Of a stretch of 64,000 bases of DNA, positions 1-64,000 are shown piece after piece. This stretch comes from an uncultured Bacteroidota bacterium. GTDB taxonomy: Bacteria; Bacteroidota; Bacteroidia; Chitinophagales; Chitinophagaceae. Position 1 is the stretch's first letter, and every line of letters starts with the position of its first letter. The DNA is taken from assembly GCA_903882805.1 (NCBI GenBank), contig CAIRYK010000087.1, positions 1-64,000 of the forward strand, given 5' to 3'. A program made the position numbers and the translations under genes. Below the pieces are notes generated by a model, which did not search any database, had not been told where the DNA came from, and saw nothing but the letters and a program-made list of their open reading frames with translations.

Positions 1-181
1 ACAGGTCTACACGATTCATTTTGTTGACAGCAGTCTCCTTGTTACTCTCGCTCTCCAGTATGCTCTCTATCCTTATATCCTCAGCCAGCAACTCGCTCAA
101 AAACCCCTCCAGTATACCGAAGTTGGCCTTATTGCGCAGCAACCGCTTTATTGCCCAGTCGAACCTGATTAGATTTTTCAT
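1..181 (-). CDS. Rpn family nuclease, second tandem copy (5' part only)
   Basis: This is the first 60 codons of a gene running off the left edge. The start ATG (181-179) overlaps the TGA stop (180-178) of the complete Rpn gene upstream, so the two are translationally coupled. Bases 1-181 match 927-1107 almost perfectly. The few differences, around 131-146, are synonymous in the codons I compared, so both encode the same N-terminus beginning MKNLIRFDWAIKR. Rpn proteins are PD-(D/E)XK nucleases, often annotated as putative transposases. The remainder, including the active site, lies outside the window, so it cannot be said whether this copy is intact. Confidence 0.8.
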   Translation of the reverse strand, partial: MKNLIRFDWAIKRLLRNKANFGILEGFLSELLAEDIRIESILESESNKETAVNKMNRVDL

Positions 182-1107
182 CTGCGTTCCTTATTTATCA
201 ATTCATTTACTTGTTCTTCTGTAAGACCTGATAGTTTTGCTGCTAAAGCCACTCCTAATCCTTCAGAAAGACAGTTCTTTGCCACTTCTATCATTTTCTG
301 GTAAGCGCCCTCCTTGATGCCCTCTTTAATTCCCTGCTCCATCCCAACCTTAATTCCCTCCAGCTTACCCTCGTACATTCCCTTGTTGTAGTTACCAACA
401 ACCACTCCATAATCGTCGCGCCAGTTGGCTATGTATTGGTCATATTCCCTGCGCTCCGCTTCTGTAAGGTGCAGCATGTCCAGCTTATCCTTCGCCTCGC
501 GCAGTCCTTTGGCCTGTGTGCCGTCTTTTATCTCCTGATTCTTTAAAAAGCGCACCCACTCGTCGAGCGTATCCTTGGCCACATCATCAAACTGATTGAC
601 CTTGATGATGTAGTATTCCGGATATATTTTGTGAACCTCATCGGCATTGTATATACTCTGCTCCTGCTGCGATAACGTCAATAAATCCTTCTTATGTATA
701 CCTCTGAAGTTGGTTGCTCCATGATATACATAGTCTTCGCCCTTGCCCAAATCGAAGTAAACGATGTGCACCGATATCACTTTCTTCACCATGCTATAAG
801 GCATGCCTATAGCCATGTTGTCTACTATCAACTTTGATGTGCCAAACAACATACGCAACAAATAGTCTTGCTGGTATACATTCTGTATCTCTATGATCAC
901 CAGCTCGCCTTGCGAGTTCTGAACCAACAGGTCTACACGATTCATTTTGTTGACAGCAGTCTCCTTGTTACTCTCGCTCTCCAGTATGCTCTCTATCCTT
1001 ATATCCTCAGCCAGCAACTCGCTCAAAAACCCCTCCAGTATACCGAAGTTGGCCTTGTTGCGTAGCAGACGCTTTATTGCCCAGTCGAACCTGATTAGAT
1101 TTTTCAT
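178..1107 (-). CDS. Rpn family recombination-promoting nuclease / putative transposase
   Basis: A 309-residue protein of the Rpn (PD-(D/E)XK nuclease) family, known for RecA-independent recombination and DNA cleavage in E. coli RpnA. The core reads VDLLVQNSQGELVIIEIQN, giving the family's Asp and E-x-Q catalytic pattern near residues 58-76. The C-terminal third has the typical low-complexity EGIKEG-type repeats and ends in a small helical tail. The length is normal. A TAnnTTTG promoter lies at 1131-1138, and the stop overlaps the next Rpn copy (ATGA). These genes commonly occur as mobile, multi-copy accessory genes. The cellular role here is unknown. Confidence 0.85.
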   Translation of the reverse strand: MKNLIRFDWAIKRLLRNKANFGILEGFLSELLAEDIRIESILESESNKETAVNKMNRVDLLVQNSQGELVIIEIQNVYQQDYLLRMLFGTSKLIVDNMAIGMPYSMVKKVISVHIVYFDLGKGEDYVYHGATNFRGIHKKDLLTLSQQEQSIYNADEVHKIYPEYYIIKVNQFDDVAKDTLDEWVRFLKNQEIKDGTQAKGLREAKDKLDMLHLTEAERREYDQYIANWRDDYGVVVGNYNKGMYEGKLEGIKVGMEQGIKEGIKEGAYQKMIEVAKNCLSEGLGVALAAKLSGLTEEQVNELINKERR

Positions 1108-1130
1108 CTTTGGTTGGTGAAATTTATATG

Positions 1131-1138
1131 CAAAAGTA
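1131..1138 (-). promoter_or_regulatory. -7 promoter element of the Rpn pair
   Basis: On the minus strand this reads TACTTTTG, matching the Bacteroidota -7 consensus TAnnTTTG. It sits about 24 bases before the ATG. No clear -33 TTTG was found. Confidence 0.5.
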
Positions 1139-1295
1139 ATTAAATAAAGGTGAGGCTTGTATGATGTAATAATAGCTAAACCTTATTTTTAGAGAGCGCA
1201 GCGCGTCATTTAACTAATAATATATTAAAGCACACAAATTGGCCACAGCCCGATTGAAAAATAACGTAACTTGTAATTAAAACTAAGACAGGACA

Positions 1296-3551
1296 ATGAA
1301 ACGGGCGCTCGGAGCAATTTATTATTTTTTACCAACGCAGCTTTTCTTCCTTCATTTTCGCAAATATCAGCTACTGTTGGTGTTTTGGCTTGTGCTTATT
1401 CTTATCATCAATGGTAGCTTTGCAGCTCACTTTGGCGCTTCGTCGCTATTTCTCGCTCCTGAATACTTTGGCGAAATCAACTTTGTAAGTATGTTTTTGC
1501 TGGGTTGCGCTATGTGTGTGTTTATGATGACCTGGCATATTACCACTTTCATCATACATAGCAAACGAATTCCCTATATGGGAGCAACAAGGCATGCCTT
1601 TCTGGTATACTCCATCAACAATTCTATCATACCCTTAACTTTTTTGCTTTACTATTCGGTTTATGCAATCCATTACCAATGGAACGATGAGCACACCTCG
1701 GTATCAAGAATTGCGCTGTTGCAGTTGGGGTTTTATCTCGGTTTCCTGCTTATTGTGCTCATTTCATTTGCCTATTTTTTTCGTGTTAGCCGCGATTTTT
1801 TTAAAATGGTATTGTCTAAAGTTACTAATCCGGCAATAATAAGAGGTATTATACCTTATGACGAGATGGATCAGGAAAAGGATATGTTACCGGCTCACTC
1901 ATTTATCTCTGGGAGACTCAGAATAAAAGAGAGTATTGATTTCGAACACTATCACCCTCGCGTAATGCAGGCAGTACTTATCCGACATCATAGAAATGTG
2001 ATTTTTGCAACTGTAGTAGCTTATATACTCTTGCTGATATTGGGCATTTTTATGGAGCGACCCTTACTAAGGGTTCCAGCCGGCGCAGGGTTTCTGTTGC
2101 TTGTTTCTATTGTTATGGGGGTGGTAGGGGCTTTTAAGTATTTTCTCAAAAGCTGGCAGGCCATCGGATGGGTCGTTTTAGCATTACTACTGGGTATTAT
2201 GGTAAAATTACAATGGTTCGACCTGCGAAGTATTGCCTACGGCCTAAACTACCATACGCCGGCAGGAACCCAACCTGCATACAACTATCGTAGCTTGCGC
2301 CGGCTATTTACCAACCAGCGCTACTGGGATGATATAAAAACCGAAGAAGGACGGCTAAAAAACTGGAAAACAAAAACAGGTGAAAACAAACCGCCTCTGG
2401 TGGTAGTTAGTGTAAGCGGAGGCGGCAGCAGGTCGGCCTACTGGACATTCAGGGCGCTACAGTATATAGATAGCGCAAGCAACGGTCGGTTATTTCAGCA
2501 TACGGTATTGATTACCGGCGCATCGGGCGGTATGATAGGAGCAGCTTACTGGCGAGCTATACACGACGCACACCAACGAGGTAAAATAAAAGAACCCTAT
2601 GCCACAAGGTATCAGGACAATGTGGGCAAAGACCTGCTAAACAGCATCATTTTTTCGCTGGCCAGCGTTGATCTTATATCGCCATTCAACAAAATATCTG
2701 TTGCCGGCTATTCTTATACCCGCGACAGAGGCTTTGCCATGGAACAGGAAATTATAAGAAATACTGAAGGTTTGCTAGACCAAAAAATTGGGTTTTACAG
2801 GCAACGCGAAAAAGACGGGTACATACCACAGATGGTGATTAGCGGCACCATAGTAAATGATGGGCGTAAGCTACTTATTGCTAACCAACCTGTTACTTAC
2901 CTCACGCGCGCCAGGTACACCCTTAAAGATTATGCCCCACCAATAGACGGCGTAGATTTTGCCCAGTTCTTTGCAGGGCAGGACCCGTACAATCTTCGTA
3001 TGACATCGGCATTGCGCATGAATGCCTCGTTTCCTTATGTGCTGCCCGTTGTGAAACTGCCCAGCATACCCAGAATGAATATAATGGATGCCGGACTACG
3101 CGACAATTACGGTTGCGAAGTGGCCGGACGCTACGTTTTTTCGCTGCACGACTGGATTGCAGCCAATGCTGGTGAAACCATTTTTCTGGAAATACGCGAC
3201 ACACGAGAGAATGATGTGAGCAACATTTCCGATCAGTCTTCTTCGTTGCCCAATATGCTTGCCGACCCTCTTTTTGTAGTGCAAACTAAGTGGGAAGCGT
3301 TTCAATCGTATGCGCATGGCTATGCCAAAGATTATACCTCGGCATTTATGAGCGGCAAATTCAGGTATATAACGCTGGAGTATGTGCCAAAAGAATCTAA
3401 AAAAGTTGCGGCGCTCAACTTCCATCTCACTCAGAAGGAGAAAGAAGATCTATATCAGTCTATTGAAAACCCCGACAATAAGGCGGCTATTGACACATTG
3501 CTGAGCGTACTTAAGACGGCCGAAATACAAATCAACAATACGGAAAAGTAG
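1296..3551 (+). CDS. Membrane-anchored patatin-like phospholipase
   Basis: A 751-residue protein. The N-terminal ~310 residues hold about seven hydrophobic segments (roughly 24-44, 62-85, 105-125, 142-163, 235-252, 259-278, 287-303). A soluble patatin domain follows at about 368-610. The oxyanion-hole glycines are SGGGSRS near 370, the nucleophile elbow is GASGG near 407 (G-x-S-x-G) and the dyad aspartate is in DAGLRDNYG near 597. All catalytic elements are present, so an active Ser-Asp lipid acyl hydrolase at the inner membrane is expected. The substrate is unknown. It stands alone, convergent with the glycosyltransferase downstream. Patatins are effectors in some anti-phage systems, but no nucleotide cyclase or other defence partner lies beside it. 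Confidence 0.82.
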   Translation: MKRALGAIYYFLPTQLFFLHFRKYQLLLVFWLVLILIINGSFAAHFGASSLFLAPEYFGEINFVSMFLLGCAMCVFMMTWHITTFIIHSKRIPYMGATRHAFLVYSINNSIIPLTFLLYYSVYAIHYQWNDEHTSVSRIALLQLGFYLGFLLIVLISFAYFFRVSRDFFKMVLSKVTNPAIIRGIIPYDEMDQEKDMLPAHSFISGRLRIKESIDFEHYHPRVMQAVLIRHHRNVIFATVVAYILLLILGIFMERPLLRVPAGAGFLLLVSIVMGVVGAFKYFLKSWQAIGWVVLALLLGIMVKLQWFDLRSIAYGLNYHTPAGTQPAYNYRSLRRLFTNQRYWDDIKTEEGRLKNWKTKTGENKPPLVVVSVSGGGSRSAYWTFRALQYIDSASNGRLFQHTVLITGASGGMIGAAYWRAIHDAHQRGKIKEPYATRYQDNVGKDLLNSIIFSLASVDLISPFNKISVAGYSYTRDRGFAMEQEIIRNTEGLLDQKIGFYRQREKDGYIPQMVISGTIVNDGRKLLIANQPVTYLTRARYTLKDYAPPIDGVDFAQFFAGQDPYNLRMTSALRMNASFPYVLPVVKLPSIPRMNIMDAGLRDNYGCEVAGRYVFSLHDWIAANAGETIFLEIRDTRENDVSNISDQSSSLPNMLADPLFVVQTKWEAFQSYAHGYAKDYTSAFMSGKFRYITLEYVPKESKKVAALNFHLTQKEKEDLYQSIENPDNKAAIDTLLSVLKTAEIQINNTEK

Positions 3552-3574
3552 TGAACTAAAGGTCTCGCTATATT

Positions 3575-4510
3575 TTATAACTCAGTAGCCAGGCGTTTCC
3601 AGTCTATTGCTGGTGGCACCCAATGTTTGCCCTGCAGCTTGTCGGCAATTGAGCGATTGGCCAGATAATTTACTTTTTCCTGCATCAGCACATGCATTTG
3701 TAGCAGCGAGGCATACCCCGCCAAATTAGGCCACGACATACCGCTAAAATGGGTGAAGAAATCGGCCAATAGAGTTCGGGCTTCTTTCAGGTTCCAGTAG
3801 TGCAGCATGTAGGGCGCTGCGCTTTTTACCTTCCCTTCTTGCTGAAAAAATATGGAGAACGCAAATTGCTCTATAATGTGTTTTGAAAACTTGGGGTATT
3901 CGCAATCTGTAAACGTCAGTACTTCATCAAGCAAGTGACGGTATTTGGTATTAAAGCCAAGGACACCGGCATTCCACATTTCGAGATCGTATATAGGCTT
4001 TTGGTTGATGGTTATTGTGGTTTCTGAACGCAGATAATTATCCAGCTTAGTCAATATAGGGTTAGCACGTTGGCTTACTACACTTTCCATAACGTGCATA
4101 TACAGTTTGCCTGCATCTATACCTGCAAAAAGCTGTTTTAGCGGATGCGTAATACATATATCTGCGTCCAGATACAGAATGTTACCCTGCCTGTCGCGCG
4201 TAAAATCTTTGAGTAGCTCTATTTTTACGCGGTGCACAAAATCTATTTTACCCTTCCATTCTTTAATTGTTTCGGCATCTATGTACCTGAAATGGAGCGG
4301 TAACTGACAATCTACAAATGCCCGGAACCAATCTGGATTGTCGGTATAAATCCAAATTTGGGTATTTTCAGGTTGTTGTATTTCGAACGACCTTGTAAGC
4401 GACAGTAATGCAAATGCGCATTCCTGAAACACACCTTCATTGCCATAGCATTGAAAAACAATATAGTTGTGTTGATCCAAAGAACTATTTTTTTTATTTG
4501 AATCAGGCAT
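3575..4510 (-). CDS. Glycosyltransferase family 8-like protein
   Basis: A 311-residue soluble protein resembling GT-A fold nucleotide-sugar transferases. The fold starts with YIVFQCYGNEGV near residue 16. A DxD metal/nucleotide-sugar motif occurs as NILYLDADICI near residue 112, followed by family-like context (MWNAGVLGFNTK) near 180. There is no signal peptide, which fits a cytoplasmic enzyme. Acceptor and donor cannot be told from sequence. It is convergent with the patatin gene (23 bases apart) and lies just downstream of hutH in the same direction. Exact family assignment (GT8 or a GT-A relative) is inferred from motif spacing only. Confidence 0.65.
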   Translation of the reverse strand: MPDSNKKNSSLDQHNYIVFQCYGNEGVFQECAFALLSLTRSFEIQQPENTQIWIYTDNPDWFRAFVDCQLPLHFRYIDAETIKEWKGKIDFVHRVKIELLKDFTRDRQGNILYLDADICITHPLKQLFAGIDAGKLYMHVMESVVSQRANPILTKLDNYLRSETTITINQKPIYDLEMWNAGVLGFNTKYRHLLDEVLTFTDCEYPKFSKHIIEQFAFSIFFQQEGKVKSAAPYMLHYWNLKEARTLLADFFTHFSGMSWPNLAGYASLLQMHVLMQEKVNYLANRSIADKLQGKHWVPPAIDWKRLATEL

Positions 4511-4554
4511 GTAAGGTATGTTTTATAGTGTTGAGATAGTGTGGTAAGGGCTTA

Positions 4555-6033
4555 TCAACCAATAATTGCGTTTAGGTCTTTGTCCAGAAACCGCTCGGCT
4601 GCCATGAGCTTATCATGTAGTACCTCATCGCTGGCCATAAATGAGGCTTCTTTTCTGAAAGCGGTCCACAGCTTTTCTATAGCCAGCGAAGATTGATGCG
4701 GGCGGCGGAACTCAAGCGCCTGTGCTGCAGTAAGTAGCTCTATTGCCAGCACGCGCTGCACATTCTTTATTACTTTTCTCAGTTTAGTGGCGGCATTGGC
4801 GCCCATACTTACATGATCTTCCTGACCATTACTGCTCACAATACTATCTACCGAAGCCGGAGTACAGTATTGTTTGTTTTGACTAACAATGGCCGCAGCA
4901 GTGTATTGGGCAATCATAAAACCACTGTTGAGGCCGGCTGCCGGAGCCAAAAACGGAGGCAGACTGCGCTGACCACTTACCAACAGATAGGTGCGCCGCT
5001 CAGATATGTTGGCCAGTTCGGCCATGGCTATTGCCAGAAAATCGGCATGAAGGGCAAGTATCTGTCCATGAAAGTTGCCTCCGCTCATTATCGCATCCTC
5101 GTCGTGAAACACTATTGGGTTGTCTGTTACCGAGTTTATTTCGGTTTCCACCACGTTGGTTACGGTATCTACTACATCTTTCGTAGCTCCATGCACCTGA
5201 GGCATACATCTGAACGAGTAAGGGTCTTGCACCTGCTCCTTTTTCAGTTGTTGTATATCGCTGCCTTGCAGCAATGACAGTATGCGCTGCGCAGTGGCTA
5301 TCTGGCCTTTGTGCGGACGCACACGATGTATAGGGTGTTTGAATGGTTCATCTTTGGCCATAAAAGCATCGGCCGACATAGCGCCGATCACATCGGCCCA
5401 CACCTGTAGTCGTTGTGCGGCCATAAGGCTCCACACCATATATGAGCTCATAAACTGCGTGCCGTTCAGCAATGCGAGCCCCTCTTTGGCCGACAACGCT
5501 ATTGGTTCCAGTCCTGCTTTTGCAAGCGCAGCGGAAGCTGTCATTCTTACACCTTTGTAATGCACCTCGCCCTTACCAAATAGCGGTAGGCAAAGGTGCG
5601 CCAGTGGAGCCAGATCGCCGGAGGCGCCTAGCGAACCGAGTTCGTACACAACAGGATGGATGCCAGCATTATAAAAATCAGCAAGGCGTTGCACTATTGC
5701 CGGCCTTACCCCGCTATATCCCTGGCTCAGTCCGTGCACTTTTAGCGCAAGCATTAGCCGCACTATGTCCTCGGGAACCTCATCACCCATGCCGCAAGCG
5801 TGCGAGCATACCAGATTTTCCTGCAGTTGCGCCAGCTCATCGTCTTTTATTCGCACATTGCACAAAGAGCCGAAACCGGTGTTGATTCCATAGTAGGTAG
5901 CACCGTTTTTCAGAATTTCTTCCAGATAATTTCTGTTGATAGCTATGCGCTCCTCCGCAAGATTAGACAGTTCTAAACTATTGCCGTCAAATGCGTTCAG
6001 GAAATCTATGGATATATGCTCGGGTAGTTTCAT
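4555..6033 (-). CDS. hutH: Histidine ammonia-lyase
   Basis: Converts L-histidine to trans-urocanate and ammonia (EC 4.3.1.3), the first step of histidine breakdown, in the cytoplasm. The Ala-Ser-Gly triad that cyclises to the MIO cofactor is in SLGASGDLAPLAH at about residues 137-139. The active-site tyrosine loop YYGINTGFGS, LVCSHACG (the His typical of HAL) and NGQEDHVSMG are also present. From the chosen start the length is 492, normal for the family. A start seven codons upstream is possible, but the promoter element at 6052-6059 places transcription initiation downstream of it, so MKLPEHIS is preferred. No other hut genes are adjacent, so it is not in a hut operon here. Confidence 0.93.
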   Translation of the reverse strand: MKLPEHISIDFLNAFDGNSLELSNLAEERIAINRNYLEEILKNGATYYGINTGFGSLCNVRIKDDELAQLQENLVCSHACGMGDEVPEDIVRLMLALKVHGLSQGYSGVRPAIVQRLADFYNAGIHPVVYELGSLGASGDLAPLAHLCLPLFGKGEVHYKGVRMTASAALAKAGLEPIALSAKEGLALLNGTQFMSSYMVWSLMAAQRLQVWADVIGAMSADAFMAKDEPFKHPIHRVRPHKGQIATAQRILSLLQGSDIQQLKKEQVQDPYSFRCMPQVHGATKDVVDTVTNVVETEINSVTDNPIVFHDEDAIMSGGNFHGQILALHADFLAIAMAELANISERRTYLLVSGQRSLPPFLAPAAGLNSGFMIAQYTAAAIVSQNKQYCTPASVDSIVSSNGQEDHVSMGANAATKLRKVIKNVQRVLAIELLTAAQALEFRRPHQSSLAIEKLWTAFRKEASFMASDEVLHDKLMAAERFLDKDLNAIIG

Positions 6034-6051
6034 TGGTCTTGTTGTAGACCG

Positions 6052-6059
6052 CAAATGTA
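6052..6059 (-). promoter_or_regulatory. -7 promoter element of hutH
   Basis: The minus strand reads TACATTTG (TAnnTTTG consensus), 19 bases before the preferred ATG at 6033. The longer open frame would begin at 6054, inside this element, so the element decides the start. Confidence 0.6.
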
Positions 6060-6145
6060 GTTATTCGAGGGGTAAAATAATATTGGGCTCAGCTCGCTGT
6101 ATATTTTGCGTCCGTAACAGCATTTATTTTTTATAAAAGGTAAAC

Positions 6146-6667
6146 CTACTTTCCTCCCTCCACTATCGCTGCCATATCAGCTTCTACCGATTTCAGAACG
6201 GTTTCGGTGATGCGGCCGGCTTCTTTGCCGTTTTTGAGGAGTATGATGGTGGGGGCAAATTTTATTTCATATTTGCGTTCTTCGCCTGTCTTCGATTTTT
6301 TGTCGCGGTCTATCCCATACATGGTCAGCTGGTTTGGGGGGAAGCCGCTTGTTGTCAGTACTTTTTCCAGTTTGGGTATCAGATTGTGCGAGTCATCGCA
6401 CCAGGTACCGAGGAATGCTACTATGGTATAGTCTTTCAGGCTTTTGCGCAGAGTGGCCACATACTTTTCTTCGGGCATATAGGCATCGCTTCCGCTTTTC
6501 ATCCAGTTAAAGGTCGGTTCAGTATTCAGATCGGCAAACGAAATGAGACCGTCAAAAATCCAGCCGCCCTCTTTGGGGTCTTTTATTACGTCATATGCTT
6601 TTGTTTGGGCCATGGTACTTATGCTTAAAAGCAGCATTACGATAGCTGCGGCAATCAGTTTTTTCAT
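6146..6667 (-). CDS. Secreted thioredoxin-fold protein with a single active-site Cys
   Basis: A 173-residue exported protein: MKKLIAAAIVMLLLSISTMAQ is a clear signal peptide cut after the Ala. The thioredoxin core shows FLGTWCDDSHNLIPKL near residue 95 and the cis-proline loop KFAPTIILLKNG near 140. The active site is WCDDS, not WCxxC, so the resolving cysteine is missing. It probably acts as a monothiol or binding protein in the periplasm, not as a classic disulfide oxidoreductase. The start was taken at the signal peptide Met, 10 codons inside the open frame. It lies downstream of the MerR gene in the same direction with a 42-base gap, so the two may be co-transcribed. Confidence 0.8.
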   Translation of the reverse strand: MKKLIAAAIVMLLLSISTMAQTKAYDVIKDPKEGGWIFDGLISFADLNTEPTFNWMKSGSDAYMPEEKYVATLRKSLKDYTIVAFLGTWCDDSHNLIPKLEKVLTTSGFPPNQLTMYGIDRDKKSKTGEERKYEIKFAPTIILLKNGKEAGRITETVLKSVEADMAAIVEGGK

Positions 6668-6709
6668 TTTTATGCCATTTGGCGCTTTGCGCTGCACACG
6701 AAAGCGGAG

Positions 6710-7255
6710 TTACAGTTGATTGCGAATGATGACCAACTTATTTCTTAGCTGCAGCATAGCCGATTTCAGATCTATTGTTTCTACATCGCGTTTGTTTTGC
6801 GCTTTAAGGCGGGCTTTGGCGCCAGCCAGGGTAAAGCCTCTTTCTTTTACCAGATGGTATATGGCTCTTAGCTCGCGTATCTGTGCTTCTGTAAACAAGC
6901 GGTCGCCTTTCTTGGTGGTGCGCACTTTTATTTTAAACTCATTGGTCCAAAACCGGATGTGCGATGTTTTTACTTTAAATATTTCAGCCACCTCGCCAAT
7001 CGCATAATATTGTTTAGTACCGGTCCATTCCTCGGGCAGTACAAACTCCTCTGCAGGTTCTTCCTTTTTCTCTGCAACTGCTGGTACTATATCTTCTTCA
7101 TTTGTTTCTATATCTGCCGTTATTTCGTCTTGTTGTTCGTCGTCGCTATCCGATTTTTGTTCGTCTTTTTTCTTTTTTGCTCGTGGTTTAGATACCGCGG
7201 CCGGTTGCTCGGGCACAATTTCTTCTCCGAAAAGGGTAATAATTCGTTCGCTCAT
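6710..7255 (-). CDS. MerR family transcriptional regulator
   Basis: A 181-residue protein. The first ~85 residues are charged and disordered (Lys/Glu/Asp-rich). A MerR-type winged helix-turn-helix follows from about 92, with YYAIGEVAEIFKVKTSHIRFW, KKGDRLFTEAQIRELRAI and the second helix set LVKERGFTLAGAKARLK. There are no C-terminal sensor cysteines, so it is not a metal-sensing MerR but the short type common in Bacteroidota. Its target is unknown. The thioredoxin-fold gene follows it. Confidence 0.85.
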   Translation of the reverse strand: MSERIITLFGEEIVPEQPAAVSKPRAKKKKDEQKSDSDDEQQDEITADIETNEEDIVPAVAEKKEEPAEEFVLPEEWTGTKQYYAIGEVAEIFKVKTSHIRFWTNEFKIKVRTTKKGDRLFTEAQIRELRAIYHLVKERGFTLAGAKARLKAQNKRDVETIDLKSAMLQLRNKLVIIRNQL

Positions 7256-7288
7256 TGTTCTAAATTAGAAATGTATTATTTGGCACAG

Positions 7289-7323
7289 CAAATATAAAAA
7301 ACATAGCTGATGTATCTCCCAAA
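7289..7323 (-). promoter_or_regulatory. Promoter of the MerR gene
   Basis: The minus strand has a -33 TTTG (7323-7320), a 23-base spacer and the -7 element TATATTTG (7296-7289), about 33 bases before the ATG. Confidence 0.55.
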
Positions 7324-7390
7324 AATAAGGTAAAACAAACTGTAATGGAGAATAAATGACAATAGCATACTTTGTGTGCTAAAAAAAATA

Positions 7391-7416
7391 GCGGCCGGCA
7401 TTTATTTGCCGGCCGC
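7391..7416 (-). terminator. Rho-independent terminator of the first giant repeat protein
   Basis: A perfect 10-bp GC-rich stem (GCGGCCGGCA / TGCCGGCCGC) with a 6-base loop. On the minus strand it is followed by a run of T's (A's at 7381-7388). It lies 22 bases beyond the stop of the gene ending at 7439. Confidence 0.9.
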
Positions 7417-7438
7417 CATTGTTCAAAAAAGTCATTTA

Positions 7439-10400
7439 TTAACGCTCAATTACAAAGTGGAACGCCTTACTACCGGCAGCCGAACGCATATTGAGTATAT
7501 ACATTCCATTTGCCAGGGCAGCATTCATTTGCAGTTGCTCGTTGATACGGCCATTTACCGCCAATACAGACTGCGTATGCACCATCTGCCCCATCATGTT
7601 AGTTACCTCAAGGGTTACATAATCGCTGGTAGCAGCGCCAGTGTACCCTTTTATGATAAAGGCGCCTTTGTTGGGGTTGGGCAGCAAAGCCACATCCTGT
7701 TTATTGTCGGCGGTTGTTGTTACCCCTACGTTGGCGTGCACAACTATTGTTTCTGTGTTGCATACAGCAGCGCTTGCTCCACAACTGTTGTGGTTGGTAA
7801 CACAGCATTTTACAACATCAAAGTTGCGCAGAGTAGCGCTGGTATATTCGGCATTTGTAGCTCCTGCAATGGCAACGCCATTTACGCTCCATTGGTAGGT
7901 AACCGATACAGGCGAATCGTTGGTTATCACGGCCTTCAGCGTCAGTGGCTCACCTGAAATGATGGTTGTACCTGGCTCTGCTTCTATAATAAATGATGGC
8001 ATTATAGGTGCATCTACAGTAATGATAACATTATTGCTGAGTACAAAATCGCTGGTGCGGCAGGCAAAATTGCTGGCCATAGTGCAGAATATTACATCGC
8101 TGTCGTTGGCTACGTAGCTGAAAGCGGGCGAATTAGTTCCTACTATTAACCCGTTCACGCGCCAGGTATAAGCCGGAGCTGTTCCGCCGAATACTGGAGT
8201 AGCTGTAAAAGTTGATGTCTGTCCAGGACATACTTTACTGCCGCCCGTAGCCGCTACACTTACTGATGGCGTTGCATTCGGGTTAACAGTCATGATCATT
8301 TTGCCGTCGGCAGTTGTGGGCGTTGCACACAGTGCATTGCTGGTAAGTATCACAGATATGCTGTCGTTATTGGCGGGAGCGTAGCGGAACGATGCTCCGT
8401 AGCCCATAGTTGCGCCATTTACCTTCCACTCGTAGGTGGGCGACGAGCCTCCGTTTACTGCAGTTGGCGTGTAAGTGGCCATAACGCCAGCGCATATATT
8501 AGCGCCAGTTGTAGCGTTTACTGTTACAGAAGGTGTTAGCAACGGATTGATAGCAATGCTGGCGCTGTCATTCATGGCGCTTGTACAAGATGTTGCAGTG
8601 TTTGTTGCCATAATTTTATAAGTTCCCGCATCGGTATAAGCGCCCAAATCTAAAGCTATACCTGTACCTGCAAAGAAACTGCCCACTGGCGCCAAATCTT
8701 TATACACCTGATAAGTAATACCGCCGAGCTCAGAACCAGAGAGCAAAATATGCACACCTGAGCCGCCGGCGCAATAGCTGCCGCCGCCCGATACCGTATA
8801 AACTCTAGGCGCAGGATGCTGCAACACGTTTGCGTTACCTGCCATCAGGGCGCTACAAGTAGTTACCGGATTTGTAGCAATCACCGTATAGAAACCGCTA
8901 AAAGTTTGTGCGCCAAAAGATATAGGAGTTGTTCCGGTTACAGGTGCGCCAATGGCTCGTGTACCGTTCCAAAGCTGATAGTTGATGCCCGCAACTGCGC
9001 TGTCGAGTCCTACTGTTATGCCTGTTGTTCCCTCACAGAAAGCGCCGCCGCCGGTTACATTAAACACATCTGGCAACTGATTGATGTTGATATTTGCAAT
9101 ACCTGCCATAGTTGCAGCGCAGCCGGTAGCTACATTGGTAGCCAGTATTGTGTATGCGCCGCCACCTGTTAGGGTACCAAAATCCAATACTGAGCCAGTG
9201 CCATCGAGCGGCACACCCACGGGAGTAAGGCCATTGAGTAGCTGATAGCTGATACCGCGATTGGAAGTTGTAAGCCCAATATGTCGACCGCTACCGCCGC
9301 TACAATAGTCGCCGCCGCCCGTAACTCTGTAACTGGCAGGCAATGGATTGATACCAACTGTTACGGTACCGTTCATATTACGGGTGCATGGTGTGTAAGC
9401 ATTTACCGCTACTACCCTATAGGTACCAGCAATTGTTTGCAAACCAAAACTCAATCGGCCACCCACGCCGGCTACTGTTGCTACCAAAGTTGACGCTGTC
9501 CATAACTGATAATTTACGCCAGTATCTGAACTGCTCAACCTCACCTCTGCGCCGGCAGCGCCTTCGCAATAGTTGCCGCCGCCCATAACAGTATATACGG
9601 TTGGCAGCGCTTTTACTGCTACATTTACTCCGCCTGTCATTCCAGCTACGCAGCCAGTTACATTATTTCTACCCTGAACTGTGTACACGCCTGGAGCAGT
9701 TTGTAATCCAAAATTGAGTGCAAGGCCCGTTCCTGTCACTAATCCGCCTATTGGCGAACCGCCCTTGTATAATTGATACTTAAAGCCTGGTTCTGACAGA
9801 TCGAGACCAACCGGTACTCCTGCGCCGCCAACACAATAATCGCCGCCGCCGGTTACGTTATATGCTGTAGGTAATGTATTTTCTGTTACTGTTACAGATC
9901 CGGCCATGTTGTTAGTGCATCCGGTAGCCGCTATACGTGCTGACACGGTATAGACACCGGGAGCAGACATAATTCCGAAATCAAGACCTGAATTTGCTCC
10001 TGCAACGGTAGATATTACGCCTGTCAGGCTATTAGTGAGCGTATAGTCTGTTCCATTTACCGAAAAATCGAGACCCACATGCGGACCTACCGAACCTGTG
10101 CAATAGGCGCCGCCGCCGCTTACATTGTATGCCGTAGGCAAAGGATTGATACCTATCACAGCAGTACCATTCATTGGGCTGTAGCAATTGTTAGAAATAT
10201 TAATGCCTACAATAGTATAGCTACCGGGCGCTGTTTTGTTACCAAAACTCAGTATGCCGCCTATGCCTAATACACTGTCTACCTGTGTAAGGCCATTAAA
10301 AAGCCGATAGTTAACTCCGGGTGTAGAATTGCTCAGCGTTATTTCCACGCCTGCCCCGCCTGCGCAGTATCTGCCGCCAGCGTTAATGTCGAAAAATGTA

Positions 10401-12643
10401 GGTCGTGCGCTTATTGTTATATCCTGACTACCAACCATTGATGCGCTGCATAGCGTTACTGGGTCGGTGGCCATTACTGTATAACTTCCCGCACCGGTTT
10501 GTGGTCCAAAATCGAGTGTGGAACCTGTTCCCAATACTATAGCTCCCAGCGATACACCATTAAACAACTTATAGCTAATGCCCGCAACTGAACCATCCAG
10601 GTAAATGTGCGAACCAGCTCCGCCAGCGCAATAGCTGCCGCCGCCAGTGACGTTGAATGGAGCTGGTAACGGATGTTCGTATATTGTAGCGCTGCCCGCC
10701 ATATCATTGCTACAACCAGTTACCGCATTTGTAGCCATAACCGTATAAGTACCAATACTCGACAATACTCCAAAATCTAAACCTGATAAAGAACCCGGCA
10801 CTACCGGACCAACGGGTGTAGAACCATAATACAATTGATAATTTACTCCATTTACCGAACCATTTAGACCAATGTGCACGCCCGCGCCCCCGGGGCAATA
10901 GCCGCCGCCGCCAGTTACCGTATTTACGTTTGGCTTAGGATTTACCAATACAGGTATAGTGGTATAGCAACCGGTGGCTGTGTGCGTAAAGGTAACAGGA
11001 ACGGTACCTGCAGCAATACCGGTTACCAAACCACTTATTGGGTGTACAGTTGCCAACGACAAATTGCCACTTGCAAAAGTACCAACCCCCGAACCTGTTA
11101 GCGTTGTTACGCTACCAGCGCATACCGATGAAACTCCGGTTATTGGCAGTGGAAGTGGATTTACTGTAAGCGCTGCAGAAGTAGTGCAACCCGTAGGCAA
11201 AGTATACATTATAGAAGGAGCGCCGGCTGCAACTGCTGTAACCAAACCTGTAGCGGGATTGACTGAAGCCTGAAAAGTGTTGCTGCTCGACCATGTGCCA
11301 AATGTAGAAGTGGTGGTAAATGTAGACGATTGACCAACGCACAAACTAGTTACGCCGGAAATAGAAGCGGGTAGTGGATTTACCGTAACTGGCGAAACCA
11401 CATAACATCCCGACGGCATTTGATAGCTCATAGATACTGCGCCTGCAGCGATACCGCTTACAATGCCAGTAAGCGAACCTATTGTTGCCAGCGCTGGGGC
11501 GCTGCTGATCCAACGGCCGCCAGACATTGTATTAGATAGCGCTATGCTACTGCCTACGCATACTGCCGATGGACCTGTTGATGCCGGCGGTTGGGTGTTT
11601 ACGGTTACTGCTGTTGTTGCATTGCAACCAGTAGGTAATGAATAGGTAATGATTGATGTGCCGGGAGAAACGCCTGCCGCTAAGCCAGTGCCTACATTTA
11701 CCGTAGCTATTGCCGGCGCGCTGCTGCTCCATGTGCCCGACGGCGGAGTAGTAGATAGCGCCGATGAAACGCCGGTGCACAAGTTTGTGTTGCCAGTAAT
11801 AGGCGTTGGGGTAAGGTTTACGGTTACATATACTTTGGTAGATATGTTTACTGTACCGTCAGAAACATTGATTGTAAATGAATCGGCGCCCGAATAGCCA
11901 GGATTGGGGCGATAGGTAAGCCCTGAAGGCACCACATTGCCGCCGGTAGATGTAGCTGTAGCCGGAAAGCCAGCCAGCGTTCCCCGGGCAGGAGCGGTAG
12001 TTACCGTCCATCTTTCTGTTTGGGCTAAGTCGCCATCACTGATGGTTAGTAAAGTATTGATGGATGTTGCAGCCGCATCTTGGCAAACAGACATATTCTT
12101 GGGGGTACCGCCCACAAATGTTGGGGCAACGTTTGGTGGAATTACATTGAAAACAACGGTCATTGTTTGCGATACAGCGCCGCAGGTAGTACCATTTATG
12201 CCACCCCAGTTGCTGTTGGCTATGTTAGGGCGAATATTATAACCTGAGTTACAGTTACATCCGCTGCCTGTGTTGGTTAACTCTACAATTGTGCCTCCGC
12301 ATCCGCTGCCGCAATTTGTATATACGCCCCAGTTTTGCCCGTCCGACGACCACGACCCTGCGGTTGCAGTTCGTAGGGCTGCCGCTACAGCCGCCGCTAT
12401 TGTGGGGTTAGTACAGGTAATACCTGTAGTGTTCTGGCTTCCGCTGATGGTGAAAGACAGGTACGTGTAGCTGGTGGTGAGCGAAGCCCTGAACGCATCC
12501 CAGGCAGTACACTGTGTAGTAGGCGTAGCTCCGCCTATGAAGTTTTGAGAATACGTAAGCGTTGTCTGTGCATTCGCTTTACATATCCATCCTGAGAAGA
12601 GAGCTGTCAGGATGAGCAGCTTTGAGAGGTAAAACCGGTTCAT
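7439..12643 (-). CDS. Giant T9SS-secreted repeat protein (paralogue 1)
   Basis: About 1734 residues from the signal-peptide start (MNRFYLSKLLILTALFSG, cut near NAQ). The open frame extends 28 codons further upstream, but those lack sense as a leader. In order: a unique N-terminal region to ~175; a cadherin-like module (~176-285) containing YRPNPGYSGADSFTINVSDG; four Ig/BIG-like repeats (to ~575) of the type GTWSSS...IATV...GLVTGVAAGTSIITY; nine ~88-residue repeats (~580-1380) starting GGGxYCxGGxG and ending TGCxxxMxG, each with two Cys that could form a disulfide; three Ig/PKD-like modules; and a T9SS type A sorting domain (LLPNPNKGAF ... NGMYILNM) at ~1650-1734. Probably a cell-surface or released adhesin. 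It shares its architecture with the next gene. Confidence 0.88.
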   Translation of the reverse strand: MNRFYLSKLLILTALFSGWICKANAQTTLTYSQNFIGGATPTTQCTAWDAFRASLTTSYTYLSFTISGSQNTTGITCTNPTIAAAVAAALRTATAGSWSSDGQNWGVYTNCGSGCGGTIVELTNTGSGCNCNSGYNIRPNIANSNWGGINGTTCGAVSQTMTVVFNVIPPNVAPTFVGGTPKNMSVCQDAAATSINTLLTISDGDLAQTERWTVTTAPARGTLAGFPATATSTGGNVVPSGLTYRPNPGYSGADSFTINVSDGTVNISTKVYVTVNLTPTPITGNTNLCTGVSSALSTTPPSGTWSSSAPAIATVNVGTGLAAGVSPGTSIITYSLPTGCNATTAVTVNTQPPASTGPSAVCVGSSIALSNTMSGGRWISSAPALATIGSLTGIVSGIAAGAVSMSYQMPSGCYVVSPVTVNPLPASISGVTSLCVGQSSTFTTTSTFGTWSSSNTFQASVNPATGLVTAVAAGAPSIMYTLPTGCTTSAALTVNPLPLPITGVSSVCAGSVTTLTGSGVGTFASGNLSLATVHPISGLVTGIAAGTVPVTFTHTATGCYTTIPVLVNPKPNVNTVTGGGGYCPGGAGVHIGLNGSVNGVNYQLYYGSTPVGPVVPGSLSGLDFGVLSSIGTYTVMATNAVTGCSNDMAGSATIYEHPLPAPFNVTGGGSYCAGGAGSHIYLDGSVAGISYKLFNGVSLGAIVLGTGSTLDFGPQTGAGSYTVMATDPVTLCSASMVGSQDITISARPTFFDINAGGRYCAGGAGVEITLSNSTPGVNYRLFNGLTQVDSVLGIGGILSFGNKTAPGSYTIVGINISNNCYSPMNGTAVIGINPLPTAYNVSGGGAYCTGSVGPHVGLDFSVNGTDYTLTNSLTGVISTVAGANSGLDFGIMSAPGVYTVSARIAATGCTNNMAGSVTVTENTLPTAYNVTGGGDYCVGGAGVPVGLDLSEPGFKYQLYKGGSPIGGLVTGTGLALNFGLQTAPGVYTVQGRNNVTGCVAGMTGGVNVAVKALPTVYTVMGGGNYCEGAAGAEVRLSSSDTGVNYQLWTASTLVATVAGVGGRLSFGLQTIAGTYRVVAVNAYTPCTRNMNGTVTVGINPLPASYRVTGGGDYCSGGSGRHIGLTTSNRGISYQLLNGLTPVGVPLDGTGSVLDFGTLTGGGAYTILATNVATGCAATMAGIANININQLPDVFNVTGGGAFCEGTTGITVGLDSAVAGINYQLWNGTRAIGAPVTGTTPISFGAQTFSGFYTVIATNPVTTCSALMAGNANVLQHPAPRVYTVSGGGSYCAGGSGVHILLSGSELGGITYQVYKDLAPVGSFFAGTGIALDLGAYTDAGTYKIMATNTATSCTSAMNDSASIAINPLLTPSVTVNATTGANICAGVMATYTPTAVNGGSSPTYEWKVNGATMGYGASFRYAPANNDSISVILTSNALCATPTTADGKMIMTVNPNATPSVSVAATGGSKVCPGQTSTFTATPVFGGTAPAYTWRVNGLIVGTNSPAFSYVANDSDVIFCTMASNFACRTSDFVLSNNVIITVDAPIMPSFIIEAEPGTTIISGEPLTLKAVITNDSPVSVTYQWSVNGVAIAGATNAEYTSATLRNFDVVKCCVTNHNSCGASAAVCNTETIVVHANVGVTTTADNKQDVALLPNPNKGAFIIKGYTGAATSDYVTLEVTNMMGQMVHTQSVLAVNGRINEQLQMNAALANGMYILNMRSAAGSKAFHFVIER

Positions 12644-13059
12644 ACAAATCGTGTTTTGGTTAAATAAATAGATAGAATTCAAAAAGGTAGTTGAAAGGCA
12701 GCAGATCAAAGAACTAATAACAGGCAAGCAACTTAGTATGTTTTAACCATTTCGCCAATCAAAAACCAACGAAACGGAAGCAAAATCACTCAGCAAACAG
12801 CACAATACAAAAACAAATGCGTATAGTAAAGATTTTCAAGGGTTTACACCCAAGACCTCAAAATATCACGTGTTTACCATTTTATTACACTTTGTAAATA
12901 CAGGAAAACAACTTCTACATCGTTAATCGGCCCAATAACAAAGTACTATACAGTAGCAAAACGAAAAAGAAACAAATAAGTATAAAAATATTAACTCTTA
13001 GTAATAATTATTGTTCCGGTGTCAAATTTCAAAAAAGCTACAGTCTCTACTTATAAGAG
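12644..13059. other. AT-rich intergenic region between the two giant repeat genes
   Basis: About 415 bases of upstream DNA for the first giant gene. It is AT-rich, with no credible open frame and no clear TAnnTTTG element on the minus strand. The promoter could not be located. Confidence 0.5.
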
Positions 13060-13092
13060 AAACGGGGAGCCCGTTTCCGAAGCTCCCCGTTT
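13060..13092 (-). terminator. Terminator of the second giant repeat protein
   Basis: An 11-bp stem AAACGGGGAGC / GCTCCCCGTTT just past the stop at 13117. The T-run on the minus strand is weak and lies some 25 bases further on. Confidence 0.7.
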
Positions 13093-13116
13093 CAAGGCTT
13101 TTAGACCTGTATTTTC

Positions 13117-16100
13117 TTATTGTTCTATAACAATATGGAAGGTAGTATTCTCTGCGCCAGAACGAACGCTAAGGATGTACATACCGTTTGGTAATGATCT
13201 ATCAAGTTGTACCTGAGTATTAATATCGCCGTTTGTAGTCTGTGCTTTTGCAGCGTAAACTATCTGACCCAGCATATTGGCAACTTCAATGGTTACATCC
13301 TGATCATTTGTTACTGCAAATGTACCTTTTACTGTAAATGTGCCCTTGTTAGGGTTTGGAGCTACACTAATGTTGTTGTTAGCCGCATTTACTGGTTGCA
13401 CACCCAGTCTGTTCTTGGTCATTACTACAGAATTGAATGCTGGTACGCCACCGCATGCGCCGCTCGATACTATCTGGCAAGAAACTGAATCTCCGTCATT
13501 GAAAGAGCTGCTAGTGAATGACTGCGTGTTAGCGCCTGCCAAGGCACGACCGTTCAGGTACCATTGGTAGGTAGGCGTTGTACCGCCGTTGGTTACAATT
13601 GCTTTCAGCGTAATACTCTGACCCGGTGCAAAGCTTGTACCTGGAGTAGCCAGTATTGCTACTGTAGGCACCGCCGGAACTTCTACTGTCATCAACTCGC
13701 TGTTGCTGAATACGGTATCGGTAGTGCGGCAAGTAAAGTTGCTACCCATCATAAATATTACCACATCGCCATCTGCTGGCGCATAAGTAAATGTAGTAGA
13801 TCCTGTAGCTACCACTGTGCTGTTCTTAATCCACGTATACGTTGGGGCAGTACCACCATAATTAACATCGGCTGTGAAGGTTACAGCTGTACCACGGCAT
13901 ACGGTATTTGGCGTAGATGCCGACAATGTAACTGCTGGGGTTTGCACTGGGCTTACTGTTATGCTCAGGTTGTTAGTAGCTGTTGTTGGTCGTGCGCATG
14001 CTTCGCTGCTGGTAAGTATAGTTGTAACGATATCGCCCATAGCAGGAGTATAGTTATAGCTGCTGCCTGCGCCTACGTTAACACCGTTTACTTTCCACTG
14101 ATAAGAAGGAGTAGAACCGCCGTTGGTTGGAATAGCTGTGAATGTTGCATTGCTGCCGCTACATACTGTTGCGCTTCCAGTGCTTGAGCTGATGGCAACC
14201 GCTGGTGTTACTATAGCATTTTCAGTTACTACAGCAGTTCCAGACATGTTTGCTCTACAACCTGTTGCTGGGTTGATAGCTACCACGTGGTATACACCGG
14301 CTCTTTGTGGGCCAAAGTGCAACTCAATACCCGCGCCTGCGCGAGGTGTACCTACTGCAGTTGTGCCATTGTAAAGCTGATAGTTAGTACCTGCGCTCGA
14401 TAAGTTAATAGCCACATCTACACCTGGCATGTCAGCGCAGTAACTACCGCCGGGCAACATGTTCCATACAGTTGGCAGTGGGTTAATACGCACATTTGCG
14501 CTACCTATCATTGCTATGCTGCATCCTGTTGCTGAGTTTGTCGCTACTACAGTATAGTCGCCGGCAGTTGTTTGTGCGCCAAAGTCGACCATGAAACCTG
14601 TCCCTGCTACCGGTGCGCCTACTGGCGTAGTACCTACCATTAGTTGGTAATCAACGCCTGTAGCTGTTCCGCTAATATAAATGTGCGAACCTGCGCCGCC
14701 AGCGCAATATGCGCCGCCGCCGTATACCGTATACTGATCAGGAAGCGGATTGCGAACTATAGTTGCGCTTCCGGTCATCAATTTACTGCAACCAGTTGTT
14801 ACGTTAGTTGCCAATATTGTGTATGTGCCTGGAGCTGTTTGCAAACCATAGTTGAGCGCAACGCCTGTACTACCGTTGAGTGGGCTGCCGGTTGAAGAAC
14901 CGTCGAGCAACAACTGATAGCTCATTCCTGAATTAGAATTATCGAGACCTACTGCAAAACCTGTACCGCCTGCGCAATAGCTACCACCGCCGGTAACAGT
15001 GTGCGCATCAGGCAATGGGTTAGTGCCAATTGTTGCAGATCCGTTCATGCTATTTACGCAAGTAGTCAAATTGTTAGTAGCTATTACTGTATAGTTGCCA
15101 ATTCCTGTCTGCAAACCAAAATCGAGTGGACGGCCGGTTGTACCCGCTACAGGTGCGCCTACCATACCGGTAATGCTGTTGTATAACTGATAAGATACGC
15201 CTGTTGTAGAACCAGATAACAATACATGTACACCTGTGCCGCCAACGCAATAGTTACCGCCGCCGCCAACATTATAAGCTGTTGGCAAAGGATTGATAGT
15301 TAGCGTGATGCTGCTGCCCATGTTTGTAGCGCAACCAGATATTGTGTTGCTACCTACAACTGTATAAGTTCCGGGAGCTAACTGATAGCCAAAGTGTAAC
15401 GTATCGCCTGTGCCGGTGATAGCTGAGCCAACAGGAGTAGAACCATTATAAAGTTGATATTGAATACCTGCCTCAGAACCAGACAACATAATGTCTACGC
15501 CTGCACCGCCTGCGCAATAGCTGCTGCTAGCGCTTGTAAGCAAATAAGATGCCGGAGGTGTATTTACTATTATTGTAGCATTTAGGTTCATGTCTTTCTG
15601 GCAACCGTTAAGCGCGTTCTCACCTATAACTGTATAGGTGCCCGCCATTGTCTGATAGCCGAAATCGATACCTGAACTTGAACCGGCTACGGTACCCAAA
15701 GGAGTAACGCCATTGAACAAGTGATAGTTTACGCCTACAGCCGAATAGCTAAGGCCAACGTGACGACCGAGACCGCCTGTGCAATATTCGCCGCCGCCTG
15801 TTACATCATAAGCATCTGGCAACAGATTGATCGTAACATAAGCGCTATCAGCCAAAGTTGTAGTGCAACCAGTAACGGTATTCGTTGCGACGATAGTATA
15901 ACCGCCCTGCGCAGTGCGTAAGCCGAAATCAAGCGGCATGCCTGCTGTGCCATCTATAGGTGCGCCTGATGGCAGTCCGCCATACATTAGTTGATATCTA
16001 ACATTGTTTTGTGAATTGGTATAACCAACATGCACACCTATACCGCCTGCGCAATAGCTGCTGTCGGGGGTAAAGGAATAGGAGCTTGGCAATGGATTGA

Positions 16101-18681
16101 TAGAAACCGGAGCTGTGCCCACCATGTTTGCATAGCAACCAGTAACTAAGTCGGTGCCTATTATTGTATAGTTGCCAGCAGCCATTTTATTACCAAAAGA
16201 AAGCATACCGCCTACGCCGTTCAGCGAATCGCCGGTTGGTCTGCCATCCAGATACAATTTATATTTTACTGTAAAGTCAGATGGTGTAATCATTACTTCA
16301 GTTCCAGCGCCGCCTGCGCAATAGCTACCATCGCCAACAGATGTAACCGTATAAGCAGTAGGTAATGCGCTTGCCGCTATTACTGCATTCAGGTTCATTA
16401 ATGCTGTACAACCAGTTGTATTGTTAGTCGCCATTACTGTATAGTCGCCGGCAGTTTGTGCCCCGAAGTCGAGGTCTGAACTTGAGCCGGGAAGTATTAT
16501 ACCTGTTGCCACGCCTGTGTTATACAATTCGTAGTTAACGCCTGGAGTAGAGTTGCGCAGTCCTACATGCAAACCAGCAGTGTATGGACAATAGAAACCA
16601 GTACCCTCATTATATACATCATAAACATTAGGGTTTCTGTTCATGATAATTCTTGGGTTACCTGTCATTGTTGAAGTACAACCAGTAGATGGGTCGGTAG
16701 CTACCAGTGTGTAAGTGCCGGCAGGTTGTAAACCAAAATCAAGTGCGCCGCCTGGCGATGGCACTGTTGGGGATACTGTTGTTTCACTTGATAGCGTGTA
16801 CAATACACCTGCATCAGAGTTATCAGTTTGCACATTTACACCAGCTATCGACTCGCAATAAGCAGTACCTGATGCGCTTAGCGTGTATACCGTAGGTAAT
16901 GGATTAATACTGATATTTACTGAACCAGTCATATTATTAACGCAACCTGCATTGCTCGTAGCCTGAAGCGTATAAGTGCCGGCCGGAGTCAGAAGACCAA
17001 AATCGAGACCTGAGCCTGAACCTGTAACCGGACCGCCAAATGCACTTCCGTTTCTAAATAGTTGGTATTGCGATGTTGTGCTAGAAGCGGTAGTAACTAA
17101 ACGTACGCCAGCGCCACCGCTGCAGTAACTTGTTGAGCCAATAGAGATCAACGATACTGGAGAGGGGAGAGCATTTACTGTAACCGCTCTGGTTACAAAA
17201 CAACCAGTGCTTGTGAGGCGATAGGTAATATTTGAGGTACCAGCCGACACGCCAGTAACAAGACCCGATGTTGAATTGACAGTGGCAATACCTACGCCGA
17301 CATTGAACCATGTTCCGCCCGGCGTTGAGTTGCTCAATGTGGTGGTTGCTCCGGCGCAAAGGCTGGATGTGCCGCCAATACCTATAGGCGCATTGTTTAC
17401 AGTAACAGTATTAGTAGAGTAACAGCCCGATGGCATAACATAAGAAATAATTGATGTACCAGCTGTAACGCCTGTAACAATACCTGTGAGGCCTATTGTA
17501 GCTACAAATGTGCTTGCACTGCTCCATGCACCGCCCGAAGTGGTAGTACTGAGCGTGACATTATTACCAGCGCATACGCTTGTGGTTCCGGTAATGGCTG
17601 CCGGTACCGTACTAACCGTAACGATTGCCGTATCTATTCCGCTGTTGGTATTACATGGTCTGATATTAGCATAGGTTATCATTGCTGTACCTATACCTAC
17701 GCTTGTTACAGCGCCTGTATTAGATATTGTAGCTACAGCTGGATTTAGGCTACCCCAAACACCGCCGGGCGATGCTGTAGAATTGGCAAGAGGTATTGCC
17801 ACGCCTATGCCGCACATGGGTACTACGCCAGTGATCGCGCCGCGCACGGCCGGAGTACATAAAGGTGTAATTGATACTGTACCGTTGCCAGTGGTATTAT
17901 ATCCCTGAGTGTGCGTTATGCCAGAAGTAAGTGTAGGGTCGGTATAAGACGAGCCGCCGCCGCCGCCGCCCCAGCTACCGCCGCCGCCGCCATAATAGCC
18001 GCCGCCGCCGCCGCCGCCCGCCGAGCCCGGAGAATTGGTTGGCGCCGTACTTGCTACTCCGCCAAAACGTAAAGCGCCATTGGCCGAAGTGCCATAGGTG
18101 CTGTAAGTACCGCCTAAGCCGGGACTTGTGCTGCCGCCAGTGCCGCAATATTCTGAGCTGCAGTTTGATGCGTTGCCCGCCACGATTCCGCCGCCATTAC
18201 CGCCGGGGTTGGTACAGTTGCAACCACCGCCGCCGCCAGCGCCTGCTATTACAACTCTATCGTTTATGGAATAGGGAGATACCATTATTTCTGAACCGCC
18301 GCCGCCGCCGCCGCCGCCGTAACTGGGTAAGCTGGTGCAATAACCGCCGCGCGCTGTTGCATTATTATATCCACCGGCAACGCTCGTACTCGCAATTCCG
18401 TTTGAGCCTGCGCCGCCCACAACAACCTGAAGAACTGCGCCTGGAGTAACGGTAAGCGTACATACCACTCTACCTCCATAGCCACCGCGCTGACTAGTGC
18501 TTGACATACCGCCAATAGCGCCCTGCATGTCGATAGCCAGATTAGTAATTCCAGAAGGAACGGTGTAATTCTGAACAGTCCCGGTGTAGGAAAATACCGA
18601 AGTTTGAGCCTTAAGAGCCAAATTGCATCCTAATAGGAGGGTTAGTAGGACCAACAATTTTGAAGGGTAGAATCGATTCAT
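13117..18681 (-). CDS. Giant T9SS-secreted repeat protein (paralogue 2) with glycine-rich domain
   Basis: 1854 residues with signal peptide MNRFYPSKLLVLLTLLLG...KAQ. Residues ~30-280 form a very Gly-rich domain (GGGGGGGGSEIM, YYGGGGGSWGGGGGGSSY, VVIAGAGGGGGCNC) resembling the ALK/LTK-type glycine-rich domain seen in secreted bacterial proteins. Three Ig/BIG-like repeats follow (~285-515), then eleven copies of the ~88-residue YCxGG...TGC repeat (~515-1490), three Ig/PKD-like modules and a T9SS type A sorting domain (VAPNPNKGTF ... NGMYILSV). The paralogue upstream shares everything except the N-terminal domain, so the pair arose by tandem duplication with swapping of the tip domain. Likely a surface adhesin. 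The ligand is unknown. Confidence 0.88.
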   Translation of the reverse strand: MNRFYPSKLLVLLTLLLGCNLALKAQTSVFSYTGTVQNYTVPSGITNLAIDMQGAIGGMSSTSQRGGYGGRVVCTLTVTPGAVLQVVVGGAGSNGIASTSVAGGYNNATARGGYCTSLPSYGGGGGGGGSEIMVSPYSINDRVVIAGAGGGGGCNCTNPGGNGGGIVAGNASNCSSEYCGTGGSTSPGLGGTYSTYGTSANGALRFGGVASTAPTNSPGSAGGGGGGGYYGGGGGSWGGGGGGSSYTDPTLTSGITHTQGYNTTGNGTVSITPLCTPAVRGAITGVVPMCGIGVAIPLANSTASPGGVWGSLNPAVATISNTGAVTSVGIGTAMITYANIRPCNTNSGIDTAIVTVSTVPAAITGTTSVCAGNNVTLSTTTSGGAWSSASTFVATIGLTGIVTGVTAGTSIISYVMPSGCYSTNTVTVNNAPIGIGGTSSLCAGATTTLSNSTPGGTWFNVGVGIATVNSTSGLVTGVSAGTSNITYRLTSTGCFVTRAVTVNALPSPVSLISIGSTSYCSGGAGVRLVTTASSTTSQYQLFRNGSAFGGPVTGSGSGLDFGLLTPAGTYTLQATSNAGCVNNMTGSVNISINPLPTVYTLSASGTAYCESIAGVNVQTDNSDAGVLYTLSSETTVSPTVPSPGGALDFGLQPAGTYTLVATDPSTGCTSTMTGNPRIIMNRNPNVYDVYNEGTGFYCPYTAGLHVGLRNSTPGVNYELYNTGVATGIILPGSSSDLDFGAQTAGDYTVMATNNTTGCTALMNLNAVIAASALPTAYTVTSVGDGSYCAGGAGTEVMITPSDFTVKYKLYLDGRPTGDSLNGVGGMLSFGNKMAAGNYTIIGTDLVTGCYANMVGTAPVSINPLPSSYSFTPDSSYCAGGIGVHVGYTNSQNNVRYQLMYGGLPSGAPIDGTAGMPLDFGLRTAQGGYTIVATNTVTGCTTTLADSAYVTINLLPDAYDVTGGGEYCTGGLGRHVGLSYSAVGVNYHLFNGVTPLGTVAGSSSGIDFGYQTMAGTYTVIGENALNGCQKDMNLNATIIVNTPPASYLLTSASSSYCAGGAGVDIMLSGSEAGIQYQLYNGSTPVGSAITGTGDTLHFGYQLAPGTYTVVGSNTISGCATNMGSSITLTINPLPTAYNVGGGGNYCVGGTGVHVLLSGSTTGVSYQLYNSITGMVGAPVAGTTGRPLDFGLQTGIGNYTVIATNNLTTCVNSMNGSATIGTNPLPDAHTVTGGGSYCAGGTGFAVGLDNSNSGMSYQLLLDGSSTGSPLNGSTGVALNYGLQTAPGTYTILATNVTTGCSKLMTGSATIVRNPLPDQYTVYGGGAYCAGGAGSHIYISGTATGVDYQLMVGTTPVGAPVAGTGFMVDFGAQTTAGDYTVVATNSATGCSIAMIGSANVRINPLPTVWNMLPGGSYCADMPGVDVAINLSSAGTNYQLYNGTTAVGTPRAGAGIELHFGPQRAGVYHVVAINPATGCRANMSGTAVVTENAIVTPAVAISSSTGSATVCSGSNATFTAIPTNGGSTPSYQWKVNGVNVGAGSSYNYTPAMGDIVTTILTSSEACARPTTATNNLSITVSPVQTPAVTLSASTPNTVCRGTAVTFTADVNYGGTAPTYTWIKNSTVVATGSTTFTYAPADGDVVIFMMGSNFTCRTTDTVFSNSELMTVEVPAVPTVAILATPGTSFAPGQSITLKAIVTNGGTTPTYQWYLNGRALAGANTQSFTSSSFNDGDSVSCQIVSSGACGGVPAFNSVVMTKNRLGVQPVNAANNNISVAPNPNKGTFTVKGTFAVTNDQDVTIEVANMLGQIVYAAKAQTTNGDINTQVQLDRSLPNGMYILSVRSGAENTTFHIVIEQ
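17953..18030 (-). repeat. (GGC)n triplet tracts in the glycine-rich domain
   Basis: On the + strand, runs of CCG triplets at about 17953-18015 encode poly-Gly on the minus strand. A second tract of eight or more triplets lies at about 18296-18319. Slippage would change the number of glycines without changing frame. Confidence 0.75.
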
Positions 18682-18737
18682 AAATACTAATTTAAAAATA
18701 TAAAATAGTTAATGTTCTTCAATTTTTTTGTTACCAG

Positions 18738-18745
18738 CAAACATA
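18738..18745 (-). promoter_or_regulatory. -7 promoter element of paralogue 2
   Basis: The minus strand reads TATGTTTG, matching TAnnTTTG, about 56 bases before the ATG at 18681. Confidence 0.45.
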
Positions 18746-18749
18746 CTGG

Positions 18750-19061
18750 GCGTACACACATACTATTTCCAGTATGCATTGTGCACTTAGCCGGTACGGT
18801 TGTCAGCCATATTTGATATACCACAACGCCCATGTTTTGCCTTTTGCAAACCATAGATATTGTGCATTCTATGTTGAAAACTCGCCCAAACAGAACGAAC
18901 CCAACATAAAATGAGAGTAAATTTATCTAAATAATCCGATAAAAAATACCTGCGCAAAAAAAAAAATTCCTTTTACAGTAAATTGAGCGCCCTAACTAAT
19001 TAGTCCCAACGCAAAAAATTCATAAGTAAGGCCCGAAATATTTACAAACTATTAATAAAAT
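18750..19061. other. Intergenic region upstream of the second giant gene
   Basis: AT-rich, including an A-run near 18955-18970. No coding frame, repeat copy or RNA structure was recognised in it. Confidence 0.5.
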
Positions 19062-19090
19062 GCCCCGGCAAACTGCTGTTTGGCCGGGGC
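19062..19090 (-). terminator. Terminator of the SPFH/RHH operon
   Basis: Stem GCCCCGGC / GCCGGGGC with extra AAAC/GTTT pairing towards the loop. It lies 47 bases past the stop at 19137, and the minus strand continues with TTTTATTAATAG. Confidence 0.7.
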
Positions 19091-19136
19091 TAATAGTCAA
19101 ATATTTATTATTTAATGTGTTTTTTAGCATTGTTTT

Positions 19137-19337
19137 TTAGCTTTCATCCACCGAGGCGATTTGTTCATCGCTTGTTGTGGCATCGCTTGCCTTTTTGCGC
19201 CCCGCTCTTTTCAGCGCGCCGTCTATGAGCCACTCCAGTTGGCCGTTTACGCTTCTGAACTCATCATTTGCCCATTTTTCGAGGGCCTTGTACACGTCTT
19301 CGTCTAGGCGGAGCACAAATGTTTTTTTTGCAGCCAC
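19137..19337 (-). CDS. Small ribbon-helix-helix (Arc-type) DNA-binding protein
   Basis: A 66-residue protein beginning MAAKKTFVLRLDEDVYKALEKWANDEFRS. A short strand (TFVLRL) followed by two helices is the Arc/MetJ ribbon-helix-helix pattern, and the NGQLEWLIDGAL segment is typical of Bacteroidota Arc-family proteins. The tail (~50-66) is polar. The start codon is GTG (19337-19335), only six bases after the TAA of the SPFH gene, so translation is probably coupled. Its role may be to regulate this operon. The link to an SPFH partner is positional. Confidence 0.75.
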   Translation of the reverse strand: MAAKKTFVLRLDEDVYKALEKWANDEFRSVNGQLEWLIDGALKRAGRKKASDATTSDEQIASVDES

Positions 19338-19343
19338 TTGCTA

Positions 19344-20213
19344 TTATTGATATAGTGAACCTGTATTAACCACCGGCTGAGCCGCTTTTTCTCCGCAAAG
19401 TACCACCATCAGGTTGCTTACCATTGCGGCTTTCTTTTCTTCGTCGAGCTGCACTATGTCTTTTTTGCTCAGTTGCTCCAACGCCAGCTCTACCATGCTC
19501 ACGGCGCCTTCTACTATCTTAAAGCGCGCCGCCACTATTGCCGATGCCTGCTGGCGTTGCAGCATAGCGCCCGCTATCTCCTGCGCATAGGCCAGGTGGC
19601 TGATGCGCGCTTCTTTAATAATAATACCCGCCGACACCAGGCGTTCGTTGAGCTCGTTTTCCAGCAGCTCGTTTATTTTATTGCCGCCTTCGCGCAGCGT
19701 TAGCACTGCCGATTCGTCTTCAATATTATCGTAGGCAAAACCCATAGTGAGTGTGCGCAGCGCCGCCTCGCTCTGTGTGCGCACAAATGCATTGTAGTCG
19801 GCCACATCGTAGGCTGCTTTGTAGGTGTCTTGTATCTGCCACACTATTACAGCGCCTATCTCTACGGGATTACCCATTTTGTCGTTTACCTTCAGTATGG
19901 GTATAGCCAGATTTTGCACACGCTGCGTTAGTTTGCTGGCGGTATAAAACGGATTTATGAAAAACAGTCCGTTGTCTTTTACCGACCCCACATACTTACC
20001 AAACAGGTTGAGTACACGGGCGTTGTTGGGCTGGACAATTATAAGCCCCTTCCATATGAGCACACACAGCAGTATGCTGATCATTGCCGGTATTACCAGC
20101 AGCGGTTGCTGCTGCGCACCTGTGGCTATCATGCAGCCTACGCTTGCAGCTAAAAATACGATTGACAAAAATAAGGCTGAATAGCCGTTCGTTGGTTTAA
20201 TAATTTTTTCCAT
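19344..20213 (-). CDS. SPFH/Band 7 (stomatin-prohibitin) membrane protein
   Basis: A 289-residue protein. Two N-terminal hydrophobic segments (about 12-31 and 38-60) precede an SPFH domain with [30 protein letters not shown] and the Band 7 core ([71 protein letters not shown]). SPFH proteins form membrane-associated oligomers that organise membrane microdomains and proteases. The specific job here is unknown. It is the first gene of a two-gene operon with the RHH protein. Confidence 0.9.
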
Positions 20214-20252
20214 GTTGTTTGTGATAACGATTGTTTGATATCATTTCAATAT

Positions 20253-20260
20253 CAAAGGTA
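20253..20260 (-). promoter_or_regulatory. -7 promoter element of the SPFH operon
   Basis: The minus strand reads TACCTTTG about 40 bases before the ATG at 20213. The direct-repeat-like ATATCA/GATATC context around 20238-20256 could be a regulator site. Confidence 0.5.
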
Positions 20261-20760
20261 TATCGTTTCAATGATTCCAAAGTCATTTTTTAAAAATATT
20301 TTTTTTGGGGTATATAGTACGGTTGGTGTGCAGTGCTTTGAACGCTCAGATACCGTTAATCTTAAAAAATCGGCAAACATTTAGTAATTGCTTGTAATGC
20401 AATTTGATTGTTGGGTATGGGTAGCCCGATAGGGAAAAAATGTACTAGCCGGAGGTGTTGAAAGTGATACTATAAGAGACAAATCAGCGAAATGGTTCAC
20501 ATTCAATACTTGTAAGGTTAGCTATGTCGAGCCTTGTACCGTGACACCCCCGGAGCTCCGCATATCAGAGTTTTTTCGGGCTATGTTGGGTGGGGTGTAC
20601 CTGGCGCGTTATTTTCTCATATACATGAGATTTGGCAAAAACGCTTAAGCAACTTTTTAAGACCAGAGAATGATTGAGCATAGGAAAATTTTTGCTTAGG
20701 CCGACAAAACCATATAATTTTATAGATACCTACTTGAAAATTGATAAATTCCTTTCCTAC
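20261..20760. other. Divergent intergenic region with no recognised gene
   Basis: About 500 bases between the SPFH gene and the unknown secreted protein. A continuation of the downstream reading frame begins at a TTG (20674) but lacks leader features. No terminator, RNA or repeat copy was identified. Confidence 0.4.
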
Positions 20761-21492
20761 ATGATAAACAAAGCCTGTTTTTCGTACCTACATGGCGCAC
20801 TATTGTTGATTATGCCCCTTTGTAGCTGGGCGCAAAACAATCTTAATGAACAAAATAAACCCGGCAAAGGCATTGTACAGGACAGAAATGTTGAAAATGA
20901 GATTAGCAGACTTAAAGGAATACTCAATGAGTCTTCTATAGCGTTTATAAGCAAAAAACATTTTGCATCAGTCGACCTATTCAAACTGTACACTTCAGTA
21001 AAAAACTACGATAGCGCCTGGAGGTACTTGCATTTATCCGACACCGTTTATGTTTATAATCATGGTGGGTGCTTTAGTGCAATACAAATGTCTACAATAA
21101 GGTCGTCTATCATGCATGCCGAATTATATGGTTTGATTGGCGACATAATAAACCTGGAAAAATCGCTTTTGAAAACAATCCTTGTCGACCCCTCTAATCA
21201 ATCAAATTCAGATAGGTGTGATATAATTAAATCTATTACAACTCTCAACAGGTCTTTGCTTAGCCATACGAAAGCTAATGTGCTCAAACAAGGATTTGCA
21301 AAAGCCATTAAAACAAGCCTTCATGATCCACACAATGAAGATAAGTATCCGGAGAGCCAGCCTTATATAGTATGGTTAGATACTAAGCTATATCTTGGCA
21401 GTAATTGCGATTCGCATAACACATCTGCCAATGAACAAGTAATAAAAAAAGGACTCTTTTACAAAATGCTTATGGAGCTTCCAAACAAATAA
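20761..21492 (+). CDS. Secreted protein of unknown function
   Basis: 243 residues, not recognised. MINKACFSYLHGALLLIMPLCSWAQ is a signal peptide ending in the common Bacteroidota WAQ cut, so the ATG at 20761 was chosen over a TTG at 20674. The mature part is mixed alpha/polar with FKLYTSVKNYDSAWRYLHLSD, which may be TPR-like helices, but no motif is diagnostic. Base composition is more AT-rich than neighbours, as in acquired or lineage-specific genes. It stands alone between divergent and convergent genes. Confidence 0.6.
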   Translation: MINKACFSYLHGALLLIMPLCSWAQNNLNEQNKPGKGIVQDRNVENEISRLKGILNESSIAFISKKHFASVDLFKLYTSVKNYDSAWRYLHLSDTVYVYNHGGCFSAIQMSTIRSSIMHAELYGLIGDIINLEKSLLKTILVDPSNQSNSDRCDIIKSITTLNRSLLSHTKANVLKQGFAKAIKTSLHDPHNEDKYPESQPYIVWLDTKLYLGSNCDSHNTSANEQVIKKGLFYKMLMELPNK

Positions 21493-21614
21493 CGAGGTTC
21501 ATTAAGATACAAATACTGTTCATCGCAATAATAAACAATAGCTAACCTTCTGGTTATAGACTATGAAATGTTATCTGCTTTCCTACCATCAGCCCAACAT
21601 TTCATCAACCGGTT

Positions 21615-22067
21615 TTATACCTGCGGCGACTGCAGCGACATCATATAGTGCGGTATGCCTACTTCGGTAAACTCATCGCCATAGGTGGTGTAGCCCATAC
21701 TGGCGTAAAAGCCCATGGCTACTTTGCGGGCGTGAAGTATTATTTGTTTGTAGCCTGCCTGCCATGCATATTTTTCGGCGGCCTGCACCAGCATCCTGCC
21801 TATTCCTTTGCCTTGCCACTGTGGGTAAACGGCCATTGCTCGTAGCTGTATCTGCTCTTCGCTAAGGCGGTGCATAAATACGCAACCTATAACACTGCCG
21901 CCAGATGAAGCCACAAAAATAGTGTCAATATAATCCCGGCTCAGATTGTCGTTTTTCAGGCTCAAGCCCAGCGGTTTGCGCAGCACTTCTTCGCGCAGGT
22001 TCCACACCTCCTGAAACTCGGGCATGTCGGGGGTTATGGTATAAACAGTTATTTGCGTATCGGCCAT
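21615..22067 (-). CDS. GNAT family N-acetyltransferase
   Basis: 150 residues from MADTQITVYTITPDM. The acetyl-CoA binding motif A is MAVYPQWQGKGIGRMLVQAAEKYA (Q-x-x-G-x-G), and motif B is KQIILHARKVAMGFYASMGYTTYGDEF. This resembles the ElaA/YjcF-like small acetyltransferases. The substrate is unknown. The open frame extends 13 codons upstream, but the promoter -7 element (22104-22111) overlaps that extension, so the ATG at 22067 is preferred. Confidence 0.85.
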   Translation of the reverse strand: MADTQITVYTITPDMPEFQEVWNLREEVLRKPLGLSLKNDNLSRDYIDTIFVASSGGSVIGCVFMHRLSEEQIQLRAMAVYPQWQGKGIGRMLVQAAEKYAWQAGYKQIILHARKVAMGFYASMGYTTYGDEFTEVGIPHYMMSLQSPQV

Positions 22068-22103
22068 GGGGTACAATGGACGGTATATTATAACGCGCCC
22101 ATA

Positions 22104-22132
22104 CAAAAATAGCTAAAAACAGAAGTTACCAA
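22104..22132 (-). promoter_or_regulatory. Promoter of the GNAT gene
   Basis: The minus strand has TTG (22132-22130), 18 bases, then TATTTTTG (22111-22104), about 37 bases before the ATG at 22067. Confidence 0.55.
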
Positions 22133-22133
22133 C

Positions 22134-24539
22134 CTAATCGAGAATGATTTCTGTTTCCTGCGCGCTGCGTATCAGGAAGGGCTTTACTTTTTCAGATGCA
22201 TACGACTTTGTCGGGCCTTTCTGATAATGCGCCTGATACTCGCCGGGCTGTATCTGCAGATGCTGCATAGATGGATTATCGAGCTCCAGGGTAGCAAACT
22301 CCATATATTTATCGCCCGAGCGTTGGTACAGCGTTACCTTGGTGGCATTGGTTTGGGGCGTAAACTTGGCAAATCCCGGCTGAGGTATGCGTATAATGGT
22401 TTCTACATCAAAATCGAGATCGAGGTAGCGCACATCTTTAGGAAAGGTGTTGATCTCTATATGGTAGCTGCCGGGCTCGTATTCTACGGCGTCGGTGCAT
22501 TTTTGGAGGTTTACGCGGCCGCGCTTTTTGTTGCGCTCTATCACCTGCGCCACAAATTCGGTTACCGGGCGCGAGCGATTATCGCCGTAAGCAAAGCTGA
22601 TGGTGGTGTTTTTTACCAGTACATCTACTCTGTTCTTTTTATCTTTTTCTATTTTCAGGTTGGGCACTACCAGCGTACGCTTGGTAGCAAACGTAAGGTT
22701 GTAGGTACCCACTGCAATATCCGTTTGCGGATCCGGGTTGCCCTCTCCATCTACTGTGCGGTAAAACTTCTTTACATCTTTATGTGTAGCTGGGTCTACG
22801 AGCACTACCTGAGGAGTGGTGGAGTAATACTTGCCCTTACCGTTGGTGAAGTACACCTCCAGCGTGGTTTCCTTAGCTTCTTCGGCTACGTAGGTAAAGT
22901 CGGCTTTCATTTCGCCGGGGGCCAGCGCCTTATCTGTTTTCAGCAATTTTGTAGGCGACACTGGAGCTATCACTACCGGCGGCGGCGGAACGGCATCGAA
23001 CTTAAAGGGCGGCAATGCCGGCACCGCGCGCGGCGACAGCGTTTTGTCTTCAATCACCCAAAAGCCTATCAGGGTTTTAGGCGCGGCCAGCTTCAGTCGG
23101 GCTATTTTCTGCGGCGAACGGTCGAGCTGCTCTACAGGCGGCACATAAGGTATATCATATATAGGCGGCGGCAGTGGTATGTTGCGCATAGCGGCTACCA
23201 TGCCGCGGGGCGCGGGGGCTGCCACTGCAATACGCTGAGCGGCCTGCAGGCGGAGCGGTGTTATCTTGGCTATGTCGCGCGGTATAACCGGTTCCTCGGC
23301 GGCAAAAGCCGGTAGGGGTGGCGCGGCTACTGGTTTTGGAGCTGCCGGGCGCGACGCCATAGCTACAGCAAAAGCCACAGACTTTGCAGCTGCCATTGCA
23401 GGTATCTTTTCGGCTACGCGGGGCGGAGCGGGTATAAAATATACGGGCTGGGGTAGCGCAGGCACCGGCATTGGACCATGAGTTACCGGCGGGCCCGTAA
23501 CAATAGTATATTGTATAGGGCGCAACGTTGTGGCTGCAAAAATCTTTTCGTTGGCGCGCGGCGGCGGCGGTATTATTATTACCGGCTCGGGCAGCGGTAC
23601 TTCGCGGTCCAGAGGGCCGGGCACAGGCATACGCGCAGGCGCAATGTTTATTTTAGCAACCGGCGCTCCCGTCAGTCGGGCTATCTTTTCGGCTACCGGT
23701 TTTGGCTTTACAGGCGGTTTGGCTACCGTATCCACTTTCTTTGGCGGCGGCGGCGTTATTTTCTTTACCGAATCTATGTTTTTGGTAATTTCTATGTTTG
23801 GTATGTTTACATTCAGCACGCTGGGCGTGTTGGCTTTTACGGCCTGTAGCTGCTTGTAGTCGGTCTGGCTTATTTTCAGTACTGGCCTGAAGGCGTTTAC
23901 TATGGTGCTTACCGCCTTGGGTATGTCGCCGTTTTTGGTCACCTGCAGGTAGTCGCCCATGCACGAGTACACGGTCTTGAGTTTTGCATCGTCTTCCAGA
24001 CTAACGATATAGGGCTTAAAAAACACCTTCGATTGCAGCAGGCGTTTCATCACATCGCATATATCGCCGCCGCAGCTTTCGCCGCCATCGGTTATCAGTA
24101 TTATGCTGTAAGCATTTTTGTTTACGTCTACGAGATCAAATTCGGCGGCCTGGCTAAGCGCATAGGCTATGGGGGTAACGCCCAGCGGATGGATATCTGT
24201 GAGGCGCAGATCCATTTGTATGCGGTTGTCTTTGGCAAACGCCACTTCGTTTTTGGTGTCGTAGCAGTTGTTTTCGAGGGTGGTGTACTGGTGCCCAAAC
24301 ACGCGGAGCGAAAACTCTACCTGATTGTTTACAGCATATACGCTGTCCATGAGCGACAGTATCAGTTCGTCGGCTGCGCGATACTTGGGTTTGCCGCCGG
24401 GCCAGGTATGTATCATACTCGACGATTCGTCGAGCAGGATGAGTATACGCGACTGCGTCCATTCTTCTTTTACCTGAGCAAACGAAAAATGGGCTGAAAA
24501 AATACCCGCAAACAACAACATAGACCGCCTGAACCGCAT
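22134..24539 (-). CDS. Secreted von Willebrand factor A-domain protein with Pro/Ala-rich linker
   Basis: 801 residues with signal peptide MRFRRSMLLFAGIFSAHFSFAQ. The vWA domain (~30-215) has a complete MIDAS: DESSS (D37, S39, S41), the Thr in LGVTPIAYAL and the Asp in ITDGGESC. Residues ~240-520 are a long Pro/Ala/Val-rich linker with repeated PLP, PPPP and KIAxL patterns, likely extended and periplasm- or wall-spanning. The C-terminal ~270 residues form beta-rich modules (e.g. LEVYFTNGKGKYYSTTPQVVLVD). Metal-dependent protein binding is expected. The partner is unknown. It is a single-gene unit. Confidence 0.82.
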   Translation of the reverse strand: MRFRRSMLLFAGIFSAHFSFAQVKEEWTQSRILILLDESSSMIHTWPGGKPKYRAADELILSLMDSVYAVNNQVEFSLRVFGHQYTTLENNCYDTKNEVAFAKDNRIQMDLRLTDIHPLGVTPIAYALSQAAEFDLVDVNKNAYSIILITDGGESCGGDICDVMKRLLQSKVFFKPYIVSLEDDAKLKTVYSCMGDYLQVTKNGDIPKAVSTIVNAFRPVLKISQTDYKQLQAVKANTPSVLNVNIPNIEITKNIDSVKKITPPPPKKVDTVAKPPVKPKPVAEKIARLTGAPVAKINIAPARMPVPGPLDREVPLPEPVIIIPPPPRANEKIFAATTLRPIQYTIVTGPPVTHGPMPVPALPQPVYFIPAPPRVAEKIPAMAAAKSVAFAVAMASRPAAPKPVAAPPLPAFAAEEPVIPRDIAKITPLRLQAAQRIAVAAPAPRGMVAAMRNIPLPPPIYDIPYVPPVEQLDRSPQKIARLKLAAPKTLIGFWVIEDKTLSPRAVPALPPFKFDAVPPPPVVIAPVSPTKLLKTDKALAPGEMKADFTYVAEEAKETTLEVYFTNGKGKYYSTTPQVVLVDPATHKDVKKFYRTVDGEGNPDPQTDIAVGTYNLTFATKRTLVVPNLKIEKDKKNRVDVLVKNTTISFAYGDNRSRPVTEFVAQVIERNKKRGRVNLQKCTDAVEYEPGSYHIEINTFPKDVRYLDLDFDVETIIRIPQPGFAKFTPQTNATKVTLYQRSGDKYMEFATLELDNPSMQHLQIQPGEYQAHYQKGPTKSYASEKVKPFLIRSAQETEIILD

Positions 24540-24585
24540 GTATACCCCTAAAACTTACTCAAAAATGTGTGAAAAACTAAAAAGC

Positions 24586-24593
24586 CAAAATTA
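24586..24593 (-). promoter_or_regulatory. -7 promoter element of the vWA gene
   Basis: The minus strand reads TAATTTTG about 47 bases before the ATG at 24539. Confidence 0.45.
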
Positions 24594-24765
24594 CCAACAA
24601 TAAGTGGTAGCGCCATAGGTGAATTTTATTTTACGATTTTTTTATAATCTGTTGGGGAAAACTAGTCTAATAACCTCGCTGCGTCGCTCAGGCAGGGCGT
24701 TTGCGCTTATAGGGCTATCAGTGTTTTTGCGGCAGGGACGCAACCGCTTAGTAATGAAACAACTA

Positions 24766-24773
24766 TACCTTTG
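24766..24773 (+). promoter_or_regulatory. -7 promoter element of the photolyase gene
   Basis: TACCTTTG, matching TAnnTTTG, 18 bases before the ATG at 24792. The longer frame starting at 24771 would begin inside it, so the ATG at 24792 is preferred. Confidence 0.55.
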
Positions 24774-24791
24774 CCGCAACACTGCAACATT

Positions 24792-26102
24792 ATGACGCCA
24801 TATGTATCTGTATTCTGGTTTCGACGCGACCTTAGGCTCAACGACAATGCCGGCTTGTACAGGGCGCTCAAGGCTGGCGAGCCGGTATTGCCCGTATTTA
24901 TATTTGATACCGATATACTGAATAAACTGGACAACAAAGCCGATATGCGGGTAACGTATATACACCAGGCGCTGCAGCAGTTGCAACAACAACTGGCGGG
25001 CATGGGCAGCTCATTGCTGACACTACATGGCAACCCCGCTGATGTTTTTGCCCGGCTGACGACCGTATTTGATATAAAAGCGGTGTATACCAATCGCGAC
25101 TATGAGCCCGGCGCCATAGCGCGCGACGCTGCTATTACTAATTTGCTGGCGCAAAAGGGTATTGCGCTGCACTCGTACAAAGATCAGGTGATTTTTGACC
25201 GCAGCGAGGTAGTGAAAGACAATGGCGAACCCTATACGGTGTTTACGCCATATAGCCGCAAGTGGAAGCAAAAGCTAACCGACTTTTACCTGAAACCCTA
25301 CCCAACGGAGGGCTATTTTGCCAACTTGTACAAACAGCCGCCTCAACCGCTACTACCGCTGTCCGATATAGGGTTTACCTATGCCGACCCGCACACCGGC
25401 CCGGCAATACTGAACGAAACCATAGCCGCCACCTACGACAAGACCCGCGACCTGCCCGCCATAGCCGGCACCACACGCCTGAGCCTGCACCTGAGGTTTG
25501 GCACAATAAGCATACGACAACTGGCGGCACGGGTAAAGGCCATCAACGAAACATTGCTGAACGAACTGATATGGCGCGAGTTTTATATGGCTATTCTGTA
25601 TCACTACCCGCATGTAGTAGGCGGCAGCTTTAAGCGCGAATACGACAAAATAGAGTGGCGTAATAATGAGGCGGAGTTTGAACGCTGGAAAAATGGACAA
25701 ACCGGCTACCCCATAGTAGATGCTGGCATGCGCGAGCTAAACACAACAGGATTTATGCACAACAGGGTGCGCATGATAACAGCGAGCTTCCTGACCAAGC
25801 ACTTGCTCATAGACTGGCGATGGGGCGAAGCCTATTTTGCAGAAAAGCTGCTCGACTACGACCTGTCGGCTAACAATGGCGGGTGGCAGTGGGCGGCAGG
25901 CAGCGGTTGCGATGCAGCGCCCTACTTCAGGATATTTAATCCGTACCTGCAAACCCAAAAATTTGACCCCGACCTTAAATACATTCGCAAATGGACGCCC
26001 GAATATGAGCAGCTTACCTATATGCGCCCTATTGTAGACCATGCCGTAGCCCGCGAGCGATGCCTGGCAGTGTATAAAAAGGGTTTGGGAAAGGCGGAGT
26101 AG
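24792..26102 (+). CDS. phr: Deoxyribodipyrimidine photolyase (cryptochrome/photolyase family)
   Basis: Light-driven repair of UV-induced cyclobutane pyrimidine dimers with FAD and an antenna chromophore. 436 residues. The N-terminal Rossmann antenna domain starts VSVFWFRRDLRLNDNAGL. The C-terminal FAD domain carries TRLSLHLRFGTISIR, NELIWREFYMAILYHYP, the DAGMRELNTTGFMHNRVRM box and LDYDLSANNGGWQWAAGSGCDAAPYFRIFNP. It ends with the usual FDPDLKYIRKWTPE. Length and motifs fit class I CPD photolyases. A 6-4 or cryptochrome function is less likely but not excluded. It is a single-gene unit. Confidence 0.92.
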   Translation: MTPYVSVFWFRRDLRLNDNAGLYRALKAGEPVLPVFIFDTDILNKLDNKADMRVTYIHQALQQLQQQLAGMGSSLLTLHGNPADVFARLTTVFDIKAVYTNRDYEPGAIARDAAITNLLAQKGIALHSYKDQVIFDRSEVVKDNGEPYTVFTPYSRKWKQKLTDFYLKPYPTEGYFANLYKQPPQPLLPLSDIGFTYADPHTGPAILNETIAATYDKTRDLPAIAGTTRLSLHLRFGTISIRQLAARVKAINETLLNELIWREFYMAILYHYPHVVGGSFKREYDKIEWRNNEAEFERWKNGQTGYPIVDAGMRELNTTGFMHNRVRMITASFLTKHLLIDWRWGEAYFAEKLLDYDLSANNGGWQWAAGSGCDAAPYFRIFNPYLQTQKFDPDLKYIRKWTPEYEQLTYMRPIVDHAVARERCLAVYKKGLGKAE

Positions 26103-26129
26103 GGGGCGGCGGGAGTAGCCTGGGAGTAG

Positions 26130-26225
26130 GAACAATACACACCAACCCCGAAAAGGAATGAAGGTGAGACTACGCAGGAGTTGTATTTTACAATGGTAAT
26201 TCGACGTCTCAGGAGTTGGACAACA
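26130..26225 (+). repeat. Dispersed intergenic repeat (copy 1 of a pair)
   Basis: About 90 bases (CAACCCCGAAAAGG, then GTGAGACTACGCAGGAG, TATTTTACAATGGTAAT) that reappear in diverged form at about 31833-31905. Both copies flank the TonB receptor operon in the same orientation. Confidence 0.6.
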
Positions 26226-26277
26226 TTTTTTATATTTTATTTACGACACAAGTTCTGTACGACCACAATAAAAAAAA

Positions 26278-26988
26278 TCAGTATCCCAACTCTGCAAGCT
26301 TGCTAACTTGATCTTTATATTGCTCTCCGATAGGTAATTCCTGATCTCCGATAAAAAGGTCATTCTTGCGTATGGTGGTAATTTTCCTGACATTAACGAT
26401 GAAAGATTTATGAATACGGATAAATAAACTTGCAGGCAGCATATCTAAAATAGCCTTCATACTGATACGCACTAATAATGTGCGTGAAGGCGCCTGAAAA
26501 TGGATGCGTACATAATCTTTTACGCTTTCTATGGTTAATATGTCGGCAAGGGTCACCTTTACCATTTTATAATCAATTGGAACAAAGATAAATTCTTTAG
26601 TATCCGGCTTTGCAGGTTGGTTTAAGCGCTGCAGGTTGTGATAATCCAACGCCCTGTTGCAGGCTTTCACAAACCGCTCAAATGCTACCGGCTTTAACAG
26701 GTAATCGACTACATCAAGGTCATAACTTGCCAGTGCAAATTTCTCATGGGCAGTTATGAATATAAACATTGGTTTTACTGTTAATGATTGTATGAGTTGC
26801 AAACCGTTTAGCCCGGGCATCTGAATATCTGAGAACACCAATTCTATTTGCTCGCGTTGCATAATCTCCATAGCATCCATTGCATTTCGGCACTTTGCTT
26901 TCAACACAAGAAAAGGAATACTGCGTATATTGTCTTCGAGCAGATCGAGGGCCAAAGGTTCATCGTCAATAGCTATGCAGTTGAGCAT
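26278..26988 (-). CDS. LytTR family response regulator
   Basis: 236 residues. The receiver domain (1-~120) has IDDEP, the phospho-acceptor Asp54 in LVFSDIQMPGLNG, ITAHEKFA and YLLKPVAF (conserved Lys). The C-terminal LytTR DNA-binding domain (~140-236) has ADILTIESVKDYVRIHF and FIRIHKSFIVNVRKI. It is activated by the upstream histidine kinase, whose 3' end it overlaps by 16 bases. Likely targets include the TonB receptor operon that both genes belong to, but this is positional inference. Confidence 0.92.
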   Translation of the reverse strand: MLNCIAIDDEPLALDLLEDNIRSIPFLVLKAKCRNAMDAMEIMQREQIELVFSDIQMPGLNGLQLIQSLTVKPMFIFITAHEKFALASYDLDVVDYLLKPVAFERFVKACNRALDYHNLQRLNQPAKPDTKEFIFVPIDYKMVKVTLADILTIESVKDYVRIHFQAPSRTLLVRISMKAILDMLPASLFIRIHKSFIVNVRKITTIRKNDLFIGDQELPIGEQYKDQVSKLAELGY

Positions 26989-28019
26989 TTGTTGAGTTGT
27001 AAGTTTAGTGAAACTGTAAATCGATCATTCAACTGTGTATCCAGGCTATGCCGTCCTTCGTATAGTAAACTCAACCGTTTACGGACATTGACCATACCTA
27101 TGCCATGGGCATCATCGAATAGCTGTGGTTGTCGCGACACATACTTGTTGGAAACAGAAAAAAAGAGCCTGTCATCGGCTATCGACAGCTTAATATTTAT
27201 ATCCGGGTTGGGTACTAAGTCGATACCATGTTTAAACGCATTTTCAACAAAAGGTATCAATAACATTGGCTCAATAGTATGTGCCGACGAATCGGGTATA
27301 GCTATCTGTAAATTTATTTTTACGTTATCGTACCTCATACTCTGTAGGCTGATATAACTCTGCAGGTATTGCGTCTCCATTTTTAATGATACTTGCGCTT
27401 CATCAGTTTCGTATAGCATATAGCGCATGATACCAGACATATTAATAAGCATCGGTTCCAGCAAATCAGATTTCTTGCGCGCCAGGGCTACCATATTATT
27501 GAGTGCATTAAACAGGAAATGAGGCCCCATCTGCCACCGCAAAAACTGGAGTTCCGCTTTTAGTGATTCGTTCTCCCGCTCTTTCTGTAATTTTTCTACC
27601 CGCATTGCTTCGCCTGAAAGATAAAAACCATAAGCCACAGACATTACGACAAAGTAAATGATGACAGGCATTCCACTACCGGGGCCGTCTGGCATATCGG
27701 GGAAACATATATTGTGCAACAATTTGCCATACCAGTACTGTGCGCCTATTAGCAATAGTTGCACAAATAGTAACAATCCCAGTTTTTTTGCTGGAAGCAA
27801 CCTTGGAAAAATGTATTGTGTATTGATGTAAAAAAAAGGAATGAGCAGCACATTTTGCAGGATAGAGAAATAGAGCCAGAAACCATCGGTATGCATGCGC
27901 GCAACAGGCGGCATAGGGTTATGCATACGCGGTTCGGGACGCATAAAATGGGGAATGGCAAAAAATAGCGCCCATGCCATAATATGCAGTATCACCGTCA
28001 ACCATTTTTTCTTGTGCAT
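26973..28019 (-). CDS. LytS-like sensor histidine kinase
   Basis: 348 residues. About four transmembrane segments in the first 145 residues lack an obvious extracellular sensor domain. The His_kinase (LytS) phospho-acceptor box RWQMGPHFLFNALNNMVAL is near 180, and the HATPase part has MLLIPFVENAFKHGID (N box) and GIGMVNVRKRLSLLYEG (G box). It signals to the LytTR regulator immediately downstream. Its start lies eight bases past the DUF4249 stop, so all four genes from 31613 down form one operon. This two-component pair is often a helper for a neighbouring receptor. Confidence 0.92.
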   Translation of the reverse strand: MHKKKWLTVILHIMAWALFFAIPHFMRPEPRMHNPMPPVARMHTDGFWLYFSILQNVLLIPFFYINTQYIFPRLLPAKKLGLLLFVQLLLIGAQYWYGKLLHNICFPDMPDGPGSGMPVIIYFVVMSVAYGFYLSGEAMRVEKLQKERENESLKAELQFLRWQMGPHFLFNALNNMVALARKKSDLLEPMLINMSGIMRYMLYETDEAQVSLKMETQYLQSYISLQSMRYDNVKINLQIAIPDSSAHTIEPMLLIPFVENAFKHGIDLVPNPDINIKLSIADDRLFFSVSNKYVSRQPQLFDDAHGIGMVNVRKRLSLLYEGRHSLDTQLNDRFTVSLNLQLNKCSTA

Positions 28020-28027
28020 GGGCTATG

Positions 28028-28843
28028 CTAATTTTTAATCACCTGAAGATACAGGGTGTCTGCATTGATACCGGTAAAAATACCAAATCCGTTCACTATA
28101 TTAGTGACAGGCGTGGTAAGACTTTGTGAACTATTGCTTTCCTGCTCATATAATGTTGCGTATTCGGGCTGCAAATGATACAAGACTAATCTGTACAAAC
28201 CAAAATACTCGAACGACATGGATGGTAACCTAACACTGGCGGTAACAGAAGGTTGATTGCGAAAGCTGAAAGCCGGTCGGGAGCTATTGCTTATAGTGTC
28301 TCGCACCAATTCAGGATCGGCAGTGGTATTTTCCGCAACCAGCATGTAGTAGCTCTTGTCATCATTTGTCCATTCAATATCTACCGGATCGGGCATGGAA
28401 AAGCTGGGTGGGCCAGAGGCGAATGTTGACTCATCTATTTTATCAAGCCAGATAGCTGTAGCCGAGGAGGAAACATTAACCGGGTGCGACGGTATGATTG
28501 TAGAGGCAGTAACCTCTTTGCCATTGTAAAGGAAGGATAATTTATAGTTTCTCCCGGCGGCTACAACAACATTTGTATCAGTATAAACAGTATCTGAAAA
28601 CCGGAGCAAGTGTACAGTACTGTCATCAGACAGGTAAACCTTTAGTGTTTTCAGATTTTCTGATGACACGCCCACTCCTGATGACGTAGATGCTTGCCGC
28701 GATATTTGTACAGTGGGGTGTCTGCCCGCAAACAGATAACTTATTACCACCGGCCTATCGTTATAATCGGGAGAAGTGGATTTGTTGCAGGCGCTGCAAG
28801 CAACCAGAAAAAAGCAAATAATACTTAAGGTAGGCATGCGCAT
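28028..28843 (-). CDS. DUF4249 family outer membrane lipoprotein
   Basis: About 271 residues. MRMPTLSIICFFLVACSACNKS has a lipobox, with Cys acylation likely at one of the two Cys in ACSACN. DUF4249 proteins are beta-rich lipoproteins almost always encoded just after a TonB receptor in Bacteroidota and presumed to be its surface partner. The ATG at 28843 comes one base after the receptor's TAA (28847-28845), whereas the longer frame (28888) would overlap the receptor. TVQISRQASTSSGVGVSSENLKTLKVYLSDD fits the family N-terminus. The ligand is unknown. Confidence 0.85.
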   Translation of the reverse strand: MRMPTLSIICFFLVACSACNKSTSPDYNDRPVVISYLFAGRHPTVQISRQASTSSGVGVSSENLKTLKVYLSDDSTVHLLRFSDTVYTDTNVVVAAGRNYKLSFLYNGKEVTASTIIPSHPVNVSSSATAIWLDKIDESTFASGPPSFSMPDPVDIEWTNDDKSYYMLVAENTTADPELVRDTISNSSRPAFSFRNQPSVTASVRLPSMSFEYFGLYRLVLYHLQPEYATLYEQESNSSQSLTTPVTNIVNGFGIFTGINADTLYLQVIKN

Positions 28844-28844
28844 A

Positions 28845-31613
28845 TTAATGCATTTTAAGCGAAAGTGTGAGATTGGGTGTAATACCAAGATAATTTACAT
28901 TCACCTCGGTAATTTCTGAGCCGGAAACATAAAACTGTTTGTACCAGATATTGGTGCGGTTGTAAGCATTGAAAAGCGAGAGTCCTAAATACCCGATTTC
29001 TTTTCCCTTATCGTTGTAAAAATGTCGGTTTACTGCTACATCAAGCCTATGATAGGAGGGCAGTCGCAAACTGTTTTGTGAGGTAACCGTGAAGTAGTCC
29101 TTTACTGTGCCATCCAGCAGGGTAACCTGATACGAACCACCGGGAGCAGTATATGGCCTACCGCTGGCAAATATCCAGGTAGCCGAATAGTCCCATTTAC
29201 CCAATTTATAAATGCCAACTATCTTAAATTCATTGGTCACATCTTGGTTAGCAGGCAAATAGCTCGCGCCATATACATCAAACTGATTGTATGCCTGGCC
29301 AAGTGTATAGCTCACCCACCCGGTCAGTTTGCCTGTTTTCTTTTGCGCCATAAGCTCTATGCCCCGAGTATAACCTTGCCCGGTAAAAAAATGCTCAGTA
29401 TAATTTTTGCTACCTAATACCGAACTGAAGCGCATGGAATATTGTGTGATGTCTGTTAACTGTTTATAGTACCCTTCGGCGCTGAACAGATAATCATTTA
29501 CGTCATAACTAAGACCGCCTATGTAATGTATAGCCTTACTAACAGGTACATTGGTTTTATCTGCTAATGTCCAAAACTCGCTACTGCCCGAAAGCACATC
29601 ATCACGGGTGATTTGATTGACAAACTGATAAAAATGCCCGTAGGCGCCCTTTGCGGTTAGCCCCGGCAACAACTTATAGCTGGCTGCAAACCGTGGTTCG
29701 AAATAATACTTACCTGTACCTTCAAAATAACTTGCCCTGATACCCGGCTTCAGTTCGGCCTTTTGCTTTAAAAACCGATAGCGGTTTTGCAAAAAAAGGC
29801 CGGCCATCGTACTATAATTTTGTCTGTCGAGGATGGTGGATGTATCATCTTGGCTGTAGGTATACTTGATGTCGTAGTAAGAAGCAAATGCGCCGAGAGT
29901 AAGTGTGTTGCCGCTGAACGTTTCCCAGTCAAATTGGGTTTTCAAACTTACATCTTTGAGGTTGTTATGCTCTATCACACCTGTTTTTACAGTGGTTTCT
30001 TCTGCTGTAACACTGTCTGTAGTTGTACGTTCATTTGTTCTGTTTCGGTCGCTGAAGAAATTAGAATAGCTGATTGCGGAACTACTTTTTAAGTGTTTAC
30101 CCCATTTTTTCATCCATTGCATACTCATGCCCCGGTTGTTAAAAGTGGTAAGGTCGGTCATATCATTAGCGCCGAAATTTCCACCACCCCCGCCCGGCGG
30201 AGCGCCGCCACCCCCTGGAGGGCTGCCAAAACTAAAACTCTGTACCTTATCTACTTTATCTGTACTATAAAAATAGCTGTATATAAACTCATTATTCTTG
30301 TTAGCCCTATAATTCACTTTTGTATTCAGGTCAAAGAAATATGCATTCGTTTCCGTGGTAGCTCCACCGGGTCCGGAGGCGCTTTCATCGCTATTAGTTC
30401 CGCTTACCTTATTAAATATCCAGTTGTATATGGGTCCTTTCCAGCTTCTGCGCAACGCAGCGGTTATAGATATTTTTTCGGACACCGGTATTTCGGTAAA
30501 TATGTTGCCGCTGAGCAAACTAATATCGGCGCCCAGATTAAACTTCTTTTTGTCGGCTTCCTTACCGGTAATTTCTGTAACACTTGATAGGCGCCCCCCA
30601 AATATAGCATCAAACCCACCCTTATATAGCTGCACATCCTTCATGGCATTTGCATTGAATGCACTAAAAAAACCGTAGAGGTGATCGACATGGTATATGA
30701 TATACCCATCATACAGCACAAGGTTCTGATCGGGCGTGCCGCCCCTTACATACAAACCCGATGAGGATTCGTTTGCAGCGCTTACTCCGGGCATCAGCTG
30801 CAAGCCGCGCATTACATCTTTTTCCCCTACATTTGGCAGTTCGGCAAGCTTGGCTGGCGTCATCTTTATAGCGCTGATATGCTCTTCTGAATTGAGGACT
30901 ATATCGGGTCGCTTGGCAATTACGCTCACTTCTTCAAGTTTGGTTTTTGTTGCCTGCTCCATTTCTATAACAAGATTACGGGTCTCTACGCCGGGATTCA
31001 GATAAGTATAAGATACCTTATACCCTACCTTTGATGTAGTAATTGTTATTGTGTCGTTGGTAACATTTGGAATAATGAAGTGTCCCTCGTTGCTTGTAGT
31101 ATATATTTCGGCGCTCCCCGGTAGCAACAGCGTTGCACCCGCCAATGGTTCACCGGTCTCGAAGTCTATAACCCTGCCTGATAGTATAAAATTCTTTTTG
31201 GTAGCTGCACCTGCGTATTTTACCTGAACCGGCGGCTGCTCAGAAACGGTGTCCTCGGCAAGTACTTTACCCGAACGACGTATGACAACGTTGCCAACGC
31301 TATCAATACTATACCTCAATCGCTGCTCTCGGGTGGAGATTTCTATAGCTCTTGATAATGGCGTATTAGAAAACCAGTAGTTGAGATAATGCCTTCGTGC
31401 GTAGAGCGTATCGTATGTTATGGAAACATTGAATTTACCTGCGAAATAACGATAGGCGCTGTCCAGAGTTTCCATTCTGAAGTGTTCGTCGCGCAAGAAT
31501 ATACTGTCCAATCTCGTCAACCTTTGAGGTAGACGTTTCTTTATGATTTGGGCAGATACATCGCAACACACAAACAGCGCCACACAAACAGGTGCTAACT
31601 TCCGCATAAACAT
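28845..31613 (-). CDS. TonB-dependent outer membrane receptor with STN domain
   Basis: 922 residues with signal peptide MRKLAPVCVALFVCCDVSAQ (the third residue is the alternative start Met). An STN-like module (~45-110, FAGKFNVSITYDTLYARR...TPLSRAIEI) is followed by a carboxypeptidase-regulatory beta-sandwich (~140-220). The plug has MRGLQLMPGVSAANESSSGLYVRGGTPDQNLVLYDG, and a 22-strand barrel ends in NLTLSLKMH. It takes up a ligand across the outer membrane using TonB/ExbBD energy. STN domains usually signal to an anti-sigma factor, but none is encoded here. Instead a LytS/LytR pair follows. A Gly/Pro-rich loop (GSPPGGGGAPPGGGGGNFG) lies in an extracellular segment. Substrate unknown. Confidence 0.9.
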   Translation of the reverse strand: MFMRKLAPVCVALFVCCDVSAQIIKKRLPQRLTRLDSIFLRDEHFRMETLDSAYRYFAGKFNVSITYDTLYARRHYLNYWFSNTPLSRAIEISTREQRLRYSIDSVGNVVIRRSGKVLAEDTVSEQPPVQVKYAGAATKKNFILSGRVIDFETGEPLAGATLLLPGSAEIYTTSNEGHFIIPNVTNDTITITTSKVGYKVSYTYLNPGVETRNLVIEMEQATKTKLEEVSVIAKRPDIVLNSEEHISAIKMTPAKLAELPNVGEKDVMRGLQLMPGVSAANESSSGLYVRGGTPDQNLVLYDGYIIYHVDHLYGFFSAFNANAMKDVQLYKGGFDAIFGGRLSSVTEITGKEADKKKFNLGADISLLSGNIFTEIPVSEKISITAALRRSWKGPIYNWIFNKVSGTNSDESASGPGGATTETNAYFFDLNTKVNYRANKNNEFIYSYFYSTDKVDKVQSFSFGSPPGGGGAPPGGGGGNFGANDMTDLTTFNNRGMSMQWMKKWGKHLKSSSAISYSNFFSDRNRTNERTTTDSVTAEETTVKTGVIEHNNLKDVSLKTQFDWETFSGNTLTLGAFASYYDIKYTYSQDDTSTILDRQNYSTMAGLFLQNRYRFLKQKAELKPGIRASYFEGTGKYYFEPRFAASYKLLPGLTAKGAYGHFYQFVNQITRDDVLSGSSEFWTLADKTNVPVSKAIHYIGGLSYDVNDYLFSAEGYYKQLTDITQYSMRFSSVLGSKNYTEHFFTGQGYTRGIELMAQKKTGKLTGWVSYTLGQAYNQFDVYGASYLPANQDVTNEFKIVGIYKLGKWDYSATWIFASGRPYTAPGGSYQVTLLDGTVKDYFTVTSQNSLRLPSYHRLDVAVNRHFYNDKGKEIGYLGLSLFNAYNRTNIWYKQFYVSGSEITEVNVNYLGITPNLTLSLKMH

Positions 31614-32242
31614 TTCCTATTAGGGATGCAATTTATCGGCATCTAGCATCTCTCCGGAGGATGTATAGACGTACAGGCAAAATGTTGCGATGAAAACGCA
31701 TTGTAGTCAAAAAAGCTACGTCTTTTGTATAGCCAACGGATATTCAGTTGTACTTCATGCAAAATGACTGACACTACGTTTGGGTATAAAATGCAATAGA
31801 GATTACTGGTAGCGCTTTGCTGGGAGAAGCCCGGCAACCCTGAAAAAGGATGAATGTGAGGCTATGCAGGATGTGTATATTACAATAGCACATTCGGCTC
31901 CTACTCCGTATTACCTCATTTTCAATATTCCTGGAGGTTTCACCTCAGGCTACGCACATTAAGCCCTATAAGGCTATGCATATCCACCAATCAAATTGAA
32001 TGACAAACAGTCGCTAATAGATTGCCCGTTCTTCAATTACAAACGGCATTACATTCTATACCTATGGCATTGGCGTGGGGTGCGGCGTTTATGGCTATAA
32101 AAATTTGATGCATATGGCATCATTACTATGGGGTTGTAGTACGCTGGTATTGTTTTGGGGTCTTTCGAGATGCGGAACGGGCTAACGAACTGGGGGAATT
32201 CAACCTACATTGATAGGAGACTACTCCGCTCGTACGATCTGT
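31614..32242. other. Intergenic region between the TonB operon and the Mu-like module
   Basis: About 630 bases. It holds the second copy of the repeat seen at 26130 (31833-31905), followed by hairpin repeats with GGAGGTTTCACCTC near 31933 and AAGCCCTATAAGGCT near 31961. No credible gene. No promoter element was found for the TonB operon. Confidence 0.5.
31833..31990 (+). repeat. Dispersed intergenic repeat (copy 2) with hairpin units
   Basis: CAACCCTGAAAAAGGATG, GTGAGGCTATGCAGGA and TATATTACAATAGCAC parallel the copy at 26130-26225. The following hairpins, with GCTACGCACATTAAGCCC and GGCTATGCATAT, resemble the units near 49715-49892. Confidence 0.6.
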
Positions 32243-32296
32243 AAAAAACTGCCTGACAGCTACAACCTGTATCAACAGTTGCAACAGGCAGGCAGT
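32243..32296 (-). terminator. Terminator of the Mu-like early operon
   Basis: Arms ACTGCCTG (32248-32255) and CAGGCAGT (32289-32296) enclose a smaller inner stem. On the minus strand this is followed by TTTTTT (A's at 32243-32248). It lies just after the last small gene of the operon and marks its end. Confidence 0.75.
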
Positions 32297-32318
32297 ATGT
32301 AGGGGTATAAATAGTGGC

Positions 32319-32507
32319 TTAAAGGAAAAAGGAGAGTAGTTTTCGGAAAAAATCGGGTTTCACTGGGGCTGGTCGCTTTTTTGTGTTGGCAACAGATATA
32401 AAGTTTACAAGCAGCTCGTGCTTGTGCTGCCTCCGCGTGGTTCTGTATGGCGATTTGCCTTTTTGCGTATTATCTTTTACCGGCGATAGATGAGTTGATG
32501 AGGGCAT
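32319..32507 (-). CDS. Small basic protein at the end of the Mu-like operon
   Basis: 62 residues, not recognised. Lys/Arg/His-rich (KGKSPYRTTRRQHKHELL). The ATG lies three bases after the stop of the Gam-like gene and the frame ends just before the operon terminator, which supports a real co-translated gene. No motif. A DNA- or RNA-binding role is only suggested by charge. Confidence 0.45.
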   Translation of the reverse strand: MPSSTHLSPVKDNTQKGKSPYRTTRRQHKHELLVNFISVANTKKRPAPVKPDFFRKLLSFFL

Positions 32508-32510
32508 ATT

Positions 32511-33023
32511 TTATGCAGCTTTTTTCGTTTCTATAAAAAAAAGTTCGTCTTGCACCACTTGTAGGCCTATTTCGCGCAGTTTTGGCGCTACTTTTTCTTT
32601 GTGCCTATCGGCAAGTAGCTGGTCTTTTGCTGGCTCTATAGTGGTGCGCACATAATCGGGCAATTTTGTTTTCAGTTGTATCAATATGTTATTCCAGTCG
32701 GCTCCTTTCACAGGTTTCAGTCGGGGCGTACCCAACCTGAAACCTGTCATGCCATGTAGCGCGCCTATAGTGCGCCGCTTGCCAAACAACTGCTCTTTGT
32801 TGTTGAGACAGTAGGCGTGAGCGGTATCGAAAGCAGCATTCTTTATTTGCGACAGGCACAGCATCTCATCTTCATATTTATCCATTACTTCTTTCAAATC
32901 TGTATCGCGACACTGGCACAGCTCGGCTTCGCGGCGCTCGGCAACTGCATAGCGCGCCATCGCCTCCTCAAACTGGCGTTGCGATACATAAATGGTTTGT
33001 TTCATAGGGTTTCTTGTTTTCAT
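32511..33023 (-). CDS. gam: Host-nuclease inhibitor Gam family protein
   Basis: 170 residues. Mu Gam is a Ku-like DNA-end-binding protein that shields phage DNA from exonucleases. Family-like features are the long N-terminal helix (RQFEEAMARYAVAERREAELCQ), KRRTIGALHGMTGFRLGTPRLKP (the FRxGTPxLK signature) and a C-terminal segment KVAPKLREIGLQVVQDELFFIETK. Met7 is an alternative start. It belongs to the minus-strand operon that begins with the MuB-like ATPase. Cytoplasmic. Confidence 0.8.
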   Translation of the reverse strand: MKTRNPMKQTIYVSQRQFEEAMARYAVAERREAELCQCRDTDLKEVMDKYEDEMLCLSQIKNAAFDTAHAYCLNNKEQLFGKRRTIGALHGMTGFRLGTPRLKPVKGADWNNILIQLKTKLPDYVRTTIEPAKDQLLADRHKEKVAPKLREIGLQVVQDELFFIETKKAA

Positions 33024-33162
33024 ACAGACGGGGTTTTTAGGTTTATGGTTTGTAAAGCAGTTGTTATTACCGATTTATTAACGAAAGGCTAATAATATCA
33101 GGGTAAAAAAGCGGCAGGTTATAGGGCTTGGTTAATAATATTTATTTATGCTTATCCTTCTA

Positions 33163-33480
33163 TCAGGCTGCCAGCAGGCTTATTTTTTGCAACATGCTAT
33201 TTACTATCAGGCTGGCGTACTTATCGCGGCTAATATCCATCAGGTTCCATAGTTGGTAAAAAGCCGTTGCCTCAGTTCCGCTCAGGTTGAGCAAGTATTT
33301 TTCCTGATCGCGTTTTAGTAGAGTGGTTAGTTTGGCGCGCAGCTCCAGCAGATATTCGCGCAGCAATAATTGATGGTCGTTGGCAGGTGCAAATTCCTCG
33401 GCCATTTCTTCGCATATTTCTTTGAGGGCCTCTATGCGCTGCCGACTCAGGTTTACTCTTACTCCTCTTTTCCAAGCCAT
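33163..33480 (-). CDS. Hypothetical protein of the Mu-like early operon
   Basis: 105 residues, mostly helical (SRQRIEALKEICEEMAEEF, LREYLLELRAKLTTLLKRD), with no recognised domain. Its ATG overlaps the 3' end of the DnaA-domain gene by 22 bases, so it is translationally coupled. No transmembrane segment or signal peptide. It could be a structural accessory of replication or transposition, but this is only context. Confidence 0.65.
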   Translation of the reverse strand: MAWKRGVRVNLSRQRIEALKEICEEMAEEFAPANDHQLLLREYLLELRAKLTTLLKRDQEKYLLNLSGTEATAFYQLWNLMDISRDKYASLIVNSMLQKISLLAA

Positions 33481-33890
33481 TGGTTGATGCTTTTGAGTAC
33501 TACGTTATATTTTCGGGTAAATTCGGCGTCTTTGGTATAAATCAGGTTATGAGCACGGGATATGCCATTGATCACAGAAGTATGATCTTGCCCGTATATA
33601 GCCGCTATTTGCGTAAGCGTAAACGACGGATAGTACATGCGCAAGAAAAAAGCGCCTATATGCCGCAACTCGGCAATATTGTGCAGGCGGGTTTTGAGCG
33701 TGTAGCACTGCGGATTCATGCCCAGCGCATGGGCTATTACGTTCAGCATTTGCAGCGGCGTTTTTGCCGACTGTCCGGGAGGGTACACCATGAGCGTAAC
33801 ATCCATACCGGTTTCGTTTTTTATGCGTTGCTGCGCACTGCGCACAATAGTGCGGGCTGTATTGATTTGTTGGGCGGGAGCGTAATTCAT
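33459..33890 (-). CDS. DnaA C-terminal (domain IV)-like DNA-binding protein
   Basis: 143 residues. Residues ~75-140 match the Bac_DnaA_C helix-turn-helix that reads DnaA boxes: RHIGAFFLRMYYPSFTLTQIAAIYGQDHTSVINGISRAHNLI, where GxDHTSV is the DnaA signature loop. The AAA+ and oligomerisation domains of DnaA are absent, so it is a stand-alone origin/box reader, not an initiator ATPase. Such genes recur in Bacteroidota Mu-like phages. It may guide replication or regulate promoters with DnaA boxes. Confidence 0.8.
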   Translation of the reverse strand: MNYAPAQQINTARTIVRSAQQRIKNETGMDVTLMVYPPGQSAKTPLQMLNVIAHALGMNPQCYTLKTRLHNIAELRHIGAFFLRMYYPSFTLTQIAAIYGQDHTSVINGISRAHNLIYTKDAEFTRKYNVVLKSINQWLGKEE

Positions 33891-33960
33891 ATAGCTGTTT
33901 TTATTTTTTTGCGAAATAGTTGATAGCGGTTTATAGGTAAGCCTGTTTTATGGCATAGCG

Positions 33961-34812
33961 TCAGGCTGCTATTTTGTAGTGCGCTGCCTGGTTTATGAGG
34001 CGCGTAGCAAGGTGCAGGTTGTTGTTGCATTCGTCTTTTATAGCGGCAATCAAATCTTCGTCGGTTAGGTTGTTTGCGCGGCACACAAGGTCTACATCGT
34101 GCGGGCCCAGACTGCCCAACGATATGAAGCGGCGGCCTATACTTTTGTATATCTCGTCGTAGCCTATGCGTTTTTCGTTTACGCCGTCCAGTATGCGGGT
34201 GCGCAGTCGATCGTCGCCCATTATTACTATACCGGCGCAGCCTGCCACGCTGTTGGCCAGTATCACTGCCTGATGCAGTACGCGGTCTTTCAGTTTGTGC
34301 GCATCGTCAAGTATAAAGAGCGGCTCATCGCGCTCGCGAATAAAATCGGCAAACTGCTGCATCATCTCCGGCACGGTACCCTTGGCTTTCTGTCCGGCGC
34401 TGTGGAGCAGGGCGGCCATAAACGATTTGCGGTTGTAGTATTCGTTGCCCGCTATATAAAAAGTGTCGGCGTTTTCGCGGGTATAGTGGTGGGCGGTGAA
34501 GGTTTTGCCCAGTCCCGTGGCTATGGCTATGCCGTAGGTCATGCGGTAGTGTTGTGCGTCGGCGCATAGTATGCGCAGCAGCAGGTAGGCGCCGGTGTCG
34601 GCGGGTTTCCATTCGGTGTCTACACATCCTACCTGGTGTGCAATATGTATCCACAGTTCGTCGCTCAGCGATTCGCAATTGTTGTTGCGCAATAGCGATA
34701 GCGTAGATACGCTGACGCCATATAGCGAAGCCGCAGCCTGCGCAGGTGTGTCGAAATTGTTTACGTAGCGCAGCAGCGCTGCTCTTGCTTTTGTTTTCTG
34801 CTCGTTTGTCAT
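33961..34812 (-). CDS. MuB-like AAA+ ATPase of a transposable prophage
   Basis: 283 residues. The N-terminal ~65 residues form a lambda-repressor-like HTH (DTPAQAAASLYGVSVSTLSLLRNNN) as in MuB. The ATPase follows, with a degenerate Walker A (GIAIATGLGKTFTA, Ile in place of the usual first Gly/Ala), Walker B LFILDDAHKL and sensor-like GIVIMGDDRLRTRI. MuB delivers target DNA to the MuA transposase. No transposase gene is found next to it. First gene of the early operon, with its promoter at 34942-34974. Confidence 0.8.
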   Translation of the reverse strand: MTNEQKTKARAALLRYVNNFDTPAQAAASLYGVSVSTLSLLRNNNCESLSDELWIHIAHQVGCVDTEWKPADTGAYLLLRILCADAQHYRMTYGIAIATGLGKTFTAHHYTRENADTFYIAGNEYYNRKSFMAALLHSAGQKAKGTVPEMMQQFADFIRERDEPLFILDDAHKLKDRVLHQAVILANSVAGCAGIVIMGDDRLRTRILDGVNEKRIGYDEIYKSIGRRFISLGSLGPHDVDLVCRANNLTDEDLIAAIKDECNNNLHLATRLINQAAHYKIAA

Positions 34813-34941
34813 AGCGGTAGTTTTATTGGTTTTTGATAGCGATGGTTTATACAGTAATGTTCTGATGACATTCAGACAATTTTATTGACATTTATTGCGG
34901 GTGTTTTGTATTTTTGTTGTGCTTTAATGCCAATAACACCA

Positions 34942-34974
34942 CAAAGATATTCCATAATTTTGGACAATTCCAAA
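34942..34974 (-). promoter_or_regulatory. Early promoter of the Mu-like operon
   Basis: The minus strand has -33 TTTG (34974-34971), 21 bases, then the -7 element TATCTTTG (34949-34942). The operator inverted repeat fills the space between them. The leader is about 130 bases. Confidence 0.6.
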
Positions 34975-34985
34975 TTTTATGGAAA
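34949..34985. promoter_or_regulatory. Operator-like inverted repeat of the Mu-like repressor
   Basis: Imperfect inverted repeat: ATTCCATAATTTTGGA (34949-34964) and TCCAAATTTTATGGAAT (34969-34985). It covers the early promoter and ends 20 bases before the repressor ATG, as expected for a repressor that blocks early genes and tunes its own. Confidence 0.65.
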
Positions 34986-34993
34986 TATTCTTA

Positions 34994-35001
34994 TAAATTT
35001 G
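34994..35001 (+). promoter_or_regulatory. -7 promoter element of the repressor (leaderless)
   Basis: TAAATTTG, a perfect TAnnTTTG, only four bases before the ATG at 35006. The transcript would start at or within a few bases of the ATG. No good -33 element is visible; that area is the operator. Confidence 0.5.
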
Positions 35002-35005
35002 CACC

Positions 35006-35812
35006 ATGTACTTAGCGAGCAACTTAAAGTTTTTGCGGAAAAAAACGGGCAAAACCCAGGATGGGCTTAGCTCTGAATTGAAAATAGGCCGTACCACCAT
35101 AGCCAATTACGAAGCCGGCATCAGCGAACCAAATGTGGAGACGTTATTGCTTTTTGCCAATTTTTATGGAATAAAGCTGGACAGCCTTTTGTCAACAAAT
35201 ATGGAAGAGGCGCACAAGCTGGGCAAAAATCTGCCTGCGCCGGTGGCGGCCACCGCGCCGGGCGGCGGCTACAATGGCCTGCCCCGTATTATAACTGTAG
35301 ACAGTAAGGGCAACGACAACATACTGTATGTGCCGGTAAAGGCGCGCGCGGGCTACTTGTCGGGCTATGGCGATGTGGAATTTATGGAGAGCTTGCCCAG
35401 CTTCCGGTTGCCGGGCCTGAACAATGCCACCTACCGGATGTTTGAAGTAGACGGCCCCTCTATGGCGCCCAATGTGCTGCACGGCGACCGCATAATAGGC
35501 GAATGGATAGACGACCTGGAAAAAATACGCGACAACCGGGTGTATGTGGTGGTGCACAAGGGCGGCGTAGCGGTGAAGCGGGTGCTGAACCGACTGAAAG
35601 AACGGGGTAAGCTATACCTGAAATCGGACACGATAGCCCACAGGCACGAGTTTCCGATTGTGGAAATAGACCCCGAAGATGTAGCCGAGGTATGGTATGG
35701 CCGAATGAAAATAAGCAGCGACTTCAGCGAACCGGCCGAAGTATATCATCGCCTTGCCGACCTGGAGACCGATGTTATGGAAATGAAAAGAATGTTTACG
35801 GATAAGAAATAG
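35006..35812 (+). CDS. XRE-S24 (LexA/CI-like) phage repressor
   Basis: 268 residues. The N-terminal HTH (~5-60) reads LKFLRKKTGKTQDGLSSELKIGRTTIANYEAGISEP. A linker follows and then a S24/LexA-type peptidase fold (~110-240) with the catalytic Ser in VDGPSMAPNVLHGD and the Lys in GGVAVKRVL. There is no clear Ala-Gly cleavage pair, so self-cleavage is uncertain. The C-terminus is helical. It is divergent from the MuB-like operon and almost certainly its repressor, acting through the operator at 34949-34985. Confidence 0.88.
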   Translation: MYLASNLKFLRKKTGKTQDGLSSELKIGRTTIANYEAGISEPNVETLLLFANFYGIKLDSLLSTNMEEAHKLGKNLPAPVAATAPGGGYNGLPRIITVDSKGNDNILYVPVKARAGYLSGYGDVEFMESLPSFRLPGLNNATYRMFEVDGPSMAPNVLHGDRIIGEWIDDLEKIRDNRVYVVVHKGGVAVKRVLNRLKERGKLYLKSDTIAHRHEFPIVEIDPEDVAEVWYGRMKISSDFSEPAEVYHRLADLETDVMEMKRMFTDKK

Positions 35813-35951
35813 GCTTTTGCGCGGCGGGTGGAAGGGCTAAAGACGCACCTATTTATTCACTTTATGTGCACAACCCACGCCATAAGCGCCCGGCCGACTA
35901 CATAACCCAATTTTATGCCCTACATTTAGCGCGTTAAAGCATCAGCGCTAC

Positions 35952-36188
35952 ATGAGCATTCTGAGTGATTTTTTCGACAGGCGTTTAATATTAAACGGGT
36001 TGGTATTTGCCCTGCCTGTGAGCGCGCTTATTTTGTGGCGCGCCACCTATACCGAGAATATTGCTTATTTCAGCGCAGAGGGCGCATATTTGTTTGCAGC
36101 ATTTGTGGGCATATTTTTTATGCTGTATGTGCTGCTGTTTTTTATACTGTTTTTGCTGAGCCGCGGCGAGCAGAAACACGACGACTAA
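35952..36188 (+). CDS. Small two-helix membrane protein
   Basis: 78 residues, not recognised. Two hydrophobic helices (~13-30 and ~45-68: AYLFAAFVGIFFMLYVLLFFILFLL) and a charged C-terminus. It overlaps the convergent acetyltransferase gene by four bases. An imperfect TACATTTA box lies about 35 bases upstream of the start. Confidence 0.5.
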   Translation: MSILSDFFDRRLILNGLVFALPVSALILWRATYTENIAYFSAEGAYLFAAFVGIFFMLYVLLFFILFLLSRGEQKHDD

Positions 36189-36472
36189 CGTCCGCCGGTA
36201 GGGTCTACCAGATCGTTGTATTCGGGATGTTTTTGCAGGTATGCCGTTACGTAAGGGCAATACACCACAATCTTCTGGCCTTGCTGCCGCACATAGTCGA
36301 GCACATATTTTACCAGCTCAGCGCCTACGCCCTTGCCTCTGTGCGCCGCCGGAGTAACGGTGTGCATCAACACCATGCTACCCTTCAGCCATCTATACTC
36401 AACGGTAGCTATTTCGCCGTCGGGCAGGTGTGCTTCAAACTTAAAGTTTCTTTTGTTGTTTACTATTTCCAT
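36185..36472 (-). CDS. Small GNAT-like acetyltransferase (YidJ/Gtt1-type)
   Basis: 95 residues from MEIVNNKRNFKFEAHL. The fold is the minimal GNAT seen in the NATD1/YjdJ family: EYRWLKGSMVLMHTVTPAAHRGKGVGAELVKYVLDYVRQQG, with the acetyl-CoA loop RGKGVG, then KIVVYCPYVTAYLQKHPEY. The substrate is unknown. The promoter element at 36493-36500 excludes the longer 110-residue frame. Confidence 0.8.
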   Translation of the reverse strand: MEIVNNKRNFKFEAHLPDGEIATVEYRWLKGSMVLMHTVTPAAHRGKGVGAELVKYVLDYVRQQGQKIVVYCPYVTAYLQKHPEYNDLVDPTGGR

Positions 36473-36492
36473 ATACTGCGCTTTGCGGCGCG

Positions 36493-36500
36493 CAAAACTA
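36493..36500 (-). promoter_or_regulatory. -7 promoter element of the small GNAT gene
   Basis: The minus strand reads TAGTTTTG 20 bases before the ATG at 36472 and lies inside the longer open frame, so it decides the start. Confidence 0.55.
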
Positions 36501-36532
36501 AGGAATAGTTGTCTCAACCTTGATTTTTGCTG

Positions 36533-36690
36533 ATTGGTGTCTGTCTGCGACTCCGCCGAAGGGTGGTACCGTTGCGGGGCGACTCCGTTAGGAGTCTAAG
36601 GTTTGTAGCAAATTATGCATTGAATTGCGTTGCGTCCCATAGGGCCGCTACCTGCAAAATGCTCATGATTTGTCTGAACGGTTTGTTTTC
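36533..36690 (-). repeat. Dispersed intergenic repeat, family A (inverted copy)
   Basis: Reverse complement of the units at 47210-47345 and 50125-50260: GGCGACTCCGTTAGGAGTC, AAGGTTTGTAGC, AATTGCGTTGCG, GGGCCGCTACCTGCAAAATG. Non-coding, in the gap between two minus-strand genes. Confidence 0.8.
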
Positions 36691-36725
36691 ATGGTTGCAT
36701 GCCCATAGCAGCCATTGTGCGAAAA

Positions 36726-37238
36726 TTACTCAATCGACACCTTCAAATCCTTACCCATTCCGAGCTTCACTATTTTATAAAAAACATCGAACTGTATATC
36801 CGAGTGTTCGTTTTCAATCCTTGATATATAGGTTCGGCTGGTGCCGCTATTCATGGCTACTTCTTTTTGCGACAATCCGGCCTTCAGTCTGGCAGCCTTT
36901 AGCAGCTGACCAATATGAGAATGACCGTAACCGCCTACCAATTTGCTCTTTTCATAAAGCACATCCGGATCTATCTCTAATGGGCATTTTCTGGTAATAC
37001 CATTGAATGATAGTTCGATAGATACATTTGGCCAATAGAGCGCATGGTCTTCTGATACCGCAATAGTTTCAAATACCTTTTTTTCTTGCAGTGGGTCATA
37101 GATTTGCTCATTATTAGCTTTCCATGCCGCAAGCATCGGCTTAAAATCAATCTCTCTTAATTCGCCATTGTTCCATAACGTTTGAACAACTAAATCGGTT
37201 ATTGATGTTATTTTAATAATGCGTGGCAAACGTTTCAT
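36726..37238 (-). CDS. DUF2442-HTH (XRE) fusion regulator, likely antitoxin
   Basis: 170 residues. The N-terminal ~85 form a DUF2442-like domain (IIKITSITDLVVQTLWNNGELREIDFKPML...YWPNVSIELS). An XRE helix-turn-helix follows (~110-165: IGQLLKAARLKAGLSQKEVAMNSGTSRTYISRIEN). DUF2442 with DUF4160 is a recurring two-gene module suspected to be a toxin-antitoxin system. The start overlaps the DUF4160 stop by four bases (coupled). The HTH probably binds the inverted repeat at 37500-37515. Confidence 0.8.
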   Translation of the reverse strand: MKRLPRIIKITSITDLVVQTLWNNGELREIDFKPMLAAWKANNEQIYDPLQEKKVFETIAVSEDHALYWPNVSIELSFNGITRKCPLEIDPDVLYEKSKLVGGYGHSHIGQLLKAARLKAGLSQKEVAMNSGTSRTYISRIENEHSDIQFDVFYKIVKLGMGKDLKVSIE

Positions 37239-37477
37239 GATTTTTGAATTGTGGGGTTTAGCTGATAGAAAATATTGAGCAGAGCTTGTTGATTTTGCTG
37301 CACAAAATCTAATGCAATGGCAAGCTGTTTTTTAGGTAAATAGCCTTTTATTGAACAAATAATTTGAATGTCTATCAATGCTTCATACTCTCCATAAAGT
37401 GCGTGAATATGTGGAGGTACATGGTCATTTGCATATACATTCATTTTTACACCGTTGACAAAATCTATATTGGGCAT
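37235..37477 (-). CDS. DUF4160 protein, partner of the DUF2442-HTH regulator
   Basis: 80 residues from MPNIDFVNGVKMNVYANDHVPPHIHALYGEYEALIDI. The D-H-x-P-P-H-x-H motif is the DUF4160 signature. Biochemical role is undescribed; co-occurrence with a DUF2442-HTH gene suggests a toxin or effector. The open frame also has an earlier Met (37489), but that lies within the promoter. Confidence 0.8.
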   Translation of the reverse strand: MPNIDFVNGVKMNVYANDHVPPHIHALYGEYEALIDIQIICSIKGYLPKKQLAIALDFVQQNQQALLNIFYQLNPTIQKS

Positions 37478-37486
37478 AAATTGATA

Positions 37487-37515
37487 CAAATATACAAAGG
37501 TATCTGATTAGATAC
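37487..37515 (-). promoter_or_regulatory. Promoter and operator of the DUF4160/DUF2442 pair
   Basis: Two overlapping-phase -7 boxes on the minus strand: TATATTTG (37494-37487) and TACCTTTG (37502-37495). An inverted repeat GTATCT-GATT-AGATAC (37500-37515) touches the upstream box, the arrangement expected for autorepression. Confidence 0.6.
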
Positions 37516-37597
37516 GCTAATTGAGTAGATATATAACAATAACCGTATGTGGTTTTGCGCGATAGAAAGCAGAGGAAACGGATACTAAAAAAGTCAA

Positions 37598-38008
37598 TTA
37601 GTCCTTTCGGTTACGCCACTCCTCAACACTCAATACTTTATCATTAACCGTATCATAGAATTTTACCACCATACTATCTGGGAATATATAAAAATTGAAC
37701 TGGGGTATAAATCTAAAAAGGTCAACTATGCCCACCTGCACCCAATAATAGGGCTTATTGGGTGCAGGCAATGCTTTGGTAACAAATGATACGCCTATTT
37801 TGCCATCATAAACAGAATCTACGTATTTTGAATAATTCATAATTTCTATAAGTGCTTTTACCTTACTATAGACCTCATTTTCCGTAGTAGAATCAGGTAC
37901 ACAATTTTCACAGACTGCCACATAGGCGCCTTTACATATGACGCTATTTAACGTAGTTACGCATAATAAAAACACCACCTTAAGAATGCCTTTTATACCT
38001 TGTCCCAT
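37598..38008 (-). CDS. Small exported protein of unknown function
   Basis: 136 residues, not recognised. The N-terminal hydrophobic stretch (ILKVVFLLCVTTLNSVICKG) looks like a signal peptide. The mature part has two early Cys (VAVCENCVPDS) and beta-like segments. Low GC compared with neighbours. It stands alone between the DUF4160 promoter and the helicase. Confidence 0.5.
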   Translation of the reverse strand: MGQGIKGILKVVFLLCVTTLNSVICKGAYVAVCENCVPDSTTENEVYSKVKALIEIMNYSKYVDSVYDGKIGVSFVTKALPAPNKPYYWVQVGIVDLFRFIPQFNFYIFPDSMVVKFYDTVNDKVLSVEEWRNRKD

Positions 38009-38049
38009 TCGGTTTTTTTAGTCCAATTTAGGTAATCCTATTACACCCC

Positions 38050-41000
38050 TCAATCCTCCGCCGCCACACCCTCAGGGCGCACCAGTTTATAGCTGGTGGC
38101 AAAGTTGCACCAGTGGCAGGTGTCTTTGCCGCAGCCTTTGTCGAAGTCGTGGCGCATAATGCGGTCGTAGGATTCTTTCATTTGTTGCAGCACTATTTCT
38201 TCGTCGTCGGCATATACGGGTACGGTTACCTGCTTGTAGTCGCCGGTTTTGCTTTTTTGCAGATAGTCGAACCGGCCGAGGGTAACCTTCAGCCTGCGTT
38301 CCTCATAGTTTTCCAGCAGCAGTTTGTAAAACACCATTTGTCGCCAGTAGTCGCCGCCCAACGGTTCTTTGTCGTTTGGCGGAGCGGTAGCTGCGCTGGC
38401 ATATTTATCGGGGTCGCCGGTTTTGTAGTCTATTACCTTGCACGAGTCGCCGTCCAGTTCCAGTTTGTCTATTTTACCGGTTATGGGCACGCCCTGCAGC
38501 AGGTATTTGTTCACCTTCAGCTCTATTTCCACATCTTTATGAAACGTATTTATAAAGCGGTCGTAATAGTCGGTGAGCAGCGTGGAGCCTTGCTCCATTC
38601 TGCGTTCAAACTGTACCGGAGTAAAGCACGATGCCTCGGCATACAGTCCGGATTTAAAAACGCCAATAACGAATTCCTTATCCGGAAATTCGCCATGATT
38701 GGCTTTCATTTCCAGAAACAGTCGCTCCAGCGCGCCATGTATGGCGCTACCAAAGGCCAGCGCATCGTTTTTCTGAAACGGCGCCTTCAGCACATTTTCG
38801 TAATAAAAAGTGAGCGGGCAATGCAAAAACTTGGTGAGCGATGTGGCGCTGAGCGTAAACTGCTGTAGTTCGCGGTCTATCCAGTTGGCATTAGCTTTTT
38901 GTATCCTTACTTCGGGCACAGGCTGTATCAGTTGCGCCATATAATTTACCAGCTCTTCCGATGGCAGATGCTTTTCTACCCGCTCCTCGGGAAGCGATAT
39001 CTCGTCTATAAATACCGATGTCTCCTGCGCCTTGCCGGCATTGTCGTTGAGCGCATACGATACATGCAGGTATTTTTTAGCCCGGGTAAGGGCAACAAAA
39101 AACAAGCGGCGGGCCACCTCGGTTTTATTGCTTTTTTGCGCATCGTCTTCTGTTGCCGTTATGGTATCGGGCAGGCGGTATTCGTTGTTGCCGCCGCGCT
39201 TGTCTTCCCAGTAGTTTTTGGTGCAGCCTATCAGGTACACATATTCAAACTCGTTGCCCTTAGAGCTATGCGCTGTGTAGAAGTGTAAGCCGTCTTCGTT
39301 TTGTATCACACGTTGCAGGGGCAGGGCTATTTTCTCCAGGCCCATCTGTTCTATCATTTGCAGCAGGCCGGCTATTTTCAGTTTGTTGTTGCGCGCAAAA
39401 GCATCTTTTACAAATTCGAAGAACGTATTGAGCGTTTGCATATGCCACACATGGTCGGGCTGGCCAAGCAGGTAGGCTACTATGCCGCTTTCGTACACTA
39501 TTTTTTCCAGCAGCAGCGGTATGGGCAGCGTGTTGAGTTGTTGTTGCCAGTCGTCGAGGCAGCGGCTCAGCCGGGTCATAGCCCCTGCCGATGCTATACC
39601 GGCCGCCGCCATGCTACCGGCATCGGCCAGTTGCAGCCGCCACTTCCGTGCGCCTGCCGCCGTGCGGTTTTGTTGCAGGTACAGGGCAAGGTTGGCAATA
39701 TCCGTTGGCGAAATACCAAAGTAGGGCGAGTGCATAAGCTCGAAAAGTATAGACTCTCCCTCAAACGGTTTCTTACGTTCCTCATCTAGGTATTTAAGTA
39801 TGTTTATCAGTTGCTCTACAAGCGGCTCCTCCAGCACATTTACCGGTCTTTTTACATTGTAGGGTATGCCTTTGCGTTCCAGCAGGGCTATTATGTTGGC
39901 GGCCTGCTTGTGTTGGGCATACAGAACCGCTACATTGGCCAGCGACACGCCGTTTTGCTGCAGCCGCTCCAGTTGCATTACTATATCGGCCTCTTCAGTC
40001 ATTACGTTGTTATACACCGTTACCACCGGCTCCACATTATCGGCCGGGTGAGCAAACCTGCCTGCCGATGCTATGATTTGTTTATTCAGCTTTAGCTCCT
40101 GCAATTGTTTTATCAGTCGCTGTTCGTTGTAGTCTATGGTTTTCATTGCCTTATCCAGTATGCGCTGCGATGAGCGATAGTTTTGGGTAAGTACAATGAT
40201 CTTTATGGTTTCTTTGTAGCGCTCATAAAAATCGGCGATGTTGCGCAGGCGGGCGCCCTGAAACTCGTACACCCCCTGGTCGTCGTCGCCCACCACAAAC
40301 ACATTGGGGTCGTCCCAATACGATGTGAGGTAGGTGATCAATTCGTTTTGCGAGCCATTGGTATCCTGAAACTCATCGACCAGGATAAACTGAAACCGCT
40401 CCTGATAACTCTGCAGCAGGGCTGCATTGTTTTTAAAGGCATCCAGCACCCATATTATCATATCGTTGAAGTCGTACCTGCCGGCATCCTTCATCATTTG
40501 TTCGTATTGGTCAAACAAGAGCGCGGCAGCGCGCACACCCTCCATTTTGCGGGTTTCCTCATCTACCAGCTTTTGTTTCACATCGCCTTTCTGGTAGCCT
40601 TTGCCGCTTTTCTTGTATATATATTCTTCGCGCTCCGGCAGGCTGGTAATATAGACGTCTATTGCGTCCGATATTTTTTCCGATGCCAGATATTCGCGCT
40701 TCATGGTGTCGAACAGGCGGCTTATTTTACCGCTGTCGAAGTATATATTGCCGCTCAGCTTGCGGAGCGCGTGGCCCGAGGGTAGGCCCTCCAGCAACTT
40801 ATACATTATTTCGGTGCGTTCCAGATCAGTGATAGGCTGCAGCGATTTCATAGAGAAATGCTCGCTATTGTTTTGTATCACATTGTTGCAAAAAGCATGA
40901 AACGTGTAGATATTTACCTTGTGCGCCGCGGGGCCTATTATCTGCACCAGTCGCCGGCGCATAGCGTTGGTAGCCTCGTCGGTGTAGGTGAGGCAGAGTA

Positions 41001-41187
41001 TCTCGTGGGGTTGCACCTGGGCATCGCTGCGCAGCAGGTTGGCTATACGCATACTCAGCGCCTCTGTTTTGCCCGTGCCGGGGCCGGCTATTACCATTAC
41101 CGGGCCATATATGTGGTCTACGGCTTCTTTTTGTTCGGCATTCAGCTTATTGTAGCGTTCCAAAAACAGTTCTTCGGCAGTTGTCAT
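38050..41187 (-). CDS. UvrD/Rep-type helicase fused to a RecB-like nuclease with a probable 4Fe-4S cluster
   Basis: 1045 residues. Superfamily 1A helicase: Walker A AGPGTGKT (residues 34-41), Walker B ILVDEFQDTN, motif III VGDDDQGVYEFQGA, HSSKGNEFEYVYLIG and RRLFFVALTRAKKYLHV (motif VI). The C-terminal ~270 residues are a PD-(D/E)XK nuclease: GKIDKLELDG and VIDYKTGD. A Cys in FLHCPLTFYY before it and the trio CGKDTCHWC after it give the C...C-x4-C-x2-C arrangement of AddB/Cas4-type iron-sulfur nucleases. Likely a DNA repair or end-processing enzyme. No AddA/AddB partner is adjacent. Confidence 0.88.
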   Translation of the reverse strand: MTTAEELFLERYNKLNAEQKEAVDHIYGPVMVIAGPGTGKTEALSMRIANLLRSDAQVQPHEILCLTYTDEATNAMRRRLVQIIGPAAHKVNIYTFHAFCNNVIQNNSEHFSMKSLQPITDLERTEIMYKLLEGLPSGHALRKLSGNIYFDSGKISRLFDTMKREYLASEKISDAIDVYITSLPEREEYIYKKSGKGYQKGDVKQKLVDEETRKMEGVRAAALLFDQYEQMMKDAGRYDFNDMIIWVLDAFKNNAALLQSYQERFQFILVDEFQDTNGSQNELITYLTSYWDDPNVFVVGDDDQGVYEFQGARLRNIADFYERYKETIKIIVLTQNYRSSQRILDKAMKTIDYNEQRLIKQLQELKLNKQIIASAGRFAHPADNVEPVVTVYNNVMTEEADIVMQLERLQQNGVSLANVAVLYAQHKQAANIIALLERKGIPYNVKRPVNVLEEPLVEQLINILKYLDEERKKPFEGESILFELMHSPYFGISPTDIANLALYLQQNRTAAGARKWRLQLADAGSMAAAGIASAGAMTRLSRCLDDWQQQLNTLPIPLLLEKIVYESGIVAYLLGQPDHVWHMQTLNTFFEFVKDAFARNNKLKIAGLLQMIEQMGLEKIALPLQRVIQNEDGLHFYTAHSSKGNEFEYVYLIGCTKNYWEDKRGGNNEYRLPDTITATEDDAQKSNKTEVARRLFFVALTRAKKYLHVSYALNDNAGKAQETSVFIDEISLPEERVEKHLPSEELVNYMAQLIQPVPEVRIQKANANWIDRELQQFTLSATSLTKFLHCPLTFYYENVLKAPFQKNDALAFGSAIHGALERLFLEMKANHGEFPDKEFVIGVFKSGLYAEASCFTPVQFERRMEQGSTLLTDYYDRFINTFHKDVEIELKVNKYLLQGVPITGKIDKLELDGDSCKVIDYKTGDPDKYASAATAPPNDKEPLGGDYWRQMVFYKLLLENYEERRLKVTLGRFDYLQKSKTGDYKQVTVPVYADDEEIVLQQMKESYDRIMRHDFDKGCGKDTCHWCNFATSYKLVRPEGVAAED

Positions 41188-41469
41188 AAAGTAATGAGGA
41201 TTTTAGAAAATGAGCGATGGTATTGCCCCACCGGCAACGAACTACAAAGTAAATATGTTTTTCTTAAGAAAGCCCGGGGCGGTAGGGCGCATTGCAAAAC
41301 ATAGAGCGGCTATAGGTGTAAAGCAGGCATTGGTTCTGTCAGTCCGTTGCAGACGAAAATTTCCATTATCGTTTATTGTGCAGTTTTATGCCCCCTTTTT
41401 GGGTATTTGCGAAATGAAGCAACCCCACGCCATATTTCAATAAATATTTATACTTAACATTAAATTAAT
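41188..41469. other. Divergent intergenic region, helicase to phosphate operon
   Basis: About 280 bases without a recognisable gene. The promoter of the helicase was not resolved: TTTACTTTG-like sequence near 41244-41252 is a partial match. Confidence 0.4.
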
Positions 41470-41510
41470 ATTGGGGTAACATTGGAGTAATGTAACTGTA
41501 AGTCCTTTGC
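41470..41510 (+). promoter_or_regulatory. Candidate Pho box and promoter of the pst region
   Basis: Tandem 11-base units ATTGGGGTAAC (41470-41480) and ATTGGAGTAAT (41481-41491), with a weaker third (GTAACTGTAAG). They are followed by TCCTTTGC (41503-41510), a one-mismatch -7 box. The 11-base period matches PhoB-type direct-repeat sites. Confidence 0.45.
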
Positions 41511-41534
41511 ACTAATTAAACACACACACACGAA

Positions 41535-41870
41535 ATGAATAAATTGTTAACCGGGATAGGCGCAAGCCTCTCCTTCTGCCTTCTATTGGCAGGAAACGGG
41601 GTATTGGCCCAATCGCCAGCCGATACTGCCGTTACTTTCAAACCAGGCGGCAAAGTCTGGGGTTATGCTTTTGGCGATTATGCCTACAAAGATCACTCAG
41701 ATTCTGTTGGTTCGGGAATAAACAAATTATAAAATGGCAGAGGCAGCCAATATATTAATATGCCCTTTAACATTAGCATGTTTCAATCCTTACGAATCTG
41801 GCCGGGCTACAACATCAATCCGATTTTCTCGGTAGGCTTACTCTTTATTTCCTTCCATCCTATTCGTTTA
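41535..41870 (+). pseudogene. Truncated porin-like gene remnant upstream of pstS
   Basis: The first 65 codons encode a signal peptide (MNKLLTGIGASLSFCLLLAG...LAQ) and KPGGKVWGYAFGDYAYKDHSDS, the typical start of Bacteroidota phosphate-type porins. TAA at 41730 interrupts it. The same frame then continues past the stop with NGRGSQYINMPFNISMFQSL and PGYNINPIFSVGLLF, which resembles the next porin strands, before similarity fades near 41870. So a nonsense mutation and a large deletion have removed most of the barrel. A functional short peptide from the first 65 codons is possible but less likely. Confidence 0.55.
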
Positions 41871-42000
41871 TTGCAAATGTCTGATTTCAAAGTTACCAGA
41901 AGAGGACATAACGAAATAAAAAAATTTGCAAACAACTTAGCGCTCACAAAGGTATCCAATTAGCATTTTTTAATTAAACACACATACAAAAACACAAAAA

Positions 42001-43110
42001 ATGAGATCAATCAAGAATGTGACATTAACCGGTTTAGCGGTTGCCATCGTTGGCGGTATTTTACTCACAGGCTGCAGCGGTTCGGGCACAGGCTCCAAGG
42101 CCGACAGCGCAAGCGCAGCCAACAGCGCAGGCGAAGACAATACGCTTATGGGCGCAGGCGCCAGCTTCCCCAATCCGCTTTACTCTAAAATGTTCTCTGA
42201 ATACAACAAAACTACCGGACTGAAAGTTAACTACCAGTCTATAGGTTCAGGCGGCGGTATCAAGGGTCTTACTGACAAAACTGTCGATTTCGGCGCATCC
42301 GATGCTCCGCTTACCGACGATCAGGCAAAGGCAATGAGCGCGCCAGCCATACACATACCAGCTACGGCCGGCGCAGTGGTGCTGAGCTACAACCTGCCCG
42401 ATGTAAAAGATACCCTGTGTCTTTCTCCAGATGTATTGGCCGGTATATTCCTCGGTACTATCACAAAATGGAACGACGCTAAAATTGCAGCTGTCAACAA
42501 AGGCGTGAAATTGCCCAACATGGCTATCATGATCGCTCACCGCACCGATGCCAGCGGCACATCAAACATCTTCACTACCTACCTTACCAAAGTAAACAAA
42601 GATTGGGAAACTAAAGTAGGTAAAGGTTCGTCTGTAAACTGGCCAGTGGGTCTGGGCGGTAAAGGCAACGAAGGCGTAGCCGGATACATCAAGCAGTCGC
42701 CCGGCACAATAGGCTACATAGAGCTGGCTTATGCTATTCAAAACAACATGGCTTACGCTAAAATACAGAATAAAGCCGGCAACTTTATTGCTCCGAGCAT
42801 TGCCAGCGTAACAGCAGCAGCTAACATAGATATACCAGCCGATGGCAAAGTATCGCTTACCAATACCGACGCTCCCGATGGCTATCCTATTTCTGGTCTT
42901 TCTTGGGTGCTTATTTATCAGGAGCAGAAATACAACAACCGTACTGCCGATAAAGCAGCTAAAATGGTAAAACTGATTCAGTGGATGATTCACGATGGTC
43001 AGCAGTATTCAGCTGCGCTCAACTATGCGCCTCTTTCTGCAAAAGCAGTTGCCGTAGGCGATGCATTGCTCAAAACCGTTACTTACGACGGCAAACCAGT
43101 AGCGCAGTAA
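42001..43110 (+). CDS. pstS: Phosphate ABC transporter substrate-binding protein PstS
   Basis: 369 residues. Lipoprotein signal with lipobox LLTGCSGS. The mature protein shows LMGAGASFPNPLYSKMFSEYNK, YQSIGSGGGIKGLTDKTVDFGASDAPL (phosphate-binding Ser/Gly loops), ITKWNDAKI and HRTDASGTSNIFTTYL, all PstS signatures. It binds phosphate in the periplasm and delivers it to PstCA. Length normal. First intact gene of the pstSCAB-phoU operon. Confidence 0.95.
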   Translation: MRSIKNVTLTGLAVAIVGGILLTGCSGSGTGSKADSASAANSAGEDNTLMGAGASFPNPLYSKMFSEYNKTTGLKVNYQSIGSGGGIKGLTDKTVDFGASDAPLTDDQAKAMSAPAIHIPATAGAVVLSYNLPDVKDTLCLSPDVLAGIFLGTITKWNDAKIAAVNKGVKLPNMAIMIAHRTDASGTSNIFTTYLTKVNKDWETKVGKGSSVNWPVGLGGKGNEGVAGYIKQSPGTIGYIELAYAIQNNMAYAKIQNKAGNFIAPSIASVTAAANIDIPADGKVSLTNTDAPDGYPISGLSWVLIYQEQKYNNRTADKAAKMVKLIQWMIHDGQQYSAALNYAPLSAKAVAVGDALLKTVTYDGKPVAQ

Positions 43111-43206
43111 TAACTGCCCCGCCATTGGTTATAAATTGCACTTCTGAGTTGAACCATATGTTTCGCGCTCACTTTTTGATTTCGAATTTTAACTTCTGAC
43201 CTGATA

Positions 43207-44199
43207 ATGGAAACATTGGTTGATAATGATTTGATTGCCCGTCCGGACGAAAGTCTGGGACGGGCTTTTAGCGCGCCTAAACCCAAGGACGCCGCCAAAG
43301 CCAGCAAACGCATAAAACGATCGCACAGGCAAATACGCACCGAAACCTTCTTCAGACGCTCGCTCATTATTGTGGGTCTGCTAATGGTGGCGCTGGTGTT
43401 TGCTATTATGCTCACGCTTATCGTAGAGTCTATACCTTCTATCAAGGCGCTGGGCGCGGGCTACCTCTGGGGCAAAACCTGGGACCCCGTAAAAGATGTG
43501 TATGGCGCGCTACCCTTTCTTATGGGCACATTGCTCACCTCGTTTCTTGCATTGCTTATATCAGTGCCGTTTTCATTTGCCGTTGCCATTGTGCTGGGCG
43601 AGTACTATCCGCAGGGTTGGTTATCAAATCTGCTGAAGAATATGGTGGAGCTTATAGCCGCTGTGCCCAGTGTGATATATGGTTTCTGGGGGCTGGCTGT
43701 GCTGGTGCCTATAGTGCGCACCTTCGAGACCAGCCTTGGCGTACCGCCTATGGGCTACGGTATTTTCAGTTCGTCGCTTATACTGGCTATAATGATCATT
43801 CCTTATGCGGCATCGCTGGGCAGATCTATGATACAAATGGTGCCCGCAAACCTTAAAGAAGCAGCCTATTCGCTGGGAGCCACCCGCTGGGAGGTGATAC
43901 GCAGCGTGATACTGCCCTACACTAAATCGGGACTTTTTGCCGGCGTACTGTTATCGCTGGGCAGGGCGCTGGGCGAAACAATGGCCGTAACCATGGTGAT
44001 AGGCAATACCACACTTATGCCCAACGGCATTTTCTCTACCGGCAACACCATGGCCAGCGTAATAGCCAACGAGCTGGGCGAGGCCGACAAAGTAGTGTAC
44101 AACTCGGCTCTGGTAGAGCTGGGTCTGGTACTGTTTCTGGTAACAGTAGTGATAAATATGATAGGCAAAAAAGTTATTGGCAAATTCACTAACGAATAA
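43207..44199 (+). CDS. pstC: Phosphate ABC transporter permease PstC
   Basis: 330 residues. A ~55-residue cytoplasmic N-terminal extension (KPKDAAKASKRIKRSHRQ) is followed by six predicted transmembrane helices of the MetI-like permease fold, with the EAAYSLGATRWEVIRSVILPY coupling loop and a typical FSTGNTMASVIANELGEA segment. Together with PstA it forms the phosphate channel. Followed by pstA after four bases. Confidence 0.95.
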   Translation: METLVDNDLIARPDESLGRAFSAPKPKDAAKASKRIKRSHRQIRTETFFRRSLIIVGLLMVALVFAIMLTLIVESIPSIKALGAGYLWGKTWDPVKDVYGALPFLMGTLLTSFLALLISVPFSFAVAIVLGEYYPQGWLSNLLKNMVELIAAVPSVIYGFWGLAVLVPIVRTFETSLGVPPMGYGIFSSSLILAIMIIPYAASLGRSMIQMVPANLKEAAYSLGATRWEVIRSVILPYTKSGLFAGVLLSLGRALGETMAVTMVIGNTTLMPNGIFSTGNTMASVIANELGEADKVVYNSALVELGLVLFLVTVVINMIGKKVIGKFTNE

Positions 44200-44203
44200 A
44201 AGC

Positions 44204-45046
44204 ATGGATGCACATATAAAATACAGAATTGGCAAAAGTTCGGCATTCCAGATAGTTACTATACTGTTTGCTGCGGCCTGTGTGGTTCCGTTGCTGGCTA
44301 TACTGTACTACATTATCAGCGCTGGCATATCTAAGGTAGACTGGAACTTTATTACTAATGTAGAAAAGCCGGTGGGCGAGGTAGGCGGCGGCATAGCGCA
44401 TGCGCTGGTGGGCAGTATGCTCATCATTCTGGGCGCTTCTGTAATAGCCATACCGCTGGGCATACTGTGCGGCATTTTTCTGAGCGAAAACAAAAAAAGC
44501 AGACTGGCCTACTGGAGTCGCTTGTCGGTAGATATATTGCAGGGCGTACCCTCTATAGTGATAGGTATAGTAGCCTATATATGGATAGTGAAGCCGCTGG
44601 GCTATTCGGCCATATCGGGTAGTATAGCATTGTCTATCATGATGTTGCCCATTATTATCCGCTCTACTGAGGAAACGCTGAAAATGCTGCCCGACTCGCT
44701 TCGCGAGGCTGCCTTTGCACTGGGCGTGCCCTTTCACAGGGTTATACTCAAGGTAATAGTGCCCTGCGGCATCAGCGGCATACTGTCGGGCGTAATGCTG
44801 TCTATAGCGCGTATAGCCGGCGAAACGGCTCCGCTGCTGTTCACCGCATTTGGCTACCAGTTCCTCTCTACCAACATGGCCAAACCAATGGAGACGCTAC
44901 CCCACCTGATTTTCAAATACGCGATTACCCCCTACAAAGACTGGCAAGACCTGGCATGGGGAGCATCGTGCATACTCCTTTTGTGGGTACTACTCTTAAA
45001 CATTTTTACAAAGCTGATTACAAGAAGATGGAAAGTACAATTGTAA
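44204..45046 (+). CDS. pstA: Phosphate ABC transporter permease PstA
   Basis: 280 residues from MDAHIKYRIGKSSAF; an earlier Met at 44177 would overlap pstC and is not needed. Six transmembrane helices. The coupling loop is REAAFALGVPFHRVILKVIVP, and the conserved GIARIAGETAPLLFTAFG-type region is present (SIARIAGETAPLLFTAFGYQ). It forms the channel with PstC. Its 3' end overlaps the pstB start by 19 bases. Confidence 0.95.
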   Translation: MDAHIKYRIGKSSAFQIVTILFAAACVVPLLAILYYIISAGISKVDWNFITNVEKPVGEVGGGIAHALVGSMLIILGASVIAIPLGILCGIFLSENKKSRLAYWSRLSVDILQGVPSIVIGIVAYIWIVKPLGYSAISGSIALSIMMLPIIIRSTEETLKMLPDSLREAAFALGVPFHRVILKVIVPCGISGILSGVMLSIARIAGETAPLLFTAFGYQFLSTNMAKPMETLPHLIFKYAITPYKDWQDLAWGASCILLLWVLLLNIFTKLITRRWKVQL

Positions 45047-45786
45047 AGTCTGTAGATTACAATGCTTATTTCGGAGACAATCACGTTGTGAAAAATGTGA
45101 ATATCGAAATACCTAAAAACAATGTTGTTGCCGTAATGGGCCCCTCGGGCTGCGGAAAAACGACCTTTTTGCGCGGCATAAACCGTATGCACGAGCTAAT
45201 ACCCGGCGCCACCGCAAAAGGAAAAATACTGCTGAACGGCGAAGACGTAATGGAAATGCACCCCATTTTTGTGCGCCTGAAAATAGGCATGGTGTTTCAG
45301 CGGCCCAATCCGTTTCCCAACCTTAGTATATACGACAACGTAATAGCCGGCTACAAGCTAAACGGTATAAAACTACCCAAGGCCGAAAAAGACCGTATAG
45401 TAGAACACTCGCTAACGCGCGTGGCCCTGTGGAAAGAAGTAAAAGACTCGCTCACCAAAAAAGGTTCGTTCCTGTCGGGCGGACAGCAGCAGAGACTATG
45501 TATAGCCCGCGCTGTGGCTATGGAGCCCGAGGTGCTGCTGTTCGACGAGCCCACATCGGCCCTCGACCCTATTTCTACATCTACGGTTGAAGAACTGTTT
45601 CATGAGCTGAAGAAAAACTACACCCTGATAATAGTAACCCACAATATGCAGCAGGCTGCCCGCGTAAGCGACAAAACGGCTTTCTTCTACATGGGCGAAC
45701 TGGTAGAATACGACAACACCAAGAAAATGTTTACCAACCCCAGCGACATACGCACCCAAAACTATATAACCGGCAGGTTTAGCTAA
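45028..45786 (+). CDS. pstB: Phosphate ABC transporter ATPase PstB
   Basis: 252 residues from MESTIVKSVDYNAYFGDNH. Walker A GPSGCGKTT, Q-loop VFQRPNPFP, signature FLSGGQQQRLCIARAVA, Walker B VLLFDEPTSALDP and H-loop IIVTHNMQQAARVSDKTAFF. All ABC ATPase motifs are intact. It energises phosphate import. The start overlaps pstA, so coupled translation is likely; the longer frame from 44956 lies inside pstA. Confidence 0.95.
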   Translation: MESTIVKSVDYNAYFGDNHVVKNVNIEIPKNNVVAVMGPSGCGKTTFLRGINRMHELIPGATAKGKILLNGEDVMEMHPIFVRLKIGMVFQRPNPFPNLSIYDNVIAGYKLNGIKLPKAEKDRIVEHSLTRVALWKEVKDSLTKKGSFLSGGQQQRLCIARAVAMEPEVLLFDEPTSALDPISTSTVEELFHELKKNYTLIIVTHNMQQAARVSDKTAFFYMGELVEYDNTKKMFTNPSDIRTQNYITGRFS

Positions 45787-45957
45787 TGCCATGGCGGCCT
45801 GCTTTTATCGCGCTGCAGGTATTGATAGTTGTGCTCAGGTCATTAAGTATATTCATCGGCCATAGCCGGTAATGAGGGCGTAGCCCATTTATTTAATGAT
45901 GTTTATATTTATACTCATTTAAAAACCAGCGGCGGCAACCGCAATTTTAAACATATT

Positions 45958-46626
45958 ATGACACAGTTAGAGTTAGAAATACAGGCGGTAAAAGTAGAGG
46001 TAATGAGTATGTGGTATCTGGTAGAGTCGCAGTTGCAAAAAACACGCGCTGCCATACTCCACTTCGATCGCGACCTGGCCCGCGAGGTAGCCCTGAAAGA
46101 AAAAAGGGTAAACGCCTTTGAGCTAAAGCTGGATATGGACTGCGAAAACATTTTTGCGCTTTACTGCCCTGTGGCCGTAGACCTCAGGTTTTTGCTGGCC
46201 GTACTGAAAATAAACAACAATCTGGAGCGTATAGGCGATATTGCCGAGGGCATATCGAAATACATAATAGAGTCGGAAGACGACTTTGACAGGATGCTGG
46301 TGAAGAAAACCGAGCTCATGAAAATGTTTGACGATTGCATAAGCATACTGGGCGATACCCGTGTAGCCTTTGAAAAAGAAGACACCATACTGGCGCGCAG
46401 CATATTTAAGAAAGACGAAGTGCTGGACGAAATAAACCGCAATGCCATAGACCGCCTAACGGAGTGCATAAGCGAAGACGTAACCACCAGCCGCGATGCG
46501 CTATACATCCTCTCCATCATTCGCAAGCTGGAGCGCGTAGGCGACCAGGCCAAGAACATTGCCGAGGAAGTGATCTTTTACGTAGAAGCCAAAGTGCTGA
46601 AGCACCACCGCGATAACTTGAAATAG
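45958..46626 (+). CDS. phoU: Phosphate signalling protein PhoU
   Basis: 222 residues of two PhoU three-helix repeats. Metal-binding E/D-rich motifs occur as ERIGDIAEGISKYI near 85-98 and LERVGDQAKNIAEEVIFYVE near 195-213. PhoU links transporter state to the PhoR/PhoB pair, which is not in this window. Last gene of the pst operon, 171 bases after pstB and in the same direction. Confidence 0.93.
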   Translation: MTQLELEIQAVKVEVMSMWYLVESQLQKTRAAILHFDRDLAREVALKEKRVNAFELKLDMDCENIFALYCPVAVDLRFLLAVLKINNNLERIGDIAEGISKYIIESEDDFDRMLVKKTELMKMFDDCISILGDTRVAFEKEDTILARSIFKKDEVLDEINRNAIDRLTECISEDVTTSRDALYILSIIRKLERVGDQAKNIAEEVIFYVEAKVLKHHRDNLK

Positions 46627-46652
46627 AGCAGTTATCCATAACAGCATAGATG

Positions 46653-46697
46653 CATAATTGTAAGGGCGGACCACATAAGGCCGCCCTTACAATTATG
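46653..46697. terminator. Long hairpin after phoU
   Basis: Near-perfect 17-bp arms (CATAATTGTAAGGGCGG and its complement) with an 11-base loop. There is no strong T-run, so it may be a terminator, an mRNA-end stabiliser or a repeat unit. Confidence 0.55.
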
Positions 46698-46703
46698 GAT
46701 ATG

Positions 46704-46850
46704 TTATACCAAATCGATTAAAATTCGGCGCCAACGCATGTCATTGCGCCGCTAGGGGCTACAGGTTTGTAGCTGATTTATGCATTATTTATAGGCTGCG
46801 CCCCGTAGGGTCGCAACAATGTCCACATGGCGATTTTTAATGTCCAAACC
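46704..46850 (+). repeat. Dispersed intergenic repeat, family C (direct copy)
   Basis: ATTCGGCGCCAA, GTCATTGCGC, GGTTTGTAGC, GCGCCCCGTAGGGTCGCAAC and GGCGATTTTTAATGTCCAAA. The same string of motifs occurs in reverse complement at 61379-61525. Confidence 0.85.
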
Positions 46851-47539
46851 GTATTAAAAGCCTTATTGCCCCGTTAGCGGGCAACCCTGTTCGCGAATAG
46901 GATAGCATCTACGATGCACAGCATTACGTAATTGTGGATTACTACAAACGGGATAGCCACTACGTGGCAGACCATAGTACCAATTCCCCGCCTCTGCCTT
47001 TCAGCAGAACTTTTCGATATGTGTGGTGACGGTATGAACCAGTGTTATGTGATTAAGATTTGCCAACTTTTCAGAAAGTTTGCAAATCTCGGACGGGACT
47101 GGTGGGTGAGGCCCGCAACGGTATCACCCTTCGGCGGGGCTCAGGGAGACACCTAATAATTATTTTTTGCCACGAAAAAAACCATCAAGCCTATCCTACA
47201 ATCTTTTAATCAAGGTTCAGAACGCATTTTGCAGGTAGCGGCCCTACAGGGCGCAACGCAATTCAATACACAATTGCTACAAACCTTTGACTCCTAAGGG
47301 AGTCGCCCGCAACGGTATCACCCTTCGGCGGGGCTCAGGGAGAGCAGCCTTATTGCATTGTCAACTCAAAAATCATATGAGGTTAACCATAATCGTGAGC
47401 TAATAAAATGGGTGCAGACGAGCAAATCGGCCTATGCATCATTAAATTTTAGTTGCTGGCATACTATTTTTATCTATCGTAGCAAAGAAATTATTATTGA
47501 AAGTATAGCTGAATTGAGCTAAAAATTGGCTATTTGGTA
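46851..47539. other. Repeat-rich intergenic region upstream of the PEGA protein
   Basis: About 690 bases. It holds a family-A repeat (47040-47346) and a hairpin at 47057-47088 (GATTTGCCAACTTT / AAAGTTTGCAAATC). Open frames here are fragments of repeats. No gene recognised. Confidence 0.5.
47040..47346 (+). repeat. Dispersed intergenic repeat, family A (long copy)
   Basis: Two partial units: one with GCCCGCAACGGTATCACCC near 47110, one with AGGTAGCGGCCCTACAGGG and GACTCCTAAGGGAGTCGCCC near 47230-47320. The same arrangement recurs at 49970-50345. Confidence 0.8.
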
Positions 47540-47547
47540 TATTTTTG
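47540..47547 (+). promoter_or_regulatory. -7 promoter element of the PEGA protein
   Basis: TATTTTTG, 109 bases before the ATG at 47657, with a TTG at 47514-47516 giving a 23-base spacer. The long AT-rich leader is unexplained. Confidence 0.45.
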
Positions 47548-47656
47548 TACCGAATTCAATATTTCTATTATTTCTACCTTACCCATGCATTTATGTTATA
47601 TACATGGAGAAAAAACATTTTTGTTTACTTATTTAATTATCTAAATATACAGTTAC

Positions 47657-49504
47657 ATGGTTAGAAATTTTACGCTCTTGTTATGTGTTAGTTTTTGGGC
47701 AACTTTTTGCAATGCGCAAACAGAACAATCAAAGTCGATAGCAATTGGGAAAACCTGTGAAGTGAGCACCAATCATGCCGATTGCGATGTGGTAGAATTG
47801 CACATTGGAGGTAGCGGTAATAGCGAAAAAGTGGTGACCCATAACGGTCATTATACCCTTAAAAAAATTGATGAACCTGTTACGCTCGAGTTTAGGAAAC
47901 CTGGCTATGCTTCAGTGCGTCGCACTTTTGTAAGAGATAACAAAGCTGGCGTAGACAATTTTGAAGTAGATCTGATAGACAGGGTAGTAACCGTGAATAC
48001 CAATCTGGCAGATGCAAAAATATTTGCTAATGGAGCAGAGTTGGGCGTGCAGCCCAGAGAAGTGGTAATACCGCAGGGTAAATCGGTGACCGTAGAGGTA
48101 AAAAAACCTGGTTTCCAAACACAGCAAATGATTTACTACAATATAGCTGGTCAGGAACAACCCGAGTTAAGTCATTTTTTCACAATGGAGAATCGACTAG
48201 TACAAATCAAAGCCGATCCAGCTGATGCTGAAATATATGCTGAACATAAAAAACTGGGTCAGGGCACTGCTGACATTATTATCAACAAGGGGCAGTGTGT
48301 AGATGTTCAGGTAGAGAGACAAGGCTTTGTCTCAGTAAAAAAGATCTACTGCAACCGCGAAAACGCAGCGCCAATACCGCTTACCGAAGAGATAAAACTG
48401 AAAGACAGGGTTATCACCATAAATGCATTTCCCTCTGATGCGAAGATTTTTGTAAACAACGCCGAGCAAGGCACCACGCCGCAAAGCATAACCATAACTC
48501 AGGGCCAGTCGGTAACTGTTGAAGTGAAGAAGCCAGGTTATCGTACACAAACAACGACCTACTACAATATGCCCGGTCAGGATTTGCCTGAACAAAGTAT
48601 ACTGGTAAAGCTGGAAGACAGGCTGGTAGCCGTTAAAACATCGCCTGCAGACGCAGCAATACTTGTAGATGGGAAAAAAATAGGAGAGGGCAGCGCCGAT
48701 GTAATAATAAAGAAAAACGCCTGCGTTAACGTATCTGTAGAGCGTCAGGGGTTTGTTTCTGGTAGCGCCTCCTACTGCAATAAGGACAACGAGCGCGAAC
48801 CGCCGACCAATGACGAAATAAAGTTAAGAGATAGGATTGCTCAATTTAACATACAACCTGAAGGCGCATCTATTTTTGTAGATGGGCGTGAAGTAGGCAA
48901 AGGCAGTACAAGTGTAAAAGTACCTTTTGGCAGATGTGTAGAAGTGGTAACCAAATTATCCGGTTATGCTACAGAGCGTTGGGAGCTATGCAATAAGGAC
49001 GACGCAAACGTGGAGTCTAATTATAGCGGAGTAATGTCGGCAACCTATCCTGTGACGCTGGTGAAAGACGAAGCCTATACGCAGTCGGAAGAAAGCGATA
49101 AGGCAAATAAGAATTTCAATATCTATGTGAACAGCAAAACGACTGAAACTGATGCCTGGAAAAAAATTGCCAGCATAGTGCAGGGTGCATTTGATGAAAT
49201 TGAAAAAATTGACCCTACCACTGGATATTTGAAAACAAACTGGGTGCCATCTGAAGTGCTCAATTCTAATAAACAACCGCAAATCATCCGTACGCGCTTA
49301 ATCATTACCAGCGGCGGAACCACTCCACTGGTATATAATGTGAAAATTCAGAGTGAGATTTCAAAACTGGATGCTGAATGTATCAAAGCAAGCGTTAGCA
49401 ATAAAGTACCGCCTATAAACCGCGATGATTGCTTCGAGCCATTTCCGAGACTTTGGCGTAAGTACAGCGACCTGATACAGGAGCTGCAACGCAGACTACA
49501 ATAG
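47657..49504 (+). CDS. Secreted protein with five PEGA-type repeats
   Basis: 615 residues with signal peptide MVRNFTLLLCVSFWATFCNAQ. Five ~65-residue beta-rich PEGA-type modules run from ~105 to ~455, in alternating types: A repeats (DAKIFANGAELGVQP...VTVEVKKPGF) and B repeats (DAEIYAEHKKLGQGTAD...VDVQVERQGFVSVKKIYCN), then a fifth diverged copy. Each ends with a YYN or YCN-like turn. The C-terminal ~150 residues are unlike PEGA and have helical KKIASIVQGAFDEIEKI. PEGA modules occur in surface and envelope proteins. Ligand unknown. Single-gene unit with its own terminator. Confidence 0.82.
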   Translation: MVRNFTLLLCVSFWATFCNAQTEQSKSIAIGKTCEVSTNHADCDVVELHIGGSGNSEKVVTHNGHYTLKKIDEPVTLEFRKPGYASVRRTFVRDNKAGVDNFEVDLIDRVVTVNTNLADAKIFANGAELGVQPREVVIPQGKSVTVEVKKPGFQTQQMIYYNIAGQEQPELSHFFTMENRLVQIKADPADAEIYAEHKKLGQGTADIIINKGQCVDVQVERQGFVSVKKIYCNRENAAPIPLTEEIKLKDRVITINAFPSDAKIFVNNAEQGTTPQSITITQGQSVTVEVKKPGYRTQTTTYYNMPGQDLPEQSILVKLEDRLVAVKTSPADAAILVDGKKIGEGSADVIIKKNACVNVSVERQGFVSGSASYCNKDNEREPPTNDEIKLRDRIAQFNIQPEGASIFVDGREVGKGSTSVKVPFGRCVEVVTKLSGYATERWELCNKDDANVESNYSGVMSATYPVTLVKDEAYTQSEESDKANKNFNIYVNSKTTETDAWKKIASIVQGAFDEIEKIDPTTGYLKTNWVPSEVLNSNKQPQIIRTRLIITSGGTTPLVYNVKIQSEISKLDAECIKASVSNKVPPINRDDCFEPFPRLWRKYSDLIQELQRRLQ

Positions 49505-49528
49505 TATTGGTGATAGTGAATAGTTTTT

Positions 49529-49555
49529 GAGCCACTCTACAGTGGCTCTTTTTTT
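49529..49555 (+). terminator. Rho-independent terminator of the PEGA gene
   Basis: Stem GAGCCACT / AGTGGCTC with a CTAC loop, followed by seven T's, 25 bases past the stop. Confidence 0.9.
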
Positions 49556-49699
49556 GTATTCATTCGTGGGTTGGTAATTATCCTTTGAGGTTATTTGAGG
49601 AGCAAGAGTTATAAAATTTATTTATACCATTTAAACTTTATAAATCGGCATACTATTATCGAATATTCGCTACTCAATTTTATTGTAATTCGTACTTAG

Positions 49700-49925
49700 A
49701 CCGATTGCGTAGCCGGAGGTGAAGCCTCCTGTTATTAGTAAAATGTGGTTCAACTCCGAAAGAGTTATATGTGCTATTATACTACAAATCCATATAAATC
49801 CTTCACATTCAACACATTCTGGGTTGGAGTGTTTGAAATTCCTTACCCGGGATACTCCCGGGGCTATGCATATTAAAGCCCATTCGGGCTTTCCTCAGCA
49901 AAGCAATGGCAGTGGACAAGTGCAC
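49700..49925 (+). repeat. Dispersed intergenic hairpin repeat (family B)
   Basis: A chain of short stems: GGAGGTGAAGCCTCC (49715-49729), AACTC-CGAAA-GAGTT (49752-49766), CCCGGG-ATACT-CCCGGG (49846-49862) and AAAGCCC-ATTC-GGGCTTT (49875-49892). The same order of palindromes appears at 57954-58036 and partly at 31933-31990. Confidence 0.75.
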
Positions 49926-49969
49926 GCTTGTTAGTTTGCCAATGTATGTCGAAAAATGAACTCTTATTG

Positions 49970-50345
49970 GTATAAGATTTGCCAACTTTTCAAAAAGTTT
50001 GCAAATCTCGGGCGGGACTGGCGGGTGAGGCCCGCAACGGTATCACCCTTCGGCGGGGCTCAGGGCGACCTATTAAATAAAAATTGAAACAACGATCAAG
50101 CCCATCCAACAATCAAAAAAATCAAGGTTCAGAACACATTTTGAGGTAGCGACCCTGGGACGCAACGCAATTCAATACACAATTGCTACAAACCTTTGAC
50201 TCCTAACGGAGTCGCCAGCAACGGTATCACCCTTCGGTGGGGCTCAGGGAGACCTATTAAATAAAAATTGAAAAACCATCGAGCCCATCCTACCATCAAA
50301 AAAATCAAGGTTCAGAAAGTAGCGGTACTTAGGGAGACTTGCTAA
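49970..50345 (+). repeat. Dispersed intergenic repeat, family A (two tandem units)
   Basis: Parallels 47040-47346, with the same hairpin (49976-50007) and the same GCAACGGTATCACCCTTCGG strings near 50035 and 50220. A further partial unit ends near 50340. Confidence 0.8.
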
Positions 50346-50414
50346 TTATTTTTTGCCATAACAAAATCCGTAGTGCGAAAACGCACCTTCGGCTAAATCA
50401 GCGGTTCAGACAAT

Positions 50415-50972
50415 TTAGTCAGCCGGGCGTTTTGAAGTCCATTCGCTGCGGAGCATGCCGGCTATTACGGTATCGTCGGGCATACCGTTGCGGAGGGTGC
50501 TCTGGCGAATGACGCCTTCTATGGTAAAACCCAGCAGGCGGGGAAGACTTGCGCTGCGCTTGTTGGCGGGCACAAAATGTATTTCCAGCTTGTTGAGGCT
50601 CAGCTTATCGAATAAAAAGTCTATAAACTTGATCAGGCTACGCCTTACAATGCCCTTGCCTTCAAAGTCGGTGGCTATCCAGTAGCCTATCTGGGCGCGT
50701 TTCAGGTCGTGTTGCCATTCGCGCATACCCAGTCCGCCTATTACCTGGCCATTGTAAAAGATACCCATATCCAGCCCTTCCTGACACTCGAGCCGCTGTA
50801 GCGACTGCTCTATAAACTGCTGCGAGTGCGCGGGTCGGGTAGTGGCGTCTACCCATGCCAGCCACGGGTGCAGGCGTGGGCGCGAGTCGTCGATAGCCGT
50901 AAACAATGCTGCGGCATCGGCGGGTTTGTAAGAGCGCAACATGATGTTTTCGTCTACCTCTATCGTCACCAT
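50415..50972 (-). CDS. RimJ/RimL-type GNAT N-acetyltransferase
   Basis: 185 residues. GNAT core with MLRSYKPADAAALFTAIDDSRPRLHPWLAWVD, NGQVIGGLGMREW, AQIGYWIATDFEGKGIVRRSLIKFIDFLF (acetyl-CoA loop FEGKGIV) and KLEIHFVPANKRSASLPRLLGFTIEGVIRQ, the order typical of ribosomal-protein serine/alanine acetyltransferases. The actual substrate is unknown. It follows lpxD in the same direction with a three-base gap, so it is part of that transcript. Confidence 0.85.
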   Translation of the reverse strand: MVTIEVDENIMLRSYKPADAAALFTAIDDSRPRLHPWLAWVDATTRPAHSQQFIEQSLQRLECQEGLDMGIFYNGQVIGGLGMREWQHDLKRAQIGYWIATDFEGKGIVRRSLIKFIDFLFDKLSLNKLEIHFVPANKRSASLPRLLGFTIEGVIRQSTLRNGMPDDTVIAGMLRSEWTSKRPAD

Positions 50973-50975
50973 CAG

Positions 50976-51935
50976 TTATTGCAGGTCGTTTTTGGATTTG
51001 GTTACTCTGTCCCACAGTTCGGGTATGCGTTTTATCCAGGCCAGCTCTTTCATCTTGGCTTTAGCCTCGGCCACGGGCGAGCCAAAGTATACCTTGCCGC
51101 CTTCCAGGCTTGCGGGTATGCCGCTCTGCGCCAGCGCCACTGCGCCCTTGCCTATGGTCAGGTCTTTGTTTACGCCCACCTGGCCCCACAGTATTACTTC
51201 GTCTTCTATAATGGCTTTGCCGCCTATGCCCACCTGGGCTGCAAACAGGCAGTTGGCGCCTATCACCGCGCCATGGCCTATGTGTATATGGTTGTCCAGT
51301 TTTGTGCCGCGGCCTATTATGGTGTCGCCGCTCACGCCTTTGTCTATGGTGGTGGCAGCGCCTACTTCTACATTGTCTTCTATTATCACGCGGCCGCAGC
51401 TCTCCATTTTATCATACTGCACTGTGCGGTCTTTACGGCGTTTGAAGTAGAAGGCATCGGCGCCTATTACTACGCCGGCATGTATAATCACATTGTCGCC
51501 TATTATGGTGTGGTCGTAAATAGTAACATTTGGGTGAATGAGGCAGTTGTCGCCTATGCGCACATTATTACCTATAAACACACCGGGTTGTATGTGAGTG
51601 CCTTCGCCTATCACCGCCGTGTCGCTGATCATTTTGTAAGACGGCTGAAATGGACGAAAGCGGGTAACGATTTTTACATAAGCCGAAAACGGATCGGCGG
51701 TAATGAGCAGCGTTTTACCGGGGGGGCAGGGTACTTCTTTGTTGATGATGATAACCGTAGCCGCCGATTGCAAACAGGCGTTGTAATACTTTTCGTGATC
51801 TACAAACGAGATATCGCCGGGGGTAACCTTATGAATCTCGTTGATGCCTGTGGCCAACTGTTGAGTATCGCCTACCAATGCCGCTCCCGTAAAATCAGCA
51901 ATCCATTGCACTGCAACAGGCTGTTCAAATCGCAT
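50976..51935 (-). CDS. lpxD: UDP-3-O-acylglucosamine N-acyltransferase (LpxD-like)
   Basis: 319 residues from MRFEQPVAVQWIADFTGA. Third step of lipid A synthesis: adds the N-acyl chain to UDP-3-O-acyl-glucosamine. The N-terminal uridine-binding domain has NEIHKVTPGDISFVDHEKYYN. A left-handed hexapeptide helix follows (~100-270), and the likely catalytic His is in HIHIGHGAVIGANCLFAAQVGIGG. The promoter at 51954-51961 excludes the frame starting seven codons earlier. Bacteroidota often carry a second LpxD; which one this is cannot be judged. Confidence 0.88.
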   Translation of the reverse strand: MRFEQPVAVQWIADFTGAALVGDTQQLATGINEIHKVTPGDISFVDHEKYYNACLQSAATVIIINKEVPCPPGKTLLITADPFSAYVKIVTRFRPFQPSYKMISDTAVIGEGTHIQPGVFIGNNVRIGDNCLIHPNVTIYDHTIIGDNVIIHAGVVIGADAFYFKRRKDRTVQYDKMESCGRVIIEDNVEVGAATTIDKGVSGDTIIGRGTKLDNHIHIGHGAVIGANCLFAAQVGIGGKAIIEDEVILWGQVGVNKDLTIGKGAVALAQSGIPASLEGGKVYFGSPVAEAKAKMKELAWIKRIPELWDRVTKSKNDLQ

Positions 51936-51953
51936 ACGCTCTAAAATTTGAAA

Positions 51954-51961
51954 CAAAAATA
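51954..51961 (-). promoter_or_regulatory. -7 promoter element of lpxD
   Basis: The minus strand reads TATTTTTG, 19 bases before the ATG at 51935. The longer frame's start at 51956 falls inside it. Confidence 0.55.
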
Positions 51962-52319
51962 CAACATTGCCAGAGCGCTTTTGCAGGAGCAGGGTTAAAA
52001 GTTGGCAACTATCGCAAAATGGCCGCCGGTAGTGGTAGCATAGCGCAGTTACAAACTGAGTATTGACTATTCTTAAATAGGAACCCGCGCCGCCAACATA
52101 GCTACAATCTATGGCGCGGTTGTTGCCTTACAGGTGCCATAAGAAAATACTGAGCAATGCTAAAACTCACTCATAGAAACATTTTAGTGTTTGGTGAATA
52201 TATAACTGCAGTATTTTAAGGGCATTTTAATAGCCGTGCAGCTCAACGGTAGTCACAACAATGTCATAAAAATGGTAGATTTACTTTTGGCGTAATCTAT
52301 TAGTTATCAATGATATACT
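51962..52319. other. Divergent intergenic region, no gene recognised
   Basis: About 360 bases between the lpxD promoter and the small membrane-peptide gene. There is no repeat copy or structured RNA that I recognise. Confidence 0.4.
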
Positions 52320-52349
52320 TTTGAAAGTTAGTTTTTTAACCTACATTTG
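52320..52349 (+). promoter_or_regulatory. Near-consensus promoter of the 38-residue peptide
   Basis: -33 TTTG (52320-52323), 18-base spacer, -7 TACATTTG (52342-52349), and the ATG at 52355. One of the best Bacteroidota promoters in the window; the mRNA would be nearly leaderless. Confidence 0.65.
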
Positions 52350-52354
52350 TTGCA

Positions 52355-52471
52355 ATGAAAATAAGGTCTACCTATAATAAATACAATAACCCCGACACTA
52401 CTACTTATATATTAGTAGGTTTTGTGTTGCTTGTTGTGTTGCTTGGCGCGCTGCGCATTGTGTTAATTTAA
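52355..52471 (+). CDS. 38-residue single-pass membrane peptide
   Basis: Encodes MKIRSTYNKYNNPDTTTY followed by a 19-residue hydrophobic stretch (ILVGFVLLVVLLGALRIVL) ending at the C-terminus. A polar N-terminal part with one TM helix is typical of small inner-membrane proteins. Support for being real: a near-consensus promoter immediately before the ATG and a normal stop. No homologue is recalled. It lies 115 bases before the porin-imelysin operon and may be independent of it. Confidence 0.55.
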   Translation: MKIRSTYNKYNNPDTTTYILVGFVLLVVLLGALRIVLI

Positions 52472-52586
52472 TTCTTCGCCCCGGCTATCTGCAATTACCA
52501 TTTCTGTAAATAACCTTTCCCGTTTGTGTAACTACTGCATTGCGCAGGTTTGTAAATTGCACCCTTTTTAGCAAGGACTTTTTACT

Positions 52587-53852
52587 ATGCGCAAAACTTT
52601 ACTGTTACTATCTTTTGGTCTTATCACAACATCGGCGGCATTTGCACAGCAAAAACGCATTACACCCACACAAACGGCGGCGCAACAGCTTATAGCCAGC
52701 ACCGGCGAAGACAGTCTGAACTCCTATGGGGGCAACAGATCGCGTACGGTTATATCGGGCTATGGCGAGGCGCAGTATCAGCGCGACTTCAATCGCGAAA
52801 CTGCAGAGGCCAATCTGCGCCGGGCGGTGTTGTTTGTAGGGCATCAGTTTACAGGGCGCATAGCGTTTTTCTCTGAGCTGGAAATTGAAGATGGCAAAGT
52901 AGAAGGCGGCGGACTGCATGGCGAGGTGGCTATGGAGCAGGCATATATGAAATTCAGCCTCAACCCGCGCCAGTATATTGTGGCAGGGCTGTTTTTGCCG
53001 CGTATAGGCATTGTAAACGAAAACCACCTGCCCATCAACTTTAATGGTATGGAACGGCCTATGGTAGAACAAATGGTGATACCCTCTACCTGGCGCGAGA
53101 TAGGCGTGGGCTTTTACGGACAAACTACTGTAATGCCCCTTACCTATAGCGTAGCGCTGGTAAATGGGCTGAACAATGCGGGCTTTGAGCATGGCACAGG
53201 CTTTGAAGGGGGTAGGGCAGAAGGCCAGCTTGGCGGCGCCAACAACCTGGCGGTAACCGCCGCTGTGCAGTATTTTGCCGGCAATTGGAAATTTCAGGTG
53301 TCGGGCTATATGGGCGGTACAACTCCGCTTGCCAAAAAAGCCGCCGACTCGCTGCAACTGGAATCGGGCCCTATGGGAGCGCCGCTGTATCTGGCAGAGG
53401 CCGATGTGCAATACAGCAACAATGGACTCTCGTTTAAGGCGCTGGGCTGCAACGTGAATCTGCCGCAGGCGCAGAGCATAAACCGCGCCTACGACCTCAA
53501 TACCTTTAGCCAGATGTATGGCTGGTATGGAGAGCTGGGCTACAACCTGCTGAACTTTGCCAAGAAACCTAAATGGCAAACCAAACAACTAAACGTGTTT
53601 GCGAGATATGAAATGATGGACCTAAATGCGCAAATACCCACCGATGGCATTGCCGACGGCACGCTGCGCCAAAGCCATCTTATAGCGGGCGTGGGCTACT
53701 TTCCGATACCGCATGTAGTGATAAAAGCCGATGTGCGCCTGCTGAACACCGGAGAACAAAACAGCGCGCTGATTGTAAACCCAACGCCCAATGCTGCACC
53801 CTACAAACAAACCAATACTTTTCTGAACATAGGTATCGGTTACTCTTTCTAA
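52587..53852 (+). CDS. Outer membrane porin-like protein
   Basis: 421 residues with signal peptide MRKTLLLLSFGLITTSAAFAQ. The mature part is beta-barrel-like with alternating aromatic residues: VISGYGEAQYQRDF, GRIAFFSELEIEDGK, MKFSLNPRQYIVAGLFLPRIGIVNENHLP, and a C-terminal NTFLNIGIGYSF ending in Phe. It resembles phosphate/selective-type porins of Bacteroidota, but the substrate is not clear. First gene of a four-gene operon with Rieske, imelysin and DHOR genes (two-base gap to the next). Confidence 0.8.
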   Translation: MRKTLLLLSFGLITTSAAFAQQKRITPTQTAAQQLIASTGEDSLNSYGGNRSRTVISGYGEAQYQRDFNRETAEANLRRAVLFVGHQFTGRIAFFSELEIEDGKVEGGGLHGEVAMEQAYMKFSLNPRQYIVAGLFLPRIGIVNENHLPINFNGMERPMVEQMVIPSTWREIGVGFYGQTTVMPLTYSVALVNGLNNAGFEHGTGFEGGRAEGQLGGANNLAVTAAVQYFAGNWKFQVSGYMGGTTPLAKKAADSLQLESGPMGAPLYLAEADVQYSNNGLSFKALGCNVNLPQAQSINRAYDLNTFSQMYGWYGELGYNLLNFAKKPKWQTKQLNVFARYEMMDLNAQIPTDGIADGTLRQSHLIAGVGYFPIPHVVIKADVRLLNTGEQNSALIVNPTPNAAPYKQTNTFLNIGIGYSF

Positions 53853-53854
53853 CC

Positions 53855-54283
53855 ATGAAACGAATAGACTTTATAAAAGGATCTTGCGGCATGTGCATAG
53901 CGCTTAGTTCAGGCTTTGTGCTCAACTCGCTGCTGTCGGGCTGCAAAACGCCGCTGGGCGTAATAAAAACAAAGTCGGACAACGACGTGGTGACCGTGCC
54001 GCTTACCGAATTTGAGAAGGGCGATTACAAACTGGTGCGCGTAAGCAATTACGACTACGACCTGGCGATACAAAAAAAGCCCGACGGTACGTTCGACACA
54101 CTGGTACTGGAATGCACACATGCCGGCCAGCCGGTAACAAAAACTGGCAACACCTACTACTGCACGCTTCATGGCAGCGTGTTTAGCCACGAAGGAAAAG
54201 TAATGAAAGGACCCGCCGAGCGCGATTTAAGAAAACTTGCATCTACCGTAAGCAAAGACGTGCTTACCATAAAACTAAGATAA
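53855..54283 (+). CDS. Rieske [2Fe-2S] lipoprotein-like protein
   Basis: 142 residues. The N-terminal MKRIDFIKGSCGMCIALSSGFVLNSLLSGCKT has a Tat-like/lipobox character. The cluster motifs are CTHAG (C-x-H) and YYCTLHGSVF (C-x-x-H). The spacing of 13 residues between them is shorter than usual for Rieske proteins, and the disulfide Cys pair is missing. An electron-transfer role in the periplasm is expected. Two bases after the porin and five before the imelysin gene, so in the same operon. Confidence 0.82.
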   Translation: MKRIDFIKGSCGMCIALSSGFVLNSLLSGCKTPLGVIKTKSDNDVVTVPLTEFEKGDYKLVRVSNYDYDLAIQKKPDGTFDTLVLECTHAGQPVTKTGNTYYCTLHGSVFSHEGKVMKGPAERDLRKLASTVSKDVLTIKLR

Positions 54284-54288
54284 CCCAA

Positions 54289-55353
54289 ATGAACAGGAAA
54301 AAACTACTCTATGCGGCTATAATAGCCGTAGTGGCCGGAGGCTGCTCTAAAAAAAACGATAACCCTACCGCCGCCATAACCAACAAACAGGTGATAACCG
54401 ATTTTGTAAATACCGTAGCCCAACCCCAGTATGCGCAACTACAGCAGACCGCAGAGCGCCTGAATGCCGCTGTGCAAACCCTGAACGGCGCAGCCAATGC
54501 TGCAAACCTTGAGGCAACCCGCACGGCCTGGCGCGATATGCGTAGCGTGTGGGAGCAATGCGAGGGCTTTCTGCTGGGCCCGGTGTCGGACGATAATTAC
54601 GACCCCAATATGGATACGTGGCCTGTAGACTACCACCAGCTCGATTCGTTCATTGGCAATAGTCCGTCGTTTGGGGTAGATGTGGTGCAGCATCTGTCGC
54701 AGGGATTGCGGGGGTTTCATCCGCTCGAGTTTATATTGTGGGGTAAGGATGGAGCAGCTACAGCCGACTCTATTACTGCGCGTCAAAAACAATATATGGT
54801 AGCCCTATCGGCCGACCTACTGAACAATGCCACACAGCTTAATAACAGCTGGCTGGCCACCGGCGGCAATTTCAGAGCGCAGGTACTTACGGCAGGCGAG
54901 GGATCGACAAGGTTTGCAACCCGGCAAGATGCACTGCTGGCCATAGTAGCCGGCATGAGCGATATATGCGGCGAGGTGGGCGATGGCAAGATAAAAGAAC
55001 CCTATGCCACTACCGACTCTACAATAACCGAGTCGCCGTTTTCGCACAACTCTATGAGCGATTTTACCAATAACATGAAGGGCGCCCAAAACGTGTATCT
55101 GTGCGCTTACAACGGCAGCCAGGGGGCGAGCCTGAGCGCGCTGGTAGCTGCCCGCAACATAGCCCTTGATAATAAGATAAAGACCCGCTTTGCAGCCGCT
55201 ATAGCTGCGCTCAATAATGTATCGGCCACCTTTGAGGTAGCCCTGCATAGCCAGCGCACACAGTTGCAAAACGCCATGACCGCCATACTGGAGCTACAAG
55301 AAACGCTGAACGGCGACCTGAAGACCTATGTGCAGACCTATGTGAAAGACTAA
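54289..55353 (+). CDS. Imelysin family lipoprotein
   Basis: 354 residues. Lipobox at VVAGGCSKKN. Imelysin/ICMP helical bundles are periplasmic or surface proteins linked to iron uptake, not peptidases as first named. The G-x-H-x-x-E motif appears as GFHPLEFILWG near residue 143. WEQCEGFLLGPVSDDNYDP and ITDFVNTVAQPQYAQLQ are also family-like. In operon with a porin, Rieske and di-heme oxidoreductase. Role by analogy with IrpA-type iron uptake; not proven for this variant. Confidence 0.87.
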   Translation: MNRKKLLYAAIIAVVAGGCSKKNDNPTAAITNKQVITDFVNTVAQPQYAQLQQTAERLNAAVQTLNGAANAANLEATRTAWRDMRSVWEQCEGFLLGPVSDDNYDPNMDTWPVDYHQLDSFIGNSPSFGVDVVQHLSQGLRGFHPLEFILWGKDGAATADSITARQKQYMVALSADLLNNATQLNNSWLATGGNFRAQVLTAGEGSTRFATRQDALLAIVAGMSDICGEVGDGKIKEPYATTDSTITESPFSHNSMSDFTNNMKGAQNVYLCAYNGSQGASLSALVAARNIALDNKIKTRFAAAIAALNNVSATFEVALHSQRTQLQNAMTAILELQETLNGDLKTYVQTYVKD

Positions 55354-55366
55354 TAGCATAAACCCA

Positions 55367-56755
55367 ATGAAAAAATACAAGATCATAGCCATAGCAGCGG
55401 CGCTGGCATGTAGCTGCCTTATGTGCAGAAAACCCAATGCGGCGGCGCTGAACGACGAACAGAATTTCGACCCGCGGCTATCGGGCGGGGCGGCTACTTT
55501 TTTCGATGTCAGTTCGGGTAGCTTTGGCACGCCTATCAGCGGCCTCAGCGCCCGCGACGCTCATGTACACGATGTGGGCGACCAGTTGTTTGAGCAGTCG
55601 TTTGTAGCTGCTCCGGCGCCGCGATTTGGCGGTCTGGGTCCGGCATTCAACAACGTATCGTGCGCAAACTGTCACCACAACGACGGCTTCGGGCTACCGT
55701 CGTTCGACGAGGTGGGCTCATCGTTGCTGCTGCGCATCAGCATACCCGGCGCCGACGAGCATGGCGGGCCGCTGGCAGCGCCGGGCTTTGGCGGGCAGTT
55801 GCAAAACAGGGCGCTCTATGGCGTAAAGCCGGAGGCGCTTGTTGACCTGAGCTATACAGAAACGCCCTATACATTTGCCGACGGTGAAAAGGCATCGCTA
55901 CGCTTGCCCGCCTACCGCCTCTACGATCCCTATATACCGCTGCCAGCGGGCTATATGCTGTCGCCGCGCCTTGGGCCGCCGGTGTTTGGTCTTGGCCTGC
56001 TGGAGGGCGTGCCGGAAGCTACCATAATGGCCTTTGCCGACCCTACCGACGCCAATAACGACGACATAAGCGGTAAGGCTAATAGGGTGTATAACCCGGT
56101 AACAAAGCGACAGGAATTGGGGCGTTTTGGCATGAAAGCCAACACATCGACCCTGCAGGTGCAGGTAGCCACCGCTTTTCAGCAAGATATGGGCATTACC
56201 AGCTATGTGCAACCCGTGAAAAGCGTGCACGGCCAGCAACAAATGAACAATGCATATGTAAGCGCTACCCCCGACCTGGCCGACACTGCGCTGGACGCTG
56301 TGGTGTTTTATGTGCGCACACTGGCTGTGCCTGCCCGCCGCAACGTAACCAATGCACGGGTAATAAGGGGTATGCAATTGTTTACAGCGCTTAACTGCAC
56401 CGGCTGCCACATACCTACTATGTACACCGGCGTAAATGTGAACCTGCCCACCCTGAGCGCACAACGCATACACCCCTATACCGACCTGCTGGTACATTAT
56501 ATGGGCGACGGACTTGCAGATAACCGACCCGACTACGATGCTAATGGCAACGAATGGCGCACACCGCCGCTATGGGGTATAGGTATGTTTGAGCAAACAA
56601 ATGGCGTACCCTACTTCCTGCACGACGGCAGAGCGCGTACGCTAACAGAGGCTATACTGTGGCATGGCGGCGAGGCAGAAAAAAGCAAGACAAAGTTCAC
56701 AACGTTACCAAAAGCCGATAGGGCAGCGGTGATAGCGTTTCTACAATCGTTGTAG
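55367..56755 (+). CDS. Di-heme oxidoreductase family c-type cytochrome
   Basis: 462 residues. N-terminal lipoprotein-like signal (ALACSCLMC). Two heme-c sites: CANCHH near residue 100 and CTGCHIP near residue 345, matching the DHOR family (DUF1111). The first Cys-pair sits in FNNVSCANCHHNDGFG and the second in MQLFTALNCTGCHIPTMY. Other family blocks are GLGLLEGVPEATIMAFADP, GRFGMKANTSTLQVQVATAFQQDMGI and TPPLWGIGMFEQTNGVPYFLHDGRARTLTEAI. Last gene of the porin-Rieske-imelysin operon; DHOR and imelysin genes frequently pair in iron-related clusters. Confidence 0.88.
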   Translation: MKKYKIIAIAAALACSCLMCRKPNAAALNDEQNFDPRLSGGAATFFDVSSGSFGTPISGLSARDAHVHDVGDQLFEQSFVAAPAPRFGGLGPAFNNVSCANCHHNDGFGLPSFDEVGSSLLLRISIPGADEHGGPLAAPGFGGQLQNRALYGVKPEALVDLSYTETPYTFADGEKASLRLPAYRLYDPYIPLPAGYMLSPRLGPPVFGLGLLEGVPEATIMAFADPTDANNDDISGKANRVYNPVTKRQELGRFGMKANTSTLQVQVATAFQQDMGITSYVQPVKSVHGQQQMNNAYVSATPDLADTALDAVVFYVRTLAVPARRNVTNARVIRGMQLFTALNCTGCHIPTMYTGVNVNLPTLSAQRIHPYTDLLVHYMGDGLADNRPDYDANGNEWRTPPLWGIGMFEQTNGVPYFLHDGRARTLTEAILWHGGEAEKSKTKFTTLPKADRAAVIAFLQSL

Positions 56756-56795
56756 ACAGAGAACCGAGGAGAAAATTATATTAAATATTTTCATT

Positions 56796-56826
56796 AAAAA
56801 AGCCCGTTACTGTGTAGCGGGCTTTT
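56796..56826. terminator. Bidirectional terminator between DHOR and apaG
   Basis: AAAAAGCCCG (56796-56806) pairs with CGGGCTTTTT across a short loop. Suits both the + strand operon and the minus-strand apaG gene. Confidence 0.85.
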
Positions 56827-56831
56827 TGTAT

Positions 56832-57218
56832 TTAGTTGAGTTTGGCAGGAACTACCATATTGAATTCGGGGATTGTGACGGTGAATTTCTTTTTGTTGAG
56901 GAGGTTTTCCATGAGGTAGGTACCGTACATTTTGCCTATCTCGCTGCTCAGGTTGCATGCCGATGTGTATTGGTAGCTGCGGCCCGGGGCTATAATGGGT
57001 TGCTCGCCAACCACTCCTTCGCCCTGTACCTCGCGGTGACCGTTGGCGCTGTCTATTATGTGCCAGTGTCGGCTGAGCAGCCTTATTTCGTAAATAGTAA
57101 GGTTTTCGATAGTAATACGGTAGGCAAATAAATACTCGGATATCAGCGGATTTGACTGCGCCTCCTGATAAAAGGTTTCCACCTTAATACTTACACCTTC
57201 TGTTACAAGCTGAACCAT
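56832..57218 (-). CDS. apaG: ApaG-like protein
   Basis: 128 residues, beta-sandwich. Shows VTEGVSIKVETFYQEAQSNP, YRITIENL, IRLLSRHWHIIDSANGHREVQGEGVVGEQPIIAPG and GKMYGTYLM, which match ApaG across the whole length. Function is linked to Co2+/Mg2+ efflux and nucleotide metabolism in other bacteria but not settled. Single gene, promoter at 57238. Confidence 0.9.
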   Translation of the reverse strand: MVQLVTEGVSIKVETFYQEAQSNPLISEYLFAYRITIENLTIYEIRLLSRHWHIIDSANGHREVQGEGVVGEQPIIAPGRSYQYTSACNLSSEIGKMYGTYLMENLLNKKKFTVTIPEFNMVVPAKLN

Positions 57219-57237
57219 AATAAAGCTATTGTGTGGG

Positions 57238-57245
57238 CAAAATTA
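57238..57245 (-). promoter_or_regulatory. -7 promoter element of apaG
   Basis: The minus strand reads TAATTTTG 20 bases before the ATG at 57218. Confidence 0.55.
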
Positions 57246-57256
57246 TAAAAATTATT

Positions 57257-57715
57257 TTAATTATAATCTTTTGTCGTCAACTCTTTTACTATATCGGCTA
57301 CAAGGTCTCTTTCATATCCCTTCTGCACAAGGTAGCGGTAAAGCTTCATTTGCCGCGCCATTTTGCTTTTCTCTTTAGCTAGTTCGGCCACCTTTCTTTC
57401 GGCCAGCCGGCGCAAGGTAGCGTCATATTGCTCCGGATCTATTTCCTGCATACCCTTGCGTATACAGTAGTCCGATATTTTGCGGAGTTTCAGTTGTTGT
57501 TTTATCTTTTCCTTACCCCAGTGTTTCATCCTGAATTTGCCGCCTGCATATAGTTTGGCAAAGCGTTCTTCGTTCAGCACATCTTGCTCTATCAGTTGGG
57601 TTATGTGCTGTTCTACTTCCGGGGTTGTGCAGCCCAGTTCGTATAGCTTATTGCGCACCTCCTGATGGCAGCGTTCCTGGTATTTGCAGTAGTGCAGTAT
57701 GGCGGCGTCTATCAT
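57257..57715 (-). CDS. recX: RecX regulatory protein
   Basis: 152 residues, three-helix repeats typical of RecX: AILHYCKYQERCHQEVRNKLYELG, VLNEERFAKLYAGGKFRMKHWGKEKIKQQLKLRKIS and YLVQKGYERDLVADIVKEL. RecX modulates RecA filaments. recA is not next to it. The direction is the same as apaG with a 38-base gap between them, so the two could share a transcript, but apaG has its own promoter. Confidence 0.85.
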   Translation of the reverse strand: MIDAAILHYCKYQERCHQEVRNKLYELGCTTPEVEQHITQLIEQDVLNEERFAKLYAGGKFRMKHWGKEKIKQQLKLRKISDYCIRKGMQEIDPEQYDATLRRLAERKVAELAKEKSKMARQMKLYRYLVQKGYERDLVADIVKELTTKDYN

Positions 57716-57953
57716 AGCGGGTTTGTGGTGTAAAAATAAGGTGTGTTAGCAGTAGTTGGTAGCAATACCTGCTTTTTGTGCTGCTATTGGCTACATAATT
57801 TTCACCTGCCCAATTTTTGCAGGCAGATGATTAGCATCAATAGAGTTAATGTTTTGTAAACGGCTATCTACAATCCAGGCAGATTTTGCTCCTGACCCTA
57901 ACTTGGGTTTGTTACAACTTTATCTGTTATCCATTCATTTTCTATAACACAGT

Positions 57954-58036
57954 CAACTCTTTCAGAGTTGGAACGGATTTTTTATTAACCGCGGGTTTCA
58001 CCCGCGGCTATTCATTTTGAAGCCTTATCAGGCTTC
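57954..58036 (+). repeat. Dispersed intergenic hairpin repeat (family B)
   Basis: Three consecutive stems: CAACTCT-TTC-AGAGTTG (57954-57970), CCGCGGG-TTTCA-CCCGCGG (57989-58007) and GAAGCC-TTATCA-GGCTTC (58019-58036), parallel to the chain at 49715-49892. Confidence 0.8.
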
Positions 58037-58340
58037 TGGAATACCAACGTTGCCTTATGTAATCCACCAGAACAGGTTCAGAAATTCATTTTACCACAAA
58101 GTTTAGCCAATTGCTATTTGCTTATCAAGCTTCCATAGAGCGTATTTTGTACACTCAATCGTATGGACATCAAGTTTGGCTTACATCACCTTCAACCGAT
58201 TACTACTGATTGCCGATGAAACTACAAGCACAAATGGGCTTAAATATACGAAGCCCCGTTGCGAAGCCCGGGGTAAATAGCAATTTAACGCACCAACCGG
58301 GAACAATTTGTTGTTTTCTCTGCATGGAGCTAACTATAAA

Positions 58341-58445
58341 ATGATTCTACTGGTAAAACAATACACAGATCTTTCGCAGAAATTCAACCAGCGTTTCACC
58401 AAGAAACCCGATATCAACCTTGCCTCGGTGCTTCCCAATTCTTAG
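58341..58445 (+). CDS. 34-residue open frame, doubtful
   Basis: MILLVKQYTDLSQKF...DINLASVLPNS, with no recognised motif and no clear promoter. It ends 12 bases before a hairpin that could serve both strands. May be a gene remnant. Listed because a shared terminator sits right behind it. Confidence 0.2.
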   Translation: MILLVKQYTDLSQKFNQRFTKKPDINLASVLPNS

Positions 58446-58456
58446 CCCATAAATTC

Positions 58457-58491
58457 AAAAGCCGCCAGAGCATTTGCTGATGGCGGCTTTT
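58457..58491. terminator. Bidirectional terminator downstream of mnmG
   Basis: Stem AAAAGCCGCCA / TGGCGGCTTTT with a 13-base loop. It ends 22 bases before the mnmG stop at 58513. Confidence 0.85.
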
Positions 58492-58512
58492 GTACTATTA
58501 TTGAGCGGGTTA

Positions 58513-60381
58513 TCATCTGCCCATATATACCATCAGTATTTGCACATCGCTTGGGTTTACTCCGCTTATGCGGCTTGCCTGCCCCAATGTACGCGGTTTT
58601 ATCTTTGCCAGCTTCTGGCGCGCTTCGTTCGATATGGCCGACAGTTTATCGTAGTTAAAACGCTCCGGAATCATCAAATCTTCCAAAGAAGACATTTTTT
58701 GCACCAATTCGCGCTCTTTTTCGATATAAACGTCGTATTTCACCTGTATTTCCACTTGCTCGAGGGTTAGTGCGTCTATATCGCCAACAGCAGCCTTTAA
58801 ATCGGGTATTGCTTCCATCATTTCTTTGATGCCTATGCCCGGGCGAAGCAATAATTTTATGGCTCTTATCCTTTCGGTGAGCTGTGCTGAGTTGTTATCT
58901 TCCAGTATCTGGCGCGCCATTTCTTTATCTACCGAGAATTCGGCCAGCGTGCTTTTCACTTTGGCTACTCTCGCTTGCTTTTCATTGATCAGCTGCAAGC
59001 GTTCATCCGATGCCAGTCCTATGCTGTGGCCGAGCGGCGTTAGGCGCATATCTGCATTGTCTTGCCTAAGCAGTGTGCGGTATTCGGCTCTGCTGGTAAA
59101 CATCCGGTAGGGCTCATCGGTTCCTTTGTTTATCAGGTCGTCTATCAGCACGCCTATATAGGCATCGCTGCGTTTCAGCACTACAGGTTCCTGCTCTTTT
59201 GCCAACCTTGCAGCATTGATACCCGCCATTAGTCCCTGACATGCTGCTTCTTCATAGCCTGTAGTACCATTTATCTGCCCAGCAAAGAACAAATTGTTGA
59301 TCAATTTCGTCTCGAGGGTGAATTTTAGCTGTGTTGGTGGGAAATAATCGTATTCAATAGCATATCCGGGGCGGAAGAACTTTACATTCTCGAATCCCGG
59401 CACCATTTTCAGGGCATTGTATTGCACATCTTCGGGCAGCGAAGTGCTAAAGCCGTTTACGTATATCTCTACAGTGTTCCATCCTTCGGGCTCTACAAAC
59501 AACTGATGCCGGTCTCTGTCGGCAAAACGGCTTATTTTATCCTCAATACTGGGGCAATAGCGCGGACCGCTGCCTTTTATACGTCCCTGATACATGGGTG
59601 AGTGTTCAAAACCAGTTTTTAGTATCTCATGTACCTCCGGACTTGTGTAAGTTATCCAGCAGCAGCGTTGTTGTTTAGGTTTTATGCGTTCTATAGGCAG
59701 GTAAGAAAAGCCTACTACCTCTTCATCGCCATCTTGCACCTCCATTTTGGTATAGTCGAGGCTACGACCATCTACTCTCGGTGGGGTGCCTGTTTTCAGT
59801 CGGGCTGTTTCAAAACCCAGTTCCACCAGTTGTTCGGTAATACCAGTTGCGCCTTTCTCCCCTATTCTACCGCCGCCAAATTGCTTTTCGCCTATGTGTA
59901 TTACGCCATTCAAGAAGGTACCGTTGGTAAGCACTACGCATTTACCCATTATTTCCTGTCCCATGCCGGTTACTACGCCCTTAATTGTTCCACGTGAAAC
60001 AATTAGTCCCTTCACCATATCCTGCCAGAAATCTACATTAGGTGTATTTTCCAGCATTTCGCGCCATGTAGCAGCAAACAGCATTCTATCGTTCTGCGAT
60101 CTTGGGCTCCACATACCGGGGCCCTTTGATTTATTGAGCATCCGGAATTGAATCATACTCTTATCGCTCACAATACCACTATAACCGCCCAATGCGTCTA
60201 TCTCGCGTACTATCTGGCCTTTGGCAATACCGCCCATAGCTGGGTTACAGCTCATTTGGGCTATGGTCTGCATGTTCATGGTTATCAGCAATACCTTCGA
60301 CCCCATATTGGCGGCAGCAGCAGCAGCTTCACAACCGGCATGACCTGCGCCAACCACAATTACATCGTATTCAGGAAACAT
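58513..60381 (-). CDS. mnmG: tRNA U34 5-carboxymethylaminomethyl modification enzyme MnmG
   Basis: 622 residues, normal for the family. FAD-binding VVGAGHAGCEAAAAAANMGSKVLLI near the start. Conserved CNPAMGGIAKGQIVREIDALGG, GTFLNGVIHIG, LKTGTPPRVDGRSLDY, GPRYCPSIEDKI, ATGYEEAACQGL-like GTTGYEEAACQGLMAGINAA and a helical C-terminal MnmE-binding domain. Forms the heterotetramer with MnmE (not here) to modify wobble uridine of tRNAs. Carries a parS-like site inside its coding sequence (59986-60001). The promoter is at 60387-60394. Confidence 0.96.
   Translation of the reverse strand: MFPEYDVIVVGAGHAGCEAAAAAANMGSKVLLITMNMQTIAQMSCNPAMGGIAKGQIVREIDALGGYSGIVSDKSMIQFRMLNKSKGPGMWSPRSQNDRMLFAATWREMLENTPNVDFWQDMVKGLIVSRGTIKGVVTGMGQEIMGKCVVLTNGTFLNGVIHIGEKQFGGGRIGEKGATGITEQLVELGFETARLKTGTPPRVDGRSLDYTKMEVQDGDEEVVGFSYLPIERIKPKQQRCCWITYTSPEVHEILKTGFEHSPMYQGRIKGSGPRYCPSIEDKISRFADRDRHQLFVEPEGWNTVEIYVNGFSTSLPEDVQYNALKMVPGFENVKFFRPGYAIEYDYFPPTQLKFTLETKLINNLFFAGQINGTTGYEEAACQGLMAGINAARLAKEQEPVVLKRSDAYIGVLIDDLINKGTDEPYRMFTSRAEYRTLLRQDNADMRLTPLGHSIGLASDERLQLINEKQARVAKVKSTLAEFSVDKEMARQILEDNNSAQLTERIRAIKLLLRPGIGIKEMMEAIPDLKAAVGDIDALTLEQVEIQVKYDVYIEKERELVQKMSSLEDLMIPERFNYDKLSAISNEARQKLAKIKPRTLGQASRISGVNPSDVQILMVYMGR
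59986..60001. promoter_or_regulatory. parS-like ParB site inside mnmG
   Basis: TGTTCCACGTGAAACA fits the widely conserved parS form TGTTNCACGTGAAACA at all 16 positions. It lies in the coding sequence of mnmG (about codons 127-132) and is the nearest of two such sites. Confidence 0.75.
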
Positions 60382-60386
60382 AGCGC

Positions 60387-60394
60387 CAAAGATA
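60387..60394 (-). promoter_or_regulatory. -7 promoter element of mnmG (near-leaderless)
   Basis: The minus strand reads TATCTTTG, only five bases before the ATG at 60381. Little or no 5' leader is expected. Confidence 0.55.
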
Positions 60395-60483
60395 CGAACG
60401 CAACCTTATATAAACAGCGCCACGCCAAACATAATGACTATATAAAACTGCTATCCGTATATAGATACTCCGTTTGAAGTACA

Positions 60484-60515
60484 AAATGCGTTGTTCCACG
60501 TGGAACAACGCATTT
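60484..60515. promoter_or_regulatory. Perfect 32-bp palindrome containing a second parS-like site
   Basis: AAATGCGTTGTTCCAC (60484-60499) is exactly mirrored in 60500-60515. The centre, TGTTCCACGTGGAACA, matches parS in 15 of 16 positions and is fully symmetric. It lies in the divergent region between mnmG and the gene starting at 60564. Confidence 0.8.
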
Positions 60516-60563
60516 CAAAGAACTTTAACAATATTCAATACAAAATTGCGTTAATTTAGTATC

Positions 60564-61148
60564 ATGTTACCTCTTCGCTCAACATACCGATACCTACTAC
60601 CGGCAATGCTGGCAGGAAGCTTTGTAGCGCAAGGACAGATACTGCAACAAGACAAACAAACTAAGCGAGAACGAGGTTTAACCGTAGGTATAAACCAAGG
60701 TACAGAGTATAATAGCAGAGCAAGAAAACTAAACGGACAGTACGGCATATCGCTAACAAAAGAACTAAGCGCAAAATGGAAAGCCGCAGTAGGTGTTAAC
60801 TATAATGCACCTTCTACACTTACAACAGGCAATATATACACTATTACTGCGCCAGCTACCCTCCAGTATTACCTGCTGCCTAAAGAATGTAAGGTAAAAG
60901 CCTTTGTGGGCGCCGGAGTGCAATACACAATGCCAGTTAATACGCCACAGACAACACCCACCAACAAGGAATATATAGCTAAGTATAGCCCCAACGATGG
61001 AAATAACTACATAAGCGTAGTATACACACAGGGTATAATAATAGAGGTAAACACTAAAATACAAATTACACAGTCCTTTCACTTCATAGATGCCGGACAA
61101 GAAAAGCGAATTGGCCTCAATCTGGGTATAGGTTTCAAAATACCGTAG
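60564..61148 (+). CDS. Outer membrane beta-barrel-like protein
   Basis: 194 residues. A weakly hydrophobic leader (RYLLPAMLAGSFVAQGQ) acts as signal peptide. Mature part has repeated amphipathic strands: YGISLTKELSAKWKAAVGVNYN, ATLQYYLLPKECKVKAFVGAGVQYTMP and KRIGLNLGIGFKIP at the C-terminus. Resembles small OmpA/OmpW-like barrels used in Bacteroidota, function unknown. No neighbours in the same direction. Confidence 0.7.
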   Translation: MLPLRSTYRYLLPAMLAGSFVAQGQILQQDKQTKRERGLTVGINQGTEYNSRARKLNGQYGISLTKELSAKWKAAVGVNYNAPSTLTTGNIYTITAPATLQYYLLPKECKVKAFVGAGVQYTMPVNTPQTTPTNKEYIAKYSPNDGNNYISVVYTQGIIIEVNTKIQITQSFHFIDAGQEKRIGLNLGIGFKIP

Positions 61149-61681
61149 GCTCTTACAACAGGTAACTAAATTATTGATTTTCAATTAGTTACGTAAATAA
61201 TCAGCCACCAAAAACAATATGCTGAAATAACCTCTACTTCGTTCTACGCCATTACTCAAGTTGTATATTGCAGTAATCACAGTGCAGATAAAACAATACT
61301 CGAAATCAAAGCACATTGTTTAGGAAATTTCCGTAGAGAAAATACCAAACATTTCTGCAGAATGCGATAAATAATAACGTTTGGACATTAAAAATCGCCA
61401 TGCGGGTATTGTTGCGACCCTACGGGGCGCAGCATATAAATAATACTTTACTCAACTACAAACCTGTTGCGCCTAACCGCGCAATGACATGCTTTGGCGC
61501 CGAATTTTAATTGATTTGGTATAAGTCAGGAAAGTGGCTGATTAAGCTAAGAACACACAACCTAACCCAATGGCCATTACTACAGCGTCCAATAATCGCA
61601 GAGAGGCCTGTTAAAGCCCTCGAAAATACCCAAATCATAACAACACAGCTTGCAGCCTGTATTCGGGCTGTAAAGGGCATT
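61149..61681. other. Intergenic region with an inverted family-C repeat
   Basis: About 530 bases; the repeat occupies 61379-61525. No gene recognised in the rest. Confidence 0.5.
61379..61525 (-). repeat. Dispersed intergenic repeat, family C (inverted copy)
   Basis: Reverse complement of 46704-46850 with only scattered changes, roughly 14.5 kb away. Shared blocks include TTTGGACATTAAAAATCGCC, TGTTGCGACCCTACGGGGCG and TTGGCGCCGAATTTTAATTG. Confidence 0.85.
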
Positions 61682-61715
61682 AAAAAAGGCAGGCTAACCG
61701 TTTGGTTAGCCTGCC
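61682..61715 (-). terminator. Rho-independent terminator of the PA-domain protein
   Basis: Perfect 12-bp stem GGCAGGCTAACC / GGTTAGCCTGCC with a GTTT loop, followed on the minus strand by TTTTTT, 22 bases past the stop at 61737. Confidence 0.92.
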
Positions 61716-61736
61716 TCTCTATAAACTTTGAAGCTA

Positions 61737-63761
61737 TTACTTAATAACCGCGAACTTGTGCGAAGTAGCTATACCATCAGCAGTGATGATGAGGTAGTAG
61801 TTGCCTGGTGCAAGTTTCTTTGTAGACATTCTGAATTCTTCTGTCTGAACGTTGTTATGAACTTCTTTAGTTACAAAACGGCCAAGACCGTCGATGATAG
61901 CGTAAGAAATTTCTTTTACGTTCTTAGAAAGGTTAACAGAAAGGTTCATGTAGTCGGTAGCAGGGTTTGGATAAACCTTGATATCCTGAAGAGACTGGTT
62001 AAGTTCTTTTACATGAATGTCGATTGGAGGAGTTGTAGTAGTATCTGGGTGATTATTAACAATCAAAGCAACAGAGGGAACAAGACCCTGAACGCCGCTA
62101 TAGTTGAAAGAATCTACAGAACGGATAAACGCAGCCTGAGAGAAAGGAATCAGACCGAAGTTAGCGGCTGGAGAACCTGTCATTGGGGTACCGCCAGTGC
62201 TATAACCGCCAGCCCACATCATGCTTGAATATTCGAAGAAGTTTGAAGTAACAGCACGGCCAAACATACGTGGGTATGGGCTAGCGCCGCCATCGCAATA
62301 CAGCAGGAAGTTAGCAGGAACTTCAGCAGCTATGTAGTAATAAGCGTTTGAATCGAGGAATATAGGACGACCTGGGATTGAAGTAGTAGGATCGCCCCAT
62401 GGTGCTGTGAATATAACGCCTGAAGTATCTGTAGTACCGTTGAAAGCTTTGTTAGCCATAGAAACCAAGGTCAACTCGCCATTCTGAACAATGCTATCCA
62501 AAGGTTGACCAGCAGCGCCGTCTACCCATTTGAAAGCATACAGGTTCATATTGCTTGCACCCAATGGGCCTAAAGTCTGGCTGTAGATAGAGAACTGTAC
62601 TTTGCTCAAGGCAGTACCGCCTCTTGCAACGAAGTACATAGGACCCCAACATACGTCGGTAGTAGCAAATGAAGATGGACCGTGAGCTGCAGTAGCTATA
62701 GGCGCCTGAGCTGCGAAATCGTAACGGCCTTTTGAGTAAACGCTATCGCTTGCATAGAAAGAGATAGTAGTTGAGTTATCCAGTGGATACTGATCGGTAG
62801 TATCAGACATGATGTTGTACTGCAGATCGTAACGACCAGCGCCAGTTGGAGCAAGGTTGTACTCAGCTGGAGAATACAGTGCATAAATTGAGTCTGGAGC
62901 AACATTTGCAGTACCAGTGAAAGTAGTGAGGTTGACGCTGGTATCTCTGCGAACCACGGTAGCCGAACCGCCTGTAGGGGTAAAGCTAAGTGAAGTAGCC
63001 ACTTTTACGTTTTTAGCGTCGCTTGAACCGTAGTTAGCTACGAAAGCGCCGTTAAGACCCTTATATGCCATTGGCGTAGTACCGGTGTTCAACTGATTGT
63101 AAGGAACAGCATAGTTTGCCCATGCAGCAGCGCCGCCCGGAACGAAACCAAGGTCATTACTATTGTTGATACCCCATGGAGTGATAGTCATTTTTACAGA
63201 ACCGGCTGGAAGCGTGTGGTACTGAGCCGATAAAGCTATACCATCGAGGTTGCCGATCATGAATACAGGGATAGTAACAGAAGTACCTGAAGTACCGCCA
63301 GCCATGCCTATTGGGCCTGCGCCGGGATATTCGTTGATGATAACAACAGCAACGGCGCCAGCGGTTTGTGCCTGAAGGGCTTTATAACCAAATTCGCAAG
63401 GCGTTGTAATAGGTCCTCTCCAAATAACGGCAATCTTACCGGTCATGTCTGTAGTAAAAGGTGCGCAACCGAAAGAATCGGGACCGCCCATAATTACAGG
63501 AACATCGATAAGCGGCGTAGTTACAGGCCCGCCCCAAGGAGTAGTACCTGACCATGCAGCTGTAAATTCTTTGTTACCGGCAATTGCAGAGGGAGCAGAT
63601 ACCTGAAAACGTAATCCAACATAGTCTTTGTACCAGTTTGAATCCGGAGTGTAGGTATTTGGACCAAACGCTAAAGGGTGAATCTGGGCATTACTCACAT
63701 TTGCAACGCCTATCAGGGCAGATGCAAGGAGTAACTTTTTAAGAGAGTTGAGATGCTTCAT
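61737..63761 (-). CDS. T9SS-secreted protein with a PA domain
   Basis: 674 residues with signal peptide MKHLNSLKKLLLASALIGVANVSNAQ. A protease-associated (PA) insert-type domain (~75-200) reads GKIAVIWRGPITTPCEFGYKALQAQTAGAVAVVIINEYP and VTIPVFMIGNLDGIAL. No protease catalytic domain is visible. The middle ~350 residues are beta-rich adhesin-like modules. It ends in a T9SS type A sorting domain (DIKVYPNPATDYMNLSVNL ... KLAPGNYYLIITADG). Extracellular, probably binding or scaffold function. Single-gene unit. Confidence 0.85.
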   Translation of the reverse strand: MKHLNSLKKLLLASALIGVANVSNAQIHPLAFGPNTYTPDSNWYKDYVGLRFQVSAPSAIAGNKEFTAAWSGTTPWGGPVTTPLIDVPVIMGGPDSFGCAPFTTDMTGKIAVIWRGPITTPCEFGYKALQAQTAGAVAVVIINEYPGAGPIGMAGGTSGTSVTIPVFMIGNLDGIALSAQYHTLPAGSVKMTITPWGINNSNDLGFVPGGAAAWANYAVPYNQLNTGTTPMAYKGLNGAFVANYGSSDAKNVKVATSLSFTPTGGSATVVRRDTSVNLTTFTGTANVAPDSIYALYSPAEYNLAPTGAGRYDLQYNIMSDTTDQYPLDNSTTISFYASDSVYSKGRYDFAAQAPIATAAHGPSSFATTDVCWGPMYFVARGGTALSKVQFSIYSQTLGPLGASNMNLYAFKWVDGAAGQPLDSIVQNGELTLVSMANKAFNGTTDTSGVIFTAPWGDPTTSIPGRPIFLDSNAYYYIAAEVPANFLLYCDGGASPYPRMFGRAVTSNFFEYSSMMWAGGYSTGGTPMTGSPAANFGLIPFSQAAFIRSVDSFNYSGVQGLVPSVALIVNNHPDTTTTPPIDIHVKELNQSLQDIKVYPNPATDYMNLSVNLSKNVKEISYAIIDGLGRFVTKEVHNNVQTEEFRMSTKKLAPGNYYLIITADGIATSHKFAVIK

Positions 63762-63863
63762 AAAAAAAAATTAGATTTTTGGAGTATAAAGTTATAAACA
63801 TTCTTGTACATAAAACAAATTCACCCACAATTGGGCGCTAATATTTTTTATCTCCATATAAAT

Positions 63864-64000
63864 TTATCCTACCAATCCAAGCTGTTTACTCAAAGATAAC
63901 ATACGGTCTATGGGTATTTTGGCTGCAATCCGGAGTTCTTCGTCCATCAATATTTCAGGTAGTTCGTACTTCATACACAGGTACAATTTCTCCAAAGTGT
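63864..64000 (-). CDS. nadA: Quinolinate synthase NadA (C-terminal end only)
   Basis: The last 45 codons of a gene entering from the right edge: [22 protein letters not shown]...[15 protein letters not shown] and stop TAA (63866-63864). The segment [10 protein letters not shown]-like plus KYELPEI is the conserved C-terminus of NadA, the iron-sulfur enzyme that makes quinolinate for NAD. The rest, including its cluster cysteines, lies outside. Confidence 0.75.

Follow-up and report, generated by a model that had tools for sequence, protein, structure and literature searches.

The 64,000-nucleotide stretch of DNA analysed here (the window), from an uncultured Bacteroidota bacterium of the Chitinophagaceae (contig CAIRYK010000087.1), carries mnmG (gidA) near its end, together with a divergent gene for a small OmpW-like protein and two copies of a 16-bp palindrome about 0.5 kb apart (Table 1). 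The mnmG product matches solved MnmG/GidA structures with a best E-value of 4e-204. One copy lies inside the gene, covering codons 128-132 and the final base of codon 127, its codons GTT TCA CGT GGA ACA specifying the peptide VSRGT. The other occupies the interval between mnmG and the divergent gene, 110 bp ahead of the mnmG start codon. A gene for a PA-domain protein separates this few-membered cluster from the likely replication origin past the window end. Both copies match, with no mismatch, the palindrome TGTTYCACGTGRAACA that marks chromosomal parS, bearing out a first-pass annotation of this DNA that had assigned the in-gene copy to parS and placed a second, symmetric copy in the middle of a perfect palindrome of 32 bp; the consensus it quoted was asymmetric, however, whereas that of parS is symmetric. 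The excerpted text of PMC10197239 gives the consensus as TGTTTCACGTGAAACA. Nothing else in the window matches with up to two mismatches, a threshold at which 0.33 matches are expected by chance and two were reached in 5 of 100 shuffles; with no mismatch in either copy, the earlier view that the pair is unlikely to be accidental stands.

Table 1. Genes and palindromic sites at the mnmG locus, in positions of the window
Feature	Position	Strand	Details
mnmG (gidA), tRNA uridine-5-carboxymethylaminomethyl modification enzyme, 622 aa	58513..60381	-	Pfam GIDA, 543 bits
parS site 1	59986..60001	.	TGTTCCACGTGAAACA, exact consensus; within mnmG
32-bp perfect palindrome	60484..60515	.	parS site 2 at its centre; outer arms 8 bp
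parS site 2	60492..60507	.	TGTTCCACGTGGAACA, exact consensus, fully symmetric
Divergent gene, small OmpW-like protein	60564..61148	+	PF03922, 23.6 bits, just under the cut-off of 24
PA-domain protein with Por secretion sorting tail	61737..63761	-	PF02225 and PF18962

The whole-genome motif search proposed in the first-pass annotation returned both sites at mnmG and no scattered matches: across the draft genome (4,941,456 bases, 95 contigs) no further parS match was found with up to one mismatch, at which a reversed control pattern gave two matches, neither of them exact. The par genes, which had been described as absent, are indeed missing from the mnmG contig but are present in the genome, where a parA-parB pair of chromosomal type lies on contig C72, with a full-length SMC gene on C9 (1027 bits) and dnaA on C94. 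A second ParB-family gene, encoding 259 residues with ParB_N and a weaker HTH match, is found on C52 (locus L004). In many bacteria parAB and dnaA lie near the parS/origin locus, but in the relatives studied here they are far off; nearby parAB is a common, not a defining, trait of chromosomal parS, and here parB is on another contig. The C72 ParB has Arg at position 173 and Gly at 201, residues placed by their spacing to the conserved Asn178 and Arg204. According to the excerpts of PMC7383237, this Arg and Gly contact parS and are conserved in ParB, and Noc has Gln and Arg instead. The Noc-type pair was not found in the chromosomal ParB, which is predicted from its Arg and Gly to be of the parS-reading type. 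Given the SMC gene, condensin loading at the sites is plausible.

The association of the site with mnmG extends well beyond this genome. Searched by motif, the exact site was found in 91 of 195 genomes of the family and 74 of 119 of the class, and was missing from 104 and 45, respectively. Loci around the matches were fetched up to a cap and so cover part of them (30 of the 91 matching family genomes, and 20 of 33 in the genus, where up to one mismatch was allowed). Among these, mnmG lay within 1.5 kb of the site in 29 of the 30 loci from the family, in 19 of the 20 from the genus and, counting new loci only, in 24 of 28 further ones from the class. The one exception in the genus arose from a match with one mismatch that does not resemble parS, and two of the four exceptions in the class are short loci located where contigs end. 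With one mismatch allowed, 33 of 35 genus genomes have a match, some of them by chance; the two genomes that lack a match are also the only two where mnmG was not found, and in G203 the single match is not parS-like and mnmG is a fragment lacking its first part.

Loci fetched by mnmG alone give a consistent picture. An exact site is present in 40 of 80 such Bacteroidota loci, while none of 30 shuffled palindromes matched anywhere in these 742 kb. Counted by locus, one locus being allowed in more than one class, exact sites lie within 400 bp upstream of mnmG in 35, inside it in five, just downstream in eight and elsewhere in six. A site with one or two mismatches occurs in 22 of the other 40 loci, a count that stands without a shuffle control, and in 19 of these it is within 150 bp upstream; the fetched mnmG locus has no site even at two mismatches in 18 of the 80. 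Exact sites occur in 19 of 29 named genomes chosen from among the 80; in 18 of the 19 they all fall inside the mnmG locus (35 of 37 sites), and the remaining genome has both its sites away from mnmG. The linkage of parS to mnmG is class-wide, and the genomes without an exact site, like the 18 loci without even a two-mismatch site, show that the rule has exceptions. Relatives of mnmG also occur on 57 plasmid records, which were not used as evidence.

Position relative to the origin was assessed in four chromosomes of relatives (G114, G018, G116 and G227; G227 is LGM1, a genome lacking any exact parS), each sampled as 20 stretches of 20 kb spaced evenly from the mnmG locus, with 79 of the 80 stretches in the sample. 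A two-breakpoint fit placed the GC skew switch corresponding to the origin at the mnmG locus in all four, at 5% resolution; a cruder split into halves put G018 one step off. The positive arc takes up 10, 9 and 10 of the 20 stretches in G114, G018 and G227, and four in G116, the shortest that the fit allowed, indicating that the terminus side is displaced or the skew irregular in that chromosome. At fine scale the cumulative skew minimum lies 10 kb from the locus in G114, 14 kb in G018 and 47 kb (weak) in G227. The skew of the window's own contig is flat, with no clear minimum, and like that of the window itself it is uninformative; proximity to the origin is read from the relatives and from a DnaA-box gap 4.4 kb away in the contig. 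In four single-contig relatives, taken as circular, dnaA lies 1.76 Mb (G116), 1.94 Mb (G018), 0.79 Mb (G106) and 0.75 Mb (G114) from parS, and parB 1.30, 1.84, 1.72 and 1.81 Mb away in the same order. Because dnaA is so far from the skew switch, it is the centromere and not dnaA that marks the switch in these relatives, G106 being outside the skew sample. These skew switches, the count of two sites genome-wide and the presence of parA-parB and SMC genes give good support to the earlier proposal of an origin-proximal partition locus.

The most likely candidate for oriC, as read from sequence features, is a 0.9-kb AT-rich gap flanked by nadA and a SurA-like gene (contig positions 64,860-65,766), just past the window end and about 4.4 kb from the upstream parS. 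Its GC content of 0.329, against 0.465 for the contig, is the lowest of 1,661 intervals of the same size and the only one that low, and it holds four of the contig's seven strict DnaA boxes; no strict box was found within the window. The start of nadA is some 4.1-4.5 kb upstream of mnmG in all eight congeners, and the 900 bp beyond nadA, 13% of the bases, contain 21 of their 27 relaxed DnaA boxes; this span was chosen after the gap in the window's contig had been seen. The congener boxes are uneven (4, 3, 1, 4, 1, 3, 2 and 3 relaxed boxes in the 900 bp), two of the eight having a single relaxed box and three having a strict box there. G018 has five strict boxes on the opposite side of mnmG, at a distance of 4.0-4.2 kb from parS, and no DnaA-box cluster was found near the mnmG locus of LGM1. 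Boxes and AT content single out the gap in its own contig, and the skew minimum is 10-14 kb off in two relatives.

Elsewhere in the window a run of minus-strand ORFs at 32511-34812 has, by eye, a MuB-like ATPase look and, at 33489-33782, a weak match resembling the DnaA C-terminus (E 5e-5); the run may represent a Mu-like transposable phage. The contigs that carry mnmG in G097 and G171 also show weak DnaA-like matches.

The in-gene site is held as DNA, and it appears to dictate five amino acids of MnmG. The codon test was confined to 30 genus loci in which mnmG was found by protein family (L273-L302, the window's own included), because the loci L005-L034 and L115-L134 had been fetched by motif; the 30 come from 33 genus mnmG matches, two of the three left out being partial. 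All 30 have the same 15 bases at codons 128-132, the full 16-mer is kept in 29 (L293 has a C before the 15 bases), and 28 also have an exact upstream site. Of 219 columns in which the amino acid is constant and has four or more synonymous codons, five show no codon variation, and they coincide exactly with codons 128-132, whereas each of the other 214 uses at least two. In a wider set of 33 loci, motif-fetched loci included, 30 share the 15 bases and two of 159 columns are single-codon, both within the site. The alternative that the match is a coincidence of codon choice, VSRGT being retained for the sake of the enzyme, would account for the constancy of the peptide in the genus (S, R, G and T at 129-132 in 30 of 30), but it is extremely improbable. 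It leaves unexplained five fixed neighbouring codons, a set with a probability of 3.7e-4 under the gene's own codon usage, and it is at odds with the behaviour of these positions in 75 loci outside the clade, where 129-132 vary, mostly as K/E, N/D, G/N and R/K (entropy ranks 162, 128, 120 and 94 of 622), and where the six commonest residues at 130 cover 73 of the 75 loci and do not include R. VSRGT thus replaces a stretch that is variable outside the clade. Moreover, of the three remaining loci of the wider set, L012 (VPRGT) and L043 (VSRET) alter the peptide yet keep a valid parS, LGM1 (VSRET) having one mismatch, and in none of the 30 genus loci is VSRGT encoded with synonymous changes. The first-pass annotation had proposed DNA-level selection on this copy and had named synonymous loss of the motif in close relatives as a check; at the five codons no such loss was found among the 30, and the confinement of single-codon columns to the site is what the proposal predicts. 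In an MnmG tree built without the site columns, by one quick method, the in-gene peptide occurs in 43 of 87 rows and needs two changes, these being a 41-row clade with 99% SH-aLRT support and the L012-L043 pair, whose place is unsure, so that a single origin of the peptide is possible.

The upstream copy could also be viewed as an operator or RNA hairpin controlling the divergent mnmG and OmpW-like genes, with its likeness to parS secondary. The palindrome does sit between divergent genes, its RNA fold is strong (-23.6 kcal/mol, z -5.3), as with any perfect palindrome, and perfect arms of at least 6 bp beyond the core are seen in 7 of 127 contexts outside mnmG, the window's own included, against a rough estimate, made without a control, of less than one. 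However, the part that is conserved is the core without the arms. Arms longer than 3 bp occur at one of 29 upstream sites in the genus, that of the window itself, and 8-bp arms in no other genus locus examined, so the conserved extended arms that would identify an operator were not found at these sites, and selection holds the 16-bp core and not the 32-bp palindrome. Nor can the in-gene twin serve as such an operator, and promoter-like sites at the palindrome number none where 0.9 would be expected. We regard an operator as very unlikely, the earlier suggestion of a regulator site for the divergent genes is not sustained, and a terminator reading of this palindrome is weakened by the same lack of conserved arms. 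An origin of the sites in a mobile element or plasmid partition system is harder still to credit: the second ParB-family gene on C52 does have neighbours of mobile-element look by eye (one exonuclease-like, among others), but the sites occupy a housekeeping gene and its conserved neighbourhood, with nadA in place in eight of eight congeners, and they recur at mnmG across the class. Some parS cores in other loci, namely L038 (-418), L018 (-122), L005 (-62) and L019, are embedded in longer hairpins with T-rich stretches after them, which gives the appearance of a site that also acts as a transcription terminator.

A chromosomal centromere at the replication origin, of a kind already known, is the most likely identity of the two sites. 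This centromere reading draws on their uniqueness in the genome, the mnmG linkage, the DNA-level conservation, the skew of relatives, the DnaA-box cluster and the ParA, ParB and SMC genes, and we consider it highly probable as a whole, that is with the pair as the chromosomal parS, the in-gene copy as a true site and oriC in the nearby gap. For ParB binding, ParA movement, SMC loading, segregation and origin firing we infer the following course. The chromosomal ParB would clamp onto both sites and spread over mnmG and neighbouring genes, ParA would move the ParB-bound region, and ParB would probably load SMC, with the result that sister origins would be pulled apart soon after firing. Replication would fire at the AT-rich, DnaA-box-rich gap. 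Selection for ParB binding would have fixed the 15 bases of mnmG, and the peptide VSRGT would follow from these. A broader proposal, which we favour with rather less assurance, is that the Bacteroidia centromere is anchored at mnmG as a remnant of an ancestral origin neighbourhood that dnaA and parAB have left, and that in one Chitinophagales clade the centromere has entered the gene, where it writes five residues of an unrelated enzyme, selection for segregation overriding choice at the protein level.

The parS sites of chromosomal ParABS systems are reportedly described by Livny et al. in 2007. In the Firmicutes origin region, gidA-noc-soj-spo0J, parS is accompanied by adjacent parAB. The locus described here shares with that region an mnmG/gidA gene beside the origin and parS, but parAB, adjacent there, is far off in the relatives measured. 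With chromosomal ParABS systems such as those of Bacillus subtilis, Caulobacter and Myxococcus (excerpts of PMC3899335 and PMC10197239) it has in common the 16-bp palindrome, clustering, proximity to the origin and a genome encoding ParB and ParA of chromosomal type. It differs in that parB and dnaA are 0.75-1.9 Mb off in four single-contig relatives, and in that mnmG contains one of the sites, at a codon position that is fixed in several genera. The parS clusters of Bacteroides caecimuris and Muribaculum intestinale offer a further comparison. PMC10197239, in the parts excerpted, places ori from parS clusters and GC skew in a set of gut bacteria, two Bacteroidetes among them, and finds that it does not always coincide with dnaA; those parts mention neither mnmG, an in-gene site nor an effect on a protein. 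Noc and its NBS sites are related in protein family and palindrome, but the ParB here has Arg and Gly where Noc has Gln and Arg, and the sites are of parS type (PMC7383237, in excerpt). Neither class-wide mnmG anchoring nor the five-codon capture was found in a literature search of open-licence papers. If the centromere reading is correct, the sequence rule of looking at mnmG would locate the centromere in a phylum where dnaA misleads, and the origin too in the relatives sampled. The in-gene copy would provide a clean natural case of a DNA-binding site within a gene fixing both synonymous sites and protein residues, and the question of why ParB sites stay with mnmG while parAB and dnaA do not becomes testable.

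Variant arrangements of parS around mnmG were also seen. In six loci (L088, L089, L099, L112, L113 and L114) a site lies shortly after the mnmG stop codon (roughly +1870 to +1980) and is paired with an upstream one, so that mnmG is flanked; the class loci L333 and L338-L341 likewise have parS just past the stop codon. In L012 and L043, a separate pair of lineages, mnmG contains a second parS close to its 3' end (+1595). The nearest named complete genome, LGM1 (Chitinophagaceae bacterium, CP075895.1, L037), with no exact parS, has an in-gene copy with one mismatch (VSRET) and two copies with two mismatches about 0.85 kb upstream, possibly through decay or a shifted ParB preference. In genome G288 parS has been multiplied in a 99-bp tandem repeat (L327, 1501-2122), giving seven exact copies in the locus and 12 in the genome. 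The repeat begins in the last codons of an ORF that is YbeY-like by eye and whose tail reads VPRGT.
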